Assembly: GCA_016183815.1 (NCBI GenBank)
Contig: JACPDW010000018.1
Location: forward strand, 1 to 64,000
From: Flavobacteriia bacterium
GTDB taxonomy: Bacteria; Bacteroidota; Bacteroidia; Flavobacteriales_D; Crocinitomicaceae
Direction: 5' to 3'
DNA length: 64,000 nt
Under the pieces are notes generated by a model. The model made no database searches, was not told where the DNA came from, and worked only from the letters and a program-made list of their open reading frames with translations. Position numbers and translations under genes: made by a program. Below are positions 1-64,000 of this stretch, piece after piece (position 1 is the first letter of the stretch; each line of letters starts with the position of its first letter).

Positions 1-138
1 TTATCATGAAAATAGCATTGAATCTATTAAAAAATGAAACTTCTACAAAACAAGGAATACAAGGAAAAAGGCTTAAAGCAGCTTGGAATGAAGACTACCT
101 TTGGAAAGTTTTAGATATAAAAGTGTGAGTTTGCCCTG
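1..138 (+). mobile_element. Right end of an ISAs1-like insertion sequence (cut by window edge)
   Basis: The stretch holds the last codons of a transposase followed by a terminal inverted repeat that ends at 138 (aaaagtgtgagtttgccctg, 119-138). The same 20 bases, in the same orientation, close the small element at 63174-63700, whose other end gives the inverted partner; this is how the boundary here was set. The left end and target duplication lie outside the window. The family call rests on the transposase C-terminus and on the CAGGG-type tips that I recall for ISAs1 elements. Confidence 0.75.
3..128 (+). CDS. ISAs1-like family transposase, C-terminal fragment
   Basis: An open frame runs in from the window edge and stops at 128. 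It encodes about 41 residues including [25 protein letters not shown] and a short tail. This pattern (IALNLL, then KRLKAxWxxDYLxKVL) is what I recall at the C-terminus of ISAs1-family DDE transposases. The catalytic residues are upstream and cannot be seen. The stop codon lies within the terminal inverted repeat, so the gene runs to the very edge of the element. Whether the full gene is intact is unknown. Confidence 0.7.
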
Positions 139-179
139 TTTGTCTTTATAAGAAATTATTCTATTTCTTTAAAAATTTA

Positions 180-187
180 TACCTTTG
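180..187 (+). promoter_or_regulatory. Bacteroidota -7 promoter element TACCTTTG
   Basis: TACCTTTG fits the TAnnTTTG consensus of the primary Bacteroidota sigma factor. It ends three bases before the ATG at 191, so the transcript would be leaderless or nearly so. No clear TTTG -33 element was seen at the usual distance; the insertion sequence ends only 41 bases upstream and may have replaced part of the original promoter region. Confidence 0.5.
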
Positions 188-190
188 CAC

Positions 191-871
191 ATGCAATCTT
201 TTGAAATAGTTCAATTGAACATCGCCGGTTTTTCTTTTCAAGAACCAATGGCTTTGCTGACAAATTGGTTTATTGCTGCCTTTTGCTTTATTGTCTATTT
301 TTTCACTCCTTGGGCATATTCAACTTCATCAGAATCGTTTAAAAAATTTTATTTGTTTCTTGGATTATCAACTTTTTTAGGAGGATTTGGACATTTTTTC
401 TATCAATATACTGGAATGTTAGGTAAAAATCCGAGCTGGATATTTGCAGTTTTTGCTGGATTTTATATTGGTAAAGGTATTTTAGTATATTGGAGAGATA
501 ATATTTATTATGCTTTTTGGCATAGATTTTTATTCTTTAAATCCTTGTTTTTACTTCTATTAACGTTAAGTTTACAAAAATTTGTATTTGTTGCCATTGA
601 TGCAATACTTACCTACGTTTTGTATTCTGGTTTTATTGCATGGAGAATAAGTATTAGAGAAAAAAAAGAAATGAAATATTTTGTTTATGGAATGTTTATT
701 CTTTTCCCATCTGCATTTATTTTTTTAATGGATATAAATTTACATAGATACTTAAATAGAGACGACTTAAGCCATGTTTTAATGTTTTTCTGTATTATTT
801 TCTTTTATTTTGGTGTAAGAATAAGTAATAAAAAGTATTTATTGAATTCCACCTCACCAATTTCACAATAA
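191..871 (+). CDS. Polytopic membrane protein, possibly DUF6962-like
   Basis: A 226-residue, very hydrophobic protein with about seven predicted membrane helices separated by short loops. Histidines and aromatic residues sit near helix ends ([31 protein letters not shown]). The segment EPMALLTN near the N-terminus followed by a helix resembles the start of a small Bacteroidota membrane family that I remember as DUF6962; that assignment is uncertain and no function is known to me. The ATG at 191 is preferred over an in-frame TTG at 185 because a promoter element overlaps the TTG. The gene stops four bases before guaA, so the two are probably co-transcribed. Confidence 0.6.
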
Positions 872-875
872 ATTT

Positions 876-2408
876 ATGCAACACACAATTTGGATTATAG
901 ATTTTGGCTCCCAATATACTCAATTAATTGCAAGGAGAGTAAGAGAGTTTAACGTGTATTGTGAAATTCATCCTTGGAACAAAATTCCAACTATATCTAA
1001 TGAAATAAAAGGTATTATTTTGTCAGGAAGTCCTTTTTCTACTTTAGATGAAAAATCTCCACAAATAAATTTACACACTTTAGTGGGGAGAATACCAATT
1101 TTAGGAGTTTGTTACGGTGCTCAATACATTTCACTTACATTTGGTGGAAAAGTTTTACCCTCAAAAATAAGAGAATACGGTAGGGCAAACTTGAAAAAGA
1201 TAAGCAATGAAAGTTTGTTATTGAAAAATATACCTATTGACTCACAAGTATGGATGTCACATGGTGATACAATTGAAGAAATTCCTGAAAATTTCCTATG
1301 TACTGCTTCTACCAACGAAGTTATAAATGCAGCTTATGAATCAATTGAACAAAACATTTTTGCAGTTCAATTTCATCCAGAAGTGTATCATTCAACAGAT
1401 GGAAGTACTTTACTCCAAAACTTTGTGTTAAACATTTGTTCCTGTGACGCAACATGGACTCCCAATTCATTTGTCGAAGATTGTGTTGAAAAAATGAAAA
1501 ATTTAGTTGGTGAAGAACACGTTATCATGGGTTTAAGTGGAGGGGTCGATTCTAGTGTCGCAGCAGTTTTATTACATCATGCTATTGGTTCTAGATTGCA
1601 TTGTATATTTGTTGATAACGGTCTATTAAGAAAAGAGGAATACAAAAACGTGTTGGAATCTTACAAGCATATTGGATTAAATATCAAAGGAGTAGATGCC
1701 TCGGAAAGATTCTATACAGCTTTAAAAGGAATAACAGATCCTGAATTAAAAAGAAAAGCTATTGGAAAAACTTTTATTGAAGTTTTTGAACATGAATCTC
1801 ATTCGATTCCTGAAGCAAAATGGCTTGGTCAAGGCACCATTTATCCTGATGTGATTGAGTCGGTTTCAGTAAATGGTGGACCTTCGCAAACCATCAAATC
1901 TCATCATAATGTAGGAGCATTGCCTGATTTTATGAAATTAAAAATTATTGAACCTTTGAGATTATTATTCAAAGATGAAGTAAGAAGAGTAGGGAAAAGT
2001 TTAAAAATTGATGAACAAATTTTAGACCGACATCCCTTTCCAGGTCCTGGTTTAGGGATTAGAATTTTAGGTGAAGTTACTAAAGAAAAAGTAAAACTTT
2101 TGCAAGAAGTTGATTCAATCTTTATCTCTGGATTAAAAGAATCTGGTTTGTATAATGAAGTTTGGCAAGCAGGTTCAATTTTTTTACCAATCCAATCTGT
2201 TGGTGTAATGGGAGATGAAAGGACGTATGAAAATGCGATTGCTTTAAGAGCTGTAAGTTCTACCGATGGTATGACAGCCGATTGGTGTAGATTACCTTAT
2301 GATTTTTTAGCTGAAATTTCTAACAAAATAATTAATCAAGTGAAAGGTGTTAATCGTGTAACGTATGACATCAGTTCTAAACCTCCTGCCACTATTGAAT
2401 GGGAATAA
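876..2408 (+). CDS. guaA: GMP synthase (glutamine-hydrolysing)
   Basis: Converts XMP to GMP using ATP and glutamine-derived ammonia, the last step of guanine nucleotide synthesis, in the cytoplasm. The 510-residue length is normal. The N-terminal class I glutamine amidotransferase domain shows the nucleophile cysteine in GVCYGAQ (about residue 79) and the His-Glu pair in FHPEVYHS (about 167-169). The ATP pyrophosphatase domain carries the P-loop-like [10 protein letters not shown] (about 219-228), and the C-terminal dimerisation domain ends in the typical KPPATIEWE. It starts four bases after the upstream membrane-protein gene and likely shares its transcript. Confidence 0.97.
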
Positions 2409-2489
2409 ATTTGTATAGTTTTTGATAATAAATGTTTTTTATGTCACTTTTATAATTTAGTTTTAAAAAAAAAATCAACAAAATCAAAT

Positions 2490-4217
2490 ATGAATTATAA
2501 ATTTTTAATATGTTTTTTCTTTTTTTTCTATTCAGTTTCTTATACTCAAACCGATAGTTTACAGACTGAAGAGGTGAATGGAAAAAAATATTTTGTACAT
2601 TTTGTTCAACAAGGAAATACCCTCTATGGTATCAGTAAAAAATTTAATCGAAAAGCTGAAGATATTCTATTAATTAATCCTGACATTGAAAACGGACTTC
2701 AAATAGGTCAAAAAATTTTAGTCCCCTTTGATGAAAATAAAATTGAAGAAAACAAGTTAACTTATTCATTTTCATCAACTCATACTGTTCAGAAATCTGA
2801 AACTTTATATAGTATTTCAAAAAGATACGAAATTACTATGGAAGATCTAATCAAACTCAATCCTGGCGTTGAAAACGGATTGTCTATCGGTCAGATTTTA
2901 ACTTTACCATCAAACGCCAAAAGTATTGAAAATCCAAATCTGGAAACTTCAACAGAAGTTTTTTATAAAGACAGTATTATTTTTCACACCGTTCTCCCTT
3001 CCGAAACAATGTACAGTATATCAAAACGATTTATGGTGGACATTAACGAGTTGAAAAAAATCAACGGTATTAACAATGATAAAATTAAGAAAGGTGATGT
3101 GTTAAAAATTCCATTAAAAAAAGAAAGCATTAAAAAAATTGAATACCGTAAAATTGAAGAATATAAGGAGCCGACCGACACAACTGCCATTATGATTAAA
3201 AAGAGTAAATACAATATTGTGTATCTTTTACCATTCCATCTTGAATCAAATGCAGATATTTTAACAGAAATTGCCACTGAATTTTGGATGGGTTCTAAAA
3301 TAGCACTTGATTCTTTAGAAAAAATGGGGTTAATTGCTAATATTAATGTGATTGATGTACCATCTGATATTGAAAAATTTAAAGAAGTGTTAAAAAGCAA
3401 AGAACTTATCGATGCTAATTTAATTATTGGTCCGTTTACTGGAAAAAGTTTGGAATTAACCGCTCAATTTGCAAAAGAGAATAAAATTCACATGATCTCC
3501 CCATTGTCTTCAACATCCTCATTATTAAATGAAAACATTTATTGTTACAATGCTATAAATAGTGATGTTCAATTAATGGAAGGACTTGCCACTTTTCTTT
3601 CAAAAAACAGCTCAATCAATCAAATTATTATTGTAAAACCTGAGAATAAAGAATTGGATTTATTACATGCCTTTCGCTTAAAATATCAAGAAAAAAATAC
3701 TAAAACTCGTGTGATTGAATGTACTTTAAATGATTTACCAACATTTATACAAAAAAGTGGAATGAATCATGTGGTAATACCTTCTTCCGACAAAGTATTT
3801 GCACAAAAATTTATCAATCAATTAGTAAAATCAAACATAAAAGATAAAGCAATCACTATTTATGCCACAAAAGAATGGATAAACAATGACGATATTAGAG
3901 GTTTTTATAAAAACAAATATTTAATTCATATTGCCTCGCCATATGATTTTAATTATACCTACGAAGAAACAAAAGTATTATTAAAAAAATTCCGTTCATA
4001 TTACAATACTGATTTAAGCAAATATGGAACCCAAGGATTTGACGTGAGTTATTATTTTTTAGCTTATTTCTTTTTAAACACACCTAATATTAAAGGCGTG
4101 ATGAATAATTTCAACATGAAACCCATTAGAAAAGGTTCTGGTTTTGAAAATCAATTCACTTATATCTTAAAACAAGACAACTACGAGTTATTTCAAATCG
4201 ATAAGATAACAAATTAA
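2490..4217 (+). CDS. Secreted protein with three LysM domains fused to a periplasmic-binding-type domain
   Basis: 575 residues. An N-terminal signal peptide (hydrophobic to about residue 19) is followed by three LysM repeats, each beginning H-V/F-V and containing the Y-x-I-S-K-x-F/Y core, at about residues 36-80, 97-140 and 165-210. LysM binds N-acetylglucosamine of peptidoglycan. The rest, from YNIVYLLPF at about 245 to the end, looks like a type 1 periplasmic binding fold of the branched-chain amino acid receptor kind (GPFTGKSLELTAQFAKENKIHMISP region). No ABC permease is nearby, so a cell-wall-anchored sensor or scaffold is more likely than a transport receptor; ligand unknown. Similar fusions occur in other Flavobacteriia. 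Confidence 0.8.
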   Translation: MNYKFLICFFFFFYSVSYTQTDSLQTEEVNGKKYFVHFVQQGNTLYGISKKFNRKAEDILLINPDIENGLQIGQKILVPFDENKIEENKLTYSFSSTHTVQKSETLYSISKRYEITMEDLIKLNPGVENGLSIGQILTLPSNAKSIENPNLETSTEVFYKDSIIFHTVLPSETMYSISKRFMVDINELKKINGINNDKIKKGDVLKIPLKKESIKKIEYRKIEEYKEPTDTTAIMIKKSKYNIVYLLPFHLESNADILTEIATEFWMGSKIALDSLEKMGLIANINVIDVPSDIEKFKEVLKSKELIDANLIIGPFTGKSLELTAQFAKENKIHMISPLSSTSSLLNENIYCYNAINSDVQLMEGLATFLSKNSSINQIIIVKPENKELDLLHAFRLKYQEKNTKTRVIECTLNDLPTFIQKSGMNHVVIPSSDKVFAQKFINQLVKSNIKDKAITIYATKEWINNDDIRGFYKNKYLIHIASPYDFNYTYEETKVLLKKFRSYYNTDLSKYGTQGFDVSYYFLAYFFLNTPNIKGVMNNFNMKPIRKGSGFENQFTYILKQDNYELFQIDKITN

Positions 4218-4339
4218 TAAAGTTTTAAAAAAATAATAAATAAAAAAAGCAACCTAACAATTTGTTTTACGTTTATAGAACAGATAAAAAAAAGTATTTT
4301 CATATTAAAATTATTTATACTTTTATATCTTGAAATTAA

Positions 4340-5962
4340 ATGTGTATGCGAATTAAAAATTACTTATTATTTATTTATTTATCAGTTAGTTATAGTTTTA
4401 TATCCCAAATTTATCACGAAAATTTTGATCAAATTATCGATTGGGCCGTTGTAGATAGTGATGGTGATGGTGTTAATTGGTCTCAAATTGGACCAGCTGA
4501 ACTCGTAGGTTCACCATTAGAATCATTTGGAAATGCAATGTTTTCTCCTTCAGTAAATACATTAAACGGCACCCAACTAACTCCTGATAATTTCATGTTT
4601 AACACCAGCCCTATTGTTAAAGGAAATAACCCTGGATTAACCTATTTGATGTTTGATGCTGGAATTTTGTCTTTAACAGGTGGTGAGCAAGAAAACTATT
4701 CTATTTATTATTCTTCTGATGTACCAACAAATTTGCCTAATGAAATGATTAGTAACTTAGGTACTGTTTATCCACTTCTAGCAACGGGTACTGTATCAAC
4801 GCCAAATATGATTTCTACCATTTATTATAATGTAGACGCCATTCCTTATGATGAATTTTACTTAATTTTTAGACATAATAATGCTACAACCTTATCCACT
4901 CTTTTTATTGATAATGTAATGCTAGTGAATTCTCATTTTACTTCAAGCAACAACGTGGGTTGTGCAGCTTCAAACCTATCTTTTAATAATACAGCAGTAG
5001 GTAAATCACCTGAATTAAACATGTTTTTTACCTTTCAAGACGGTAATCCTTCAACCTCAGATCAAAACACAGTAGTTGTGAATTTTGGCAACGGAACTGG
5101 AATGAAAACAATTACTCAATATGTTAAGAATGTTCCCCTTTATTCTTATCAAGTTGAAATTGTTGATACTCCTACACCAAACTTTGATACCGATGTTTCA
5201 ACAGGATGTAGTCCATTAAGAGTTACTTTTTATGTAAATGACGGTAATGGTTATGAATTTACTTTTTCAGACAGCACTAAAATGACTATTCAAACGGGAG
5301 ATTCATTGACAAAAACTTTTTCAGATGCTGGTATTTATAACGTAATGTTAACCCAAACTATTGATGCTCAATGTGTCGGCTCAACAATTGTAAACAATTT
5401 AATTCATGTTTTACCAACACCTGACGCTAAATTTACTCCAACTGAAAGCAAATTAGATATGTTATACCCAACGGTTAGTTTTTTTAACGAATCGATTGGA
5501 GCAGTATCTTACGAATGGGATTTTGGAGATACAGCGGTAAATGAATATACTTTAAGTCCTACTCATGTTTATCCTGAAGGTGTTGAAGCCAATTATGATG
5601 TTAAATTAATTGCAACTTCCGCAGATGGATGCGTTGATTCAATAACTTCAAGAATTATTGTTGAAGAAAAAATTATGTATTTTATACCTAATACTTTTAC
5701 ACCTAATGGGGATGAATTTAATAATACTTTTAAACCAATGATGATAACTGGAGTAGATTCTAGAAATTACAATTTAAAAATATTTAATCGTTGGGGCACT
5801 TTAATATTTGAATCTAACGACCCAAACTATGGGTGGGACGGAGATTATGGTGCTGGAACAGGAATTACAGATGCTCAAGTATATACATATAAATTACAGT
5901 TTTTGTCCTCTAAAAATGACGAGGTCAGAACAGTAGTTGGAAGTGTTACTTTGTTAAAGTAA
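4340..5962 (+). CDS. Secreted surface protein with PKD-type repeats and type IX sorting domain (type B)
   Basis: 540 residues. A signal peptide ends near SFISQ (about residue 22). The next region starts with ENFD and a Ca-binding-like DSDGDGVNW, reminiscent of choice-of-anchor/cleaved-adhesin beta-sandwich domains. Two PKD-like domains follow; the second has YEWDFGD. The last about 95 residues match the gliding-motility-associated C-terminal domain (PNTFTPNGDEFN, NLKIFNRWG, ESNDPNYGWDG, final VTLLK), the type B signal for the type IX secretion system. ATG at 4340 or the second ATG at 4346 both work. It lies 19 bases before a paralogue with the same C-terminus. Role is probably adhesive; no catalytic motif seen. 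Confidence 0.85.
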   Translation: MCMRIKNYLLFIYLSVSYSFISQIYHENFDQIIDWAVVDSDGDGVNWSQIGPAELVGSPLESFGNAMFSPSVNTLNGTQLTPDNFMFNTSPIVKGNNPGLTYLMFDAGILSLTGGEQENYSIYYSSDVPTNLPNEMISNLGTVYPLLATGTVSTPNMISTIYYNVDAIPYDEFYLIFRHNNATTLSTLFIDNVMLVNSHFTSSNNVGCAASNLSFNNTAVGKSPELNMFFTFQDGNPSTSDQNTVVVNFGNGTGMKTITQYVKNVPLYSYQVEIVDTPTPNFDTDVSTGCSPLRVTFYVNDGNGYEFTFSDSTKMTIQTGDSLTKTFSDAGIYNVMLTQTIDAQCVGSTIVNNLIHVLPTPDAKFTPTESKLDMLYPTVSFFNESIGAVSYEWDFGDTAVNEYTLSPTHVYPEGVEANYDVKLIATSADGCVDSITSRIIVEEKIMYFIPNTFTPNGDEFNNTFKPMMITGVDSRNYNLKIFNRWGTLIFESNDPNYGWDGDYGAGTGITDAQVYTYKLQFLSSKNDEVRTVVGSVTLLK

Positions 5963-5981
5963 AAAATTAATACTAGTTGTT

Positions 5982-8900
5982 ATGAAAAAAATTGTCTATT
6001 CTTTGATTTATCTCTTTATTTTGAGTTATTCTTTTACACAAACAGAGATAGTTTTTAATACAAGTGAAACATATTTTACATGCAGTGCTTTTTTAATTGC
6101 CTCAGGGGGACAAGGAAATTCTCAATATAGCAACAATGAAGATAATACAATTACAATTTGTCCTGATAATCCTGATGATGTAATTTCAATCACTTTTAAT
6201 ACTTTCGCTTTAGATGAGACTGATGATAATCCTGCCGTTCCTAACACAAATCCTAACAATGTGAATTTAGATGAAATGTTAGTTTATGATGGTGCTAATA
6301 CTTCTGCCAACTTTTTAGGAAACTACACAGGTGACGGATTACAATCAACAGTAATTAAAGCAACTGCTCAAAACCCAACTGGTTGTATTACTCTTAGATT
6401 TATTTCTAATTCAATTGGTATTGGTATGTTTACTGCAAGTGTTTCTTGTACTACTCCTTGTGATGACCCAGTTGCTGGTGGGGTATTATTAAACGGAATA
6501 ACTCAAGATAGTATTCATGTCTGCGTAGGTGAGTTTGTTCAGTTTCAAGAAGTTGGATCTTTTGCACAAAATGGTTTTAATATAGCAAGTTATCAATGGG
6601 ATTTTGCTGATGGATTTACATCTAATAGTCAATCTACAACTCATGCCTATAATGAAGCTGGGTATTATAGGGTACAATTGTATGTTACTGACGACAATGG
6701 ATGTACAAACAATAATTTGATTGATTTAGATGTAAAAGTAGCCACTTTTCCTGATTTTGAACTTTTCATGAGAGATTCTACTATATGTGTTGGTGAATCT
6801 CTTCGGCTAGTAGCTGAACCTTTATTGTATGAAAATACCTGGACAAGCGCTGTCGGAAGCATTGAAATAGAAAATGGATGTATGTATGATACGATGTTGG
6901 GGGTTTCTCAAGATTTAGAGTTAGTTCAAACCTTTTTTATTTCAGGTTCCACTATTACCAATATCAATCAAATTGAATCGATTTGTATGGATATGGAACA
7001 TTCATTTATTGGTGATTTAGTGATTACTTTATACTGCCCTAACGGACAATCCGTTGTTTTACATCAACAAGGAGGTGGTGGAACTTTTTTGGGAGAAGCG
7101 ATAGATGAAACTAATATTGATTGTAACGACCCCTCAACAATTGGAGTCCCCTATAATTATTGTTTTACTGTAGGTGCAGCTGAAACATGGGTTGAATACG
7201 TCGAAAATAATAATTGGCCTGGAATATTACCTGCAGGTGATTACGCTAGTGTTGAACCTTTAGATCAGCTCGTTGGTTGCCCTACAAATGGTGTTTGGAC
7301 ATTGTCTGTTGTGGACAATTGGGGAGTTGACGACGGTAAAGTATTTAGTTTTTCACTTAATTTAAGTGAGGATTTATATGGAGAGATTGTAGAATTCACC
7401 CCTCAACATAGTACAGCTACAGATTCTTCTTATTGGCATTTTCCTGCCTCTTATGCATCTGATTTATCAGCTGATGCAGATTCTATGACCGTAACTCCAC
7501 TTGTTCCAGGTGTATTTAATTATCATTATACTGTTTATAATGATTTTGGTTGTGCAAACGATACTAGTGTTACAGTGACAGTATTTCAAGTGGCACCACC
7601 TTTTGTTATGAGTGATGTCACAGAATGTGCTGAAACACCATTTAATGTGAGTGGAGATTTTCAACCTTGTACCTATACCATTCGATTGGAAGATAGTTAC
7701 GGCGATAGTTGGAACGGTAACACCGTTGATATAACGAATAACGGTAATACTTCTAATTATACTGTAGATTTTGATGATAACGGAGGAGATTTCCTTGAAA
7801 TACCCATTGTTTTGAATCAAAATGATCAAATTACTTTTCAATTTAATGCAACTGGAGATTATGTTTCAGAATGTATAATTTATTTATTAGATTGTAATGG
7901 TGAAATTGTTTACCAAAACGGTGGAGATTGGGAGGGTCCAGTAACAACTCCTGAAACACATACCGTAAATATGCAAAGTACACCACCAGGTTATGCTTTT
8001 GTTTGGACACCCTCAGAAATTTTTGATGACCCAAACTCATCTTCACCAATAGCAACAATTACTTCTCCTACTTTGATTACAATGGCTTATTATCCTATAG
8101 AACATCCGCTATGTGTAGTTTACAGTACTATGATGGCTAATATAAACCCTGATGCTTACGCTGGTTATGATTCTATTATAGATACTTGTTATAATTTACC
8201 CACTTTTGATTTAACACCTTTATTAGGTCAAGGAATTTCAATGAATGGTGTTTGGACAGATCCAAATGGAAACACCGTTACAATGCCAATTGACGTTACA
8301 CAAAATATTCATGGAGATTATATTTATGCTGTTGGTGATGGTACCTGTTTTGATCAAGCAACAGTCAATAATCAAATCAGATATGAAGATTCTATTGTAA
8401 TAAATTATCTAACAGATCCTCATATTTGTATTGGAGACACCTCAATTTTTGTAAATCAAGCTAATTTGCAAAATATACAAAATATTTTTGTGACAATCGG
8501 AGATACTACTCCAGTATTTGATATAGGTCAAAATTTTGATACGATTGTTCATTTATATCCTTTTGTTGGCACTTATAACACCTCATTTCATACAATATCA
8601 ACTAATGGTTGTCAATATTTTCAAGATTTCCTTAATGTAGTAAATGTTCATTCCTATCCAGTGGCTGATTTTACATATTATCCTGAACAAATTACTATGC
8701 TTAATCCTGAACTTACTGTAACAAATAATTCAGTTGGAGCTTTAGATCATATCAATTGGTATTTTTCTAATGCATTAACTGATACTTCTTCAATGGAAAC
8801 ACAAATGGTAACTTACCCATTTGAATCTGGTTTATTTCCAATTACTTTGATTGTTACAGATACAGTTGGATGTATTGATTCAATTACAAAATTGATTAAT

Positions 8901-9197
8901 ATAGATGAAGTTGCTTTATTTTATTTTGCCAATTCTTTTACTCCGAATGGGGATGAATTTAATCAAGATTGGAAAATTTTTGTATCAGGAGTTGACATAA
9001 AAGAGTTTAATTTAAAAATTTACGACCGTTGGGGTAACATAGTATTTGAAAGCAACGACCCTAATGTAGGTTGGGATGGCTCATTCTCAAACAGCGGATA
9101 TGCACCAACAGGTACATACATTTGGAAATTGGAAGCCACTGAGAAAGAAACACATCTCCGATTTAAGAAAGAAGGATATGTAAACCTTTTGAAGTAA
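5982..9197 (+). CDS. Large secreted protein with CUB-like, PKD and P-domain-like modules and type IX sorting domain (type B)
   Basis: 1071 residues with a signal peptide to about residue 19. Modules in order: a CUB-like beta-sandwich (about 22-158, with DEMLVYDGANTSA), a PKD domain (about 165-252, YQWDFADG), a region resembling the proprotein-convertase P domain (about 315-465, HSFIGDLVITLYCPNG and WTLSVVDNWGVDDG), a DSYGDSWNGN module that I recall from other Bacteroidota surface proteins (about 568-655), another PKD-like domain (about 895-975) and the type B type IX signal (about 980-1071, ANSFTPNGDEFN, IYDRWG, WDGSF). No protease triad is visible, so the P domain appears to be used without an enzyme. 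Probably co-transcribed with the preceding gene. Confidence 0.85.
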   Translation: MKKIVYSLIYLFILSYSFTQTEIVFNTSETYFTCSAFLIASGGQGNSQYSNNEDNTITICPDNPDDVISITFNTFALDETDDNPAVPNTNPNNVNLDEMLVYDGANTSANFLGNYTGDGLQSTVIKATAQNPTGCITLRFISNSIGIGMFTASVSCTTPCDDPVAGGVLLNGITQDSIHVCVGEFVQFQEVGSFAQNGFNIASYQWDFADGFTSNSQSTTHAYNEAGYYRVQLYVTDDNGCTNNNLIDLDVKVATFPDFELFMRDSTICVGESLRLVAEPLLYENTWTSAVGSIEIENGCMYDTMLGVSQDLELVQTFFISGSTITNINQIESICMDMEHSFIGDLVITLYCPNGQSVVLHQQGGGGTFLGEAIDETNIDCNDPSTIGVPYNYCFTVGAAETWVEYVENNNWPGILPAGDYASVEPLDQLVGCPTNGVWTLSVVDNWGVDDGKVFSFSLNLSEDLYGEIVEFTPQHSTATDSSYWHFPASYASDLSADADSMTVTPLVPGVFNYHYTVYNDFGCANDTSVTVTVFQVAPPFVMSDVTECAETPFNVSGDFQPCTYTIRLEDSYGDSWNGNTVDITNNGNTSNYTVDFDDNGGDFLEIPIVLNQNDQITFQFNATGDYVSECIIYLLDCNGEIVYQNGGDWEGPVTTPETHTVNMQSTPPGYAFVWTPSEIFDDPNSSSPIATITSPTLITMAYYPIEHPLCVVYSTMMANINPDAYAGYDSIIDTCYNLPTFDLTPLLGQGISMNGVWTDPNGNTVTMPIDVTQNIHGDYIYAVGDGTCFDQATVNNQIRYEDSIVINYLTDPHICIGDTSIFVNQANLQNIQNIFVTIGDTTPVFDIGQNFDTIVHLYPFVGTYNTSFHTISTNGCQYFQDFLNVVNVHSYPVADFTYYPEQITMLNPELTVTNNSVGALDHINWYFSNALTDTSSMETQMVTYPFESGLFPITLIVTDTVGCIDSITKLINIDEVALFYFANSFTPNGDEFNQDWKIFVSGVDIKEFNLKIYDRWGNIVFESNDPNVGWDGSFSNSGYAPTGTYIWKLEATEKETHLRFKKEGYVNLLK

Positions 9198-9249
9198 CTC
9201 TTTTATAGTTTTTATTATAGAAAAATCAACTTAACTTTATTGAACGTTC

Positions 9250-10491
9250 TCAATTAATTTCATTTTCCCTAAAAGCAGAAGGAATTAAATCTGGAATAAT
9301 TTTTAAGATGATAGGAAGTAATATTGCACCTCCAGGAAGCATAAATATAGCTAATGCGGGCATAGTTTTTACAAGGTCTAAAAATTGAGTTTTTACACGT
9401 TCTTTTTCTTCTTTTGAGAGTTCAGATTGTGTCGATTTTTTAATAAGAAAAACCAAATCTTTGCTTTGCTTTAATTCTTGAGCCAGTTTATCTTTATTTC
9501 TTCCAAGAATTTTAATCCATCTTTTAGAAACATTATCTAATAATTTTTCAACGGAATTGTGTTCTTGTAAAAAACTTATTTCATGATTGTGTTTTAATAC
9601 AAAATTTTCAACTAATACAAGTGTTTCATTTAAACAATGTTCGTCAATACCAATAAAGTAGGAAAAATTATTTAAATATTCTTTTTCTGAAATTCCTGCA
9701 GTATGATTTGAATATATTGTCAAAACAGAAAGCGTTAGGATATATCTTTTAAAAAGTTCATCTTGATATAGTTTGATATTTAATAAATTAAAATCATTTG
9801 CTTGTTTTAGTTTATCTTCAATCTCCTCTTTTTGTTTGTCACTAATTTTAGCAGATGCTAAAAAAAGATTAAACATTTTAAGTTCCTTTTCTTCAACTAT
9901 CCCATCTGCTTGAGCAGCTAATATCAACACTTTTAATGCCTCTAAAGCATAATTTTCATAATTAGAAAATTCCAATGTTCTTTTAGTTCTTAAAAATTCA
10001 TCAAATAAAATGACATCTAAATAAACGAATGTATTACTTAAATAACTCACCCAAAGATTACTATCAATTAGATTCGTATGTATATCTGTTCTTTTTTCAA
10101 GTATTTTTTCTAATTTCTCAAAATTCTTTTCTTTTAAAAAGAAAGTAAAAAGTTTGCTAATAGATTTAGTTGAATAATGTTCATAAAAATCCAATAAATC
10201 ATTAATGAAGTCATCTTTTGTCCAATTAGGACGATTAAAAACATACACACAAAATTGACTTTCAAATAACAAAAACGTTAACTTTTCATTTTGTGTCCAT
10301 TTAGAAGTAAATTCAGTTGGAATAAAAATAAATTTTGATACGAAGCCAAAAGGAATCCCTGACTTAATGAACAATAAATTTTTTACTTGTTGAGTATCAA
10401 CTTGAATTTGAGGTAATTCAATTTTTATTTCTTCTTTTTGAACTAAATCAAAAAATTTTAAAATCCACTTTTTTGAGGCAACACTAATCAT
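9250..10491 (-). CDS. LETM1-related biofilm-associated protein
   Basis: 413 residues, no signal peptide. The middle contains a TerB-like helical segment (ALKVLILAAQADGIVEEKELKMFNLFLASA, about residues 188-215). The C-terminus (FLDLVKTMPALAIFMLPGGA then a hydrophobic stretch and LIPSAFREN) matches the LETM1-like end used to name this Bacteroidota family. Function is not established; the family name comes from biofilm phenotypes and a LETM1 resemblance. The gene starts 10 bases downstream of the nucleotide-sugar dehydrogenase stop and lies on the same strand, so it probably is the last gene of that operon, consistent with a surface or biofilm role. It converges with the surface protein at 5982. 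Confidence 0.75.
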   Translation of the reverse strand: MISVASKKWILKFFDLVQKEEIKIELPQIQVDTQQVKNLLFIKSGIPFGFVSKFIFIPTEFTSKWTQNEKLTFLLFESQFCVYVFNRPNWTKDDFINDLLDFYEHYSTKSISKLFTFFLKEKNFEKLEKILEKRTDIHTNLIDSNLWVSYLSNTFVYLDVILFDEFLRTKRTLEFSNYENYALEALKVLILAAQADGIVEEKELKMFNLFLASAKISDKQKEEIEDKLKQANDFNLLNIKLYQDELFKRYILTLSVLTIYSNHTAGISEKEYLNNFSYFIGIDEHCLNETLVLVENFVLKHNHEISFLQEHNSVEKLLDNVSKRWIKILGRNKDKLAQELKQSKDLVFLIKKSTQSELSKEEKERVKTQFLDLVKTMPALAIFMLPGGAILLPIILKIIPDLIPSAFRENEIN

Positions 10492-10501
10492 ATTGAAATA
10501 T

Positions 10502-11806
10502 TTACAAACTCCAATATTCTAATTGTTTAATTTTATTTCGATAAATTCCTTTTACGTCAACAAAAACTCCGTGATTATTTTTTAAAATAGATTGAAAATA
10601 GGATTCGCTCAAATAAGAATATTCTTTATGATTAACTGCTAAAATTATAGCGTCATAATCATTACTAATTTCTTCAATAAGACCAATGTTATATTCATGT
10701 ATCATTTCGTCTGATGATGCATGTGGATCTGTTAAATCAACTGAAACTTGAAAAGATTTTAACTCGTTAATAATATCTATTACTTTAGAGTTTCTAATAT
10801 CACTAACATCTTCCTTAAAGGTTGCACCCATAATTAAAACTTTTGATTCTTGAACAATTTTATTCTGAGCAATCATTTTTTTTACACATTGTTTTGCAAT
10901 ATATGGACCCATTGAATCATTCACGTATCGACCGCTATTAATGACTTTGGAATGGTAACCCATTTGTTGAGCTTTATGAGTAAGATAATATGGATCAACA
11001 CCAATGCAATGTCCTCCCACTAAGCCGGGTTGAAATTTTAAAAAATTCCATTTGGTTCCAGCAGCTTCTAATACATCAAAAGTGTTGATATTTAACTTGT
11101 TAAAAATAATTGATAATTCATTAATCAAAGCAATATTAACGTCCCTTTGAGTGTTTTCGATAATTTTTGCAGCCTCAGCCACTTTAATTGATGGGGCTTT
11201 GTGAACACCAGCTTTTACAACTAATTCATATGTCTGAGCAATTTCATTTAAAGATTCTTCACAACATCCAGAAACAACTTTTACTACATTTTCTAAGGTG
11301 TGTTCTTTGTCTCCCGGATTAATTCTTTCTGGAGAATAACCTACTTTAAAGTCTTTAATAAATTTTAATCCAGATTCTTGTTCTAAAACAGGAATACAAT
11401 CTTCTTCTGTACAACCTGGATAAACAGTTGATTCAAAAACGACATAATCACCTTTTTTTAAAACTTTTCCAACGGTTTTAGAAGCTGAAAGTAAGGGTTT
11501 TAAATCTGGCAGATTGGCTTCGTCTATAGGTGTTGGAACAGCGACAACAAAAAAACGACAATCTCTTAAATCATCTAAATTTGCTGAAAATTCAATGTCT
11601 GAATTATCAAAAACTGAAGACTCTAATTCATCACTTGGGTCAATTTTTTGTTTCATTAAATCAATTCTACTTTGATTAATATCAAAACCGACAACTTTTA
11701 CTTTTTTTGCGAAAGCTAGTGCAATTGGAAGACCCACATAACCTAAGCCTATTAACGCAAGCTTACTTTCTTTTTTTAATAATTTATTGTAAATTGAATT
11801 GTTCAT
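10502..11806 (-). CDS. tviB: UDP-N-acetylhexosamine 6-dehydrogenase, TviB/WbpO type
   Basis: 434 residues. Oxidises C6 of UDP-GlcNAc or UDP-GalNAc to the uronic acid with two NAD+. The N-terminal Rossmann motif is LIGLGYVGLPIA; VAVPTPID and ESTVYPGCTEE mark the substrate domain, and the catalytic cysteine is in GGHCIGVDPYYL. The long insert before VFDNS and the VYPGCTEEDC motif point to the TviB/WbpO branch rather than UDP-glucose dehydrogenase. The start overlaps the end of the downstream-numbered oxidoreductase gene by 23 bases. The product would feed the WbpB, WbpE and WbpD homologues beside it. Whether the substrate is the gluco or galacto sugar cannot be read from the sequence. Confidence 0.85.
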   Translation of the reverse strand: MNNSIYNKLLKKESKLALIGLGYVGLPIALAFAKKVKVVGFDINQSRIDLMKQKIDPSDELESSVFDNSDIEFSANLDDLRDCRFFVVAVPTPIDEANLPDLKPLLSASKTVGKVLKKGDYVVFESTVYPGCTEEDCIPVLEQESGLKFIKDFKVGYSPERINPGDKEHTLENVVKVVSGCCEESLNEIAQTYELVVKAGVHKAPSIKVAEAAKIIENTQRDVNIALINELSIIFNKLNINTFDVLEAAGTKWNFLKFQPGLVGGHCIGVDPYYLTHKAQQMGYHSKVINSGRYVNDSMGPYIAKQCVKKMIAQNKIVQESKVLIMGATFKEDVSDIRNSKVIDIINELKSFQVSVDLTDPHASSDEMIHEYNIGLIEEISNDYDAIILAVNHKEYSYLSESYFQSILKNNHGVFVDVKGIYRNKIKQLEYWSL

Positions 11807-12824
11807 CTCTTATTTTATAAATTCTTTCAATAATTTCCACAACTTTTAGACCTTCTAAAGCATTTGTTGTGGCAGTAGTTTTTCCTTTTAAAGTATCTAT
11901 CACATTTTGAATAACAAAATGATGATTGGCTGCAGAACCTTTGTAAGCACCATAATCATTTCCTGGATTTGTTGGATCTAAAATGGGCATTTCATATCCC
12001 GGAATATTACAAACTTCAACTTCGTTCATATATTGTCCACCAATTTTAACACTCCCTTTACTTCCAATAATTGTGATTGAGCTTTCTAAATTTTTATCTA
12101 CAACAGAAGTAGAATAATTGATACTTCCCAATCCTCCGTTTACAAACTCAAAGTGAACTATTCCAGTATCTTCAAAATCGGTAGAATCTTTGTGTGAAAA
12201 GTCTGCAAATTTTCCTTGTATGTTTTTAATATCACCAAAAAGCCAATACATTATATCAATAAAATGTGAAAATTGAGTAAATAATGTTCCCCCATCTAAA
12301 TCCTTTTTTCCTTTCCAACCATCTTTTTTGTAATATCTATCGTCTCTGATCCAATAACAATTTAATTGAACGACAAAAATCTCACCTAATATTCCACTTT
12401 CAATTATATCTTTAATCCAAACAGAAGGTGGAGAATATCTATTTTGCATGACACAAAAAACATGTTTTGACATTTGTAAGGATTTAAAAATAATTTTTTC
12501 ACAAGAATCCTTCGTTAATCCCATTGGTTTTTCACAAACAACATGTTTTTTCTTTTCTAGAGCAAATAATGCTTGTTCGGCATGCAAACCATTTGGAGTA
12601 CAAATATTTAATACATCAAAATCAATATCTGAGGAAAACAATTCTTCCAAAGAACTGAAAAAAGGCACATTATATTCTAGTGCGTTACATTCTTCCTTTG
12701 AACGAACATCCACAAAAGCAACAAATTCAGCTTCTTCTTCTCTTCTAATCATTTCAGCATGACGTTTTCCGATATGACCAGCACCAATTACCGCAAATTT
12801 TATTTTTTCATTTTGAATTTTCAT
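11784..12824 (-). CDS. wbpB: Gfo/Idh/MocA oxidoreductase, WbpB-like UDP-sugar 3-dehydrogenase
   Basis: 346 residues. The NAD-binding motif VIGAGHIGKRHAEMI opens the protein and the family signature CEKPMGL follows at about residue 104. Given its neighbours it most likely oxidises C3 of the UDP-N-acetyl uronic acid, the step before transamination in the Pseudomonas aeruginosa WbpA-B-E-D pathway. This specificity is inferred from context; the fold alone covers many substrates. The stop codon of the preceding acyltransferase and this start share a base (TAATG), so translation is probably coupled. The gene overlaps the dehydrogenase gene at its 3' end. Confidence 0.8.
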   Translation of the reverse strand: MKIQNEKIKFAVIGAGHIGKRHAEMIRREEEAEFVAFVDVRSKEECNALEYNVPFFSSLEELFSSDIDFDVLNICTPNGLHAEQALFALEKKKHVVCEKPMGLTKDSCEKIIFKSLQMSKHVFCVMQNRYSPPSVWIKDIIESGILGEIFVVQLNCYWIRDDRYYKKDGWKGKKDLDGGTLFTQFSHFIDIMYWLFGDIKNIQGKFADFSHKDSTDFEDTGIVHFEFVNGGLGSINYSTSVVDKNLESSITIIGSKGSVKIGGQYMNEVEVCNIPGYEMPILDPTNPGNDYGAYKGSAANHHFVIQNVIDTLKGKTTATTNALEGLKVVEIIERIYKIRDEQFNLQ

Positions 12825-13402
12825 TACACTTTTGTTATTTTTTTAACAATTCCATTTATTAATTGATAATTATCGCCAGACTCTTTACAAAACGCAAAAC
12901 CAAAGCTATCAAATTCCAATCTTTGTCCATACTCACTCATCCAACCAATTTGACGTGCTGGATTTCCCACAACTAAAGCATAAGCAGGAACTGTTTTTGT
13001 TACTACTGCTCCAGCACCAATAAAAGCATATTCTCCAATATCATGACCACAAACAATGGTTGCGTTTGCTCCTATGCTTGCCCCTTTTTTCACAACAGTT
13101 TGAGCATATTCATTTTTTCTATTTACAGCACTGCGAGGATTAATTACATTTGTAAAAACCATTGACGGTCCTAAAAAAACATCGTCTTCACAAATCACTC
13201 CTGTATAAATAGATACATTGTTTTGAATTTTAACATTATTACCTAAAATAACTTGAGGAGAAACAACAACATTTTGACCAATATTACATTTTTCACCAAT
13301 TGTACAGTTGGACATAATATGAGAAAAATGCCAAATTTTTGTATCTTTACCAATGTTGCAATTTTCGTCTATTATTGATGTTTCATGAGCAAAATAATCC
13401 AT
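12824..13402 (-). CDS. wbpD: WbpD-like UDP-sugar N-acetyltransferase (left-handed beta helix)
   Basis: 192 residues made largely of hexapeptide repeats ([46 protein letters not shown]), the left-handed beta-helix of acyl-CoA-dependent acyltransferases. The motif [13 protein letters not shown] near the end is typical of the WbpD-type enzymes that acetylate the 3-amino group of a UDP-amino uronic acid. It sits between the oxidoreductase and an epimerase/decarboxylase gene with one-base TAATG overlaps on both sides, a strong operon sign. Cytoplasmic. Confidence 0.85.
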
Positions 13403-14388
13403 TATCTTAAAGTATATTTTTCAAAATCAAAATGTTCTTTTTTATTGAGTTCCTCTTTAGAAAGAGAACAAAAGTATTCATACGTTTTTTTTAGTCCTTC
13501 AGCTCTATCCACTTTTGGTTCCCAATTCAAAATTTCTTTAGCTTTAGTAATATCAGGTTGACGCTGTTTAGGGTCGTCTTGAGGCAAATTTTTATATATA
13601 ACTTTCTGCTTAGTTCCAGTTAATTTGATGATTTCTTCTGCAAACTCTTTGATGGTGATTTCAGAAGGATTTCCTATATTAACAGGATAAACATAAGAAC
13701 TTAAAAGCAAACGATAAATACCTTCAACCAAATCATCGACATAACAAAACGAACGTGTTTGAGAACCATCTCCAAAAACGGTTAAATCTTCTCCTCTTAA
13801 TGCTTGTCCTATGAATGCAGGTAAAACTCTACCATCATTTAGTCTCATTCTTGGTCCATAAGTATTAAAGATACGAACGATTCGTGTTTCTAATCCATGA
13901 AAAGTATGATAAGCCATTGTCATTGCTTCTTGAAATCTTTTAGCTTCATCATAGACCCCTCTAGGTCCGATTGGATTTACATTTCCCCAATAATCTTCAG
14001 TTTGAGGATGAACTGTTGGATCTCCATAAACCTCAGAAGTAGAAGCTATTAAAACCCTAGCATTTTTTGCTTTGGCTAGACCTAAACAATTGTGAATACC
14101 TAAAGATCCCACTTTTAATGTCTGAATTGGAATCTTAAGATAATCAATTGGGCTAGCTGGTGAAGCAAAATGTAAAATATAATCTAAATTCCCAGGAACA
14201 TGAATAAATTTGGAAACATCATGATGATAAAATTCAAAATTCTTCAAGGGGAATAGGTGTTCAATGTTCGATAATCTTCCCGTAATTAAATTATCCATGG
14301 CAATCACGTGAAACCCTTCTTTTATAAAACGATCACAAAGATGTGAACCTAAAAACCCTGCTGCTCCTGTTATTAATACTTTTTTCAT
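13402..14388 (-). CDS. NAD-dependent sugar-nucleotide epimerase/dehydratase, UDP-glucuronate decarboxylase-like
   Basis: 328 residues, extended short-chain dehydrogenase fold. [12 protein letters not shown] binds [20 protein letters not shown] and the active-site YDEAKR (Tyr-x-x-x-Lys) follow, with GPRG just before. The block [18 protein letters not shown] closely resembles UDP-glucuronate decarboxylases (UXS), which make UDP-xylose. In this operon the substrate could instead be an N-acetylated uronic acid, giving a decarboxylated amino sugar; that is inference. It overlaps the aminotransferase gene by four bases (ATGA). Confidence 0.8.
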
Positions 14389-15515
14389 CTTTCAAAAAAA
14401 ATTTTAAATTGTTTACAAATATATTCTGCTTGTTCTTCTTCCATTTCTGTATGAATTGGCAATGAAATAACTCTGTTTGTTAACCAATCAGTTATAGTTA
14501 AATTGTTAGAGGAGGAATTAAAAGAGTCAAACATTTTTTGTCTATGAGCTGGAATTGGATAGTATATCATTGAAGGAATCCCGTTTGTAGCTAAAAAATT
14601 AACTAAATCATTTCTATTTACTCCTTCAATTTGTAGTGTATATTGATGAAACACATGAGAAGAATTAGTATTTCTATATGGAATTGTTACACCCTTTATT
14701 TTTCCTAAATTTTTATCATAAAAATCTGCGACTTTTCTTCTTGCATCACAATATTCATCTAATTTTTTAAGTTTAATAGATAAAATTGCAGCTTGAATGG
14801 AATCAAGACGTGAATTACAACCTACCATTTCATGGTGATAACGAATGGTTTGTCCGTGGTTTGCAATTTGTTTTAATTTAATAGCAAGATCGTCATCGTT
14901 GGTGCAAATTGCTCCTCCATCTCCATAACATCCTAAATTTTTAGAAGGGAAAAATGAAGTACAACCAATAGTTCCAATAGTTCCAGTTTTTGAAATACTA
15001 CCATCTTGATGTGTATAATCACAACCAATCGCTTGTGCATTATCTTCTATTACATATAATGAATATTTAGTTGCAATTTCCATGATTTTATCCATATCAG
15101 CTGACTGACCATACAAATGTACTGGAACAATTGCTTTTGTTTTAGGTGTGATTGATTTTTCTATTTGCTCAACATCAATACAAAATGTTTTTGGATTTAC
15201 ATCTACAAATACTGGTGTTAATCCTAACAAAGCAATCACTTCTGTAGTAGCAATATAAGTAAAAGAAGGAGTGATTACTTCATCTCCTGGTTTAAGACCT
15301 AATGCCATCATTGCAATTTGCAGTGCATCTGTCCCATTAGCACATGGAATCACATGTTTTACACCTAAATAATTTTCTAAATCTTCTTGAAAACGAGTTA
15401 CTTGTGGTCCATTTATAAAAGTGGCTTGATCAATTACCTCTTGTATTGCTTTGTCTATTTCATTTTTAATTTTTTTGTATTGCGACTTTAAGTCAACCAT
15501 TTGAATTTCTCTCAT
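14385..15515 (-). CDS. wbpE: DegT/DnrJ/EryC1 aminotransferase, WbpE-like
   Basis: 376 residues, PLP-dependent sugar aminotransferase. The PLP lysine is in [15 protein letters not shown] (about residue 190), and [10 protein letters not shown] marks the cofactor-binding aspartate region. With TviB, WbpB and WbpD homologues downstream it likely transfers an amino group to C3 of the oxidised UDP-N-acetyl uronic acid. It is the first gene of the nucleotide-sugar operon, 92 bases downstream of rnhB on the same strand, so a promoter may lie between 15516 and 15607 or transcription may come through from rnhB. Specificity is inferred from context. Confidence 0.85.
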
Positions 15516-15607
15516 TTCATCCTATCTTAATAAAAGAGCAAAAATAATAATAAATTAATGAATATGAAATTTCCTTTTTTTGAAGATAATAAGTGAAGAA
15601 ACAAATT

Positions 15608-16186
15608 TTAATTATGTTTAAAAGTCAAGCGATGAAAAGCTGTTAATCCATATTTTTTGATGGCTTCTTTATGCATTTTGCTTGGGTATCCTTTGTTTTT
15701 ATCCCAGGAATATTGAGGATGTAATTCATGAAGTTCAAGCATAAGCTCGTCACGGTGAGTTTTAGCTAAAATAGAAGCAGCTGCTATACTTTGAAAGAGA
15801 GTGTCACCTTTTATAATACAGGTATGAGGAATTTCAAAAGGATGAAATCTATTACCATCTACTATTACTAATTCTGGTTTTACTTTTAATAAAAGAGTGG
15901 CTTGTTGCATAGCTAATATGCTGGCATTCAAAATGTTTATTTCATCAATTTTTTCTGCTTCAACACGAACAACTTTCCAATCCAACGCTTCGTTTTCAAT
16001 CACTTTTCTCAGTTCATTTCTTTTTTTTTCGCTGAGTTGTTTAGAATCATTCAGAAAAGGGTGGTAAAAGTTTTTTTTCAATACCACACTAGCCGCAACG
16101 ACAGGGCCAGCTAGACAACCTCTGCCTGCTTCATCTGTTCCTGCTTCTCTTAAATTTTCGTTAAAAAATGCTTTTAATGTTGGCAA
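15608..16186 (-). CDS. rnhB: Ribonuclease HII
   Basis: 192 residues. Removes RNA from RNA-DNA hybrids and single ribonucleotides misincorporated in DNA. The signature [18 protein letters not shown] carries the first acidic residues, LVIVDGN another, and [15 protein letters not shown] the last conserved block. The best start is a TTG at 16186 (TTG CCA ACA TTA); no in-frame ATG lies at a sensible position. It is divergent from the small secreted protein gene at 16255, with 68 bases between. Confidence 0.93.
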
Positions 16187-16254
16187 TATAAAAATTTAAT
16201 GTAAATTCGTAAAACTTTTTTAATTCTTTAAAACAAAATTATAAATTTCTCTCA

Positions 16255-16623
16255 ATGAAAAAAATAACTTTTTTATTTTTGGTTTTTTTTACAGTTAGCA
16301 GTTTTGCTCAAAAAAAATTCCATCAAATTACTTGTGACACAAAAACAAGTATTGAAAAACAAAAAGAAAATGGTAGCTTTACCTTTATCTTTCCTGATCA
16401 AATTGACAAAGAACAAATCGATCGAACAGCAAAATTTTACACTAATTATTTTGTGGTTTCATTCAATAATAAAACAAAGTCAGTTCAAATTCGAATGACT
16501 GTTAACGACCAAAACAATAGAAGAGTTATTAAACGATTTTTAATTTCAAATAAAATAGAAGAAATTATACTCGATGATCAAATTTATACTGTAGATAATT
16601 TTTACAATCAATTTTTAAAATAG
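16255..16623 (+). CDS. Small secreted protein of unknown function
   Basis: 122 residues. The first 18 form a clear signal peptide (ITFLFLVFFTVSSFA followed by Q). The mature part is polar and lysine-rich, with no domain I recognise and no cysteines apart from one near the N-terminus of the mature chain. It precedes the DUF4920 lipoprotein gene by 22 bases and probably shares its transcript, which ends at the hairpin near 17164. Confidence 0.7.
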   Translation: MKKITFLFLVFFTVSSFAQKKFHQITCDTKTSIEKQKENGSFTFIFPDQIDKEQIDRTAKFYTNYFVVSFNNKTKSVQIRMTVNDQNNRRVIKRFLISNKIEEIILDDQIYTVDNFYNQFLK

Positions 16624-16645
16624 TAAATAATCAAAATCAAATAAT

Positions 16646-17137
16646 ATGAAAAAAGTGTTTTTGTTGCTTTTCACTGTATCCCTTTTAGCTGCATGCGGTG
16701 AAAAAAAATCAGAAGAAGTAAAAGCTGAAATGTCGCATTTTGGTCCTGCAAAAGTTCAAATGGACAAAGCCATAACTGTAGAAGAGATGTTGAAACAAAT
16801 GGAAAGTTCAAAAGATGAAAAATATTTTACTTTTGAAGGCACAATTGATGAAGTGTGTTCAAAAGCAGGTTGTTGGGTAAATGTTAAAAAACCAGATGGA
16901 TCAACTTTTATGATTCGATTTAAAGACCATTTTACTATTCCAACCAAAACACCTGTTGGCACTAAAGCATATTTTTCAGGAAATGCTTATTGGGATACTA
17001 TTCCTGTGGATATGTTAAAACATTTTGCTGAAGATGCTGGAAAAACTCAAGAAGAAATTGATCAAATCACTGAATCAAAATTTGAATTGGCTTTTGAAGC
17101 TGATGGAATAATGTTTGAAAAAACAAAAAAGAAATAA
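16646..17137 (+). CDS. DUF4920 lipoprotein
   Basis: 163 residues. The lipobox LLAAC (Cys 17) marks a lipoprotein. The mature part holds the small OB-like beta domain of DUF4920 (FEGTIDEVCSKAGCWVNVKKPDG, MIRFKDHFTIP, KAYFSGNAYWDT). The paired cysteines in VCSKAGCW are conserved in the family as I recall it and might bind metal or form a disulfide. Function is unknown. A strong terminator follows 27 bases after the stop. Confidence 0.85.
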   Translation: MKKVFLLLFTVSLLAACGEKKSEEVKAEMSHFGPAKVQMDKAITVEEMLKQMESSKDEKYFTFEGTIDEVCSKAGCWVNVKKPDGSTFMIRFKDHFTIPTKTPVGTKAYFSGNAYWDTIPVDMLKHFAEDAGKTQEEIDQITESKFELAFEADGIMFEKTKKK

Positions 17138-17163
17138 ATCGGTAATTTTGTCATTTAATTCTT

Positions 17164-17197
17164 AAAGGGAATACTTTTTGTTTATTCCCTTTTTGTT
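17164..17197 (+). terminator. Intrinsic terminator after the DUF4920 gene
   Basis: A perfect 10-bp stem, AAAGGGAATA (17164-17173) with TATTCCCTTT (17183-17192), nine-base loop, followed by a T-rich run (TTTTTGTTTTG). It ends the 16255-17137 transcript just before the gene at 17206. Confidence 0.8.
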
Positions 17198-17205
17198 TTG
17201 TATCT

Positions 17206-17547
17206 ATGAAATTTAATTTTTTAACAAAGGTTACTCCACATAAAAAATTCCACTTTACTCCTCGTTTCTATGATGAGCAGAAAGAACATGTTGAAAAATT
17301 AATAGAAAAAAACAAACTACAAACAAATGAAGAGGAATTAACCAACGATGAAAGAAAAATAAAATTTCAACAAGAAATTAGTAAAAAGTGGAATAAAAAA
17401 ACTCAACGAAAAAAAGTTAAACTTCAGAACAATCTTCGAATAATTATAGTTATATTATTGCTACTTATCCTAATATTTTATATCTTTAAGTATCCACAGA
17501 GAGTTAAACAAAATAAAAGTGTTCAAAAGATTGAAATAAATAAGTGA
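17206..17547 (+). CDS. Small single-pass membrane protein upstream of mutL
   Basis: 113 residues, strongly basic and charged for about 75 residues, then one membrane helix (IIIVILLLLILIFYIF, about 79-94) and a short basic tail. The segment KKFHFTPRFYDEQKE resembles the TPRYYD motif of small proteins found beside mutL in other Flavobacteriia, some of which have been misnamed riboflavin synthase subunits; no enzymatic motif is present here. The stop TGA overlaps the GTG start of mutL (GTGA), so translation is coupled. Confidence 0.65.
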   Translation: MKFNFLTKVTPHKKFHFTPRFYDEQKEHVEKLIEKNKLQTNEEELTNDERKIKFQQEISKKWNKKTQRKKVKLQNNLRIIIVILLLLILIFYIFKYPQRVKQNKSVQKIEINK

Positions 17548-19370
17548 ATAATGTAATTCAAATATTACCTGATCATATTGCTAACCAAATTGCTGCTGGG
17601 GAAGTTATTCAGCGTCCCGCTTCTGTAATTAAAGAATTGGTAGAAAATTCGTTAGATGCACAATCGGATTCAGTGGAAGTTTATATCAAAGACTCTGGAA
17701 AAACATTAATCCAAATTAGTGATAATGGAATTGGAATGTCCGAAATCGATGCACGAATGTCGTTCGAACGTCATGCAACCAGTAAAATAAAAAATGCAGA
17801 CGATTTATTCCGACTTTACACCAAAGGATTTAGAGGAGAAGCACTGGCTAGTATTGCTGCAATTGCTCATGTTGAACTAAAAACTCGCATGGAAGAGGAC
17901 GAATTAGGTACACTAATACATATTGAAGGAAGTCAAATTAATATTAACGAATCGTGTACATGTAAAAAAGGAACGATTATTTCCATTAAAAATCTTTTTT
18001 ATAATGTTCCTGCGAGAAGAAATTTTCTCAAATCAGATAGCGTTGAATTTAAACATATTGAAGAGGAATTTATTCGTGTTGCTTTGGCTCATCCTAATGT
18101 TAAATTTTCTCTTTCACACAACGATCAGCTTTGTTATTTACTTGAAAAAGGAAATTTAAGGAAAAGAATTTCTGATATTTTTGGGAAAGCGTATGATAAT
18201 CGAATTATACCGATAAATGTTCAAATGGATTTAATTACCCTATCAGGTTTTGTTTCTAAACCAGAGTTTTCGAAAAAAACTAGAGGTGAACAATACTTTT
18301 TTGTGAATAATCGTTTTTTCAAAGATTCCTTTTTTCATCATGCAGTTCAAAAATCTTATGAAGGACTCATCTCACCTGGCACTTTCCCTTCATATTTTAT
18401 CTTTTTTGAAATAGATCCTTCGAAAATTGATGTCAATGTGCACCCAACAAAAACGGAGATAAAATTTGAATATGATAAAGAAATATATAAAATTTTAAAA
18501 ACAACAGTTAAAGAAGGATTGGGTAAATTTCATTCGATGCCGAGTCTTGATTTTGAACAAGAAACAAGTTTTAATTTACCTTGGGAATTTACAAAAAAAA
18601 CTCCAGTTGAACCTCATATTAAAGTTGACCCGAATTACAATCCATTTCAAAACAATTCTGCCAAAACCAAAGAAGCCTATTCTCATGCCATATTGAATTC
18701 TGGTTTTGAAAAAACGACTAAAAATGAAAACAATTGGATGGAATTTTATCAAGTTGTGACTCCAAATGAAAAACAAGAAACAATTATTGAAGAAATATCT
18801 TTAGATGTTCAACAATTCATGTTTTTTAATCCATATTTAATCCTATTAATAGAAAAAGAGTTGTTCATTCTTCATGTTAGAAGAGCTAAAGAACGAATCA
18901 TTTATAATGAGATGATGCAATCTTTTATCATTCATCCTATCTATTCTCAACAAATGCTTTTTCCTTTGTCAATTCCTTTCTCTCTGTCTTCATGTGATTT
19001 GTGGAATGAAAATAAAAAACTTTTAAATCAGTTGGGTTTTGAGTTTGAAATAGAAAACAATCAAATTGTTTTTAGTGGCGTTCCTGTTCAAATTGACGAA
19101 GTGTCAGTAGAAGAATGCATTAAAGATATAAACGATAAATTGATGGAAAAAGAAATTGACAAAGGAGAATTGGCACATGAATTTATTTCAACTATTGCCC
19201 ATAAAGCTTCTATTGTTAAAGAACAATGGAATATAGAAAAATGTCGGTTCTTTTTTAATCAATGGAAAAACTGTACTGAAAACACTTTCACGCCAAAAGG
19301 TAAAAAAATACATAAAAGACTATATATTAACGATATAAATCAAATATTTGAACATGTTTCCCTTTTTTAA
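17544..19370 (+). CDS. mutL: DNA mismatch repair protein MutL
   Basis: 608 residues. The N-terminal GHKL ATPase shows ELVENSLDAQS, DNGIGM, and GFRGEALASIAAIA; VNVHPTKTEIKF marks the transducer domain. The C-terminal dimerisation domain begins near residue 415. There, the position of the endonuclease motif DQHA(X)2E(X)4E reads HVRRAKERIIYN, keeping only Ala and the first Glu, and the C-terminal metal-site region reads NTFTPKGKK. The protein therefore probably lacks intrinsic nicking activity. The start is a GTG overlapping the preceding stop, because no in-frame ATG lies before the ATPase motif DHIANQIAAGEVI. The last 17 bases overlap the rhomboid gene. Confidence 0.93.
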   Translation: MNNVIQILPDHIANQIAAGEVIQRPASVIKELVENSLDAQSDSVEVYIKDSGKTLIQISDNGIGMSEIDARMSFERHATSKIKNADDLFRLYTKGFRGEALASIAAIAHVELKTRMEEDELGTLIHIEGSQININESCTCKKGTIISIKNLFYNVPARRNFLKSDSVEFKHIEEEFIRVALAHPNVKFSLSHNDQLCYLLEKGNLRKRISDIFGKAYDNRIIPINVQMDLITLSGFVSKPEFSKKTRGEQYFFVNNRFFKDSFFHHAVQKSYEGLISPGTFPSYFIFFEIDPSKIDVNVHPTKTEIKFEYDKEIYKILKTTVKEGLGKFHSMPSLDFEQETSFNLPWEFTKKTPVEPHIKVDPNYNPFQNNSAKTKEAYSHAILNSGFEKTTKNENNWMEFYQVVTPNEKQETIIEEISLDVQQFMFFNPYLILLIEKELFILHVRRAKERIIYNEMMQSFIIHPIYSQQMLFPLSIPFSLSSCDLWNENKKLLNQLGFEFEIENNQIVFSGVPVQIDEVSVEECIKDINDKLMEKEIDKGELAHEFISTIAHKASIVKEQWNIEKCRFFFNQWKNCTENTFTPKGKKIHKRLYINDINQIFEHVSLF

Positions 19371-20112
19371 TAATATCCCTCCAGTTACCAAAAATATTTT
19401 AATTCTAAATATTTTGTTTTATTTAGCTACTGTTGTTCTTTTACAAAGAGGAATTAACTTAATAGAAATTCTTGGAGCTCATTATTTAAACTCTCCACTT
19501 TTTGCTCCGTTTCAAGTAATCACTCATTTTTTTATGCATTCTCCAGATATTTTTCATATTTTATTCAATATGTTGATGTTGGTTATGTTTGGTTCACATT
19601 TGGAGAGAATTTGGGGAGGAAAACGTTTTTTTATTTTTTACCTCTCCTCTGCAATAGGTGCCTTTGCTTTATACAACGGAATTGGTGTTTTTCAAATTAT
19701 GAAAATAAAACAAGAATTGATTTCATTGGGTTATGACATCACACAATTAAATGAAGACTTGATTAAAGGAAACTTTGAAAAAGTAATGTATTATACGCCT
19801 GAAGGATTAGAATTAATTAAAGAATATGCAATTAAAATTGTTACTCCAATGGTCGGTGCTTCAGGAGCTATTTTTGGTATAATGGCTGCCTTTGCTTTTC
19901 TTTTTCCAAATACTCAACTTATGTTACTTTTTCCTCCCATTCCAATTAAAGCAAAATATTTAATAGGGGCCTATTTTGTTTTTGAACTTTTTGCAAGTTT
20001 TCAAAACCGAGCAGGTGATAATGTAGCTCATTTAGCACATGTTGGCGGTGCAATTGTAGGTTTTGCTTTGGTGTTTTATTGGAACAAAAAAAATAGAGAT
20101 CATTTTTATTAG
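19354..20112 (+). CDS. Rhomboid-family intramembrane serine protease
   Basis: 252 residues with about six membrane helices. The catalytic serine is in GASGAIFG, the catalytic histidine in AHLAHVGGAIVG, and the oxyanion-side motif is HILFNMLML. It would cleave membrane-spanning substrates within the bilayer. A loop of about 45 polar residues (about 110-155) before the serine helix is longer than in the bacterial archetype GlpG. The ATG at 19354 is preferred to a TTG two codons earlier; either way the gene overlaps mutL, and a mutL-rhomboid order is common in this phylum. Confidence 0.92.
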   Translation: MFPFFNNIPPVTKNILILNILFYLATVVLLQRGINLIEILGAHYLNSPLFAPFQVITHFFMHSPDIFHILFNMLMLVMFGSHLERIWGGKRFFIFYLSSAIGAFALYNGIGVFQIMKIKQELISLGYDITQLNEDLIKGNFEKVMYYTPEGLELIKEYAIKIVTPMVGASGAIFGIMAAFAFLFPNTQLMLLFPPIPIKAKYLIGAYFVFELFASFQNRAGDNVAHLAHVGGAIVGFALVFYWNKKNRDHFY

Positions 20113-20136
20113 ACTATAGTTAAAATTCAACACCTT

Positions 20137-22158
20137 TTATTTTATCACTTTATACTCCGTTCTTCTATTTTTTTGATGTGCTTTTTCTTTCTCTTTTTCG
20201 CTTGAGAGTTTTGAAATTTCAACATCTTTAATAACTGGCTGAGATTCTCCATATCCTTTTGAAGTGATTCGATTGGATGGTATTCCTTGACTAACAAGAT
20301 AATCTAATACTGATTTAGCTCTGTTTTCGGACAAAAGTAAATTTTCTTTTTCTTCCCCTCTGGTATCTGTATGTCCACTTACCTCAATTTTTACAGTTGA
20401 ATTTTGTAACAAAAACTCTTTTAATTTGTTCAACTCAATGAACGATTCTGGTCTTAATGACGCTTTATTTAAATCGAAAAATACGTTATTTAACACAACT
20501 GGTGTAGAAGAAACAATAGGGAAAAGTGGCACATCCATGTGTATTGATTCCAAGCCCTCTGTGGAAATCATATTAAAGTTTTGAGAGAAAAAATGGTAGC
20601 CAGGATAACTCACATTTAAAGCATATTCTCTATCAACAGGGAGGGAAACAATAAATTCACCATTCACTTTGTCTGCCTCAGAACGAACAATTTCCTTACC
20701 TGTTTTTAAGTCTATTAACTGAAATTTTCCTGCAAGTGGCGATTTGTTTTGAGCATCAAATACAATTCCATCAAAGTACAAAGTTTTTATTGGTCTTAAA
20801 TGTTCTGGCATCTCAAAATAGTAAATATCTAAATCACCATATCCTCCTTCTCTATTTGAAGCAAAAAAAGCAATTTCACCATCAGGGTTGACCAACAAAG
20901 AATTTTCATCATGATGAGTGTTAATTGGATACCCTAAATTGATTGGTTTTGTCCAATTGCCCAACTCATCCATTCTCGATAAAAACAAATCCGACCCACC
21001 TAAACCCACATGTCCTTTGGAAGCAAAATACAAAGTACGACCATCAGGGTGAATCAAAACAGAGGTCTCTTCATAAGGAGTGTTAATGAGTTCAGGTAAA
21101 CGAGTGGCTTTACTCCAATTGCCATCATCTTGTAAAGTAGCAGAATAAATATCTGAATCGTGATTCCCTGCTTTATTTTTTGAACCACGAATAAAGTAAA
21201 TGGTTTTACCATCAGATGATAAAGACGGCTGGGTTTCCCATGCAAAGGTGTTGATGCCTCCATTTAAATTGCTTGGATCAAGCCATCTTTTGCCAATCTT
21301 TTGTGTGATAAATAAATCGCAACTGCCTTTTCCCTTTCTATTTGAACCATAATCTACACCTGTATGATCAGGACAGGCGACAAAAATTAATGTTCGACCA
21401 TCAGCAGCAATCGTTGGAGCACCTTCATTATTAATAGTATTAATGTTTTGAGGCATTGGCTCTGCTTTTGTCCATATATTTTTGTCACTTAAATAGGAAA
21501 CATAAAAATCTTCTTGTTCTTTAATTGGACCAGGAACCCTATTATCATCAATTCTTCTTGTAAATAATAAAGTTTTACCATCAACTGTTATGGTTGGAAA
21601 ATATTCAGGATCTGCAGAGTTTATTCCCGGACCAACATTAACTGGATTAAATTGAACTGGATTTTCCATTGCTTTTTGAGCAAATTCAGCTGAACTTAAC
21701 ATTTCTTTCGCTTTAAGCAGAAAGTCTTGATTGGCAGACTTATACTGCATAAATGTTCTTAAATTTTGAATACAATCAGAATAAGCACCTTTATAATATT
21801 TTAGATAAGCCAAATAAAAATAAGTGCTTCCACTCAAACTGTGTTGAGGATTAATCTCAATTGCTTTTTCATAATGGGAGATGGCCTCATCAATTTTCCC
21901 ACTTTCTTCATACAATTCAGCAACAGCTACTTGAGCTTCCCAAAAAGTTGGATCTTTTTCAATGGCTTTTTTTATTAAAACTATTCCAGACTCATAGTCA
22001 GGTCTTCCAGTTCTGGGATCGATATTTTTTCTTGGACTTTCCAATCCTTCCTCAAACAAAGCTATCGCTTTTTTATTTGATGTTGAATATTTTTGTTGAG
22101 CCATTGAACAAGAAAACAACAGAAAAACAAATAATAAGGAAGTTAAATATTTATTCAT
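20137..22158 (-). CDS. PorE-like OmpA-family lipoprotein (TPR, beta-propeller, CRD, OmpA)
   Basis: 673 residues from the ATG at 22158; an earlier in-frame ATG at 22245 would bury the signal peptide and run into queE. Signal region with LLFSC suggests a lipoprotein. Domains: TPR repeats (about 35-130), a WD40-like PD40 propeller (about 170-460, repeats such as GRTLIFVACPD and DGEIAFFASNREGGYGDLDIY), a carboxypeptidase-regulatory-like beta domain (about 465-545), and an OmpA peptidoglycan-binding domain (about 555-673, EVSGHTDTRGEEKENLLLS, KNRRTEY). This order is that of PorE of the type IX secretion system, which anchors the machine to peptidoglycan; paralogues with other roles exist, so the exact assignment is inferred. 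Confidence 0.8.
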   Translation of the reverse strand: MNKYLTSLLFVFLLFSCSMAQQKYSTSNKKAIALFEEGLESPRKNIDPRTGRPDYESGIVLIKKAIEKDPTFWEAQVAVAELYEESGKIDEAISHYEKAIEINPQHSLSGSTYFYLAYLKYYKGAYSDCIQNLRTFMQYKSANQDFLLKAKEMLSSAEFAQKAMENPVQFNPVNVGPGINSADPEYFPTITVDGKTLLFTRRIDDNRVPGPIKEQEDFYVSYLSDKNIWTKAEPMPQNINTINNEGAPTIAADGRTLIFVACPDHTGVDYGSNRKGKGSCDLFITQKIGKRWLDPSNLNGGINTFAWETQPSLSSDGKTIYFIRGSKNKAGNHDSDIYSATLQDDGNWSKATRLPELINTPYEETSVLIHPDGRTLYFASKGHVGLGGSDLFLSRMDELGNWTKPINLGYPINTHHDENSLLVNPDGEIAFFASNREGGYGDLDIYYFEMPEHLRPIKTLYFDGIVFDAQNKSPLAGKFQLIDLKTGKEIVRSEADKVNGEFIVSLPVDREYALNVSYPGYHFFSQNFNMISTEGLESIHMDVPLFPIVSSTPVVLNNVFFDLNKASLRPESFIELNKLKEFLLQNSTVKIEVSGHTDTRGEEKENLLLSENRAKSVLDYLVSQGIPSNRITSKGYGESQPVIKDVEISKLSSEKEKEKAHQKNRRTEYKVIK

Positions 22159-22199
22159 TAAAGAGAAATAATTATACTGAAATTTAAAAATTAACTTTT

Positions 22200-22823
22200 T
22201 CATGGAATATTCATGAATTTGTGGGTTTGTAAAGAAATTTTCCATTTTGGATTTTTTTTAACGTATTCAATAAGATCAGGCAAAATCTGTTCCATTTTTG
22301 ACCATTCCGGTTGTAAATATAAAATACAATGGTTATTAACTAATTTCTCTTGTTCTTCAGCCCATTGAAAATCACTTTTATGATAAACTACAATTTTTAA
22401 TTCATTGGCTTTAACAAAAGATTCTACCAAAGGATTTTTAAATTTTTTGGGAGATAAACAAACCCAATCTAAATCATCAGAAAAAGAGTAACAACCAGAA
22501 GTTTCTATTGCAACTTGTATTTTTTGTTGTTGAAAAAGACTTATTAGTGGGGATAAATCATGTAAAGCAGGTTCTCCTCCAGTTAAAACAACAAATTGAG
22601 CTTTAGTTTGTTTTACAATTTCGAATAATTCATAAGCGGTTTTTTTAGGAAATCCTTTTTCCTCCCAACTTTCTTTGACATCACACCATACACAGCCCAC
22701 ATCACAACCAGCTAAACGGATAAAATAAGCTGCTCTTCCAGAGTGAAAGCCCTCCCCTTGTAGAGTATAAAAATGTTCCATTACAGGGTAAGAAACTATA
22801 TCATCGTTTTTATCTATTGACAT
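22200..22823 (-). CDS. queE: 7-carboxy-7-deazaguanine synthase QueE
   Basis: 207 residues. Radical SAM enzyme making 7-carboxy-7-deazaguanine for queuosine. The cluster motif is GCDVGCVWCDV (Cys-x3-Cys-x2-Cys), and LTGGEPALH binds SAM. ETSG follows at about residue 103. The TAnnTTTG element TATTTTTG (22829-22836) ends five bases before the ATG. folE, which supplies the pathway's first step from GTP, lies directly upstream on the same strand with its own promoter. Confidence 0.93.
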   Translation of the reverse strand: MSIDKNDDIVSYPVMEHFYTLQGEGFHSGRAAYFIRLAGCDVGCVWCDVKESWEEKGFPKKTAYELFEIVKQTKAQFVVLTGGEPALHDLSPLISLFQQQKIQVAIETSGCYSFSDDLDWVCLSPKKFKNPLVESFVKANELKIVVYHKSDFQWAEEQEKLVNNHCILYLQPEWSKMEQILPDLIEYVKKNPKWKISLQTHKFMNIP

Positions 22824-22828
22824 TAGTA

Positions 22829-22836
22829 CAAAAATA
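22829..22836 (-). promoter_or_regulatory. -7 promoter element TATTTTTG of queE
   Basis: Matches TAnnTTTG on the minus strand and ends five bases before the start codon of queE, which predicts a leaderless or very short-leader transcript. No convincing -33 element noted. Confidence 0.45.
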
Positions 22837-22911
22837 CATTCTAAATTTAAAAAATTTACTCTTTTTTGTAATAGAATTAAATAAATAGATTATTTCCTTA
22901 AAATTTAAACA

Positions 22912-23502
22912 CTAATGTAGCTTAGCTTGTATTAAATGAATAAATTCTTTTCTTGTAGAATCATTACTTAAAAACAAACCTGTAAATGCACTAGTACTTG
23001 TAACTGAATTTTGTTTTTGTACTCCCCTCATTTGCATACACATGTGTGCACATTCAATCACTATTGCAACTCCTTTTGGTTTTAAAGTTTCTTGGATACA
23101 ATCTCTAATTTCTATTGTCAATCTTTCTTGCACTTGTAAACGTCGTGAAAACGCATCAACTAATCTAGGAATTTTACTTAATCCAACAATTTTACCATTC
23201 GGAATATAAGCAATATGTGCTTTCCCGAAAAAAGGCAAGATATGATGTTCACACAAAGAATATATTTCAATATCTTTCACCAGGACCATTTCTGAATACT
23301 TCTCTTCAAATAATGCGGATTCTAAAATTTCTTTAGGATTTTGCTGATATCCATTGGTTAAAAATTGTAAAGAATGAGCAACTCTCTCGGGTGTTTTTAT
23401 TAAACCTTCCCTAGAAGTGTCTTCTCCTAATTGAGTTAATATTTTTTCATACAAATCGGAGATGATTCTTGTGCTTTCACTTGTTTTTTTATGTTCTTTC
23501 AT
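22912..23502 (-). CDS. folE: GTP cyclohydrolase I
   Basis: 196 residues. Converts GTP to dihydroneopterin triphosphate for folate and, with QueE, queuosine precursors. Zinc ligands are in [12 protein letters not shown] and in [18 protein letters not shown] and [18 protein letters not shown] are typical active-site blocks. Length and ends are normal. A TAnnTTTG element lies 38 bases upstream of the ATG. Confidence 0.96.
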
Positions 23503-23540
23503 TCTTATTCTTGTTTCTTTGATTGTTCACTACTATTTTG

Positions 23541-23548
23541 CAAATATA
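23541..23548 (-). promoter_or_regulatory. -7 promoter element TATATTTG of folE
   Basis: TATATTTG on the minus strand fits TAnnTTTG and sits directly against the stop codon of the upstream hydrolase gene, so folE is transcribed separately from the polysaccharide operon. Confidence 0.5.
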
Positions 23549-24265
23549 CTATTGATTTATAATTGAAAGTATATGTTTGTTCAATTCATTAGAACGTGTC
23601 AATATCATCATGTGAGAGCCATTTTGGATAGTAATATCGATTTTTTTGATTTTTCTCATCGGCAAAGTATGGTCTTTGGTGCCGTGAATATGAATAACAT
23701 TGGGTGGTACAATTTTATTTCTCCAAAAAATAATCATAGGTATGGAATATTTATAGAATGATGCTTTTTTATCACTCAACATTTGATTAAATAGTAATTT
23801 TTTCGTTTTTCTATCTTTTTCAACTATTTTCTGTGCCAAATTTGAAGATTTTTTTATCAAAATTGGAGGAATAATTTTATATATTGGCACTATTTTTTGA
23901 AAAGTGTATCTTAGTGGTAAATCGTATTTTGTTTTTGCACTGGAGACAATAATTGTATGTTTACAAGGAATAATTTTTGACATTTCTACGGCCAACATTC
24001 CACCTAATGAAACGCCAATCAAAGTGATTTCATTATTCTTATCGATGTTTTTGGTTAATTTTTGGGCTAAGCCTTTCATAGAGTAAAAACGTGAAATGGT
24101 GTCGTATCGCAGGGGTATTACACTAAATTCATCAGGAAATACCAGTTCACTAAAAATTCTTTCGTCAGATCCTTGTCCGTGAAGTAGATAAATTATTTTG
24201 TATTGTGAAAAAGCAATTGAATGATAAAATGCAAAAAATAGTATATAAATACAATATTTAGCCAT
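23549..24265 (-). CDS. Secreted or membrane-attached alpha/beta hydrolase
   Basis: 238 residues. Starts with a hydrophobic signal-like segment (YCIYILFFAFYHSIAFS). The alpha/beta hydrolase core shows LLHGQGSDER (oxyanion region), the nucleophile elbow GVSLGGM, and a late IQNGSHMMIL carrying the probable catalytic histidine; HGTKDHTLP supplies an acid. Substrate unknown. The start lies inside the last codons of the glycosyltransferase gene (8-base overlap), so it is the final gene of the polysaccharide cluster and could act on the glycan or its acyl groups; that role is inferred only from position. Confidence 0.75.
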   Translation of the reverse strand: MAKYCIYILFFAFYHSIAFSQYKIIYLLHGQGSDERIFSELVFPDEFSVIPLRYDTISRFYSMKGLAQKLTKNIDKNNEITLIGVSLGGMLAVEMSKIIPCKHTIIVSSAKTKYDLPLRYTFQKIVPIYKIIPPILIKKSSNLAQKIVEKDRKTKKLLFNQMLSDKKASFYKYSIPMIIFWRNKIVPPNVIHIHGTKDHTLPMRKIKKIDITIQNGSHMMILTRSNELNKHILSIINQ

Positions 24266-25481
24266 TAGAATTTAAAAAATGTATAAAATCTTCAGCAATT
24301 TTATTTCTATCAAAATAAGTACTTACATAAGAACGAGCATTTTTACCCATAATTTTTAATTCGGATTGTTTGTTATAAAATAATTCAACAGCTTGCACAA
24401 ATGAGTCCACATTTTCTGGTTCATAAAATATTCCAGCAGTTGCATTGTCGATAAAATGCTGTTTTGCTTCACCTTCAACCCCTAAAAGTAAGGGTTTTTC
24501 CATCGCACATGATTCAAATATTTTAGAGGGAATAGCTCCTTGAAAAATATCTAACTTCTTAAGTGGAACAACTGCAACATCAATTGCTTTTAATACAAAA
24601 GGCATTTCAGATTTTGATTTTGGTTCCAAAAAGAAAACGTTGTTTAGAGTTAATTTATTTTTTAAGGCAAGCAATCTTTCTTTTTCAGGACCAGATCCTT
24701 GTAAGATAAGCTTCACGTTTGGTATCGAAATTTTTTGTGCAGCATTGAGTACTATTTCAAGTCCTTGTGCATGACCAATAATCCCTCCGTAAAAAAACAA
24801 AAGGTCGTTTTCTTCAAAATGATTTTCTTGTCTAAATGAACTATCTAAGATTTTTTCGGGATTATAAAACGATAAATCAACTCCATTTGGCAACCAATAA
24901 ACTTTTTTTTCGGGAAATCTTTTTCTAATATTTTCGACTATTCCATTTGTTTGACCAGTTATAAAATGCGAGCGTAAATATGCTTTTTTTTCTAGACGAT
25001 AAGCGATATTTAATAAAAATTTATTTTTTACAATCCCAAGTTTTTCAGCACTTTCTGGCCATAAATCTGAAACATTAAATATTAACTTTGTTTTTAGTTT
25101 TCGTGATAAAGCCATAGCAGAATAAGCTAAAAATAGGGGAGGGGATTCTACTAATAAATAATCAAAAGACTTTTTAAGATTTTTACCTCTCCAATAAGAA
25201 GAAATTACAAAACTAAAATAGTTTAACAAACGAGGTAAAATTGATTTTGATTTAGATACATAAATTGAAGAACGGTGCACGATTATTCCATCGATTATTT
25301 CTTCTTTTATCTTAGAATTTTTGTAAGCTGCATAAATTTCCATTTTTGGATAATTAGGCATTGCTGTTAACACTTCTACGTTTATACCAGCTTTTTGTAG
25401 TCGAATAGCTAACTCGTGTAACCTGTTTTGAGGTGCACCAATTTCAGGTGGATAATATTGAGTGAGAAAAAGTATTTTCAT
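24258..25481 (-). CDS. Glycosyltransferase family 4, WbuB-like
   Basis: 407 residues, cytoplasmic face of the membrane. The N-terminus FLTQYYPPEIGAPQNRLHELA and the motif NVSDLWPESAEKLG are typical of WbuB-type GT4 enzymes (in E. coli a putative fucosamine transferase). The C-terminal nucleotide-binding half shows FYGGIIGHAQGLE and PSKIFESCAMEKPLLLG, the region of the conserved Glu residues. Sugar specificity cannot be read. It overlaps the O-antigen ligase-like gene by 38 bases. Confidence 0.85.
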   Translation of the reverse strand: MKILFLTQYYPPEIGAPQNRLHELAIRLQKAGINVEVLTAMPNYPKMEIYAAYKNSKIKEEIIDGIIVHRSSIYVSKSKSILPRLLNYFSFVISSYWRGKNLKKSFDYLLVESPPLFLAYSAMALSRKLKTKLIFNVSDLWPESAEKLGIVKNKFLLNIAYRLEKKAYLRSHFITGQTNGIVENIRKRFPEKKVYWLPNGVDLSFYNPEKILDSSFRQENHFEENDLLFFYGGIIGHAQGLEIVLNAAQKISIPNVKLILQGSGPEKERLLALKNKLTLNNVFFLEPKSKSEMPFVLKAIDVAVVPLKKLDIFQGAIPSKIFESCAMEKPLLLGVEGEAKQHFIDNATAGIFYEPENVDSFVQAVELFYNKQSELKIMGKNARSYVSTYFDRNKIAEDFIHFLNSNG

Positions 25482-26730
25482 TTTGTATATAATCTTTAGG
25501 ATTAGAATAATAAGAAAGTAAACAAATCCAAAAAGTATAAAAAACTATACCACTTTGTCTTTGTAACATCGATTCAAAAAGGCAATTAAAAAATAAATTT
25601 GAAACTAAAATCAATAAAAGCCAATTTTTTGTTTTGTAAGCAAAATAAAGTACATAAAATAGGATAAATAATAAAACCAATAAACCAAAAATACCGATTT
25701 CTAAACCTGTTTGTAAAAATTGATTGTGAGGATTATAAAGTATTTGGTTTTTATTGTCCATTTTAGACATTTCTAATTGACCTAAAGACTTTAATCTTTT
25801 GCTCAAATAATAATCAACATTACCCGTCCCGACCCCAAAAGGATGCTCATACATTTCTTGAATTGTCGCTGTCCACATGATTAATCTGACATCATCGCCA
25901 TTATGATTTTTTGATGATTTAATGAATTTTTTTGGATTATCAATGTATTTTAAAAAAGAATTTTTAGTATTTGAAAATTCATTTTTAAATATTGAAATTG
26001 ATAAAAAGCTAGTAGTTAAAATCGAGACACAAATGAATGAAATTATAATACTTTTAATATATCCATATTTTTTTGAAAGAGTCTTTAAAATATAAATAAG
26101 TATTAATAATAATAAAAATAAAATTCCAGATATTGAGAGCAAAAGGACAATAAATGTTATAAAAAAAAATGACATTAAAATATTAATTTTTTTATTTAAA
26201 AAAGCATATTTATAATGATATGAAATCCAAATAGAAGCCAATGACATAGTAAGAAAAATCGTGAAATAGGTTGGATGTTCTGAAATCAAATAGGATGAAA
26301 AAAAGCATTCGAAATAATAGTGAATTTTATTATAACATATAATTCCATTTATAAGACTTATTAAAGCAACAATTAAAACACCAGAAATAATTCCTAAAAT
26401 TGGAAAAATCAACTTTATATGTGGTTTAGGTTGTATAATAAATAATAATGGAATTAACAAAAAAGCCATTTTGTATTCTAAATACTTTAATGCAATTTCA
26501 GGAAAATATGTAAAAAATGAACCAGCTAAATAAGCGAAGTAAAAACAAATAAATAATAATGCAATTTTTGATGGTTTTTTAATTATAAAAAGTTTTTTTT
26601 TAAAACCAATAATTTCAATAATAAAAAGTATTAAAAAAGAAAATATTAATAGCTTTTGATAGCTTACCATTAAAAATGTACACAAAGCGAGTAAGTAATT
26701 ATAAACCGAAAAGTAATTTAATTTAGTCAT
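25444..26730 (-). CDS. O-antigen ligase/polymerase family membrane protein
   Basis: 428 residues with about eleven membrane helices. A large periplasmic loop (about 255-335) has DDVRLIMWTATIQEMYEHPFG and NPHNQFLQTGLEIG, the Arg and His conserved in the WaaL/Wzy_C superfamily that transfers lipid-linked glycans. A separate Wzy candidate lies two genes upstream, so this one is more likely the ligase, but the family does not separate the roles cleanly. Overlaps both neighbours, indicating one operon. Confidence 0.8.
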   Translation of the reverse strand: MTKLNYFSVYNYLLALCTFLMVSYQKLLIFSFLILFIIEIIGFKKKLFIIKKPSKIALLFICFYFAYLAGSFFTYFPEIALKYLEYKMAFLLIPLLFIIQPKPHIKLIFPILGIISGVLIVALISLINGIICYNKIHYYFECFFSSYLISEHPTYFTIFLTMSLASIWISYHYKYAFLNKKINILMSFFFITFIVLLLSISGILFLLLLILIYILKTLSKKYGYIKSIIISFICVSILTTSFLSISIFKNEFSNTKNSFLKYIDNPKKFIKSSKNHNGDDVRLIMWTATIQEMYEHPFGVGTGNVDYYLSKRLKSLGQLEMSKMDNKNQILYNPHNQFLQTGLEIGIFGLLVLLFILFYVLYFAYKTKNWLLLILVSNLFFNCLFESMLQRQSGIVFYTFWICLLSYYSNPKDYIQNENTFSHSILST

Positions 26731-27712
26731 TTAAATTTAACATTTCTTGATAAATGGAAACTAATTTATTTGTAGTGCTTATACTGTCAATTTTATCTTC
26801 AATAATTTTTAATTTACCATTCGACTTAAATAATTTATTTTCATATATGTACTTTATTTTTTCTGTAATTTCTCTAACATCTTGTTTAACAATAAAACAA
26901 TTTTTTACATTTGTTAATCTTAACTTTACATCTCCCACATCAACAGAAACAATTGGTATGTTACAAGCCATTGCTTCTTTGATAATCATTGGACTTCCTT
27001 CACTATCTGAACACAATAAAACTAACAAACAGGAATTTAAATAAAAAGGTACTTCAGAAGGATTTATAATACCTGATAAAGATAATAATTTAAAATTATA
27101 ATTTTCTAAATTTTTAACAACTTTTTCAGCAATATCTAGTCTTTTTACTTTAGGGTTATTTGAATTAAAAAAAATATAATTTGTTAATTCAAATAACCCT
27201 AATTTTTTTTTGCATTCAGACATATTCAATTCTTTAAATATTGAAATGTCCACCCCAACAGGAATAACTATTGCTTTATTTCTATGAGTTTTTAAATGAG
27301 TCAAAAGAGATTCACTAACACAAATAATTTTTTTTGCTTTTTTAGCTGATATTTTACTTAAATACTTACCAATTTTTTCTCTTATCCATGTGATGTCTTT
27401 AGTATAATTTAAATCACTACCTTGAAATGTAATAATTAAAGGAATATTTTTGATCTTAGAACAAATAAATGATGTTATTGTTCCATAATGTGAATGAATT
27501 AAATTTGGATTAAAAATTTTAACCATTTTTTTTAATCTTAGATATTCTCTTATAAGGTTAAAAAAAGAGATTTTGGTGTCAAGATAAAAAATTTCTACGT
27601 TATATCCAAAATGTTTAATATCCTCGGCCTGTCTTTTTGAAAAAATGAAAGAAGAAGGCAAATCGCTTTTTGGAATAACAAAAAGTATTTTTATGTCAGG
27701 TTTTATTGACAT
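26723..27712 (-). CDS. Glycosyltransferase family 4
   Basis: 329 residues. The GT-B fold is indicated by HSHYGTITSF and ITFQGSDLNYTKD in the N-terminal half, and the C-terminal half has LCSDSEGSPMIIKEAMACNIPIVS, which carries the two conserved glutamates of retaining GT4 enzymes. It overlaps its neighbours by 8 bases (ligase-like gene) and 17 bases (polymerase-like gene). The acceptor and donor are unknown. Confidence 0.85.
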   Translation of the reverse strand: MSIKPDIKILFVIPKSDLPSSFIFSKRQAEDIKHFGYNVEIFYLDTKISFFNLIREYLRLKKMVKIFNPNLIHSHYGTITSFICSKIKNIPLIITFQGSDLNYTKDITWIREKIGKYLSKISAKKAKKIICVSESLLTHLKTHRNKAIVIPVGVDISIFKELNMSECKKKLGLFELTNYIFFNSNNPKVKRLDIAEKVVKNLENYNFKLLSLSGIINPSEVPFYLNSCLLVLLCSDSEGSPMIIKEAMACNIPIVSVDVGDVKLRLTNVKNCFIVKQDVREITEKIKYIYENKLFKSNGKLKIIEDKIDSISTTNKLVSIYQEMLNLND

Positions 27713-29357
27713 TAAAGATTTTATTTTTAATTTTAATAAAAGATATTGAAATAAATAAAATTATACATGGAACAAAAATTGACTCTAACAGTAGAGATTT
27801 GATAGATTCTGGTCCTGAACGAACCATCATTGCACTAAAACTAGTTATTGAACACAATATTACAATATAATATAAATAATTTAATAAAGAATTCGCCATT
27901 AATAAAAAATAATATGGAATTAAAACAATTAAAGCTAAAAAAAATGATCCAGCTAAGATTCCAAAATAGGAAAAATTTATAATCCAGCTTGATATGTTGT
28001 TTATGGTGAATCCTTGGTCTAATGCTAATCCTAATTCACTTGAATAGTATTGATATGAATCTTTAACTTTTGGGTTTCTATATTTTTTAAATTTAAAAGA
28101 TTCAAAGAGGGAATTAAAACTTATACCTATAGAAGGTTTTATTTTATTTTTAATAATACCGTATAAAGAAAAATGTCCGGCAAACAACTCATTGCTAAAA
28201 ACCATAGTACCTATAGCTCGTATTATTTTTTCTGGAAAGCTATAACTATCATAAGCGGTTGATATGTGGTTATTTGGGATTAGAATTTTTGTATTATTAA
28301 TAATTATATAATCTGGATGTTTTGATATTTGGTAATATAAATCTCTTTTTGAAATATTAAAAGATAAATTTTTATAGTATAATATTGTATCATTTAAAAG
28401 TTGTGATTTAATATTTCTTTCTGTTTTTTGATGTGAATGATGATATGAAAATGTTCTGTCTATTCTGTATAAATTTGCTTCATACTTTCTTTTTTTATTT
28501 GAAATTAAATTTGTTAACCCAATTTTTTTTGATATCCTTGGCATAAAACTTCTAATTGGATCATTTAATGCTAATATAATTCCGAATAAAAAAATAAAAA
28601 TTAAATAAAATTTCCAATTTTTTAAAAAACTTTTTTTAGGAAAAGTTATAAAAATTATTGTAAAAATACCTGAAAAAAAAGTTTCATGTCTTGAACCAAT
28701 TGAAATTAAATATATAATACAAATTATAAAAAAAATCCAAAATATAAAGCTTGGTTTTTTTACTGAAATATTTAGATTTTCTTTTTTGTAATATATTGCT
28801 ATATATAAAAACAAAGAAAAAATCATAATCCAATTAAAATACTGATGAATAGTATAATATTTAATTTGAGATCCACGAATATTAATATATAAAGATTCTT
28901 CTAATATTAATGAATAAAAAACTACGTCTTTGATAATAAAAAAAGATCCTAAAAGGCAAATACAAGAAATAAACATAAATGGAAAACTATCAAATTTTTG
29001 AATAAAAAGATTATTTATTTCATTTGATTTTTTTTTATTAAAAATTATTTTTATTCCTATCCAAATAAAACACTGAAAAATTATTATAAATAAACCATAA
29101 AATACAATTGTTAATAGATAAGTTGAATCTAATTTTACTGAAAACATTTTTTCTAATAAGTAATGATAATTTAAACCAATTTTTTTTCCATAATTAGTCA
29201 TATTATCAAAAATAAATAACCATGACCCAGCTAATGACCAATAATAATAAATAATTGTTACGATTGGAAAAATAATATTTTGATTTAACTTCCAAATTCT
29301 AAATTGAATAAAGCAAATTATTAATGTAATCAAAAAAAGTGAAAGTAAAATAATCAT
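27696..29357 (-). CDS. Probable polysaccharide polymerase (Wzy-like membrane protein)
   Basis: 553 residues with about twelve strongly hydrophobic segments and one large hydrophilic loop of about 120 residues (about 285-430, including SFMPRISKKIG, HHSHQKTE and DQGFTIN near its end). Position between a flippase and glycosyltransferases, together with the topology, fits an oligosaccharide repeat-unit polymerase; sequence identity is too low for a firm family call. The coding region is extremely AT-rich, with lysine, asparagine and isoleucine codons dominating, more so than the flanking genes, which suggests transfer. Overlaps the flippase gene by four bases. Confidence 0.6.
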   Translation of the reverse strand: MIILLSLFLITLIICFIQFRIWKLNQNIIFPIVTIIYYYWSLAGSWLFIFDNMTNYGKKIGLNYHYLLEKMFSVKLDSTYLLTIVFYGLFIIIFQCFIWIGIKIIFNKKKSNEINNLFIQKFDSFPFMFISCICLLGSFFIIKDVVFYSLILEESLYINIRGSQIKYYTIHQYFNWIMIFSLFLYIAIYYKKENLNISVKKPSFIFWIFFIICIIYLISIGSRHETFFSGIFTIIFITFPKKSFLKNWKFYLIFIFLFGIILALNDPIRSFMPRISKKIGLTNLISNKKRKYEANLYRIDRTFSYHHSHQKTERNIKSQLLNDTILYYKNLSFNISKRDLYYQISKHPDYIIINNTKILIPNNHISTAYDSYSFPEKIIRAIGTMVFSNELFAGHFSLYGIIKNKIKPSIGISFNSLFESFKFKKYRNPKVKDSYQYYSSELGLALDQGFTINNISSWIINFSYFGILAGSFFLALIVLIPYYFLLMANSLLNYLYYIVILCSITSFSAMMVRSGPESIKSLLLESIFVPCIILFISISFIKIKNKIFNVNKT

Positions 29358-30598
29358 TTTAATTTTTTTATAGCTATATTAGTTTGATATAAAGTGATTA
29401 ATCCTAATAATGAAAGTGAAATTACATAACTATAAAGATAATAATCTATAGTAAATTTAAAATTTTTACCAATAAATACTAATGTTAAATAAATCATTAA
29501 TATTATTAATAAGTTAATCGAATTATTTGCTTTGAAGTAAATCGCATCTAAAAAACTTCTAAGTATAATATACAATACATATCCAAAACTTGCAGATAAT
29601 ATAATTTGAGAAAACTTAATTATTGAAATATTGTAATTATCACCAAGCAAAAAAGTTAAAATAAAATCTGTAAAAAAGAAAAAAATGAGATATAAAATCA
29701 GTGTTATTAATAAACTAACAATAAAAAAAGTTCTAAATCTTTTTTTAATTATATTAAAATCTTTATTTATTAAAAATTTAGATATTTCAGGAAGTAATAC
29801 AATACTTAAAGGTGAAAAAAAAGCACCAAATAGATTTAAAAGTGTAATACCATAAGCTATATCTCCAGCAAAAATTAAATTTTTATTTAAATTTAAAATT
29901 ATATAAGTGGGTAATGACAATAATGCCAATAATGCGAAATCACCAATAACTCTTGGTAATCCAAATTTTAATAAAATTTTTGAATCATTAATAAAATCAT
30001 TTTTAACAAATTTAATCTTAAATTTAAATAAAATTATTATTGAAACAATTATACAAGAACTAAACATTAAAATAAAATTTAAAAAAATAATTTCTACGAC
30101 CTTTTCTGTAATAAAAAAAACAAAAAAAGGTATAAATCCAATATTTATCACTTGAATAATATTTGAAAAATATAATTTATGTTTACCTCTTAAAAAACCA
30201 TAAATAATAGAATGAAATCCAAAAGTCATTACTAAAAACCCAATTAGAATAATATGTACTTTATAATCAATGTCCCCATAAAAAAAAAATGAAAAAAAAT
30301 CAATTCCTATCAAAATTGTTAAAAGAATTATAATTGAGGATATACTAATCCAAATGATACCTGTTAAAAAAAAAGTATTTCTTTTTGAATCCATACTAAC
30401 AAATCGAGGAACAGCAACTCCTAAACCTATCATTAGTAAAGGTAAAATCAATGAGTTAGTGCGTCTAAAAATATTATATTCACTAAATCCAATATCTGAT
30501 AATTTTTGATTCGCTATTCTGTAAATTAAGAAAGTTAAAACCATAATTGTAAATTCTGTGCCAAATGTTATAATGTAACTTTTATAATTTTTAAACAT
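29354..30598 (-). CDS. Wzx-like oligosaccharide flippase
   Basis: 414 residues and about twelve membrane helices, of the MATE/MOP flippase type (polysaccharide biosynthesis protein). FGLPRVIGDFALLALLSLPTYIIL and LLPEISKF resemble conserved parts of this group. It would move the lipid-linked repeat unit to the periplasm for polymerisation. As AT-rich as the polymerase gene next to it. The start follows the epimerase gene by nine bases. Confidence 0.8.
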   Translation of the reverse strand: MFKNYKSYIITFGTEFTIMVLTFLIYRIANQKLSDIGFSEYNIFRRTNSLILPLLMIGLGVAVPRFVSMDSKRNTFFLTGIIWISISSIIILLTILIGIDFFSFFFYGDIDYKVHIILIGFLVMTFGFHSIIYGFLRGKHKLYFSNIIQVINIGFIPFFVFFITEKVVEIIFLNFILMFSSCIIVSIIILFKFKIKFVKNDFINDSKILLKFGLPRVIGDFALLALLSLPTYIILNLNKNLIFAGDIAYGITLLNLFGAFFSPLSIVLLPEISKFLINKDFNIIKKRFRTFFIVSLLITLILYLIFFFFTDFILTFLLGDNYNISIIKFSQIILSASFGYVLYIILRSFLDAIYFKANNSINLLIILMIYLTLVFIGKNFKFTIDYYLYSYVISLSLLGLITLYQTNIAIKKLK

Positions 30599-30607
30599 AA
30601 TAATATT

Positions 30608-31588
30608 TTAACTCAGATACTCCTTTATTCCATCTTCAAATAAATACAATGGATTATAATTTAAGGTTTTTTTTATTTTTGAAATATTTGCTAAAGAATG
30701 TTTAATGTCTCCACTTCTTTCTGGACCATATACAAGAGTACATTTTTTGTTATATTTTTGTTTTGATTCAAGAATAGTTCGTATGGTTTCAATGATATAA
30801 TTGATGCTGTAGGATTCCCCACAAGCAACGTTGAATGTCTGACCAAAAGCATCTTTGTTTTCGGAAGATAATGCTAGTAAATTGGCTAACACAGCGTTTT
30901 TTACATAAGTAAAATCTCGACTTTGATTTCCGTCACCATGAACCATGATTTCCTCACCATGTATCATTTTGTCAATAAACTTAGGAATTGCAGCGGCATA
31001 AGCCCCATTAGGGTTTTGTTTTGGACCAAACACATTAAAATACCTAAGACCAATTGTCTCTAAATTGTGCAATCGGAAATATACTTTTGCATATTGCTCA
31101 TTTAATTCCTTGGTAACTGCATAGGGTGAAAGTAAATTGCCTTCGTCGCCCTCAACCTTTGGAGAAGTTAAACAATCTCCATACACAGAGGATGAACTTG
31201 CAAATACAAATCGTTTAATTTTTTTTTCTTTACATGCGTGGAGAATATTTAAAAATCCAGTTGCATTTGCATCGTGTGTATTAAAAGGAAATTCAATCGA
31301 TCTGGGTACAGAACCTAAAGCAGCTTGATGAGAAACTAATTCAATTCCATCTAAAGCAATATAACAATCTTCTACCTTTTTTATATCTCCTTCAATAAAC
31401 TTAAAGTTTTTTTGATTTAAAAATTCAGTTAAATTATTTTTATTACCTGTCTCTAAATTATCTAAGACTGTAACCTTTGCTCCAATTTTTAATAATTCAC
31501 CAACTAAATTTGAACCAATAAAACCAGCTCCACCAGTTATTAAAACAGATTTTCCTTTCAAAGAATTAACCGATGATGGATGAGCCAT
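30608..31588 (-). CDS. UDP-N-acetylglucosamine 4-epimerase, WbpP/TviC type
   Basis: 326 residues, extended short-chain dehydrogenase. TGGAGFIGSNLV binds NAD, ASSSSVYGD carries the catalytic Ser, and SPYAVTKELNEQYA has the Tyr-x-x-x-Lys pair. HQAALGSVPRSIE is typical of the WbpP/TviC group, which interconverts UDP-GlcNAc and UDP-GalNAc or their uronic acids. With the TviB-type dehydrogenase at 10502 this gives a route to UDP-GalNAcA. It starts five bases after the rny stop codon. Confidence 0.88.
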   Translation of the reverse strand: MAHPSSVNSLKGKSVLITGGAGFIGSNLVGELLKIGAKVTVLDNLETGNKNNLTEFLNQKNFKFIEGDIKKVEDCYIALDGIELVSHQAALGSVPRSIEFPFNTHDANATGFLNILHACKEKKIKRFVFASSSSVYGDCLTSPKVEGDEGNLLSPYAVTKELNEQYAKVYFRLHNLETIGLRYFNVFGPKQNPNGAYAAAIPKFIDKMIHGEEIMVHGDGNQSRDFTYVKNAVLANLLALSSENKDAFGQTFNVACGESYSINYIIETIRTILESKQKYNKKCTLVYGPERSGDIKHSLANISKIKKTLNYNPLYLFEDGIKEYLS

Positions 31589-31593
31589 AAATT

Positions 31594-33126
31594 TTATTTT
31601 GCGTAATTAATTGACCTTTTTTCTCTAATAACAGTAACTTTTACTTGACCAGGATAAGTCATTTCGGTTTGTATCCTTTGTGATATGGTAAAAGATAATT
31701 CATCTGCTTTTAAGTCGGTAACTTTTTCACTTTCAACAATTACTCTCAATTCACGACCAGCTTGAATGGCGTACGCGTTAGAAACACCATCGTAAGATAA
31801 TGCAAGATTTTCTAATTCTTTAATTCTTTTGATGTATGATTCTACAATTTCTCTTCTTGCTCCTGGTCTTGCACCTGAAATAGCGTCACATACTTGTACA
31901 ATGGGTGAAATTAAAGTGGACATTTCAATCTCATCATGATGTGCACCGATTGCATTACATACATCTGCTTTTTCACCATATTTTTCAGCTAATTTCATTC
32001 CTAAAATTGCATGAGGTAATTCAGGTTCTTCATCAGGAACTTTACCAATATCATGTAAAAGCCCTGCTCTTTTAGCTATTTTAACGTTTAAACCCAATTC
32101 TGTAGCCATAATCGCACACATATTAGCTACTTCTCTTGAATGTTGTAATAAATTTTGTCCATAAGATGAACGGTATTTCATTCTTCCAACCATACGCATC
32201 AACTCTGGATGTAAACCGTGTATGCCTAAATCTATACAAGTTCGTCTTCCTGTTTCCGCTATTTCTTCGTCGAGTGATTTCCTAGTTTTTGTTACTACTT
32301 CTTCAATACGAGCAGGATGAATTCTACCATCAGTTACCAGTTGATGTAAGCTTAAACGGGCTATTTCTCTTCTAACTGGGTCAAAACAAGAGAGTACAAT
32401 AGCTTCTGGAGTATCATCTACAATAATTTCTACTCCCGTAGCAGCTTCTATAGCTCTAATGTTTCTTCCTTCACGACCTATGATTCTTCCTTTTACTTCA
32501 TCTGATTCAATGTTAAAGACAGTAACTGCATTTTCAATAGCTTGCTCAGTTGCAACTCTTTGAATAGTTTGAATAACTATTTTTCTGGCCTCTTTATTGG
32601 CATTCAATTTGGCTTCTTCTGTAATTTCTTTGATGTGAACCATCGCTTCTGTACGTGCTTCGTCTTTTAACGCTTCCATCATGATTTGTTTAGCTTCATC
32701 AGAAGACATTCCAGAAATTTTTGATAATTCAGCAACTCTTTTTTGTTGAATTTTTTCTAATTCCTGATTTTTAACATCAATTAAACTGAGTTTTTGTTCT
32801 AATTCATGTTGGTATTTTTCAAAATCTTTTTCTTTTCTAGTAACTTCTTCTATTTTTTGAGTTAAACTTTTTTCTCTAGCTCTAAATTTATCTTCATTAG
32901 ATTGTAATCTCCTTTCTCTTTCTTTAACTACTTCTTCGTGTTCTTCTTTTAATTTAAGAAACTTTTCTTTTGCTTGTAAAAGTTTTTCTTTTTTTATATT
33001 TTCAGCTTCCAATTCAGCTTCTTTAATAATTTGTTGTCTTTTACTTTTTTGAAGAGTATTTAAAACAAAGTAGATACTTACAGCACCACTTGCTAAACCT
33101 ATTATAATTCCTATTGTTAATAACAT
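31594..33126 (-). CDS. rny: Ribonuclease Y
   Basis: 510 residues. Membrane-anchored endoribonuclease that initiates mRNA decay. Order: N-terminal membrane helix (about 2-23), a long coiled coil (about 30-190), a KH domain with [15 protein letters not shown] (about 215), an HD domain with LLHDIGK and AHHDEIE, and a C-terminal domain ending near the stop. Length is normal. Upstream, a terminator-like hairpin separates it from zapA by only about 85 bases. Downstream the polysaccharide epimerase follows at five bases. Confidence 0.96.
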
Positions 33127-33137
33127 AATTTTATATT

Positions 33138-33180
33138 TTAAAAAAAAATAAACCCACTTAACACAACTGTCAAAGTGGGG
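33138..33180 (-). terminator. Terminator-like hairpin between zapA and rny
   Basis: On the minus strand CCCACTT pairs with AAGTGGG (33153-33159 with 33173-33179) around a 13-base loop, followed by a T-rich run (33140-33152). It is 12 bases from the rny start codon, leaving no room for a separate promoter in between. It could partially terminate transcription or act as a processing or attenuation site for rny. Confidence 0.6.
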
Positions 33181-33210
33181 AAAATAGACCTAAAGAAAAA
33201 ATAAATTTTT

Positions 33211-33480
33211 TTAATCTAACTCGTTAAGAATTTGTTGCAGATTTGATTCAATTTCACTATAATCTGTAACATCTTGTTTACTCGATTTACTAGCCAACTG
33301 TAAGGCAGTCATTGCTAATAAATCTTGTATATCTTTTACTGCATAATTGTCCTGAAGTAATTGAATTGATTTATTAATATCATCAGCTGCTTTTTGAATT
33401 TTTTCCACTTCATTTTCTTGAACATAAAGTGGATAAGTTCTTCCTGCTACTATTACTTTAAATGATATTTTATCACTCAT
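33211..33480 (-). CDS. zapA: Cell division protein ZapA
   Basis: 89 residues. Bundles FtsZ filaments at the division site. The N-terminal beta-rich head (ISFKVIVAGRTYPLYV) and the following helix with EVEKIQKAADDIN, then QDLLAMTALQLASK, match ZapA. A zapA-rny order is usual in Bacteroidota. The coiled-coil gene upstream ends two bases before this start. Confidence 0.9.
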   Translation of the reverse strand: MSDKISFKVIVAGRTYPLYVQENEVEKIQKAADDINKSIQLLQDNYAVKDIQDLLAMTALQLASKSSKQDVTDYSEIESNLQQILNELD

Positions 33481-33481
33481 T

Positions 33482-33796
33482 TTACTTTTTTAATTTTTCA
33501 ATACAGTATTCAATTTCCCTCACTAATTGGTAAATATCTTCCTCTTTTTTTTCCTTATTATCGGAAGTATTTGCCTGTTGAATTTTTTCTTGAAGATTTT
33601 GCACCTCATTTTGTAATTCATCTCGAAAACTATTACATTCAATTAATTTGTTTTGCAAAGTTTCGACCTCTGTTTTTAAACTATTGATTTCCTCAATATT
33701 TTTTAATCGCTGTGATTCCAATTCTTCATTTTTCAATTTAATTTGTTTAATTTTTAAATGAATTGATGAAATTTGTTCAGCAATTTTTGAATTCAT
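33482..33796 (-). CDS. Coiled-coil protein upstream of zapA
   Basis: 104 residues, nearly all predicted coiled coil (heptad-like runs of Leu/Ile with Glu/Lys/Gln, about residues 8-75), then an acidic linker and a short helix. No signal peptide. It resembles small ZapB-type division proteins only in character; I cannot show homology. Its place two bases before zapA suggests a division-related role. Confidence 0.6.
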   Translation of the reverse strand: MNSKIAEQISSIHLKIKQIKLKNEELESQRLKNIEEINSLKTEVETLQNKLIECNSFRDELQNEVQNLQEKIQQANTSDNKEKKEEDIYQLVREIEYCIEKLKK

Positions 33797-33802
33797 GTGT
33801 AA

Positions 33803-34231
33803 TTAGTTTTTAATCAAAGTTAAATTGTCTGAATATTGTTCGTAATCAATTTTTTCTTCTTGATTAGTAAGACCTCGATTCCTTTTTAAAATACACTCTT
33901 TTCTAGTGAGTTTTACCACAGCCCAATCTCCAGAAATAACATTCATACTATCAATATCGGGTAAAGAAATATAAACTATTGCAGGTTTTTTGTTACTCCC
34001 TACATACCATTCACCAGAAACACCACTTTCGCTAGTTGTAACCACATCACCTCCTTTACCAAAAGATAAAGACACTTCTTTATAGCTATGTGAGATGTCA
34101 TAGCCATTTTCAACAAAGGTTGTAATTTGCCATTTTCCTTTGGTAAGAATACGATTTACTTTTTTTGGTGTGCTGTGTTTAGCACAAGAAACCAAAAATA
34201 ACAACATTAGTAAATATACAATTCGTTTCAT
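33803..34231 (-). CDS. Lipoprotein of unknown function, possibly lipocalin-like
   Basis: 142 residues. Lipobox LFLVSC with the cysteine at residue 16. The mature part begins GKWQITTFVENG and alternates short beta-like segments (VSLSFGKGGDVVTT, GEWYVGSNKKPAIVYISL, WAVVKLTRKECILKR), a pattern like the small lipocalin-type lipoproteins of Bacteroidota. Seven bases separate it from the coiled-coil gene downstream. Function unknown. Confidence 0.65.
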   Translation of the reverse strand: MKRIVYLLMLLFLVSCAKHSTPKKVNRILTKGKWQITTFVENGYDISHSYKEVSLSFGKGGDVVTTSESGVSGEWYVGSNKKPAIVYISLPDIDSMNVISGDWAVVKLTRKECILKRNRGLTNQEEKIDYEQYSDNLTLIKN

Positions 34232-34294
34232 TTTTATTCTTTTTATTGCACAATATTACAAATAAAATTTAAATTAAAAAGGATATGATGAAAA

Positions 34295-34606
34295 TTATGC
34301 TTGTGTTGTTGGAGTGCCAAAATTCATCTGTGGATTACCATGTGGATCAATTTCTGTTATTTTTCCAATATTTTCTTCAAATTTTTGAACGTTTTCCTTT
34401 AAAGCATTCATTAATCTTTTTGCATTTTGTGGAGTCATAATTATACGAGATTTAACTTTTGCTTTAGGTAAACCAGGTAATATCTGAACAAAATCAAAAA
34501 CAAATTCTGCTTGAGAATGTGTAATGATTGCGAGATTTGAGTAATGACCTGATGCAATTTCTTCGCTCAGTTCAATATTGATTGAATTATCATTTTTTTT
34601 CTCCAT
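34295..34606 (-). CDS. DUF3467 protein
   Basis: 103 residues. The motif EIASGHYSNLAIITHSQAEFVFDFVQILPG and RIIMTPQNAKRLMNALKEN define DUF3467, a small cytoplasmic protein commonly found just after rpoC in Bacteroidota. Function unknown. The ATG at 34606 is chosen; an in-frame ATG at 34654 would place the rpoC terminator inside the coding sequence. Confidence 0.88.
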   Translation of the reverse strand: MEKKNDNSINIELSEEIASGHYSNLAIITHSQAEFVFDFVQILPGLPKAKVKSRIIMTPQNAKRLMNALKENVQKFEENIGKITEIDPHGNPQMNFGTPTTQA

Positions 34607-34615
34607 TTTATTAAA

Positions 34616-34650
34616 TTTTAAAAAAGGGTTACTTGAACATAACCCTTTTT
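34616..34650 (-). terminator. Terminator after rpoC
   Basis: A perfect 10-bp stem, AAAAAGGGTT (34621-34630) with AACCCTTTTT (34641-34650), ten-base loop, followed on the minus strand by a T-rich run. It begins eight bases after the rpoC stop codon. The symmetric A/T flanks could work in both directions. Confidence 0.75.
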
Positions 34651-34657
34651 TCATCTA

Positions 34658-37600
34658 TTAATTAGCTTGTAATTCTTCCAATGCTTGTTGTGATGCCACT
34701 ACATGTTTTTGGAATCTACGGATACCTGTACCAGCAGGAATCAAATGACCCACAATAACATTTTCTTTTAACCCTAATAAATGGTCTTCTTTTCCAGAAA
34801 TTGCTGCTTCATTTAATACTTTTGTCGTTTCTTGGAATGATGCAGCGGAGATAAATGATTGTGTTTGCAAAGATGCTCTCGTAATTCCTTGTAACAATGG
34901 GGTAGAGGTAGCTGGAATTGCATCTCTGGCCTCTACAAGTTTTTTATCAGCTCGTTTCAATTGTGAATTCTCATCTCTAAGTTTTCTTGCTGATATTGGT
35001 TGACCTGGTTTAAGATTTGTAGAATCACCTGAATCTTCAACGATTTTCATTCCGTAAATCAAATCATTTTCTTCCATAAAATCAGCTTTATGAATAAACT
35101 GACCTTCTAAGAAACGCGTGTCTCCAGCATCAATAATCTCAACTTTAAGCATCATTTGACGTACTATAACTTCAAAATGTTTATCATTGATTTTTACACC
35201 TTGTAATCGATAAACTTCCTGGATTTCGTTAACAATATATTCTTGTACTTTAGTCGGACCTTGGATATTTAAAATATCAATAGGAGTTATTGCTCCGTCT
35301 GAAAGCGGTTGACCTGCTCTTACAAAGTCGTTTTCTTGTACTAATATATGTTTAGAAAGTGGAACTAAGTATTTTCTTACTTCTCCTGTTTTTGAAGTAA
35401 TTTGAATTTCTCTATTCCCACGTTTTATCTTACCAAACTCTGCAATTCCATCAATTTCAGAAACAACAGCTGGGTTTGATGGGTTTCTTGCTTCGAACAA
35501 CTCAGTTACTCTAGGTAAACCACCTGTAATATCACCTGTTTTTCCTGAAACACGAGGAATTTTTACTATTATTTCACCAGCTTCCACTACATCTCCTTCA
35601 TTTACAGAAATGTGTGCATCTACTGGTAAACTATATTCTCTCAAAACTTCTTTTGTTTTTGAATCGATTACATGTATGGCTGGATTTTTCTTTTTATCTC
35701 TTGATTCAGTAATTACTTTTTCGGTGAATCCTGTTTGTTCATCTACTTCTTCTCTAAAAGTAATCCCTTCGATAATGTTATCAAATACAACTTTTCCTTT
35801 CACTTCAGAAACGATAACTGCATTATATGGATCCCATTTACAAATTACATCACCTTTGTTTATATGAGTGTTGTTTTTTACAAATATTTCAGAACCATAA
35901 GGAATATTTGCAGTCATTAAAGTAATACCTGTGTTTTCGTCACTAATTTTTAATTCAGCAGAACGACCAACAACAATTTCTTTAACTCCATCGTTGGTTT
36001 TATAGAAAATTGTTCTTAACTCTTCGATTTCTAATAATCCATTTGCTTTAGATTTAATGTCTGATTCATCGGCTGTGTTAGAAGCAGTACCACCCACGTG
36101 GAATGTTCTTAATGTCAACTGTGTACCTGGCTCTCCAATTGATTGTGCAGCAATAACTCCCACAGCATCACCTTCTTGTGCTAATCTATGAGTTGACAAG
36201 TTTCTACCATAACATTTAGCACAAACTCCTCTTCTCATTTCACAAGTTAAAACTGAACGAATTTCTACTTCTTCAATATCTGCTTTAGTAATTTCTTCTG
36301 CAACATTTTCATCAATTATATCTCCAGCTTTTACAATTAATTTATTATCATTGTCAGGGTGATAAATATCATGTACAGAAGTTCTACCTAAAATTCGGTC
36401 ATACAAAGGTTCAACAATTTCATCATTTTTCTTTAAAGCTGTTGCAACTAAACCTCTTAATGTACCACAATCAGGTTGATTTATAATCACATCTTGAGAT
36501 ACGTCAACCAAACGTCGTGTCAAATAACCAGCATCAGCTGTTTTAAGTGCTGTATCCGCTAAACCTTTTCTCGCACCATGGGTAGAAATAAAGTATTCCA
36601 AAATTGAAAGCCCTTCTTTAAAGTTTGATAAAATAGGATTTTCAATAATCTCTTGAGCAGAAGCACCTGATTTTTGTGGTTTAGCCATCAAGCCTCTCAT
36701 TCCAGACAACTGACGGATTTGTTCTTTTGAACCACGAGCACCAGAATCAAACATCATATAAATTGAGTTAAATCCTTGTTTGTCGTTTTTCAATTGTTCC
36801 ATTAAAGTGTGAGTCAATCTTGAGTTTGTATGTGTCCAGATATCAATGATTTGGTTATAACGCTCATTATTAGTAATAAGTCCCATGTTATAATTCATCA
36901 TCACCTCTTTTACTTCGTTTTCTGCTTTTAAAACAAGGGTTTCTTTCTCTTTTGGTATAATAATATCATCCAAATTAAAAGATAAACCTCCTTTAAAAGC
37001 CATCATATAACCCAATTCTTTGATGTCATCTAGGAATTGAGCGGTTCTTGAAGTACCAGCAATTTTTAATACATTACCAATAATATCTCGAAGTGCTTTT
37101 TTTGTCAAAACATCATTAATATATCCAACTTCTCTAGGCACTTTCTCATTAAACATTACCCTTCCACAAGTTGTTTCAATCATTTTAAGGACAACTTCAT
37201 TATTTTCATCTAAATCGTAAGTTTTTACCTTAATTTGAGCATGTAAATCTAATTTACCTTCATTATAAGCAATAATTACTTCTTCAGGAGAATAAAAAAT
37301 AAAATTTTCACCCCTAACTTTAACGGATTCAGTTGACATTTTACCTTTTGTGATATAGTACAAACCTAAAACCATGTCTTGTGAAGGAACGGCAATTGGT
37401 GCACCATTTGCAGGATTCAAAATATTATGTGAAGCCAACATTAACAATTGAGCTTCCAATATAGCTGCATTTCCCAAAGGTAAATGTACTGCCATTTGGT
37501 CACCATCAAAATCCGCGTTGAATGCTGTAGTAACCAATGGGTGAAGTCTAATAGCTTTACCCTCAATTAATTTTGGTTGAAATGCTTGAATACCTAGTCG

Positions 37601-38944
37601 GTGCAGGGTAGGAGCACGGTTTAATAAAACAGGATGACCTTTTAATACACTTTCTAAAATATCCCAAACAACAGGTTCTTTTCTGTCCACTATTTTTTTG
37701 GCAGACTTAACTGTTTTCACAATACCCCTTTCAATCATCTTTCTTATAATGAAAGGTTTGTAAAGTTCAGCAGCCATATCTTTAGGTAAACCACATTCAT
37801 GAAGTTTTAAATCTGGTCCTACAACAATTACCGAACGTGCAGAATAGTCAACCCTTTTACCAAGTAAATTTTGTCTAAATCGACCTTGTTTTCCTTTTAA
37901 TGAATCGGATAAAGATTTTAATGGACGATTAGCATCGGTTTTAACGGCACTTGATTTTCTTGAATTATCAAACAATGAATCTACAGATTCTTGTAACATA
38001 CGTTTTTCATTTCGTAAGATAACTTCTGGTGCTTTAATTTCAATTAATCTTTTAAGACGATTATTACGAATAATAACCCTTCTGTATAAATCGTTTAAGT
38101 CAGATGTTGCAAATCGACCTCCATCAAGTGGAACTAATGGACGTAATTCTGGTGGAATAACAGGTATAACACGCATTATCATCCACTCAGGTTTGTTTAT
38201 AATTCTTTTTTGAGAACCTCTAAATGCTTCCACAACTTGTAAGCGTTTTAAGGCCTCATTTTTTCTTTGAACAGAAGTTTCAGTATTTGCTTTGTGTCTT
38301 AAATCGTAAGATAATTCGTCTAATTTAATCCTTGAAAGTAAATCATACAATGCTTCAGCACCCATTTTTGCAATAAACTTATTTGGATCGGTATCTTCTA
38401 AATACTGATTCTCTTTTGGAAGAGCGTCAATAATTTGAATAAATTCTTCTTCCAATAAAAAGTCCATTGGTTTTAATTCATTTCCATCTACGTTATTTGC
38501 AATACCTGGTTGAATTACCACATATCGTTCATAATAAATCACTTGATCTAACTTTTTGGTAGGTAAACCAAGTAAATAACCAATTTTATTAGGTAATGAG
38601 CGAAAATACCAAATATGAGCAACAGGTACTACCAAAGCAATATGGCCCATTCTTTCTCGTCTAACTTTTTTTTCAGTTACTTCTACACCACAACGGTCAC
38701 AAACTATACCTTTATATCTGATTCTTTTGTATTTACCACAATGACATTCAAAGTCTTTAACAGGACCAAAAATTCTTTCACAAAATAAACCATCTCTTTC
38801 AGGTTTATAAGTTCTGTAATTAATGGTTTCTGGTTTCAAAACCTCACCACTTGAATTATCTAAAATAACCTCTGGTGAAGCTAATGATATTGTAATTTTA
38901 TCAAAACTACTTTGTTTTTTAGGTGTTTCTTTTCTATAAGACAT
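34658..38944 (-). CDS. rpoC: DNA-directed RNA polymerase subunit beta'
   Basis: 1428 residues. Catalytic subunit of RNA polymerase. The N-terminal zinc-binding motif is [20 protein letters not shown] (about 68-87), the active-site Mg loop is [12 protein letters not shown], and the second zinc site is [13 protein letters not shown]. Bridge-helix and trigger-loop regions ([32 protein letters not shown]) are intact. The length is usual for Bacteroidota. It starts 28 bases after rpoB on the same strand. Confidence 0.98.
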
Positions 38945-38972
38945 TTTTCTTATTTTTTAATTCAACCATTTA

Positions 38973-41900
38973 TTAATCTAAAGAAATATTTAATCCTAAC
39001 CCTCTTAATTCATGTAATAATACGTTAAAAGACTCTGGAATTCCTGGTTCAAGGATATTGTCTCCTTTAACGATGGCTTCATATGCTTTAGCTCTTCCTA
39101 TCACATCATCAGATTTTATTGTTAACAATTCTTGTAAAATATTTGATGCTCCATAGGCCTCGATTGCCCAAACTTCCATCTCACCAAATCTTTGACCACC
39201 AAATTGTGCTTTACCACCTAATGGTTGTTGTGTGATAAGTGAGTATGGTCCGATGGAACGGGCATGCATTTTATCATCAACCATGTGAGATAATTTTAAC
39301 ATGTAAATCACACCAACGGTAGCTGTTTGATGAAATCTTTCTCCAGTTCCACCGTCGTATAAATAGGTTTTTCCTGATCTTGGAACGCCTGCTTTGTCTG
39401 TCCAGAAATTAATATCATCTAAGGTTGCTCCATCAAAAATAGGGGTTGCAAACTTAACACCTAGTTTTTCACCAGCCCAACCTAAAACTGTTTCATAAAT
39501 CTGACCTAAGTTCATACGAGAAGGCACACCTAATGGGTTAAGAACAATATCAACTGGAGATCCATCTTCTAAGAATGGCATATCTTCAGCACGAACGATA
39601 TTTGCAACTATTCCTTTGTTACCATGACGACCAGCCATTTTATCTCCTACTTTAAGTTTTCTCTTTTTAGCAATATAAACTTTCGCTAATTTGATTATCC
39701 CAGTAGGAAGTTCATCACCAACAGATATGTGGAATTTTTTTCTTTTGTATGTTCCTAAAATATCGTTAGACTTAATATTATAATTATGTATTACTCTAAT
39801 TATCTGTGAATTGATTGAAGGTTCGCCAGTCCAATTTAAAGGATTTACGATAGAATAATCAATAGACAATAAACTTTTAGTACTAAATTTACTACCTTTT
39901 TTAATAATCTCTTCTTTAAAATTATTAAATACGCCAGCAGATTTATTTTCTCCTAAAATCAACATTAATTTATCAACCAATTTTTCTTTTAATTCAATGA
40001 TGTCTTTTTCAAACTGTGCGTCTAAATTTTCTAAAATTGGTTTATCTTGATTTTTAGATTTTCTATCTTTTACTGATCTTGAGAAAAGTTTTTTATTGAT
40101 TACTACCCCTCTTAATGAAGGTCCCGCTTTTAAAGAAGCATCTTTAACATCACCAGCTTTGTCACCAAAAATGGCACGTAATAATTTTTCTTCTGGAGAA
40201 GGGTCGGTTTCACCTTTTGGAGTAATTTTTCCTATCAAAATATCACCTTCTTTAATTTCAGCTCCAATTCTGATTAAACCATTTTCATCTAAATCTTTGG
40301 TTGCTTCTTCACTTACGTTAGGAATGTCTGAAGTCAATTCTTCCATTCCTCTTTTTGTGTCTCGAACTTCTAAAGAATATTCGTCGATATGAATTGAAGT
40401 AAAGATATCATCCCTTACAACTTTTTCAGAAATCACAATTGCATCTTCAAAATTATACCCTTTCCAAGGCATAAAAGCAACTTTTAAGTTTTGACCAAGT
40501 GCCAATTCTCCTTGCTGAGTTGCATATCCTTCACACAAAACTTGACCTTTTACTACTCTGTCTCCTTTCTTTACGATTGGTTTCAAATTGATTGTCGTAT
40601 TTTGATTGGTTTTTTTAAATTTTGTTAGAGGATATCGAGTTACTTCGTTATCAAAACTAACTAATTTGTCTTCGTCATTCCAATCGTATTTTATTACAAT
40701 TTCATTAGCGTCAACGTATTCAACAACTCCGTTATATTCTGCATTGATTAAAACCCTTGAGTCCCTTGCTACTAACCTTTCAATTCCTGTTCCAACAACA
40801 GGTGAACTAGGTTTTAACAAAGGAACTGCTTGACGTTGCATATTTGAACCCATCAATGCACGGTTGGCATCATCATGCTCAAGAAAAGGAATAGAAGATG
40901 CTGCAATAGAAGCAATTTGATTTGTTCCAACATCCATCAAATGTAATTGATTTGGATTAACTACTGGGAAATCTCCCTCAAATCTTGCTTTAACAATTTC
41001 TCCAGCTATTTGACCTTTGCCATCCACCTCTATATTGGCTTGAGCAATCATTTTTTCGTCTTCTTCTTCGGCAGTTAAATAAATTGGTTCAGTTGTTAAA
41101 TCTACTTTACCTTTATTAACTGAACGGTAAGGAGTTTCAATAAATCCTAATTTATTTACTTTAGCAAACACACATAAAGAGGATATTAATCCGATGTTTG
41201 GACCCTCAGGTGTTTCGATGGTACATAAACGACCATAATGTGTATAATGAACATCTCTTACCTCAAAACCAGCTCTTTCTCTTGACAAACCGCCTGGTCC
41301 TAAAGCAGATAATCTACGTTTATGTGTAACTTCTGATAAAGGGTTGGTTTGATCCATGAATTGTGACAATTGGTTTGTCCCAAAAAATGAATTGATAACA
41401 GAAGACAATGTTTTAGCGTTAATCAAATCGATAGGAGTGAAGACCTCATTGTCTCGAACATTCATTCTTTCTCTTATTGTTCTAGCCATACGAGCTAATC
41501 CAACTCCAAACTGAGAATAAAGCTGTTCACCTACTGTTCTTACTCTTCTATTAGATAAGTGGTCAATATCATCTACATCTTCTTTTGAATTAATTAACTC
41601 AATCAGATATTTAATGATACAAATAATATCGTTTTTAGTTAAAACTCTTGAATTTAAATCATCATAGATATTTAATTTTTTATTTAATCTAAAACGACCA
41701 ACTTCACCAAGGTCATATCTTGTATCAGAGAAGAATAGTTTTTCAAAAACACTTTTTGCAGTTTCAAAATCTGGTGGTTCAGCACTTCTTAACTGTCTGT
41801 AAATTTGTTCGATAGCTTCTTTTTCTGAATTTGAAGTATCTTTTTGTAAAGTATTATAAATAATGGTATAATCAGCAGTATTTACATCTTCACGATGAAC

Positions 41901-42635
41901 AATGATAGTGTCAACCCCTGAATCAATAATTAAATCAATGTGATATTCTTCAATAATTGTTTCTCGATCTAAAATTACTTCATTACGTTCCATGGTTACC
42001 ACTTCACCAGTATCTTCATCACCAAAATCTTCCACCCATGTTTTTAACACACGAGCAGCCAATTTTCTACCAATTACTTTTTTCAAACTTGACTTATTGA
42101 CTTTAATCTCATCAGCTAAGCCAAAAATTCCTAATATATCTTTGTCCGTTTCATACCCAATTGCTCTAAATAGAGTAGTAACAGGAAGTTTTTTCTTTCT
42201 GTCAATATAGGCATACATCACGTTATTGATGTCTGTTGCAAATTCAATCCATGAGCCTTTAAAAGGAATTACTCTGGCTGAATATAATTTTGTTCCGTTA
42301 GCATGACGACTTTGTCCAAAAAACACACCAGGAGAACGATGTAATTGAGAAACAATAACTCTTTCAGCACCATTGATTACAAATGATCCTTTGGGTGTCA
42401 TGTAAGGAATAGTTCCTAAATATACATCTTGAACAATAGTTTCGAAATCTTCATGTTCAGGATCTGTACAATATAATTTTAATTTTGCTTTTAAAGGAAC
42501 GGAATAAGTTAAACCACGTTCTATACACTCATCAATAGTATATCGAGGTGGATCAATAAAGTAATCTAAAAATTCTAATACGAATTGATTACGTGTATCT
42601 GTTATTGGAAAGTTTTCTGAAAATACTTTAAACAA
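38973..42635 (-). CDS. rpoB: DNA-directed RNA polymerase subunit beta (N-terminus disrupted)
   Basis: The open frame gives 1220 residues beginning at a TTG with [17 protein letters not shown]. Family members in this phylum are about 50 residues longer. The rifampicin region is wild-type-like ([26 protein letters not shown]), and downstream motifs such as [12 protein letters not shown] and [16 protein letters not shown] are intact. Upstream in the same frame reads [11 protein letters not shown], preceded directly by a TAG stop. The missing N-terminal residues are encoded in another frame at 42671-42748. The true gene should span 38973-42748. As written it would make a polymerase subunit lacking its first conserved helix, which is unlikely to be tolerated; see the findings. 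Confidence 0.93.
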
Positions 42636-42667
42636 TCCTTCACTTTCCCTGTTTTCTGGAGTAGTTT

Positions 42668-42748
42668 CCTATCAAGAAAATCTGGATATTCAAAAGTGTT
42701 TTTGCTCGATGCAAAACTTACTCTGGGTGATTTGACTGTTGTTGCCAA
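42668..42748 (-). other. rpoB: Displaced 5' end of rpoB in a different reading frame
   Basis: From a TTG at 42748 this frame reads 26 codons including SFASSKNTFEYPDFLD, which matches the conserved start of Bacteroidota RpoB. At 42671 the frame leaves the gene: GAT is followed by two bases and then GAA ACT ACT in the main rpoB frame. From memory of the family about twelve residues (of the kind IQLKSFQDFFQL) belong here, so about 34 bases appear to be missing. Confidence 0.8.
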
Positions 42749-42813
42749 GATTTTAAATTTTTTTAATTAATGCTATGAACGAAAAGGCAATACTCTTTTA
42801 TATAAACAAGAAT

Positions 42814-42838
42814 AGGCATCCCGAAAATCGGGACACCT
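42814..42838 (-). promoter_or_regulatory. Hairpin between rplL and rpoB
   Basis: On the minus strand AGGTGTCCCGA pairs with TCGGGATGCCT, an 11-bp stem with two G-U pairs and a three-base loop. The tail is only moderately T-rich, so it may be a partial terminator or an RNase processing site that lowers rpoBC relative to the ribosomal protein genes, as in other bacteria. Confidence 0.5.
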
Positions 42839-42859
42839 TTCTTAAAATAATAAATGAAA

Positions 42860-43240
42860 TTATTTAATTTCAACTTCAGCTCCTGCTTCTTCAAGAGCTT
42901 TTTTCAGTCCTTCAGCTTCGTCTTTAGAAACTGCTTCTTTAATATTAGAAGGAGCTGCGTCAACTAGGTCTTTAGACTCTTTTAAACCGTTACCAGTTAA
43001 TTCTTTCACTAATTTTACTACTGCTAGTTTGTTTGGACCACCTGCTTTAAGAACAACTGTAAATTCAGTTTTTTCTTCTACTGCATCAGCACCTGCTGAG
43101 GCACCTCCACCTGCTACCATTACTGGAGCAGCAGCTGCTGGTTCAATACCATACTCATCTTTTAAGATGGTAGCAAGTTCATTTACTTCTTTTACGGTTA
43201 GATTTACTAATGTTTCCGCAATTTGCTTTAAATCAGCCAT
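42860..43240 (-). CDS. rplL: 50S ribosomal protein L7/L12
   Basis: 126 residues. Forms the ribosome stalk that recruits translation factors. N-terminal dimerisation helices ([20 protein letters not shown]), a flexible Ala/Gly-rich hinge and the C-terminal domain ([27 protein letters not shown]) are all typical. It lies 38 bases after rplJ in the L10-L12 operon. Confidence 0.98.
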
Positions 43241-43278
43241 TTTTATTCGATTTTAAAAAATGTTACACAATAAATTAA

Positions 43279-43803
43279 TTAATTCGCTTTTTCTTCAAGC
43301 GTTTTTAAAATGCCTGCAATTTTTGCACCCTGTCCTTTAAGACCAGAGATAACATTTTTAGCAGGACTTTGTAACAATCCAATGATGTCGCCCAATAACT
43401 CATTTTTGCTTTTTAAGGCTACTAATGCAGCTAATTGATTGTCACCAACAAAGATTGCTTCGTCTATGAACGCACCTTTTAATATAGGTTTATCATTTTT
43501 TCTACGAAATTCTTCAATAATTTTTGCAGGTAAGTTACCTACTTCTGAAAACATTATAGATGTTGGTCCAGATAAATTCTTACTTAATTCAGAATAGTCT
43601 TTTCCATCTACTTTTTCCATTGCTTTTTGAAGAAGGGTATTTTTAACTACTTTCAATTGAATGTTTGATAAAAAACATTTTCTTCTAAGTTGGTTAACGG
43701 TCTCTACTGTTAGTCCAGAAATATCCGTTAAGTAAAAAATACCAGCTTCTGAAAGCTCTGCTGCTAAATTATCAATGTATTCCGCTTTTACTTCTTTTGT
43801 CAT
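43279..43803 (-). CDS. rplJ: 50S ribosomal protein L10
   Basis: 174 residues. Base of the stalk; binds 23S rRNA and L7/L12 dimers. TDISGLTVETVNQLRRKC and VKNTLLQKAMEKV are the conserved RNA-binding blocks, and the C-terminal helix binds L7/L12. Between rplA and rplL in the standard order. Confidence 0.97.
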   Translation of the reverse strand: MTKEVKAEYIDNLAAELSEAGIFYLTDISGLTVETVNQLRRKCFLSNIQLKVVKNTLLQKAMEKVDGKDYSELSKNLSGPTSIMFSEVGNLPAKIIEEFRRKNDKPILKGAFIDEAIFVGDNQLAALVALKSKNELLGDIIGLLQSPAKNVISGLKGQGAKIAGILKTLEEKAN

Positions 43804-43815
43804 AATTCAATTGTT

Positions 43816-44511
43816 TTAAGATGCTACTGATTTTGCATCAATTTGAATACTAGGACTCATCGTTGAGCTGATAAATATACTTTTGATATAAGTACCTTTT
43901 GCTGCTGAAGGTTTAAGCTTATTTAAAGTTCCGATAAGTTCTAAAGCGTTGTCTTTCAGCTTTGTACCTTCAAAACTAACTTTTCCAATCGCTGAATGGA
44001 TATTACCAAATTTATCCACTTTAAAATCTATTTTTCCTGCTTTTACTTCTTCAACTGCTTTTGCCACATCCATGGTAACAGTTCCAGTTTTAGGATTTGG
44101 CATAAGTCCTCTCGGACCTAAAATTCTTCCTAAAGCACCAACTTTACCCATTACTGATGGCATGGTAATTATAACATCTATATCAGTCCAACCACCTTTG
44201 ATTTTTTCAATATAATCATCTAATCCAACATGGTCAGCTCCTGCTGCTTTCGCATCAGCTTCTTTATCTGGTGTACACAAAACAAGTACTTTCACATCTT
44301 TTCCAGTTCCATGTGGAAGTGCCACTGTTCCACGAACCATTTGATTCGCTTTACGTGGATCAACTCCTAAACGGACACTGATGTCAACTGAAGCATCAAA
44401 TTTTGTTGTGGTGATGTTTTTTACTAAATCACAAGCATCGGTAATGGAATACGGTTTTGACAAATCATATTTAGCCAAAACTTCTTTTCTTTTTTTTGCT
44501 ACTCTTCCCAT
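43816..44511 (-). CDS. rplA: 50S ribosomal protein L1
   Basis: 231 residues. Builds the L1 stalk at the E site. [25 protein letters not shown] and [18 protein letters not shown] are diagnostic. Follows rplK by five bases and precedes rplJ by 12, one operon. Confidence 0.98.
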
Positions 44512-44516
44512 AATGC

Positions 44517-44966
44517 TTATTTTTTTGTAATAGGAGCATCACCTCCTTTTACGGTTACACCCATACTTCTCGCTGTTCCTGCTACCATTGTCATTGCTGC
44601 ATCAATTGTGAAACAGTTCATATCTGCCATTTTATCTTCAGCAATCGTTTTAACTTGATCCCAAGAAATGTTTGCTACTTTAGATTTGTTTGGTGTCGAT
44701 GAACCTTTCTTAATTTTTGTGCTTTCCATGATTTGGATAGCTGCTGGAGGCGTTTTGATTATGAAATCAAAAGATTTATCACTATAAACAGTGATGACAC
44801 AAGGTAAAACTTTTCCGGGTTTATCTTGAGTTCTAGCATTATATTGCTTACAAAACTCCATGATATTTACCCCTTTAGCACCCAGTGCAGGTCCAACTGG
44901 TGGTGCGGGATTCGCTGCTCCACCTTTGATCTGTAATTTGATCAATGCTGCTACTTCTTTAGCCAT
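44517..44966 (-). CDS. rplK: 50S ribosomal protein L11
   Basis: 149 residues. Binds the GTPase-associated region of 23S r[25 protein letters not shown] and the C-terminal [12 protein letters not shown] are diagnostic. A hairpin of eight perfect base pairs (44991-44998 with 45016-45023) lies just upstream, between nusG and this gene. Confidence 0.98.
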
Positions 44967-44990
44967 TTATTTATATATTATGTAGTCAAC

Positions 44991-45023
44991 GTGAGAAATC
45001 GGGAAGCTTTATTCGTTTCTCAC
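44991..45023 (-). promoter_or_regulatory. Hairpin between nusG and rplK
   Basis: GTGAGAAA (44991-44998) is the perfect complement of TTTCTCAC (45016-45023), with a 17-base loop. No T-run follows on the minus strand, so it is not a simple terminator; an RNA processing or feedback-regulation site in the rplK leader is possible. Confidence 0.4.
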
Positions 45024-45042
45024 TCCTACGGTTAATACTTAA

Positions 45043-45594
45043 TTATATTTCTTTTTCAACTTGTAAATAGTTCAATTCAAGTAGATTTTTTCTACCAAAA
45101 ATTTTAACCATAACTTTTAATTTTTTCTTTTCTTCGTTAATCTCTTCAATAACTCCACTAAAATTATTGAAAGGACCATCCACAACTTTAACAGGTTCAC
45201 CAATCACATAAGGAATTTTCATTTCCTCTTCAGAAACCAATAACTCGTCAACTTTTCCTAAAATTCTATTTACTTCAGCTGCACGCATTGGAACAGGATT
45301 ACCACCTTTTTCAGATCCTAAAAAACCTAACACATTAGGAACATTTTTGATAACGTGTTGAACTTCACCAACAAGTAATGCCTCTATTAATATATATCCA
45401 GGTAGGTATGACTTTTCTTTACTAATTTTTTTACCGTTTCGAATTTGAAAAACTTTTTCGGTTGGTATTAAAACTTGAGCGACATAATCATTTAGTTTGT
45501 TTCTAGTAATTTCTAACTCCAAATGTTCTTTAACTTTTCGCTCTTTTCCACTAATTGCACGAACAACGTACCATTTTTTATCTAATTCACTCAT
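45043..45594 (-). CDS. nusG: Transcription termination/antitermination protein NusG
   Basis: 183 residues. Binds RNA polymerase and couples it to Rho or the ribosome. The NGN domain (KWYVVRAISGKERKVKEHLE, YLPGYILIEA, VPNVLGFLG) is followed by the KOW domain (GEPVKVVDGPFNNFSGVIEEI). It starts three bases after secE. Confidence 0.97.
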   Translation of the reverse strand: MSELDKKWYVVRAISGKERKVKEHLELEITRNKLNDYVAQVLIPTEKVFQIRNGKKISKEKSYLPGYILIEALLVGEVQHVIKNVPNVLGFLGSEKGGNPVPMRAAEVNRILGKVDELLVSEEEMKIPYVIGEPVKVVDGPFNNFSGVIEEINEEKKKLKVMVKIFGRKNLLELNYLQVEKEI

Positions 45595-45597
45595 TTT

Positions 45598-45822
45598 TTA
45601 CTTAAACATTTGGTATATAAAACCTAGAATACCTTTCCAAAAACCTTTTTCATCACCAGTAATCCCAAATACATAATCCATAATAAAAATTAAAGAAGTT
45701 AGAATAACTGTTGCAATTACTACAATTATGGTATTACTTTGTAATTCTTTCCACGTAGGCCATGAAACTTGATGTACCATTTCTGATACTGTTTCATCGA
45801 TGTATTTTTTTATTTTTGACAC
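45598..45822 (-). CDS. secE: Preprotein translocase subunit SecE
   Basis: 74 residues. Essential small subunit of SecYEG. Amphipathic helix with the VSWPTWKEL motif followed by one membrane helix (IIVVIATVILTSLIFIMDYVFG), the single-helix form usual outside gamma-proteobacteria. Sits between tRNA-Trp and nusG. Confidence 0.95.
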   Translation of the reverse strand: MSKIKKYIDETVSEMVHQVSWPTWKELQSNTIIVVIATVILTSLIFIMDYVFGITGDEKGFWKGILGFIYQMFK

Positions 45823-45848
45823 TTTATTTAGTTTTTATTCATCTGTTG

Positions 45849-45921
45849 CACGGGCGGTAGGGTTCGAACCCACGACCAATGGTTTTGGAGACCACTACTC
45901 TACCAGCTGAGCTACGCCCGT
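45849..45921 (-). tRNA. tRNA-Trp (CCA)
   Basis: Complete 73-base cloverleaf on the minus strand. The acceptor stem is ACGGGCG with CGCCCGT and the discriminator is G. The anticodon loop CTCCAAA gives anticodon CCA. It sits between tuf and secE, the usual order. CCA is not encoded. Confidence 0.95.
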
Positions 45922-45976
45922 TTGTGTGAAAAGGGGAGTTTGTTTGCTCCCCTTATCATTTAATATATGCTTGTAA

Positions 45977-47164
45977 TTAAGCAATAATTTCAGTAACCTG
46001 ACCAGCACCAACTGTTCTACCTCCTTCACGGATTGCAAAACGTAATCCTTTATCCATTGCTACAGGTACAATCAATTTCACTGTAATGGATACGTTATCT
46101 CCTGGCATTACCATTTCACGACCATCAGTTAAAAAGATTTCTCCTGTTACATCTGTAGTACGGAAATAGAATTGTGGACGGTATTTATTGTGGAATGGTG
46201 TGTGACGACCACCTTCTTCTTTTTTCAAAACATAAATTTCAGCTTTAAAATCTGTATGAGGTTTTGTAGAGCCTGGTTTGCAAATAACCATTCCTCTTTT
46301 AATTTGAGCTTTTTCAATACCTCTTAATAAAAGACCTACGTTATCTCCAGCTTCACCTCTATCTAAGATTTTACGAAACATTTCAACACCTGTTACAGTA
46401 GAGGATAATTTTAAATCACCCATCCCTAAAATGTCAACAGCTTCACCTGAATTAATTACTCCTGTTTCAATACGACCTGTTGCAACTGTACCACGTCCGG
46501 TAATTGTAAATACATCTTCAACTGGCATTAAGAATGGCTTGTCAACTTCACGTGGAGGTAATTCGATATAAGTATCAACTGCTTCCATTAATTCGTCAAT
46601 TTTGGCAACCCATTTGTCTTCACCATTTAATGCTCCTAAAGCAGAACCTTGGATTACTGGAACATTATCTCCATCATATTCGTAAAAAGATAACAATTCA
46701 CGAATTTCCATTTCAACTAGTTCTAATAACTCTTCGTCATCAACCATATCTACTTTATTCATGAAAACAACCATTCTAGGAACACCAACTTGGCGACCTA
46801 ATAAGATATGTTCACGAGTTTGTGGCATTGGTCCATCTGTAGCAGCTACTACTAAAATAGCTCCATCCATTTGAGCAGCTCCTGTTACCATGTTTTTAAC
46901 GTAGTCAGCGTGACCTGGACAATCTACGTGAGCATAGTGACGATTTGCTGTTTCATACTCAATATGAGAAGTGTTTATAGTAATACCTCTTTCTTTTTCT
47001 TCAGGTGCGTTATCAATTGAAGAGAAATCACGAGCTTGCGCTAAACCTTTAGAAGCTAATACACTTGATATAGCGGCAGTAAGCGTTGTTTTTCCATGGT
47101 CAACGTGACCGATAGTTCCGATGTTTACATGCGGTTTGGAACGATTAAAATTTTCCTTAGCCAT
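45977..47164 (-). CDS. tuf: Elongation factor Tu
   Basis: 395 residues. Delivers aminoacyl-tRNA to the ribosome. [10 protein letters not shown] (P loop), RGITINTSH (switch I), [12 protein letters not shown] (switch II) and NKVDMVD are intact, and domains 2 and 3 are complete to VGAGQVTEI. Flanked by tRNA genes and probably transcribed from the promoter upstream of the tRNA cluster at about 47676. Confidence 0.98.
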
Positions 47165-47248
47165 TTCTATTTTTTATTTTAAGTTAATAATAAATTGCCT
47201 TTCCTTTAAAAATACAAAAAATCAACCGGCAATGGATGATATTGCATG

Positions 47249-47320
47249 AGCCAATGACGAGATTTGAACTCGTGACCTCTTCCTTACCAAGGAAGCGCTC
47301 TACCCCTGAGCTACACCGGC
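47249..47320 (-). tRNA. tRNA-Thr (GGT)
   Basis: About 72 bases. Acceptor GCCGGTG pairs with CATTGGC using G-U pairs. The anticodon stem CTTCC/GGAAG encloses TTGGTAA, giving anticodon GGT. Nearest tRNA to tuf in the cluster. Confidence 0.92.
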
Positions 47321-47343
47321 ACGTTCTTCAATTTTTTTTTTTG

Positions 47344-47416
47344 AGCGGGAGACGAGATTCGAACTCGCGACCCTCAGCTTGGAAGGCTGACGCTCTACCA
47401 ACTGAGCTACTCCCGC
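47344..47416 (-). tRNA. tRNA-Gly (TCC)
   Basis: 73 bases. Acceptor GCGGGAG pairs with CTCCCGC; the stem TCAGC/GCTGA encloses CTTCCAA, giving anticodon TCC. Discriminator T. Confidence 0.94.
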
Positions 47417-47449
47417 TTATATTTATTTTAATTCCTTTTTAAAATTTTG

Positions 47450-47531
47450 TGGGAGTGGCTGGACTCGAACCAGCGATACCTCACGGTGACAGATTTACAG
47501 TCTGCTGCAATAGCCACTATGCGACACTCCC
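47450..47531 (-). tRNA. tRNA-Tyr (GTA)
   Basis: About 82 bases with a long variable arm, as expected for a class II bacterial tRNA-Tyr. Acceptor GGGAGTG pairs with CACTCCC; anticodon loop CTGTAAA gives GTA. Discriminator A. Confidence 0.94.
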
Positions 47532-47536
47532 TTTGG

Positions 47537-47610
47537 AGCCGGTGGAGGGATTCGAACCCCCGACCAGCTGATTACAAATCAGCTGCTCTGGCCAACTGAG
47601 CTACACCGGC
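47537..47610 (-). tRNA. tRNA-Thr (TGT)
   Basis: About 74 bases. Acceptor GCCGGTG pairs with CACCGGC; the stem GCTGA/TCAGC encloses TTTGTAA, giving anticodon TGT. First tRNA of the cluster, about 65 bases after a good promoter. Confidence 0.94.
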
Positions 47611-47675
47611 ATTTTTTAGAATTTTTAAACTATATAAAGAACGTATTTTTGTTAAACCCCCTTGTTTTGGGACTG

Positions 47676-47706
47676 CAAATTTATAAATAAAATTTTAAAC
47701 TACAAG
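47676..47706 (-). promoter_or_regulatory. Promoter of the tRNA-tuf operon
   Basis: On the minus strand CTTG (47703-47706) is followed after 19 bases by TAAATTTG (47676-47683). Spacing and both elements fit the Bacteroidota -33/-7 pattern, the best promoter match seen in the window. It would drive the four tRNAs, tuf and perhaps genes beyond. Confidence 0.7.
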
Positions 47707-47777
47707 TTTTTTCTTTATTTTTTATTTTTTTTTAGGAAAATGTTTAACACAAATCATTTACATTGTCTATAATGTGC

Positions 47778-47805
47778 AAAAAAAAAGCCACTTTAAAAAG
47801 TGGCT
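47778..47805 (-). terminator. Terminator after hpf
   Basis: On the minus strand a GC-containing stem of eight pairs (AGCCACTT at 47786-47793 with AAGTGGCT at 47798-47805, four-base loop) is followed by a run of nine T (47778-47786). It ends the rpsU-xer-hpf transcript 24 bases after hpf. Confidence 0.85.
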
Positions 47806-47829
47806 ACTAGAATATTTTTTTAAAAATGA

Positions 47830-48126
47830 TTAATAAACAAGTACTTTTTTATTTTTTTCAACTTGCTTTCTTATGGCTTCAACTGCTAATGCAACACCTT
47901 CCTCAAATGTTTTACACTGTTTTTTCGCAAACAACTCTTTCCCAGGTATATGAATTTTTACTTCACTAATTTTGTTTTCCTTGTCACTGGTTTTATTTAC
48001 TCGAAGATAAACTTCACTTGATGTAATATTGTCATAAAACAAATCCAATTTACTAACTTTTTCATTGATGTACTCAACCAATTTTTTATCGGCTGAAAAA
48101 TGTACGGTTTGCACTTTGATATCCAT
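47830..48126 (-). CDS. hpf: Ribosome hibernation-promoting factor (HPF/YfiA family)
   Basis: 98 residues, the short form. Binds the 30S decoding region and silences ribosomes in stationary phase. MDIKVQTVHFSADKKLVEYINEKVSKLDLFYDN and EVKIHIPGKELFAKKQCKTFEEGVALAVEAIRKQ follow the family's beta-alpha pattern. Starts two bases after the recombinase stop. Confidence 0.92.
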   Translation of the reverse strand: MDIKVQTVHFSADKKLVEYINEKVSKLDLFYDNITSSEVYLRVNKTSDKENKISEVKIHIPGKELFAKKQCKTFEEGVALAVEAIRKQVEKNKKVLVY

Positions 48127-48128
48127 AT

Positions 48129-49022
48129 TTATTTGTTTTTATGCCCTCTAGGATGGGCTGATGAATAAATTTTACTTAAACCTGCGAACGAAGAGTGGGT
48201 ATATACTTGAGTTGCTGTTAAATCGGCATGTCCTAGTAATTCTTTTAAAGTTTCTAGACCAGCACCATTATTTAGCATGTGCGTTGCAAATGTATGCCTC
48301 AACACATGTGGACTCTTTCTTTCCACGTTCGTCACAACGCTAAGGTAATAATTAATTTTTCTATATACAAACTTTGGATACAATTTATTTCCGTTAAATA
48401 AAGTTAAAAGATGAAAATTGTCTTTTATTATATTGAAATTCAGTTTAATAAAATTTTGTATTTCTTTATAAAAATTTTCTGAAATTGGGATGATTCTTTC
48501 CTTATTTCTTTTTCCAAGCACTTTTATTTGATATTTTTCAATGTCATTTATTTTTAGTTCGATTAATTCAGACAATCTAATTCCACATTGATAAAACAAT
48601 TCAAACATAATTTTGTCCCTTTGTCCATTGAAGTCTTGATTAAAAAGTGTGTGTATTTTTTCTAGGGTTAAATCTTCTTCCTTAACAAAAACAGGAATTC
48701 TTTTTTTTGATTTAAGTGCATTAACTCTTGAAAATGGATTTTGTTTTAAATTAAACTCTGACTCTAAAAAATTAAAAAAACGCCGCAAAGAAATAATTTT
48801 CCTATTTATTGTTTTTGCTTCAAAGGATTGATTGTGAAGATGAAGCAACCAAGATCTTACTTGATCCTTTTGAACATTACATAAATCATTGGAAGTTGTG
48901 ATGTTTAAAAAATCGATAAAATAATTAACATCAGATTGATAAGCAGTAATAGTATGCCCTGAATACCTTTTTTCAGATTGAATATAATGTATGTATTTTT
49001 CCAAATAACCTAGAGCATTCAT
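48129..49022 (-). CDS. Tyrosine recombinase XerC/XerD family
   Basis: 297 residues. Resolves chromosome dimers at dif. The N-terminal SAM-like domain (residues 1-90) precedes the catalytic domain with GIRLSELIEL (Arg), HVLRHTFATHML (His-x-x-Arg), LLGHADLTATQVYTHS (His and the nucleophile Tyr). No integrase-type additions, and the location between rpsU and hpf is the usual chromosomal one, so it is a housekeeping Xer protein; XerC versus XerD cannot be decided by eye. Confidence 0.9.
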   Translation of the reverse strand: MNALGYLEKYIHYIQSEKRYSGHTITAYQSDVNYFIDFLNITTSNDLCNVQKDQVRSWLLHLHNQSFEAKTINRKIISLRRFFNFLESEFNLKQNPFSRVNALKSKKRIPVFVKEEDLTLEKIHTLFNQDFNGQRDKIMFELFYQCGIRLSELIELKINDIEKYQIKVLGKRNKERIIPISENFYKEIQNFIKLNFNIIKDNFHLLTLFNGNKLYPKFVYRKINYYLSVVTNVERKSPHVLRHTFATHMLNNGAGLETLKELLGHADLTATQVYTHSSFAGLSKIYSSAHPRGHKNK

Positions 49023-49063
49023 GTCTAGTTATACGATGGAAAATAAAAAAAGTTAAAAAGTGA

Positions 49064-49255
49064 TTATAAAGTTTGTGTGCTTATTTTTTCACGATATACG
49101 GCACGAATTTTTTCTTGACGAGCGTGAACAGAAGGTTTAGTAAACTCTTTACGACGTCTTAATTCTTTCATTACGTTTGTTTTGTCGTATTTTTTTTTGT
49201 ATTTTTTGATGGCTTTTTCTATGTTTTCGCCTTCTTTTACAGGTACTATTAGCAT
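49064..49255 (-). CDS. rpsU: 30S ribosomal protein S21
   Basis: 63 residues: MLIVPVKEGENIEKAIKKYK, then RRRKEFTKPSVHARQEKIRA. A small basic protein near the 3' end of 16S rRNA. The ATG at 49255 is the family start; the frame is open further upstream but that stretch contains the promoter TATCTTTG at 49288-49295. First gene of the rpsU-xer-hpf operon. Confidence 0.95.
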   Translation of the reverse strand: MLIVPVKEGENIEKAIKKYKKKYDKTNVMKELRRRKEFTKPSVHARQEKIRAVYREKISTQTL

Positions 49256-49287
49256 ACTTTTTTTATCGATTTTTAAATTTAAGGGTG

Positions 49288-49295
49288 CAAAGATA
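49288..49295 (-). promoter_or_regulatory. -7 promoter element TATCTTTG of rpsU
   Basis: Matches TAnnTTTG on the minus strand, 32 bases upstream of the S21 start codon. It supports the short S21 start. Confidence 0.55.
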
Positions 49296-49369
49296 ATAAA
49301 TAAACCAAATAAATCCATAAAATATTTTATTTTTTTTTATTTTTTATCTAACAAAAGTAATAAATCACT

Positions 49370-49377
49370 ATATTTGC
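49370..49377 (+). promoter_or_regulatory. -7 promoter element TATATTTG of the ompH pair
   Basis: Matches TAnnTTTG, 25 bases upstream of the ATG at 49403. No clear -33 element. Confidence 0.55.
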
Positions 49378-49402
49378 CGTTCTTTTGTAAAAAAAAAGTA
49401 AA

Positions 49403-49963
49403 ATGAAAAGTGTAATCATATTCATGTTAATTATTTTAGGCACATCTTTTGTAGGTTATTCTCAGAAATACGCTTACATAGATTCGGAATATATTCTCGA
49501 AAACATGAATGAATATCAAGAGGCAAAAGATAAGTTGAATAAATTAGCTGATCGATGGACAAAAGACATTGAAGAAAGATATGAAGCTATAAAGGTTAAA
49601 AAAGACAATTTTTCTCGTGAGGAAGTACTTTTACCTAATGAAGAAAAGAAAAAAAGACAAGAAGACATTCTAAAATTAGAAACTGAAGCAATGGAAATGC
49701 AGAAGTTAAGATTTGGTGTAGAGGGTGATTATTTCAAAAAAAGACAAGAATTAATACAACCCATTCAAGACAAAGTTTTTGATGCTCTACAAAAGGTGGC
49801 TTCCAAAAAAAATTATACTTTTATATTTGACAAAGCCAATCAAAGTAATTTAGTTTTTGCAGATTCTAAATACGATATTAGCGGAGATGTCATAAAAGAA
49901 CTTGGATTAACAGCAAAAAAATCAAATAAAGAGTCTAATAAAGAAGAAGATAAAAATAAATAA
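49403..49963 (+). CDS. OmpH/Skp family periplasmic chaperone (first copy)
   Basis: 186 residues. Signal peptide to about residue 20 (IIFMLIILGTSFVGYS then QKYAYIDSEYIL). The body is charged coiled coil (about 35-110), with VFDALQKVASKKNYTFIFDKANQSNLVFADSKYDIS at the C-terminal head, as in Skp chaperones that carry unfolded outer-membrane proteins across the periplasm. A second copy follows 25 bases downstream; such ompH pairs are common downstream of bamA in this phylum, though bamA is not in the window. Confidence 0.88.
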   Translation: MKSVIIFMLIILGTSFVGYSQKYAYIDSEYILENMNEYQEAKDKLNKLADRWTKDIEERYEAIKVKKDNFSREEVLLPNEEKKKRQEDILKLETEAMEMQKLRFGVEGDYFKKRQELIQPIQDKVFDALQKVASKKNYTFIFDKANQSNLVFADSKYDISGDVIKELGLTAKKSNKESNKEEDKNK

Positions 49964-49988
49964 ACATATAAAATATAAATTAAATCAA

Positions 49989-50501
49989 ATGAAAAAAATC
50001 ATTATTTTACTTTTAGCAATCAGTAGCTTTGGAATGTATAACGCACAAAGCAAAATTGCACATGTCAATTCTCAAAAATTACTTGACACATTACCTTCTA
50101 GAAAAGCAGCGTTAAAACAACTTCAAGATTTTGAAGGTGCTGGAATGAAAGAACTACAAGAAATGGAAGCTGATTTGCAAAAATCTTATCAAAAATACAT
50201 GGCAGATCAAGCGACATTATCTCCAGTAATGAAACAATACGAAGAGGAAAGATTACAAAAAAAACAATATGCCATGCAAACTCGTGAACAAGAGTTACAA
50301 CAACAAATGCAAACTTTAAGTACTGATTTAAATACTCCAATTTTAAAAAGAGTACAAAAAGCTGTTGATGTTGTTGCGGAAAGAAAGAAATTGAATTACG
50401 TAATTGATGAAAGTGTAACTCTTTATTTTAAAGGTGGAGTAGATTTAACCAGTGAGGTTTTGATAGAACTTTTAAAGATTGATGCAGAGGAATTTAAATA
50501 A
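49989..50501 (+). CDS. OmpH/Skp family periplasmic chaperone (second copy)
   Basis: 170 residues. Signal peptide ends near MYNAQ (about residue 20); SKIAHVNSQKLLDTLPSRKAA opens the mature part, a Gln/Glu/Lys-rich coiled coil follows (about 45-105), and YVIDESVTLYFKGGVDLTSEV closes the head domain. Paralogous to the preceding gene and co-transcribed; ends at a clear terminator. Confidence 0.9.
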   Translation: MKKIIILLLAISSFGMYNAQSKIAHVNSQKLLDTLPSRKAALKQLQDFEGAGMKELQEMEADLQKSYQKYMADQATLSPVMKQYEEERLQKKQYAMQTREQELQQQMQTLSTDLNTPILKRVQKAVDVVAERKKLNYVIDESVTLYFKGGVDLTSEVLIELLKIDAEEFK

Positions 50502-50537
50502 AATTAATTTTTTAAATCGAATTTTTATTATAATAAG

Positions 50538-50561
50538 ACCCTTTTTATAAGGGTTTTTTTA
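50538..50561 (+). terminator. Terminator after the ompH pair
   Basis: ACCCTT (50538-50543) pairs with AAGGGT (50549-50554), five-base loop, followed by a run of T. It stops the ompH transcript just before the convergent membrane-protein gene and may also act, more weakly, on the other strand. Confidence 0.7.
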
Positions 50562-50927
50562 TTTCTTAAAGATAAAATAAACAGCTAAAATTAGAAATAT
50601 CATTCCAATTAAATGATTTATTCTAAATGTTTCATTTTTAAAAAAGAGTAAAGAAAAAACTATAAAAACAACTAAAGTTATTACTTCTTGAAGAACTTTT
50701 AACTGCAATAATGTAAATGGACCTCCAAATTGTTTAAATCCTAATCTATTTGCGGGTACTTGTAAACAATACTCAAAAAAAGCCAATCCCCAACTGATTA
50801 GTATAATCGCAATCATTCCTGATCCAATTATTTTTTTATTTTCTCCATAACGAAGATGTCCATACCAAGCCAGAGTCATAAAGATGTTGGAAAACAACAA
50901 TAATATAATAGTGTAAAATCCCTTCAT
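50559..50927 (-). CDS. DMT-family protein (DUF486)
   Basis: 122 residues with four membrane helices. SNIFMTLAWYGHLRY and LISWGLAFFEYCLQVPANRLG match the DUF486 family, small four-helix proteins related to drug/metabolite transporters. Substrate unknown. Lies 16 bases downstream of purC and is probably co-transcribed. Confidence 0.88.
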   Translation of the reverse strand: MKGFYTIILLLFSNIFMTLAWYGHLRYGENKKIIGSGMIAIILISWGLAFFEYCLQVPANRLGFKQFGGPFTLLQLKVLQEVITLVVFIVFSLLFFKNETFRINHLIGMIFLILAVYFIFKK

Positions 50928-50943
50928 TAAAAACTCAAATAAT

Positions 50944-51861
50944 TTATTTTAAATAGTTTATGATGTTGTTATAGATTCTGTCTTGTAATAATTTTTCATC
51001 TTCTTTAATAAATTTTGAACCAGTGATTTTTTCGTACAATTCAATATATCTTTCTGATGTATCATGAACAAATTCATCGGGAATATCTGGCATTTTTTGC
51101 CCCTCCAAACCTTGAAAATCGTTTTGAATTAACCATTGTCTTACAAATTCCTTAGAAAGTTGTTTTTGATTCTCGTTTTTTGCTTGCCTTTCTTCGTATC
51201 CTTCTAAATAAAAATATCTAGATGAATCAGGGGTGTGAACTTCGTCCATTAATAACACTTCATTATGGAAAGTGCCAAATTCGTATTTGGTGTCAACTAA
51301 AATCAAACCTCTTTTTTTTGCCATTTCTGTACCCTGTTGAAATAAAAGTTTGGTGTAATGTTCTAATTGCTCATATATTTTTTCAGAAACTACTTTCGTT
51401 TTTAGTATATCTTCTTTAGAAATATCTTCATCATGACCTTCTTCCGCTTTTAAAGTGGGAGTAATAATGGGTTCAGGAAGAGGGTCGTTTTCTTTCAGAC
51501 CATTTGGTAAAGTTATACCACAAATTTTTCTCTGACCAGTTTTATAAATTCTCGCAGCATGACCTGCTAGATAGCCCCGAATAACCATTTCAATTCTTAT
51601 TGGTTCGCACTTTTTTCCAATAGAAACAGAAGGGTCTGGACTGTCAATATACCAATTAGGTACGATATTTTGTGTATGTTTCAAAAAATATGCTGCAATT
51701 TGGTTCAGAACTTGACCTTTGTAAGGAATTTCTTTAGGTAAAATAAAATCAAAGGCAGAAATACGATTGCTTGCAATTAATAGTATTCTTTCATCTTCGA
51801 GCGTATAGACGTCTCTTACTTTACCTTTGTAATAGGAAATTTGTCCTGGAAATTGATACAT
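50944..51861 (-). CDS. purC: Phosphoribosylaminoimidazole-succinocarboxamide synthase
   Basis: 305 residues. Adds aspartate to CAIR in purine synthesis. YKGKVRDVYTLEDERILLIASNRISAFD, IRIEMVIRGYLAGHAARIYKTG and ILVDTKYEFGTF are diagnostic. The length is that of the yeast-like longer form common in Bacteroidota. Cytoplasmic. Confidence 0.96.
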   Translation of the reverse strand: MYQFPGQISYYKGKVRDVYTLEDERILLIASNRISAFDFILPKEIPYKGQVLNQIAAYFLKHTQNIVPNWYIDSPDPSVSIGKKCEPIRIEMVIRGYLAGHAARIYKTGQRKICGITLPNGLKENDPLPEPIITPTLKAEEGHDEDISKEDILKTKVVSEKIYEQLEHYTKLLFQQGTEMAKKRGLILVDTKYEFGTFHNEVLLMDEVHTPDSSRYFYLEGYEERQAKNENQKQLSKEFVRQWLIQNDFQGLEGQKMPDIPDEFVHDTSERYIELYEKITGSKFIKEDEKLLQDRIYNNIINYLK

Positions 51862-51963
51862 ATTTATTTTAATTTGATGGTTTAAAATTTATTTTAGAAT
51901 AAAGATTGTGTTTGAAAATCAATTCATAGTTTTAATTAAAAGACAAAGATTTATAAACTACAA

Positions 51964-52512
51964 TTAATTATTAAAAAAATTTAATTTGCCTTGTTTCATT
52001 TGATGGTAAGATTTTCCTAGATGTACTAATATTTTTCTAAAAATCTCCAAAGATTCAGCTGTTTCTTTACTTATTTCTTTTTTTTGAATCACCATCAACC
52101 ATTTCATAAACAATGCATGAATCATTAATTCAATATGGTTTTTATTTTTCAAATTAGATTTTTGCTTAAAAAACTCAACATGTTCAATTGCATTGTTGTA
52201 CATTTTTTTGTACTGTTCATCGTTACTTAAATTCAACAAAGTGTTATGCAAATAGGACAATTCAATTAAAATTTCATTCAACATGGAAAGATGACCTTGT
52301 TGTTCAATCTTTTCGTTTTTGATTTGTTTAATTAAATTTAAAAACCATTCGATTTGTTCTTTTTGTTGGTCCTCTGATAAATTTTTATCTACCAAATATT
52401 CTGTAACTTGGTGGATGTCTAATTTAAAATGTCGAAGAAAATTTTCCATTTGATACATGTAAAGAATGTATTCAATGATGTTGTTTTCTTTAAGTTTATT
52501 GACAATTGACAT
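51964..52512 (-). CDS. DUF4924 family protein
   Basis: 182 residues, all alpha-helical and hydrophilic, no signal peptide. NIIEYILYMYQMENFLRHFKLD and EILIELSYLHNTLL match what I recall of DUF4924, a Bacteroidota-restricted family of unknown function. It follows the OmpH-like lipoprotein gene by 22 bases. Confidence 0.8.
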   Translation of the reverse strand: MSIVNKLKENNIIEYILYMYQMENFLRHFKLDIHQVTEYLVDKNLSEDQQKEQIEWFLNLIKQIKNEKIEQQGHLSMLNEILIELSYLHNTLLNLSNDEQYKKMYNNAIEHVEFFKQKSNLKNKNHIELMIHALFMKWLMVIQKKEISKETAESLEIFRKILVHLGKSYHQMKQGKLNFFNN

Positions 52513-52534
52513 TGTTTTTAAAAAGATTGAATTT

Positions 52535-53128
52535 TTATTTTTTTAACCCTGCGTCTTTTTCAATCTTTGCCTGATATTCATTTAAGAAGTTTACAAATTC
52601 TTTTGTAACATTCATCTTTGGGTCGATATAGTTGATTTGACCACCTGAGCCATGAACTAATAACACGTCAATTTGATTTTTTTTGCAAAATTCTTTACCT
52701 GCATTTTCAATTTTTTTTGTTATAACTTCTAATTGTTCCATGGTTTCTTTTTCAATTTTTGTACCTTCATTTTGTTGATATTGATACAAAGCTTGTTCTT
52801 TTCTTTGAGCTTCTTGTTGAATGTTTTGTAATTCAAAACCAGACAGTTGACCTGATTTAGCTCTTTCATCGTTTGTTAATAGGAACTCTTGTAAAGATTT
52901 TTGTCTTTTTTCCAATTCAGCTTGGAACTGCAATTGTTTTTTTGTAACACTAGAATCGGATTTTTTATAAAATTCAAATCCAGTTTTTAAACTGTCTTGA
53001 TAATAATAGGCCAACTTTAAACCATTTTTAATAACAGGCACATGTGGAGTGTCAGTTTTTTTCTTTTCAACTTGTTGATTACAAGCAAATAACAAAGTTG
53101 TTAAAACTAAAAGGGTTGTTTTTTTCAT
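52535..53128 (-). CDS. OmpH/Skp-like lipoprotein
   Basis: 197 residues. Lipobox LLFAC (Cys 16). The mature protein has GLKLAYYYQDSLKTGFEF in place of the usual Skp start, a coiled coil rich in Gln/Lys/Glu (about 60-125), and a head with IDVLLVHGSGGQINYIDPKMNVTKEFVNFLN. Unlike the two copies at 49403 and 49989 it should be membrane-anchored. Starts three bases after the small gene upstream. Confidence 0.85.
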   Translation of the reverse strand: MKKTTLLVLTTLLFACNQQVEKKKTDTPHVPVIKNGLKLAYYYQDSLKTGFEFYKKSDSSVTKKQLQFQAELEKRQKSLQEFLLTNDERAKSGQLSGFELQNIQQEAQRKEQALYQYQQNEGTKIEKETMEQLEVITKKIENAGKEFCKKNQIDVLLVHGSGGQINYIDPKMNVTKEFVNFLNEYQAKIEKDAGLKK

Positions 53129-53131
53129 TTT

Positions 53132-53371
53132 TTATTTATTTTGTATAATATTATTCCAATCTGTTCTCATTTGAATAAATCTGTTTAGACAATGATCTAA
53201 AAAAAGACCATTAACCATTGAAGACAATTCATCAATTTGAGTTATTTCTGTTTCATCAATTTTAAATATTTGTTCAAAAGTTCCCAATTCAATTTTTAAA
53301 ATATATTTATTATTGTAATGAAACCATTGAATTTTGTATTTACTATGAGGAATTTCTAAAAGTAATCTCAT
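53132..53371 (-). CDS. Small conserved protein of unknown function
   Basis: 79 residues, no signal peptide, mixed alpha/beta character (MRLLLEIPHSKYKIQWFHY, YILKIELGTFEQIFKIDE). I do not recognise a family. Supported as a gene by tight spacing to the OmpH-like lipoprotein gene (three bases) and by its balanced composition. Confidence 0.6.
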   Translation of the reverse strand: MRLLLEIPHSKYKIQWFHYNNKYILKIELGTFEQIFKIDETEITQIDELSSMVNGLFLDHCLNRFIQMRTDWNNIIQNK

Positions 53372-53575
53372 TTGCCCTGCAAAATTAGAAAAATACTACA
53401 ATAAATTTGATTATTTAAAAAAGTATTTATACTCCGTAATTATTTTATACCCAAATAAAAATTTTTACTATCGAACTCAGGTTAATAAATTACGTTCCGA
53501 TTTCTTTCAAACACTTTAAACTGATTAAAGGGAAAAAATAGTTTTTTTTTGAAAAATTATTAAAATCAAAAAAAA

Positions 53576-53968
53576 TTAAGCAACTGCAATATCGTGGTCA
53601 TATTCTTTAAAGTCAAAAGGGACTTTTACCATAAATGCGTAATCTTGACCAACTTCATACATTTCCTCATCTGCTTTACGATAATACCATTCCACTTTTG
53701 CTTCTAAACCTTGCTCTACAATTTCGTTTAATTTGTATAAAAGGAACAAAATTCTTTTAGAAGAAGAGATATTAAAATATTCTAAATCGATTCTAAAAAT
53801 TGTATGAGGACATGGATTTTCAGAATACTTATCAAACCAAACGAGGGCATCACTCCAAAAAGGTTCAGGATTGTCTGGAATTGCTCTACCTTTTATTTCC
53901 ATTTCACCGTTTGTCTTAAAAGAAATTAACGGAGTTTGTAGGGTTGCTTCTCTAAAAAAATCTACCAT
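53576..53968 (-). CDS. SiaC-family regulatory phosphoprotein (DUF1987)
   Basis: 130 residues. IKGRAIPDNPEPFWSDALVWFDKY and the phosphosite region FNISSSKRILFLLYKLNEI match the SiaC/DUF1987 family, whose Pseudomonas member controls a diguanylate cyclase and is itself phosphorylated. No partner kinase, phosphatase or cyclase gene is nearby. A promoter element TATTTTTG lies at 53997-54004. Confidence 0.82.
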   Translation of the reverse strand: MVDFFREATLQTPLISFKTNGEMEIKGRAIPDNPEPFWSDALVWFDKYSENPCPHTIFRIDLEYFNISSSKRILFLLYKLNEIVEQGLEAKVEWYYRKADEEMYEVGQDYAFMVKVPFDFKEYDHDIAVA

Positions 53969-53996
53969 TTTATATACTTTCTTAGGTGCAATTTCA

Positions 53997-54004
53997 CAAA
54001 AATA
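53997..54004 (-). promoter_or_regulatory. -7 promoter element TATTTTTG of the SiaC-like gene
   Basis: Matches TAnnTTTG on the minus strand, 28 bases upstream of the start codon. No clear -33 element. Confidence 0.45.
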
Positions 54005-54111
54005 ATTGAATTAGATTGTAATTTTAACTAAATATTTTTCAACAATTAGATGAATGGATAAAAAAAAGGAATAAACCAAAAGAAAAAACAATTAAAAAAA
54101 ATCAGTAGAAT

Positions 54112-54146
54112 AAAAAAAAAGCACCTTTTAATAAAAAAAGTGCTTT
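54112..54146 (-). terminator. Terminator after the Bax-inhibitor-like gene
   Basis: On the minus strand AAAGCAC pairs with GTGCTTT (54140-54146 with 54118-54124), and a run of T follows (54112-54120). It lies 20 bases after the stop codon at 54167. Confidence 0.8.
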
Positions 54147-54166
54147 GAATTTTTTAAGTTTGAATT

Positions 54167-54892
54167 TTATTCTCTATTTCCAAGAAGACGAAGAATAGAT
54201 AGAAATAAGTTGATAAATAAAATATACAACATTAATCCACCAATTAGAGAAAGTTTCTTTTTGTCCACGCCTGAAAGACTGGGATCTTCACTAATGTATT
54301 TTAATTGTTGCATTTGATAAGCAGTAAGTCCTGTAAAAACAAAAACTCCTAAAACAGCTATCATAAAACTCATGGAATCACTTTTCAGGAAAATATTTAC
54401 TATTCCAGCAATAAAAATTCCAATAAAAACCATATATAACAAACTGCCGAATTTAGTTAAATCCGTTTTTGTTGTATAACCAAGAATTGCCATTCCTGCA
54501 AATGCACCTGCGGAGACAATAAATGTTGTAAAAATAGAAGAAATACTATAAACTAAAAAAATGGTAGATAAACTTACACCCATCAATGCTGCATAAACTC
54601 CAAATAAAAGAAATAAAGTGGTTAATGACAATTTAGTGTAAGCCATTTGTATTAGAAGACCAAGTCCTACTGGAGCAAAAGCAACCACATAAAATAAGGG
54701 AGATAAACCGCCTGTTGCACTAATAAAATAGGTTTTGAAAAATTCAGGTGTACCACAGATATAAGCTAATCCAGAGGAAATTCCCAAAGCAATAAACATA
54801 TAGGTGTAAACCTGAGCAAAAAATTCGCTTGACATCGCTTTTGTTTGCGTTCCAGCATTTTTACTTTGAAAAAAAGAATTTAACATTGACAT
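54167..54892 (-). CDS. Bax inhibitor-1/YccA family membrane protein
   Basis: 241 residues with seven membrane helices. GISSGLAYICGTPEFF, ILGVFVFTGLTAYQMQQLKYI and the final LYILFINLFLSILRLLG match the BI-1/YccA family; bacterial members interact with FtsH or leak calcium. Its promoter element TAATTTTG is at 54914-54921. Confidence 0.93.
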   Translation of the reverse strand: MSMLNSFFQSKNAGTQTKAMSSEFFAQVYTYMFIALGISSGLAYICGTPEFFKTYFISATGGLSPLFYVVAFAPVGLGLLIQMAYTKLSLTTLFLLFGVYAALMGVSLSTIFLVYSISSIFTTFIVSAGAFAGMAILGYTTKTDLTKFGSLLYMVFIGIFIAGIVNIFLKSDSMSFMIAVLGVFVFTGLTAYQMQQLKYISEDPSLSGVDKKKLSLIGGLMLYILFINLFLSILRLLGNRE

Positions 54893-55200
54893 AGTTTTGT
54901 ATTTAAATTTCTACAAAATTAAAACATTTTTTAAACGATATTTAAATAAAAACAATAAAATTTGTTAATGAAATTGAATTTTTAATGAAAATGCATTGAA
55001 TCTTAGATTTTTTTTGCCCTAATGTAATTCAATCCATCAATTAAACAATAATCGTTCTGAGTTTTTTGTTAAATAAAATGCTTAAATCTGTGGGAAAACT
55101 TGCCCTGTTTTCACTTTATTATTCAAGCGTGGTTCAAATTCTTTTATTAATTTTGTTCCTATAGTTATTGGAATTATTAATTACACGAACTTAGCTTTTT
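54893..55200. other. Intergenic region between divergent genes
   Basis: About 308 bases between the Bax-inhibitor-like gene (-) and ygiQ (+). It contains a minus-strand -7 element TAATTTTG (54914-54921) and a plus-strand candidate TTG (55168-55170), 21 bases, TAGCTTTT (55192-55199) immediately before the ygiQ ATG. No small gene, RNA or repeat was recognised. Confidence 0.5.
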
Positions 55201-57060
55201 ATGACACAACGTCCAATTACCGATTGGTTACCACTTAGTAAAGATGAAATTGAAAAAAGGGGATGGGATTCATTAGATGTAATCTTGGTTTCTGGTGATT
55301 CCTATATCGACCATCCCTCCTTTGGAACAGCTGTAATAGGTAGAATTATTGAAAGTCTTGGACTTAAAATAGCCATTATTTCTCAACCCAATTGGCAAGA
55401 CGATTTAAGGGACTTTAAAAAATTTGGAGAACCAAAATTATTTTTTGGAGTAACTGCAGGATGTATGGATTCAATGGTAAATCATTACACTGCAGGGAAA
55501 AGAAAACGATCAAATGATGCATATACAGCAGGTGGAATGTCTTCTTTTAGACCTGATTATGCTTCAGTTGTATATTGTAACATTTTGAAATCTTTATATC
55601 CACAAGTGCCGATTGTTTTAGGTGGAATAGAGGCCTCATTAAGAAGAGTAACGCATTATGACTATTGGTCAGATTCTGTTAAACCATCTATTCTAATTGA
55701 TTCTAAAGCTGATTTATTGGTTTATGGCATGGGAGAACAGCCCTTAAAAGAAATCATAAGATTATTAAAAAAAGGTGTTCCTTTTTCTCAATTGAAGAAC
55801 ATTCAACAAACAGCTTTTGTAGTGGATAAAAATGAAAATGTACCAGGAAAAAAAGATTGGAAAAATGTTGAATTACACAGTCATGAAAATTGTTTGAAAG
55901 ACAAAAAAAAATATGCTTCTAATTTTAAAATTGTTGAGGTTGAATCAAATAAAATAAATGCCAATAGAATAATACAAGAAGTAAATGATAAGTTGTTGTT
56001 TATTAATCCACCTTTTTCAACTATGACGGAAAAAGAGATTGATGCTTCATTTGATTTGCCTTATACTAGATTGCCACACCCTCGATATAAAAAAAGAGGA
56101 ACTATTCCAGCTTATGAAATGATTAAATTCTCTGTAAATACACATAGAGGATGTTTTGGAGGATGTAGTTTTTGCACTATTTCAGCACATCAAGGGAAAT
56201 TTATAGCATCGAGAAGTGAACGATCTATTTTAAAAGAAGTTGAAGAATTGACACAACACCCTGAATTTAAAGGTTATCTTTCAGATATAGGTGGACCTTC
56301 AGCAAATATGTATAAAATGAAGGGCAAAATTCAGGAGATTTGTGATAAATGTTCCAGTCCCAGTTGTATTCATCCTGTAATTTGTACTAATTTAGATACT
56401 TCACATGATGCGATGACTTTGTTATACCAAAAGATTGCACGTTTTCCGAAAATAAAAAAAGCTTTTATTGGTTCTGGAATTCGTTATGATTTGTTAGTTG
56501 AGGAATTTAATAAAAACAATCAAGATGGTAACCAAGATCGTTATTTGGAGCAAGTTATTGTTCATCACACCTCTGGAAGGTTAAAAGTCGCACCGGAACA
56601 TACTGCAGATAACACTTTAAAAGTGATGAGAAAACCATCTTTTAAATATTTTCATTTATTTAAAGAAAAATATCAAAAAATAAACGCTAAAAATAAATTA
56701 AATCAACCTTTGATTCCATATTTTATTTCATCTCATCCTGGATGTAACGAAGAGGATATGGCTAATTTGGCTGCTGAAACAAAAGATTTAGGATTTCAGT
56801 TGGAACAAGTACAAGATTTTACTCCCACTCCAATGACTGTTGCTGAAGTAATCTATTATTCAGGTTATCATCCTTATACTTTGCAAAAAATAGAAACAAC
56901 CAAAACATTAGATGAAAAAAATGCACAAAAAAAGTACTTTTTCTGGTATAAAAAAGAAAATAAAGAGTGGATTAAAAATAGATTAACAAAATTAAATAAA
57001 AATGAGTTGATTAAAAAACTACTAAGTATTTGTAACGTAATAATATGTACGTTTATTTAA
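55201..57060 (+). CDS. ygiQ: YgiQ-family radical SAM protein (C-terminus altered by an insertion)
   Basis: 619 residues. Radical SAM protein of the YgiQ family, whose chemistry is not established to me. The cluster motif is CFGGCSFCTI (about 318-327); the N-terminal domain has LSKDEIEKRGWDSLDVILVSGD and VLGGIEASLRR, and QVQDFTPTPMTVAEVIYYSG is typical near the C-terminus. The final residues CNVIICTFI come from an ISAzo13-family element that begins at 57030. Removing the element gives KKLLSIA and a stop, so only the last two codons were changed and function is probably kept. Confidence 0.92.
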   Translation: MTQRPITDWLPLSKDEIEKRGWDSLDVILVSGDSYIDHPSFGTAVIGRIIESLGLKIAIISQPNWQDDLRDFKKFGEPKLFFGVTAGCMDSMVNHYTAGKRKRSNDAYTAGGMSSFRPDYASVVYCNILKSLYPQVPIVLGGIEASLRRVTHYDYWSDSVKPSILIDSKADLLVYGMGEQPLKEIIRLLKKGVPFSQLKNIQQTAFVVDKNENVPGKKDWKNVELHSHENCLKDKKKYASNFKIVEVESNKINANRIIQEVNDKLLFINPPFSTMTEKEIDASFDLPYTRLPHPRYKKRGTIPAYEMIKFSVNTHRGCFGGCSFCTISAHQGKFIASRSERSILKEVEELTQHPEFKGYLSDIGGPSANMYKMKGKIQEICDKCSSPSCIHPVICTNLDTSHDAMTLLYQKIARFPKIKKAFIGSGIRYDLLVEEFNKNNQDGNQDRYLEQVIVHHTSGRLKVAPEHTADNTLKVMRKPSFKYFHLFKEKYQKINAKNKLNQPLIPYFISSHPGCNEEDMANLAAETKDLGFQLEQVQDFTPTPMTVAEVIYYSGYHPYTLQKIETTKTLDEKNAQKKYFFWYKKENKEWIKNRLTKLNKNELIKKLLSICNVIICTFI

Positions 57061-58217
57061 AATAATTTTGTGTCTTTGCTCAAAATTGATATTATGGAGC
57101 AAGATAAATTACTTAAAGAAAAACTTAACAAACTATTGCCAATTTTAGACGAACGTCAAAAGAGAATATATTTAGCATCTGAGTCTAAATACATTGGAAG
57201 AGGTGGTCTTACTAAAATTTCAAAACTTACTGGGGTTTCAAGAGTTACAATTAATTCAGGAATTTCAGATTTGGATACCAATTTAATAGAAAATGATAAA
57301 AAAAAACCAACCAAAAGAATACGAAAAGAAGGTGGGGGTAGAAAAAAGAAAACAGATTTAGATGATAATATCAAAAAATCAATTCTTGAAATCGTGAGTC
57401 CACACACCATGGGAAACCCTATGAATCCTCTAGTTTGGACAAGTAAAAGTTTAAGAAAAATCGCAACACTTGTAAAAGAAAGAGGGTATAATGTTAGTCA
57501 TAAATTGGTGGGTGTAATTTTAAATGAAGAGGGATTTAGTTTGCAAAGCAATAGAAAGACAGATGAAGGAGGTACTCATGTTGATAGAGATGCACAGTTT
57601 GAGTTTATAAATGCTAAGGTTACTTCCTTTTTAAACGAGGGTAATCCTGTAATTTCAGTAGATTGCAAGAAAAAAGAAAATGTAGGAAATTTTAAAAACC
57701 AAGGTAAAGAATGGAGCAAAAAGCACAATCCGAAAGAAGTGAAAGTGTATGATTTTATTGATAAAGAGTTGGGCAAGGCTATACCATATGGAATTTATGA
57801 TATTCAAAATAATGAGGGTTTTGTTAATGTTGGAATAAGTCATGATACTGCAAGTTTCGCTGTTGCATCAATAAGAAAATGGTGGCAAGAAATGGGTTGT
57901 TATAAATATAAAGATTCAAAAAAATTATTAATTACAGCAGATGGAGGAGGTAGTAATAGTAGTAGGAGTAAACTATGGAAAAAAGAATTAGAATTATTCT
58001 CAAAAGAATTAAATATTGAAATAAGTGTATGTCATTTTCCGCCAGGAACAAGCAAATGGAATAAAATTGAACACCGTTTATTTTCTTATATTTCAATGAA
58101 TTGGAGAGCTAAACCTTTAACAAGTTTGCAAATAATAATAGACCTAATTTCTTCTACAAAAACAGAAAAAGGATTAATAGTAAAAGCGAAATTAGACGAA
58201 CAAAATTACCTAAAAGG

Positions 58218-58221
58218 TATA
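58218..58221 (+). repeat. Target duplication (left) of the IS5-family element
   Basis: TATA here and TATA at 59555-59558 flank the nested element; the transposase frame of the host element reads through exactly one copy. Confidence 0.75.
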
Positions 58222-58370
58222 GGTGGGTTCTAAAAATTCTTTTTTTTCAACTTTTTCAAGCATAAATTTGAACCCATTTAAATTTACACCATTAAAAGTG
58301 AGACAATATTACAATTTTTTTTCATTATTCCCAAACATATTTCAATAAAATTCAATTTTTAAACGATTCA

Positions 58371-58395
58371 ACAACTAACTAACTAACTAACTAAC
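58371..58395 (+). repeat. Short tandem repeat of AACT
   Basis: About six copies of the unit AACT just downstream of the IS5-family transposase stop codon. Possibly variable between copies of the element. Confidence 0.7.
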
Positions 58396-58401
58396 AGCTG
58401 A

Positions 58402-59436
58402 TTAAAATTCAAGTTTTAATCTAACAATTTGTTCATATCGGAATAAATTGTAGGTTAAGTTAATGAGGCCAATAATTCCAGTTGCTCTTTTTATTCCAAC
58501 TGATTTTAATGTCAGTCCATTCATACTTTGCTCCATAAATCCAAATATATGCTCAACTCTTGCTCGTGTTTTAGATTTTTCTTTGTTACTTGCTTTTTGC
58601 TCATCTGTGAGTGGTTTTCCTCTGTATCCCTTTTCGTGTACTTTGTTGATTAGTCCATGTTTGTCTATTGTTTCTTCTTGATTTTGCCCAGTATATGCAC
58701 TATCTGCGTATAAATTCTGCCCTTTATCTTTTTCATCCAAAAGTGGTTCTAATGCTTGAGAGTCATGTACAGAAGCATCTGTAACTATGTATTTATTGAT
58801 GATTTTACTTTTGGTATCTGCTTTCGCGTGGTTTTTATACCCAAAAAAAGTTTCATCATTTTTCTTTGTCCAGCGAGCATCTATATCTTTGTGTTTCTTC
58901 TTGTTTGGTTTTTCATTCCACAATTCATCTCCCTCACCTTTTTTTATTTTATCATTTTCTTCTTTCGTATTTCTCTGTCTTGGAGCAATTGTAAAACTAG
59001 CATCAATCATTTTCCCTTCATTTAAAATCAAATTTTTATCTTCAAGAAATTCAACGAATTGGTCAAATATTACTTCTACAAGGCCACTATTGGTCAGATT
59101 TTCTCTAAAGAGCCAAACCGTTTTCTCATCTGGAACTTTATCGCCTGTCTCTAAACCTAAAAATTTCTTAAAGCTCAGCCTATCGGTTATTTGAAATTCA
59201 ACTTGAGAATCTCCAAGTCCAAAATAACGTTGTAATATCAATATTTTGAGCATCATTACTAAATCGTAAGGTTTTGCTCCAGCATTATTTTTCTTTTCGG
59301 TATTCAATAACTTCGATTCTAAAGGCAAACGAAAAAACTCAAAATCTATAACAGAACTAATTTTTTCTAGTGGATTTCCAATCTTAGAAAGCTTTTCGAT
59401 TGCATCTTGCTCATCAAATAATCCTTTTTTACCCAT
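58402..59436 (-). CDS. IS5-family transposase
   Basis: 344 residues. DDE transposase of the IS5 family: the catalytic residues are likely the Asp in EGKMIDASFTIAPRQ, the Asp in YADSAYTGQNQ and the Glu in KTRARVEHIFGFME. KNDETFFGYKNHAKAD is typical of the IS5 group, and the N-terminal part YDLVMMLKILILQRYFGLGDSQVE is the usual helical domain. No frameshift or early stop, so the element may still be active. Confidence 0.92.
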   Translation of the reverse strand: MGKKGLFDEQDAIEKLSKIGNPLEKISSVIDFEFFRLPLESKLLNTEKKNNAGAKPYDLVMMLKILILQRYFGLGDSQVEFQITDRLSFKKFLGLETGDKVPDEKTVWLFRENLTNSGLVEVIFDQFVEFLEDKNLILNEGKMIDASFTIAPRQRNTKEENDKIKKGEGDELWNEKPNKKKHKDIDARWTKKNDETFFGYKNHAKADTKSKIINKYIVTDASVHDSQALEPLLDEKDKGQNLYADSAYTGQNQEETIDKHGLINKVHEKGYRGKPLTDEQKASNKEKSKTRARVEHIFGFMEQSMNGLTLKSVGIKRATGIIGLINLTYNLFRYEQIVRLKLEF

Positions 59437-59683
59437 AATCCTTTTTTACCCTATGGTTTGTACTTTTTGTTGAAATTACTCATTTTCATCTTTATAAAGT
59501 ACAAATATAAGTATAATAATTTGAATATCAAATTATTAAATTATAGAAGTCCCCTATAGTAATAAGTGAAAAAGAAATGAATGAAATAAATATTTCAAAA
59601 AATGAATTTCATGGAGAATGGAACTATGTAATTAACTCAAAAATGTAAATATTATTTCGTTACAACGCCTAAATGATAGATAA

Positions 59684-60904
59684 TTACATTCCTAAAATCA
59701 ATAATTCAATGTCTTTATATTTTAAATCAAAAACTTTTCCAATAACTTCTGAGGTTAAAGTTCCTCTATAGATATACACACCAGACCTAAATCCTTGATC
59801 ATATTTAATCAGTTCTTTACTTCCTCCAAAATCTCCCATTTGTAGTAAAATTGGAGAAAAAATATTGGAAAGGGCAAATGAAGCTGTTCTTGAAACACGA
59901 GAAGCGATATTAGGAACACAATAATGAATGATGCCGTGTTTGACAAAAGTAGGTTTTTTATGATTGGTAATTTCAGAGGTTTCAAAACAACCACCTTGAT
60001 CAATGCTAACATCTACTATAACTGATCCTTCTTTCATGTTTTCAACCATTTCTTCTGTTACAACACAAGGAGTTCGCCCTAATGGAGCTCTTAAAGCACC
60101 AATCACTAAATCTGCTCTCATAACTGCTTTTGCCAATACTTTTGGTTGAATAACGGAGGTGTAAATTCTACGCCCTATATCATTTTGTAATCTTCTTAAT
60201 CGAGAGAGAGAACTGTCAAAAACTTTTACAGAGGCACCAAGTCCCATTGCTGCTCTTGTGGCGTATTCACCTACTGTACCTGCCCCGATAATTACAACTT
60301 CAGTTGGTTGAACACCTGCTATTCCTCCTAACATCACCCCTTTACCTTCTTGAAATGAGGACAATAACTCACCAGCGATTAAGATGGATGTTGTACCTGC
60401 AATCTCACCCATAGCTCTCACAATAGGATAAACACCAGCTTCATCTTGAATATAATCCCATGCGATGGCCGTTATTTTTTTTTGCATCATTTTTTGCAAA
60501 ATTACTTTTGGTTGGGCAGATAACTGTAAGGCAGAGATAATTGTTTGATTCCCTGTCATCATTTCCACTTCGTCTTCTGAAGGAGGAGCAACTTTAAAAA
60601 TTATATCGCATTTAAAAATTTCTTTTGCATCATAACTAATTTCAGCACCTGTTTCACTGTATTCATTGTCTGAAAAATTAGCATTCTCTCCACTTTTAGA
60701 TTCAATTAATACACGGTGACCATTTGAAACCAGTAAAGAAACGGCTTCAGGGACTAAAGCTACTCTTCTTTCTTGAAAGGAGGTTTCTTTAGGTATTCCA
60801 ATAAACAGACTGCCTTTTTTACGTTTTACTTCAAGCATTTCTTCTTTGGGAATAAAACTGCCTTCCTTAATGAGTTGTTTTAAAATGTTTGGGTCTGTTT
60901 TCAT
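59684..60904 (-). CDS. ald: Alanine dehydrogenase
   Basis: 406 residues. NAD-dependent interconversion of alanine and pyruvate plus ammonia; related to transhydrogenase alpha. GIPKETSFQERRVALVPEAV at the N-terminus, the NAD motif VIIGAGTVGEYATRAAMGLGASVKVFD (about 205-230) and IVDVSIDQGGCFETS are diagnostic. Its 3' end is 18 bases from the ISAzo13-family element, so its original terminator may have been displaced. Confidence 0.92.
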   Translation of the reverse strand: MKTDPNILKQLIKEGSFIPKEEMLEVKRKKGSLFIGIPKETSFQERRVALVPEAVSLLVSNGHRVLIESKSGENANFSDNEYSETGAEISYDAKEIFKCDIIFKVAPPSEDEVEMMTGNQTIISALQLSAQPKVILQKMMQKKITAIAWDYIQDEAGVYPIVRAMGEIAGTTSILIAGELLSSFQEGKGVMLGGIAGVQPTEVVIIGAGTVGEYATRAAMGLGASVKVFDSSLSRLRRLQNDIGRRIYTSVIQPKVLAKAVMRADLVIGALRAPLGRTPCVVTEEMVENMKEGSVIVDVSIDQGGCFETSEITNHKKPTFVKHGIIHYCVPNIASRVSRTASFALSNIFSPILLQMGDFGGSKELIKYDQGFRSGVYIYRGTLTSEVIGKVFDLKYKDIELLILGM

Positions 60905-61164
60905 AAATAATTATTTGCTTTTTAGCATTTTAATAAAAGAATTTATAACAAAAAAGTAAAACAAATTTGTAGTACTACCGTAATTCAAATCTAATAATTT
61001 TCAACATATAATGTTTTTATTCAAAAAATAAAAATTGTACTTTTTTTGAGTTAAAATTAAAACTTTTATTGTGAATTACAAAGTATAAAATAAAAATTTT
61101 ATCAGAATAAAACATTTATGCTACTATTCAATAAAAATTAAGTCAAAATTGAATTAAAAATCAT

Positions 61165-61172
61165 TAGTTTTG
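61165..61172 (+). promoter_or_regulatory. -7 promoter element TAGTTTTG of the aminopeptidase
   Basis: Matches TAnnTTTG and ends 15 bases before the ATG at 61188. The rest of the 283-base gap from ald is very AT-rich and shows no other feature. Confidence 0.55.
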
Positions 61173-61187
61173 AAAAAAAATTAAATT

Positions 61188-63143
61188 ATGCGACGAATTA
61201 TATTTTTCCTCTTTATTTCATTGTCTTTTTCCTGTTTTTCTCAAAAGGAAAAATTTTCTTGTTCAAATGTAAAACAAAAACATTTTCATACGAAAAGCAA
61301 TACTCTTTCATTACATCAGATTAAATTGACAGAAAAATACGATGTAAATTATTATAATTTGAATTTAAGTATGAGTAACTTATCTACTTATATTAATGGA
61401 TTTGTAACAATTCATGCGAAATCATTGACAAGTTTGGATACTGTTCTTTTTGAGTTGCATCAACAACTTAATGTAAGCACCATTGAATTAAACAATGAGA
61501 ATGTTGCTTTTACAAGAAATTCATCGGCTATAATAATTAATACCAACATTCAAGCTAATACTTCATTTAGTATTAAAATTTTTTATGAAGGTACCCCACC
61601 AGATGCTGTGTCTAATCCTTTAGGTGGTTCTGGAATGACAAACGATTTTTCTCCCTCTTGGGGAAATCAAGTTACATGGACTTTAAGTGAACCATTTTCT
61701 GCATTTGAATGGTTTCCAGTAAAACAATCATTGATAGACAAAGCGGATAGTGTAGAGGTAAATATTACTGTTCCTTCAAATTGTAAAGCTGGTTCAAATG
61801 GAATACTTATGAGTGTAACAAATGATGGAAATGGAAACAGCACATATCATTGGAAACACAATCATCCTATTGATTATTATTTAATTTCTGTTGCAGTAGC
61901 TGAATATGTGGATTATTCTATTTATGCAAACCCAGTAGGAAGTGATCCTGTTTTAATTCAAAACTATGTTTATAACAATCCTCAAACATTACCAAATTTC
62001 CAACAAGATATTGATGAAACAGCCACTTTTATTGAATTGTATTCAGAACTTTTTGGTTTATATCCATTTGCTGATGAAAAGTACGGACATTGTATGGCCC
62101 CTTTAGGAGGTGGAATGGAACACCAGACTATGACTACCCAAGGTTATTTTGAAAAATCATTGACTTCCCATGAATTGGCACATCAATGGTGGGGTGATCA
62201 AGTAACCTGTCAATCGTGGGCTGATATTTGGGTAAATGAAGGTTTTGCTTCCTATTCAGAGTATTTAATGTTTGAACATTTGTATCCTGATGAAAAAGAG
62301 CAAGATATGTTAAACAGACACGACTACATTATGTCTGAACCTAATGGAAGTATTTACGTTCTGGACAGTTTAAATGGAGGTAGAATTTTCAGTGGACGAC
62401 TCACTTACGACAAAGGAGCAGCTTTTATTCATACTTTAAGATACATTATTAATAACGATGAATTGTTTTTTGAAGGGTTACGAAATTATCAACAAAGCTT
62501 TAAAAACAAAACGGCATTAGGAATTGATGTACAAGCATCATTGGAAAGTGCGTCAGGAGTTGACTTGAGTGCTGCTTTTGAAGAGTGGTATTTTGGTGAG
62601 GGATTTCCAACGTATAATGTGACTTGGAACTATGAAAACTACCGTTTACATTTGAAAGTGGAACAAAACGTTTCGGCTGGAAATATTACACCTTTGTTTA
62701 CGACTCCTTTAGAGATAAAATGCAGAAAATCAAATTTTTCTGATACAATTATACGTATGGAATTACCTTCACAAACAACAATTTTTTCTCTTCCAACAGG
62801 ATTTCCAATTACTACTGTACTCAATGTAGATCCGAACAATTGGATAGTAAATGGAACTGGAACCATACAAAAAGACGAGACATTTTTTGCAGAAACTTCA
62901 ATTTTTGAGAATAACGAAGAAGGAATTATTATCTATCCAAATCCGACATCCGATTTAATATCAATTAAAGGATTGGAAAATAAAAAATGTAAATTTTCCT
63001 TAATTCAACCTGATGGAAAAACGATGAATATAGGAGCTTCAAATAGCATTGATTTGACATCTTATTCAGCAGGAATATATGTTCTTTTTATCGAAGAATT
63101 AGAGAGTAAAAAACAATACAGAAAAATTATTAAAAAGAAATAG
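61188..63143 (+). CDS. Secreted M1-family metallopeptidase with type IX sorting domain (type A)
   Basis: 651 residues. Signal peptide to about residue 19 (FFLFISLSFSCFS). The M1 catalytic core has the substrate motif GGGMEHQTM in place of GAMEN and the zinc motif HELAHQWWGD with the third ligand Glu in WVNEGFASYSEY. The last about 80 residues (IIIYPNPTSDLISIKG ... SAGIYVLFIEELESKKQYRKIIKK) form the Por-type type A type IX sorting domain, so it is exported across the outer membrane and anchored or released. Likely a nutritional aminopeptidase. The coding region is followed by a transposase-less mobile element. Confidence 0.93.
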   Translation: MRRIIFFLFISLSFSCFSQKEKFSCSNVKQKHFHTKSNTLSLHQIKLTEKYDVNYYNLNLSMSNLSTYINGFVTIHAKSLTSLDTVLFELHQQLNVSTIELNNENVAFTRNSSAIIINTNIQANTSFSIKIFYEGTPPDAVSNPLGGSGMTNDFSPSWGNQVTWTLSEPFSAFEWFPVKQSLIDKADSVEVNITVPSNCKAGSNGILMSVTNDGNGNSTYHWKHNHPIDYYLISVAVAEYVDYSIYANPVGSDPVLIQNYVYNNPQTLPNFQQDIDETATFIELYSELFGLYPFADEKYGHCMAPLGGGMEHQTMTTQGYFEKSLTSHELAHQWWGDQVTCQSWADIWVNEGFASYSEYLMFEHLYPDEKEQDMLNRHDYIMSEPNGSIYVLDSLNGGRIFSGRLTYDKGAAFIHTLRYIINNDELFFEGLRNYQQSFKNKTALGIDVQASLESASGVDLSAAFEEWYFGEGFPTYNVTWNYENYRLHLKVEQNVSAGNITPLFTTPLEIKCRKSNFSDTIIRMELPSQTTIFSLPTGFPITTVLNVDPNNWIVNGTGTIQKDETFFAETSIFENNEEGIIIYPNPTSDLISIKGLENKKCKFSLIQPDGKTMNIGASNSIDLTSYSAGIYVLFIEELESKKQYRKIIKKK

Positions 63144-63163
63144 ACAAGCTGTTTTTGTTTTTA

Positions 63164-63173
63164 CTGTATATGT
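63164..63173 (+). repeat. Target site duplication, left copy (ctgtatatgt)
   Basis: Ten bases directly before the left tip of the small mobile element, repeated without mismatch at 63701-63710. The length matches the 8-10 base duplications known for ISAs1-type insertions. Confidence 0.85.
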
Positions 63174-63700
63174 CAGGGCAAACGCATACTTTTTTAAAAT
63201 TACCAAAACAAATTACCAAAAATCGATTTTCGGATAATAAAGTATCTACTAATTCTGTGTCAATTTAAAAGTTTAAACCCTTTGCTTTAGCTCAAAAAAA
63301 CTGCATACTAAGTGTTTATTCTCTTACTTTTTTATTCGCTTATTTTTTGTTTTTAAAGGTGCTCATGAGAAAAGTTCATTGCCAAAAAAGTAAGCAAAAA
63401 GTCTAGTCCTATTTGTTCCTCAAAACTTTCATTCATTGCAAATCGATAATTTTCTACCGATAGCTATCGGCAGAGCTTGCAGCTAATAGCATATACAATT
63501 ATTAATAAGTCCAAAATTTTAAAATATGCTGATACAATATGAAAATAGACAATTTTTAATTGGTCTATCTTGAATATGTAATCGGTATCATTTTCAGTTT
63601 TTCATAACAAAAAGGGACAAAATTACGATCCAAAACTAATTTTAGTGATAAAATTAACTTAATTTCATCTCCAAAAATTTAAAAGTGTGAGTTTGCCCTG
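63174..63700. mobile_element. 527-bp non-autonomous ISAs1-type element (MITE-like)
   Basis: Left tip cagggcaaacgcatactttt and right tip aaaagtgtgagtttgccctg are inverted repeats agreeing at 18 of 20 positions. Perfect 10-base direct repeats flank it. The inside has no transposase frame; it holds AT-rich sequence and a palindrome CCGATAGCTATCGG at 63457-63470. The right tip is identical to that of the transposase-bearing element at the window start, which could mobilise it. Confidence 0.85.
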
Positions 63701-63710
63701 CTGTATATGT
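63701..63710 (+). repeat. Target site duplication, right copy (ctgtatatgt)
   Basis: Identical to the ten bases at 63164-63173 on the other side of the element. Confidence 0.85.
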
Positions 63711-64000
63711 TTTTCTATTACTTTGAGGATTTTTTTCTATTTTTATAAACCTTTTTGAAAATGAAATTTAAAGAATTTATTTAGAAAAGTAAAAATCAAA
63801 TACATTTTAATTTTCACAAATATCAATTTTTTATTGAAATATGTTGACTAATTACAAAACACAAACCGTAAATAATATATTTATATTGCGGATTTAAACG
63901 TAAAATATATAAATAAAATAGTTATAAAATGTATAAATATTTATTTTAAATTACAGTAAAACATAAAAAACATATTATAATTTTGTATTTTTGTAAAAAA
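63711..64000. other. AT-rich intergenic region at the window end
   Basis: No gene or RNA recognised. A TAnnTTTG element, TATTTTTG, lies at 63986-63993 and may be the promoter of a gene beyond the window. Confidence 0.4.

Follow-up and report, generated by a model that had tools for sequence, protein, structure and literature searches.

A 527-bp MITE with ISAs1-type ends and a nested-repeat interior in a Flavobacteriia bacterium

The element and its genomic setting

The window analysed here, a stretch of 64,000 nucleotides from a Flavobacteriia bacterium with an AT content of 70%, carries close to its right end a short element of 527 bp (63174-63700). The gene upstream, at 61188-63143, matches Peptidase_M1 and ends in a type-IX secretion sorting tail, in line with the earlier note, which had described it as a secreted peptidase. 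Only 30 bases, the left duplication included, separate its stop codon from the element. The downstream neighbour is a co-directional AAA_14/DUF4143 gene starting at C25:64054; the element therefore sits between co-directional genes, and no gene is visibly broken.

Direct reading and a script agreed on the boundaries of the element (Table 1). Its inverted tips span 20 bp, of which 18 are identical (CAGGGCAAACGCATACTTTT on the left and CAGGGCAAACTCACACTTTT on the right, the latter given as reverse complement), and perfect copies of CTGTATATGT flank it on both sides (10/10). Since no stop-to-stop frame inside it exceeds 45 codons, it contains no transposase gene. Terminal inverted repeats, a target-site duplication and a small size without a transposase are the marks of a MITE, and the element is a newly described member of this known kind. 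The earlier note's proposal of a MITE-like element with a target duplication was thus borne out, and the partner family can now be named as ISAs1. Its length falls inside the range of 50-1000 bp given for MITEs in the available text of PMC4596501 and exceeds the 30-300 bp given in that of PMC4133298.

Table 1 Features of the element and of the IS end at the contig edge (window coordinates)
Feature	Position	Strand	Remarks
IS right end at contig edge	3..138	+	Last 41 transposase codons at 3-125 (71% to P0001), right tip at 126-138
10-bp duplication TTTGTCTTTA of the contig-edge IS copy	139..148	.	Partner flanks an IS left end, C24:15634
Left target-site duplication CTGTATATGT	63164..63173	.	Direct reading and script
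Left terminal inverted repeat	63174..63195	+	21/22 to left end of own-genome ISAs1-type IS
Repeat B, left part	63375..63454	+	96% to G004:C78; 90% over 78 bases to G001:C101
Patch differing from second copy	63455..63485	+	9/31 identical; holds CCGATAGCTATCGG at 63457-63470
Dispersed repeat A, nested in B	63486..63588	+	Consensus ATACC...GGTAT; left edge here ATAGC
Repeat B, right part	63588..63641	+	93% to G004:C78; first base shared with the last of A as drawn
Right terminal inverted repeat	63679..63700	-	21/22 to right end of own-genome ISAs1-type IS
Right target-site duplication CTGTATATGT	63701..63710	.	Direct reading and script

We searched the genome of origin (G000; 44 contigs, 3.24 Mb) for further copies, scoring the best 40 of 157 candidates. 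The 40 listed matches comprised the element itself, one further full-length copy, one tip and 37 mid-element matches, which cover query positions 314-439 and represent a separate repeat, termed A below. The second full-length copy, of 625 bp, lies at G000:C16:239172-239796 (239797 in the search listing). It is 76% identical to the window element with gaps and 89% (469/526) ungapped; outside a single 31-base patch, the two are 91-94% identical in sections. A script looking for a target duplication at the second copy found none. Two full-length copies among the listed own-genome matches are few for a MITE. The earlier note had taken a lack of other copies as evidence against its proposal, and one such copy exists. 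It had also called the insertion fresh, which describes only part of the picture: the duplication is perfect and the window insertion is probably recent, but the two copies are identical at only 469 of 526 positions, so the MITE family itself is not new.

The window's sole perfect palindrome, CCGATAGCTATCGG, lies in the patch in which the two copies disagree, with 0 expected in shuffles. Across 176 loci, it was present solely in those overlapping 63457-63470.

The corresponding region was also inspected in four congeners. The peptidase gene aligned at 70-72% in G001, G002 and G004 and not at all in G003. Downstream of it, there was no blastn alignment, tblastx gave scattered fragments, and the next genes differ; no empty site for the window insertion was shown among G001-G004.

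Ends shared with a resident ISAs1-type IS

Searching the genome of origin for the tip pattern with at most one mismatch returned 19 occurrences (reversed-pattern control: 2 and 1). Thirteen were exact. Three of these fall in the MITE copies and nine close to contig edges; the last, at C40:95934, resembles a diverged IS right end. Of the six occurrences with one mismatch, one supplies the second copy's other tip, and the other five seem unrelated. The nine contig-edge sites divide into left ends (five) and right ends (four) of an ISAs1-type IS, near-identical within each group. The IS is seen in this genome solely as such broken ends, and one of the right ends opens the window itself (1-138); the assembly has no complete ISAs1 transposase gene, only end fragments. 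Two of the left ends are sufficiently long to yield 46 N-terminal residues, which match PF13808 and align at 59% to P0001, and all four right ends encode 41-42 C-terminal residues aligning to it at 71%. P0001 is the ISAs1 transposase of a relative, G242; it scores 376.5 bits against NF033564, “ISAs1 family transposase” (cut-off 70), and contains the PF13808 and PF01609 (DDE_Tnp_1) domains. The full-length IS encoding it in G242 measures 1259 bp and has the same tips, with no target duplication at its ends. A pattern search of named genomes for relatives of the IS gave 47 stretches, one of which encodes a relative, the G242 record. Named genomes gave 0 exact matches to the left end of the MITE, in a scan that possibly excluded the own or a very near genome.

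The match between MITE and IS respects the polarity of the ends. The MITE's left tip shares 21/22 positions with the left end of the IS and 19/22 with the right end; for the right tip, 21/22 are shared with the IS right end and 19/22 with the left. On either side, blastn at E 0.01 lost the similarity to the own-genome IS ends and to the IS of G242 at about base 22-24.

The length of the target duplication agrees as well. Pairing the flanks of each of the five left ends with those of the four right ends above and of C40 gave 25 comparisons. Three pairings, C11-C38, C24-C25 and C43-C19, agree over exactly 10 bp, and none of the remaining 22 agrees over 5 bp or more; two left and two right ends stay unpaired. 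Because three pairs of IS flanks share exactly 10 bp, the resident IS, like the MITE, generates duplications of 10 bp. Since the TTTGTCTTTA duplication matches on both contigs, C25 and C24 very likely adjoin each other with one IS copy between them. The element and the resident member of the ISAs1 family (NF033564) therefore have in common their tips, the left/right polarity and the 10-bp duplication, whereas the window element lacks a transposase and shares only about 22 bp per end.

Two nested repeats inside the tips

The interior holds two repeats. In two congeners, G001 and G004, repeat B occupies intergenic positions and has no tips around it; the tip pattern is absent from both genomes. 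In the genome of origin, five matches to B were found when the best 40 of 110 candidates were scored, all of them belonging to one or the other MITE copy. By eye, the apparent G001:C10 counterpart of the B site at G004:C78 keeps the outer parts and lacks most of the middle, so that B is possibly an insertion in its own right or an intergenic cassette of variable make-up.

Repeat A is nested in B. It spans 99-153 bp in 21 aligned rows, 13 of which start with ATACC and 17 of which end with GGTAT, and CCCCG...CGGG and a loop insert occur in it as optional inner pieces. The final alignment of A kept 18 of the 21 rows, dropping L038 and L044 as near-duplicates of L037 and L045, and L046 as ill-fitting. 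A covariance model of A matched at least 35 times in G000, at least 4 times in G004 and at least once in G001, with 0 matches in G002 and G003 among the best 150 candidates scored in each. The search scored the best 150 of 1,865-8,413 candidates per genome, and 18 of the 35 G000 matches had been used to build the model. At the junctions of A, the second MITE copy reads CCAATTT-TATACC...GGTAT-CATTTTCAG, and the relatives preserve the empty site: G004:C78 and G001:C101 read CCAATTTCATTTTCAG, and G004:C248 has a shortened form. This comparison revealed no visible duplication at the A insertion. As A is present in both MITE copies, it probably entered before they diverged.

For 25 of the 35 matches to A a locus was available, with 5 at contig edges. 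Once the edge copies were removed, 6 of 20 touched a stop-to-stop frame of at least 100 codons. Nine of the 14 copies with complete flanks and no ORF overlap lie between converging frames; the two MITE copies are among these 14.

We considered structured RNA as an identity for A and B and rejected it: Rfam gave 0 matches up to E 1 (L001 and L028, 5348 bases), and the consensus hairpin of A has no covariation support, with one of 17 pairs showing a double change (covariation term +0.33). A REP/RAYT relationship was considered for A, and the genome of origin has two Y1 transposase matches, one in a frame of more than 1000 codons on C18 and one in a 190-aa ORF on C11. None of the model matches to A lies on C11; on C18, one is located some 3.1 kb away from the Y1 match. 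This Y1 match (L091, G000:C18:35441-35764) seems to be in frame within its long host frame, which by eye otherwise resembles a DNA methyltransferase/restriction protein.

Related elements, origin and known systems

A survey of 240 genomes of the taxonomic family found the 19-base tip pattern in 12 of them, own genome included, at 49 places, and its reversed control at none. Ten of the places in other genomes had no locus and fall outside the element count. The loci of this survey, together with G037, a genome of another family in the same order found through its tip, yielded nine distinct tip pairs. Three of them, measuring 233 bp in G037, 203 bp in G181 and 334 bp in G019, are short gene-less elements that carry the same tips and are flanked by perfect 10-bp duplications. 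A 412-bp element of G019 has a 9/10 duplication by eye, where a script demanding exact agreement gave 2, and no duplication flanks the 441-bp element of G019, two tip pairs of G113 or the remaining two of the nine, the second MITE copy and the G242 IS. The G113 pairs (705 and 1016 bp) were rejected as elements, given their degenerate right tips and missing duplications.

The three G019 elements (L151, L159 and L164; 334-441 bp) are mutually related. Beyond the end regions, the interiors from G019, G037, G181 and the window do not align with one another, save for two short exceptions: the G037 element matches the right end of the window element at 84% over its first 43 bases, and a 30-base stretch matches at 80% between one G019 element and the second MITE copy. 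The first 61 bases of the G037 element also match the left end of the IS in the window's own genome at 74% (66 columns). Matches to P0001 occur in 8 of the 13 genomes of the tip set; none was found in G037, G019, G181, G139 or G047 (completeness 97, 79, 92, 87 and 86%, respectively). In G037, G019 and G181, the partner IS may be missing, too divergent or unassembled.

That such interiors are all strong hairpins was rejected as a rule by shuffle z-scores. On the two strands, these are -6.9/-7.5 for G037, -5.8/-3.6 for the 334-bp element of G019 and -2.1/-4.8 for G181; they are -2.0/-1.9 and -1.2/-1.3 for the 441- and 412-bp elements of G019, 0.2/-0.9 for the window element and 1.5/-0.6 for its second copy.

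Taken as a whole, we are highly confident that the 527-bp element is a MITE with ISAs1-family ends, probably moved in trans by the transposase of the resident IS. Its ends of about 20 bp are those of the ISAs1-type IS, and the ISAs1 transposase, with the PF13808 and DDE_Tnp_1 domains seen in the G242 relative, would bind them in trans and move the segment between. The target would be cut with a 10-base stagger, gap repair leaving the 10-bp duplication. The cargo would be a copy of B that had already received A and had come to be enclosed by IS tips before the two copies diverged; both the order of these events and the way the tips came to enclose B are part of this proposed course.

Other origins would have to account for the same observations. 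Had an IS lost its gene, degraded IS sequence would remain between the tips. Such an internal-deletion derivative would have tips fitting the left and right IS ends in the correct order, as they do here, and in the G037 element the similarity to the IS does extend past the tips. In the window element, however, similarity to the own IS, compared by its ends alone, and to the G242 IS stops at about base 22-24, and the interior matches repeats A and B instead, making a deletion origin improbable. Coincidence in AT-rich DNA deserves almost no credence. Across the 63,453 testable window positions at the spacing of the element, exact 10-bp direct repeats occur twice, the other being TTCAATTTTT at 52761, with 14/20 tip mismatches; 20-bp inverted tips with at most two mismatches occur once, and both features coincide only at 63174. 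The same tips, moreover, also mark IS ends and other elements, and their reversed pattern is absent from the family-wide survey.

We also weighed the possibility that the element is kept because A or B serves the peptidase gene or the following AAA/DUF4143 gene as a promoter or terminator. The tendency of A toward sites between converging genes would suit such a role, as would a sigma-70-like site inside the element (63263-63234, minus strand), which at 11/12 is the best in 62900-64000. Yet that region holds 8 such sites against a shuffle mean of 8.5, and a scan of it found no terminator-like site. The TTTG/TAnnTTTG pair, the Bacteroidota-type promoter motif, does not occur inside the element. 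Neither the interior nor A (z -1.1/-1.7 on the two strands) folds better than shuffles, the hairpin of A lacks covariation support, and the window copy is flanked by co-directional genes rather than converging ones. A regulatory cassette is accordingly unlikely, and the earlier suggestion that the element could carry signals affecting its neighbours found no backing in these scans.

Under the preferred reading, movement in trans by the resident IS, a likely partner has been identified for an otherwise orphan repeat, and the three nested layers, with A inside B and B inside ISAs1 tips, would put the movements in time order. As a natural example, the element would also indicate that about 22 bp are sufficient for an ISAs1 end, with the target cut at a 10-bp stagger. 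A broader idea, which we put forward tentatively, is that ISAs1 transposases in this bacterial order may repeatedly make “tips-only” cassettes, the IS serving as a shuttle for host repeats. It is suggested by four differing interiors (the window family, G019, G037 and G181), each with a 10-bp duplication; the last three come from genomes without a P0001 match. As part of the same idea, and just as speculatively, some 20 bp of IS end per side might be enough to mobilise unrelated intergenic repeat DNA.

Szuplewska and Bartosik reportedly described, in 2009, a mosaic element of Paracoccus marcusii with ISPmar4, a member of the ISAs1 family. Going by the title, it is said to combine a whole IS with a transposable module, unlike the tips-only window element. 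Within the open literature combining ISAs1 and MITE, a scope that leaves out ISfinder and the subscription literature, no ISAs1-type MITE appears in the accessible portions of PMC3542288, PMC11578231, PMC5756416, PMC3281130, PMC9208149, PMC4133298, PMC4596501 and PMC3733652; PMC5756416 mentions there three MITEs, family not stated. An ISAs1-type MITE may be known elsewhere.

The nearest parallel is BrickBuilt, according to the available text of PMC4596501 a MITE that trapped a repeat. Among the MITEs of Porphyromonas gingivalis, BrickBuilt resembles the window element in its IS-like tips, its trapped interior repeat and the absence of a transposase remnant. BrickBuilt has IS5-type ends around a 23-nt tandem repeat and 19 segments in ATCC 33277 (PMC4596501), whereas the window element has ISAs1 ends, nested dispersed repeats and two copies. 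The Tn3-derived TIMEs, as presented in the accessible part of PMC4133298, are likewise tips-only, non-autonomous elements with mosaic cargo, usually in single copy. They differ in their Tn3-type 38-bp ends and 5-6-bp duplications, and they were caught as functional elements with trap plasmids. MITEPye1 of Paracoccus yeei, which has IS1182-type ends, is comparable in that it occurs in 1-3 mostly intergenic copies per chromosome and that its partner was deduced from its ends (PMC11578231, available text).
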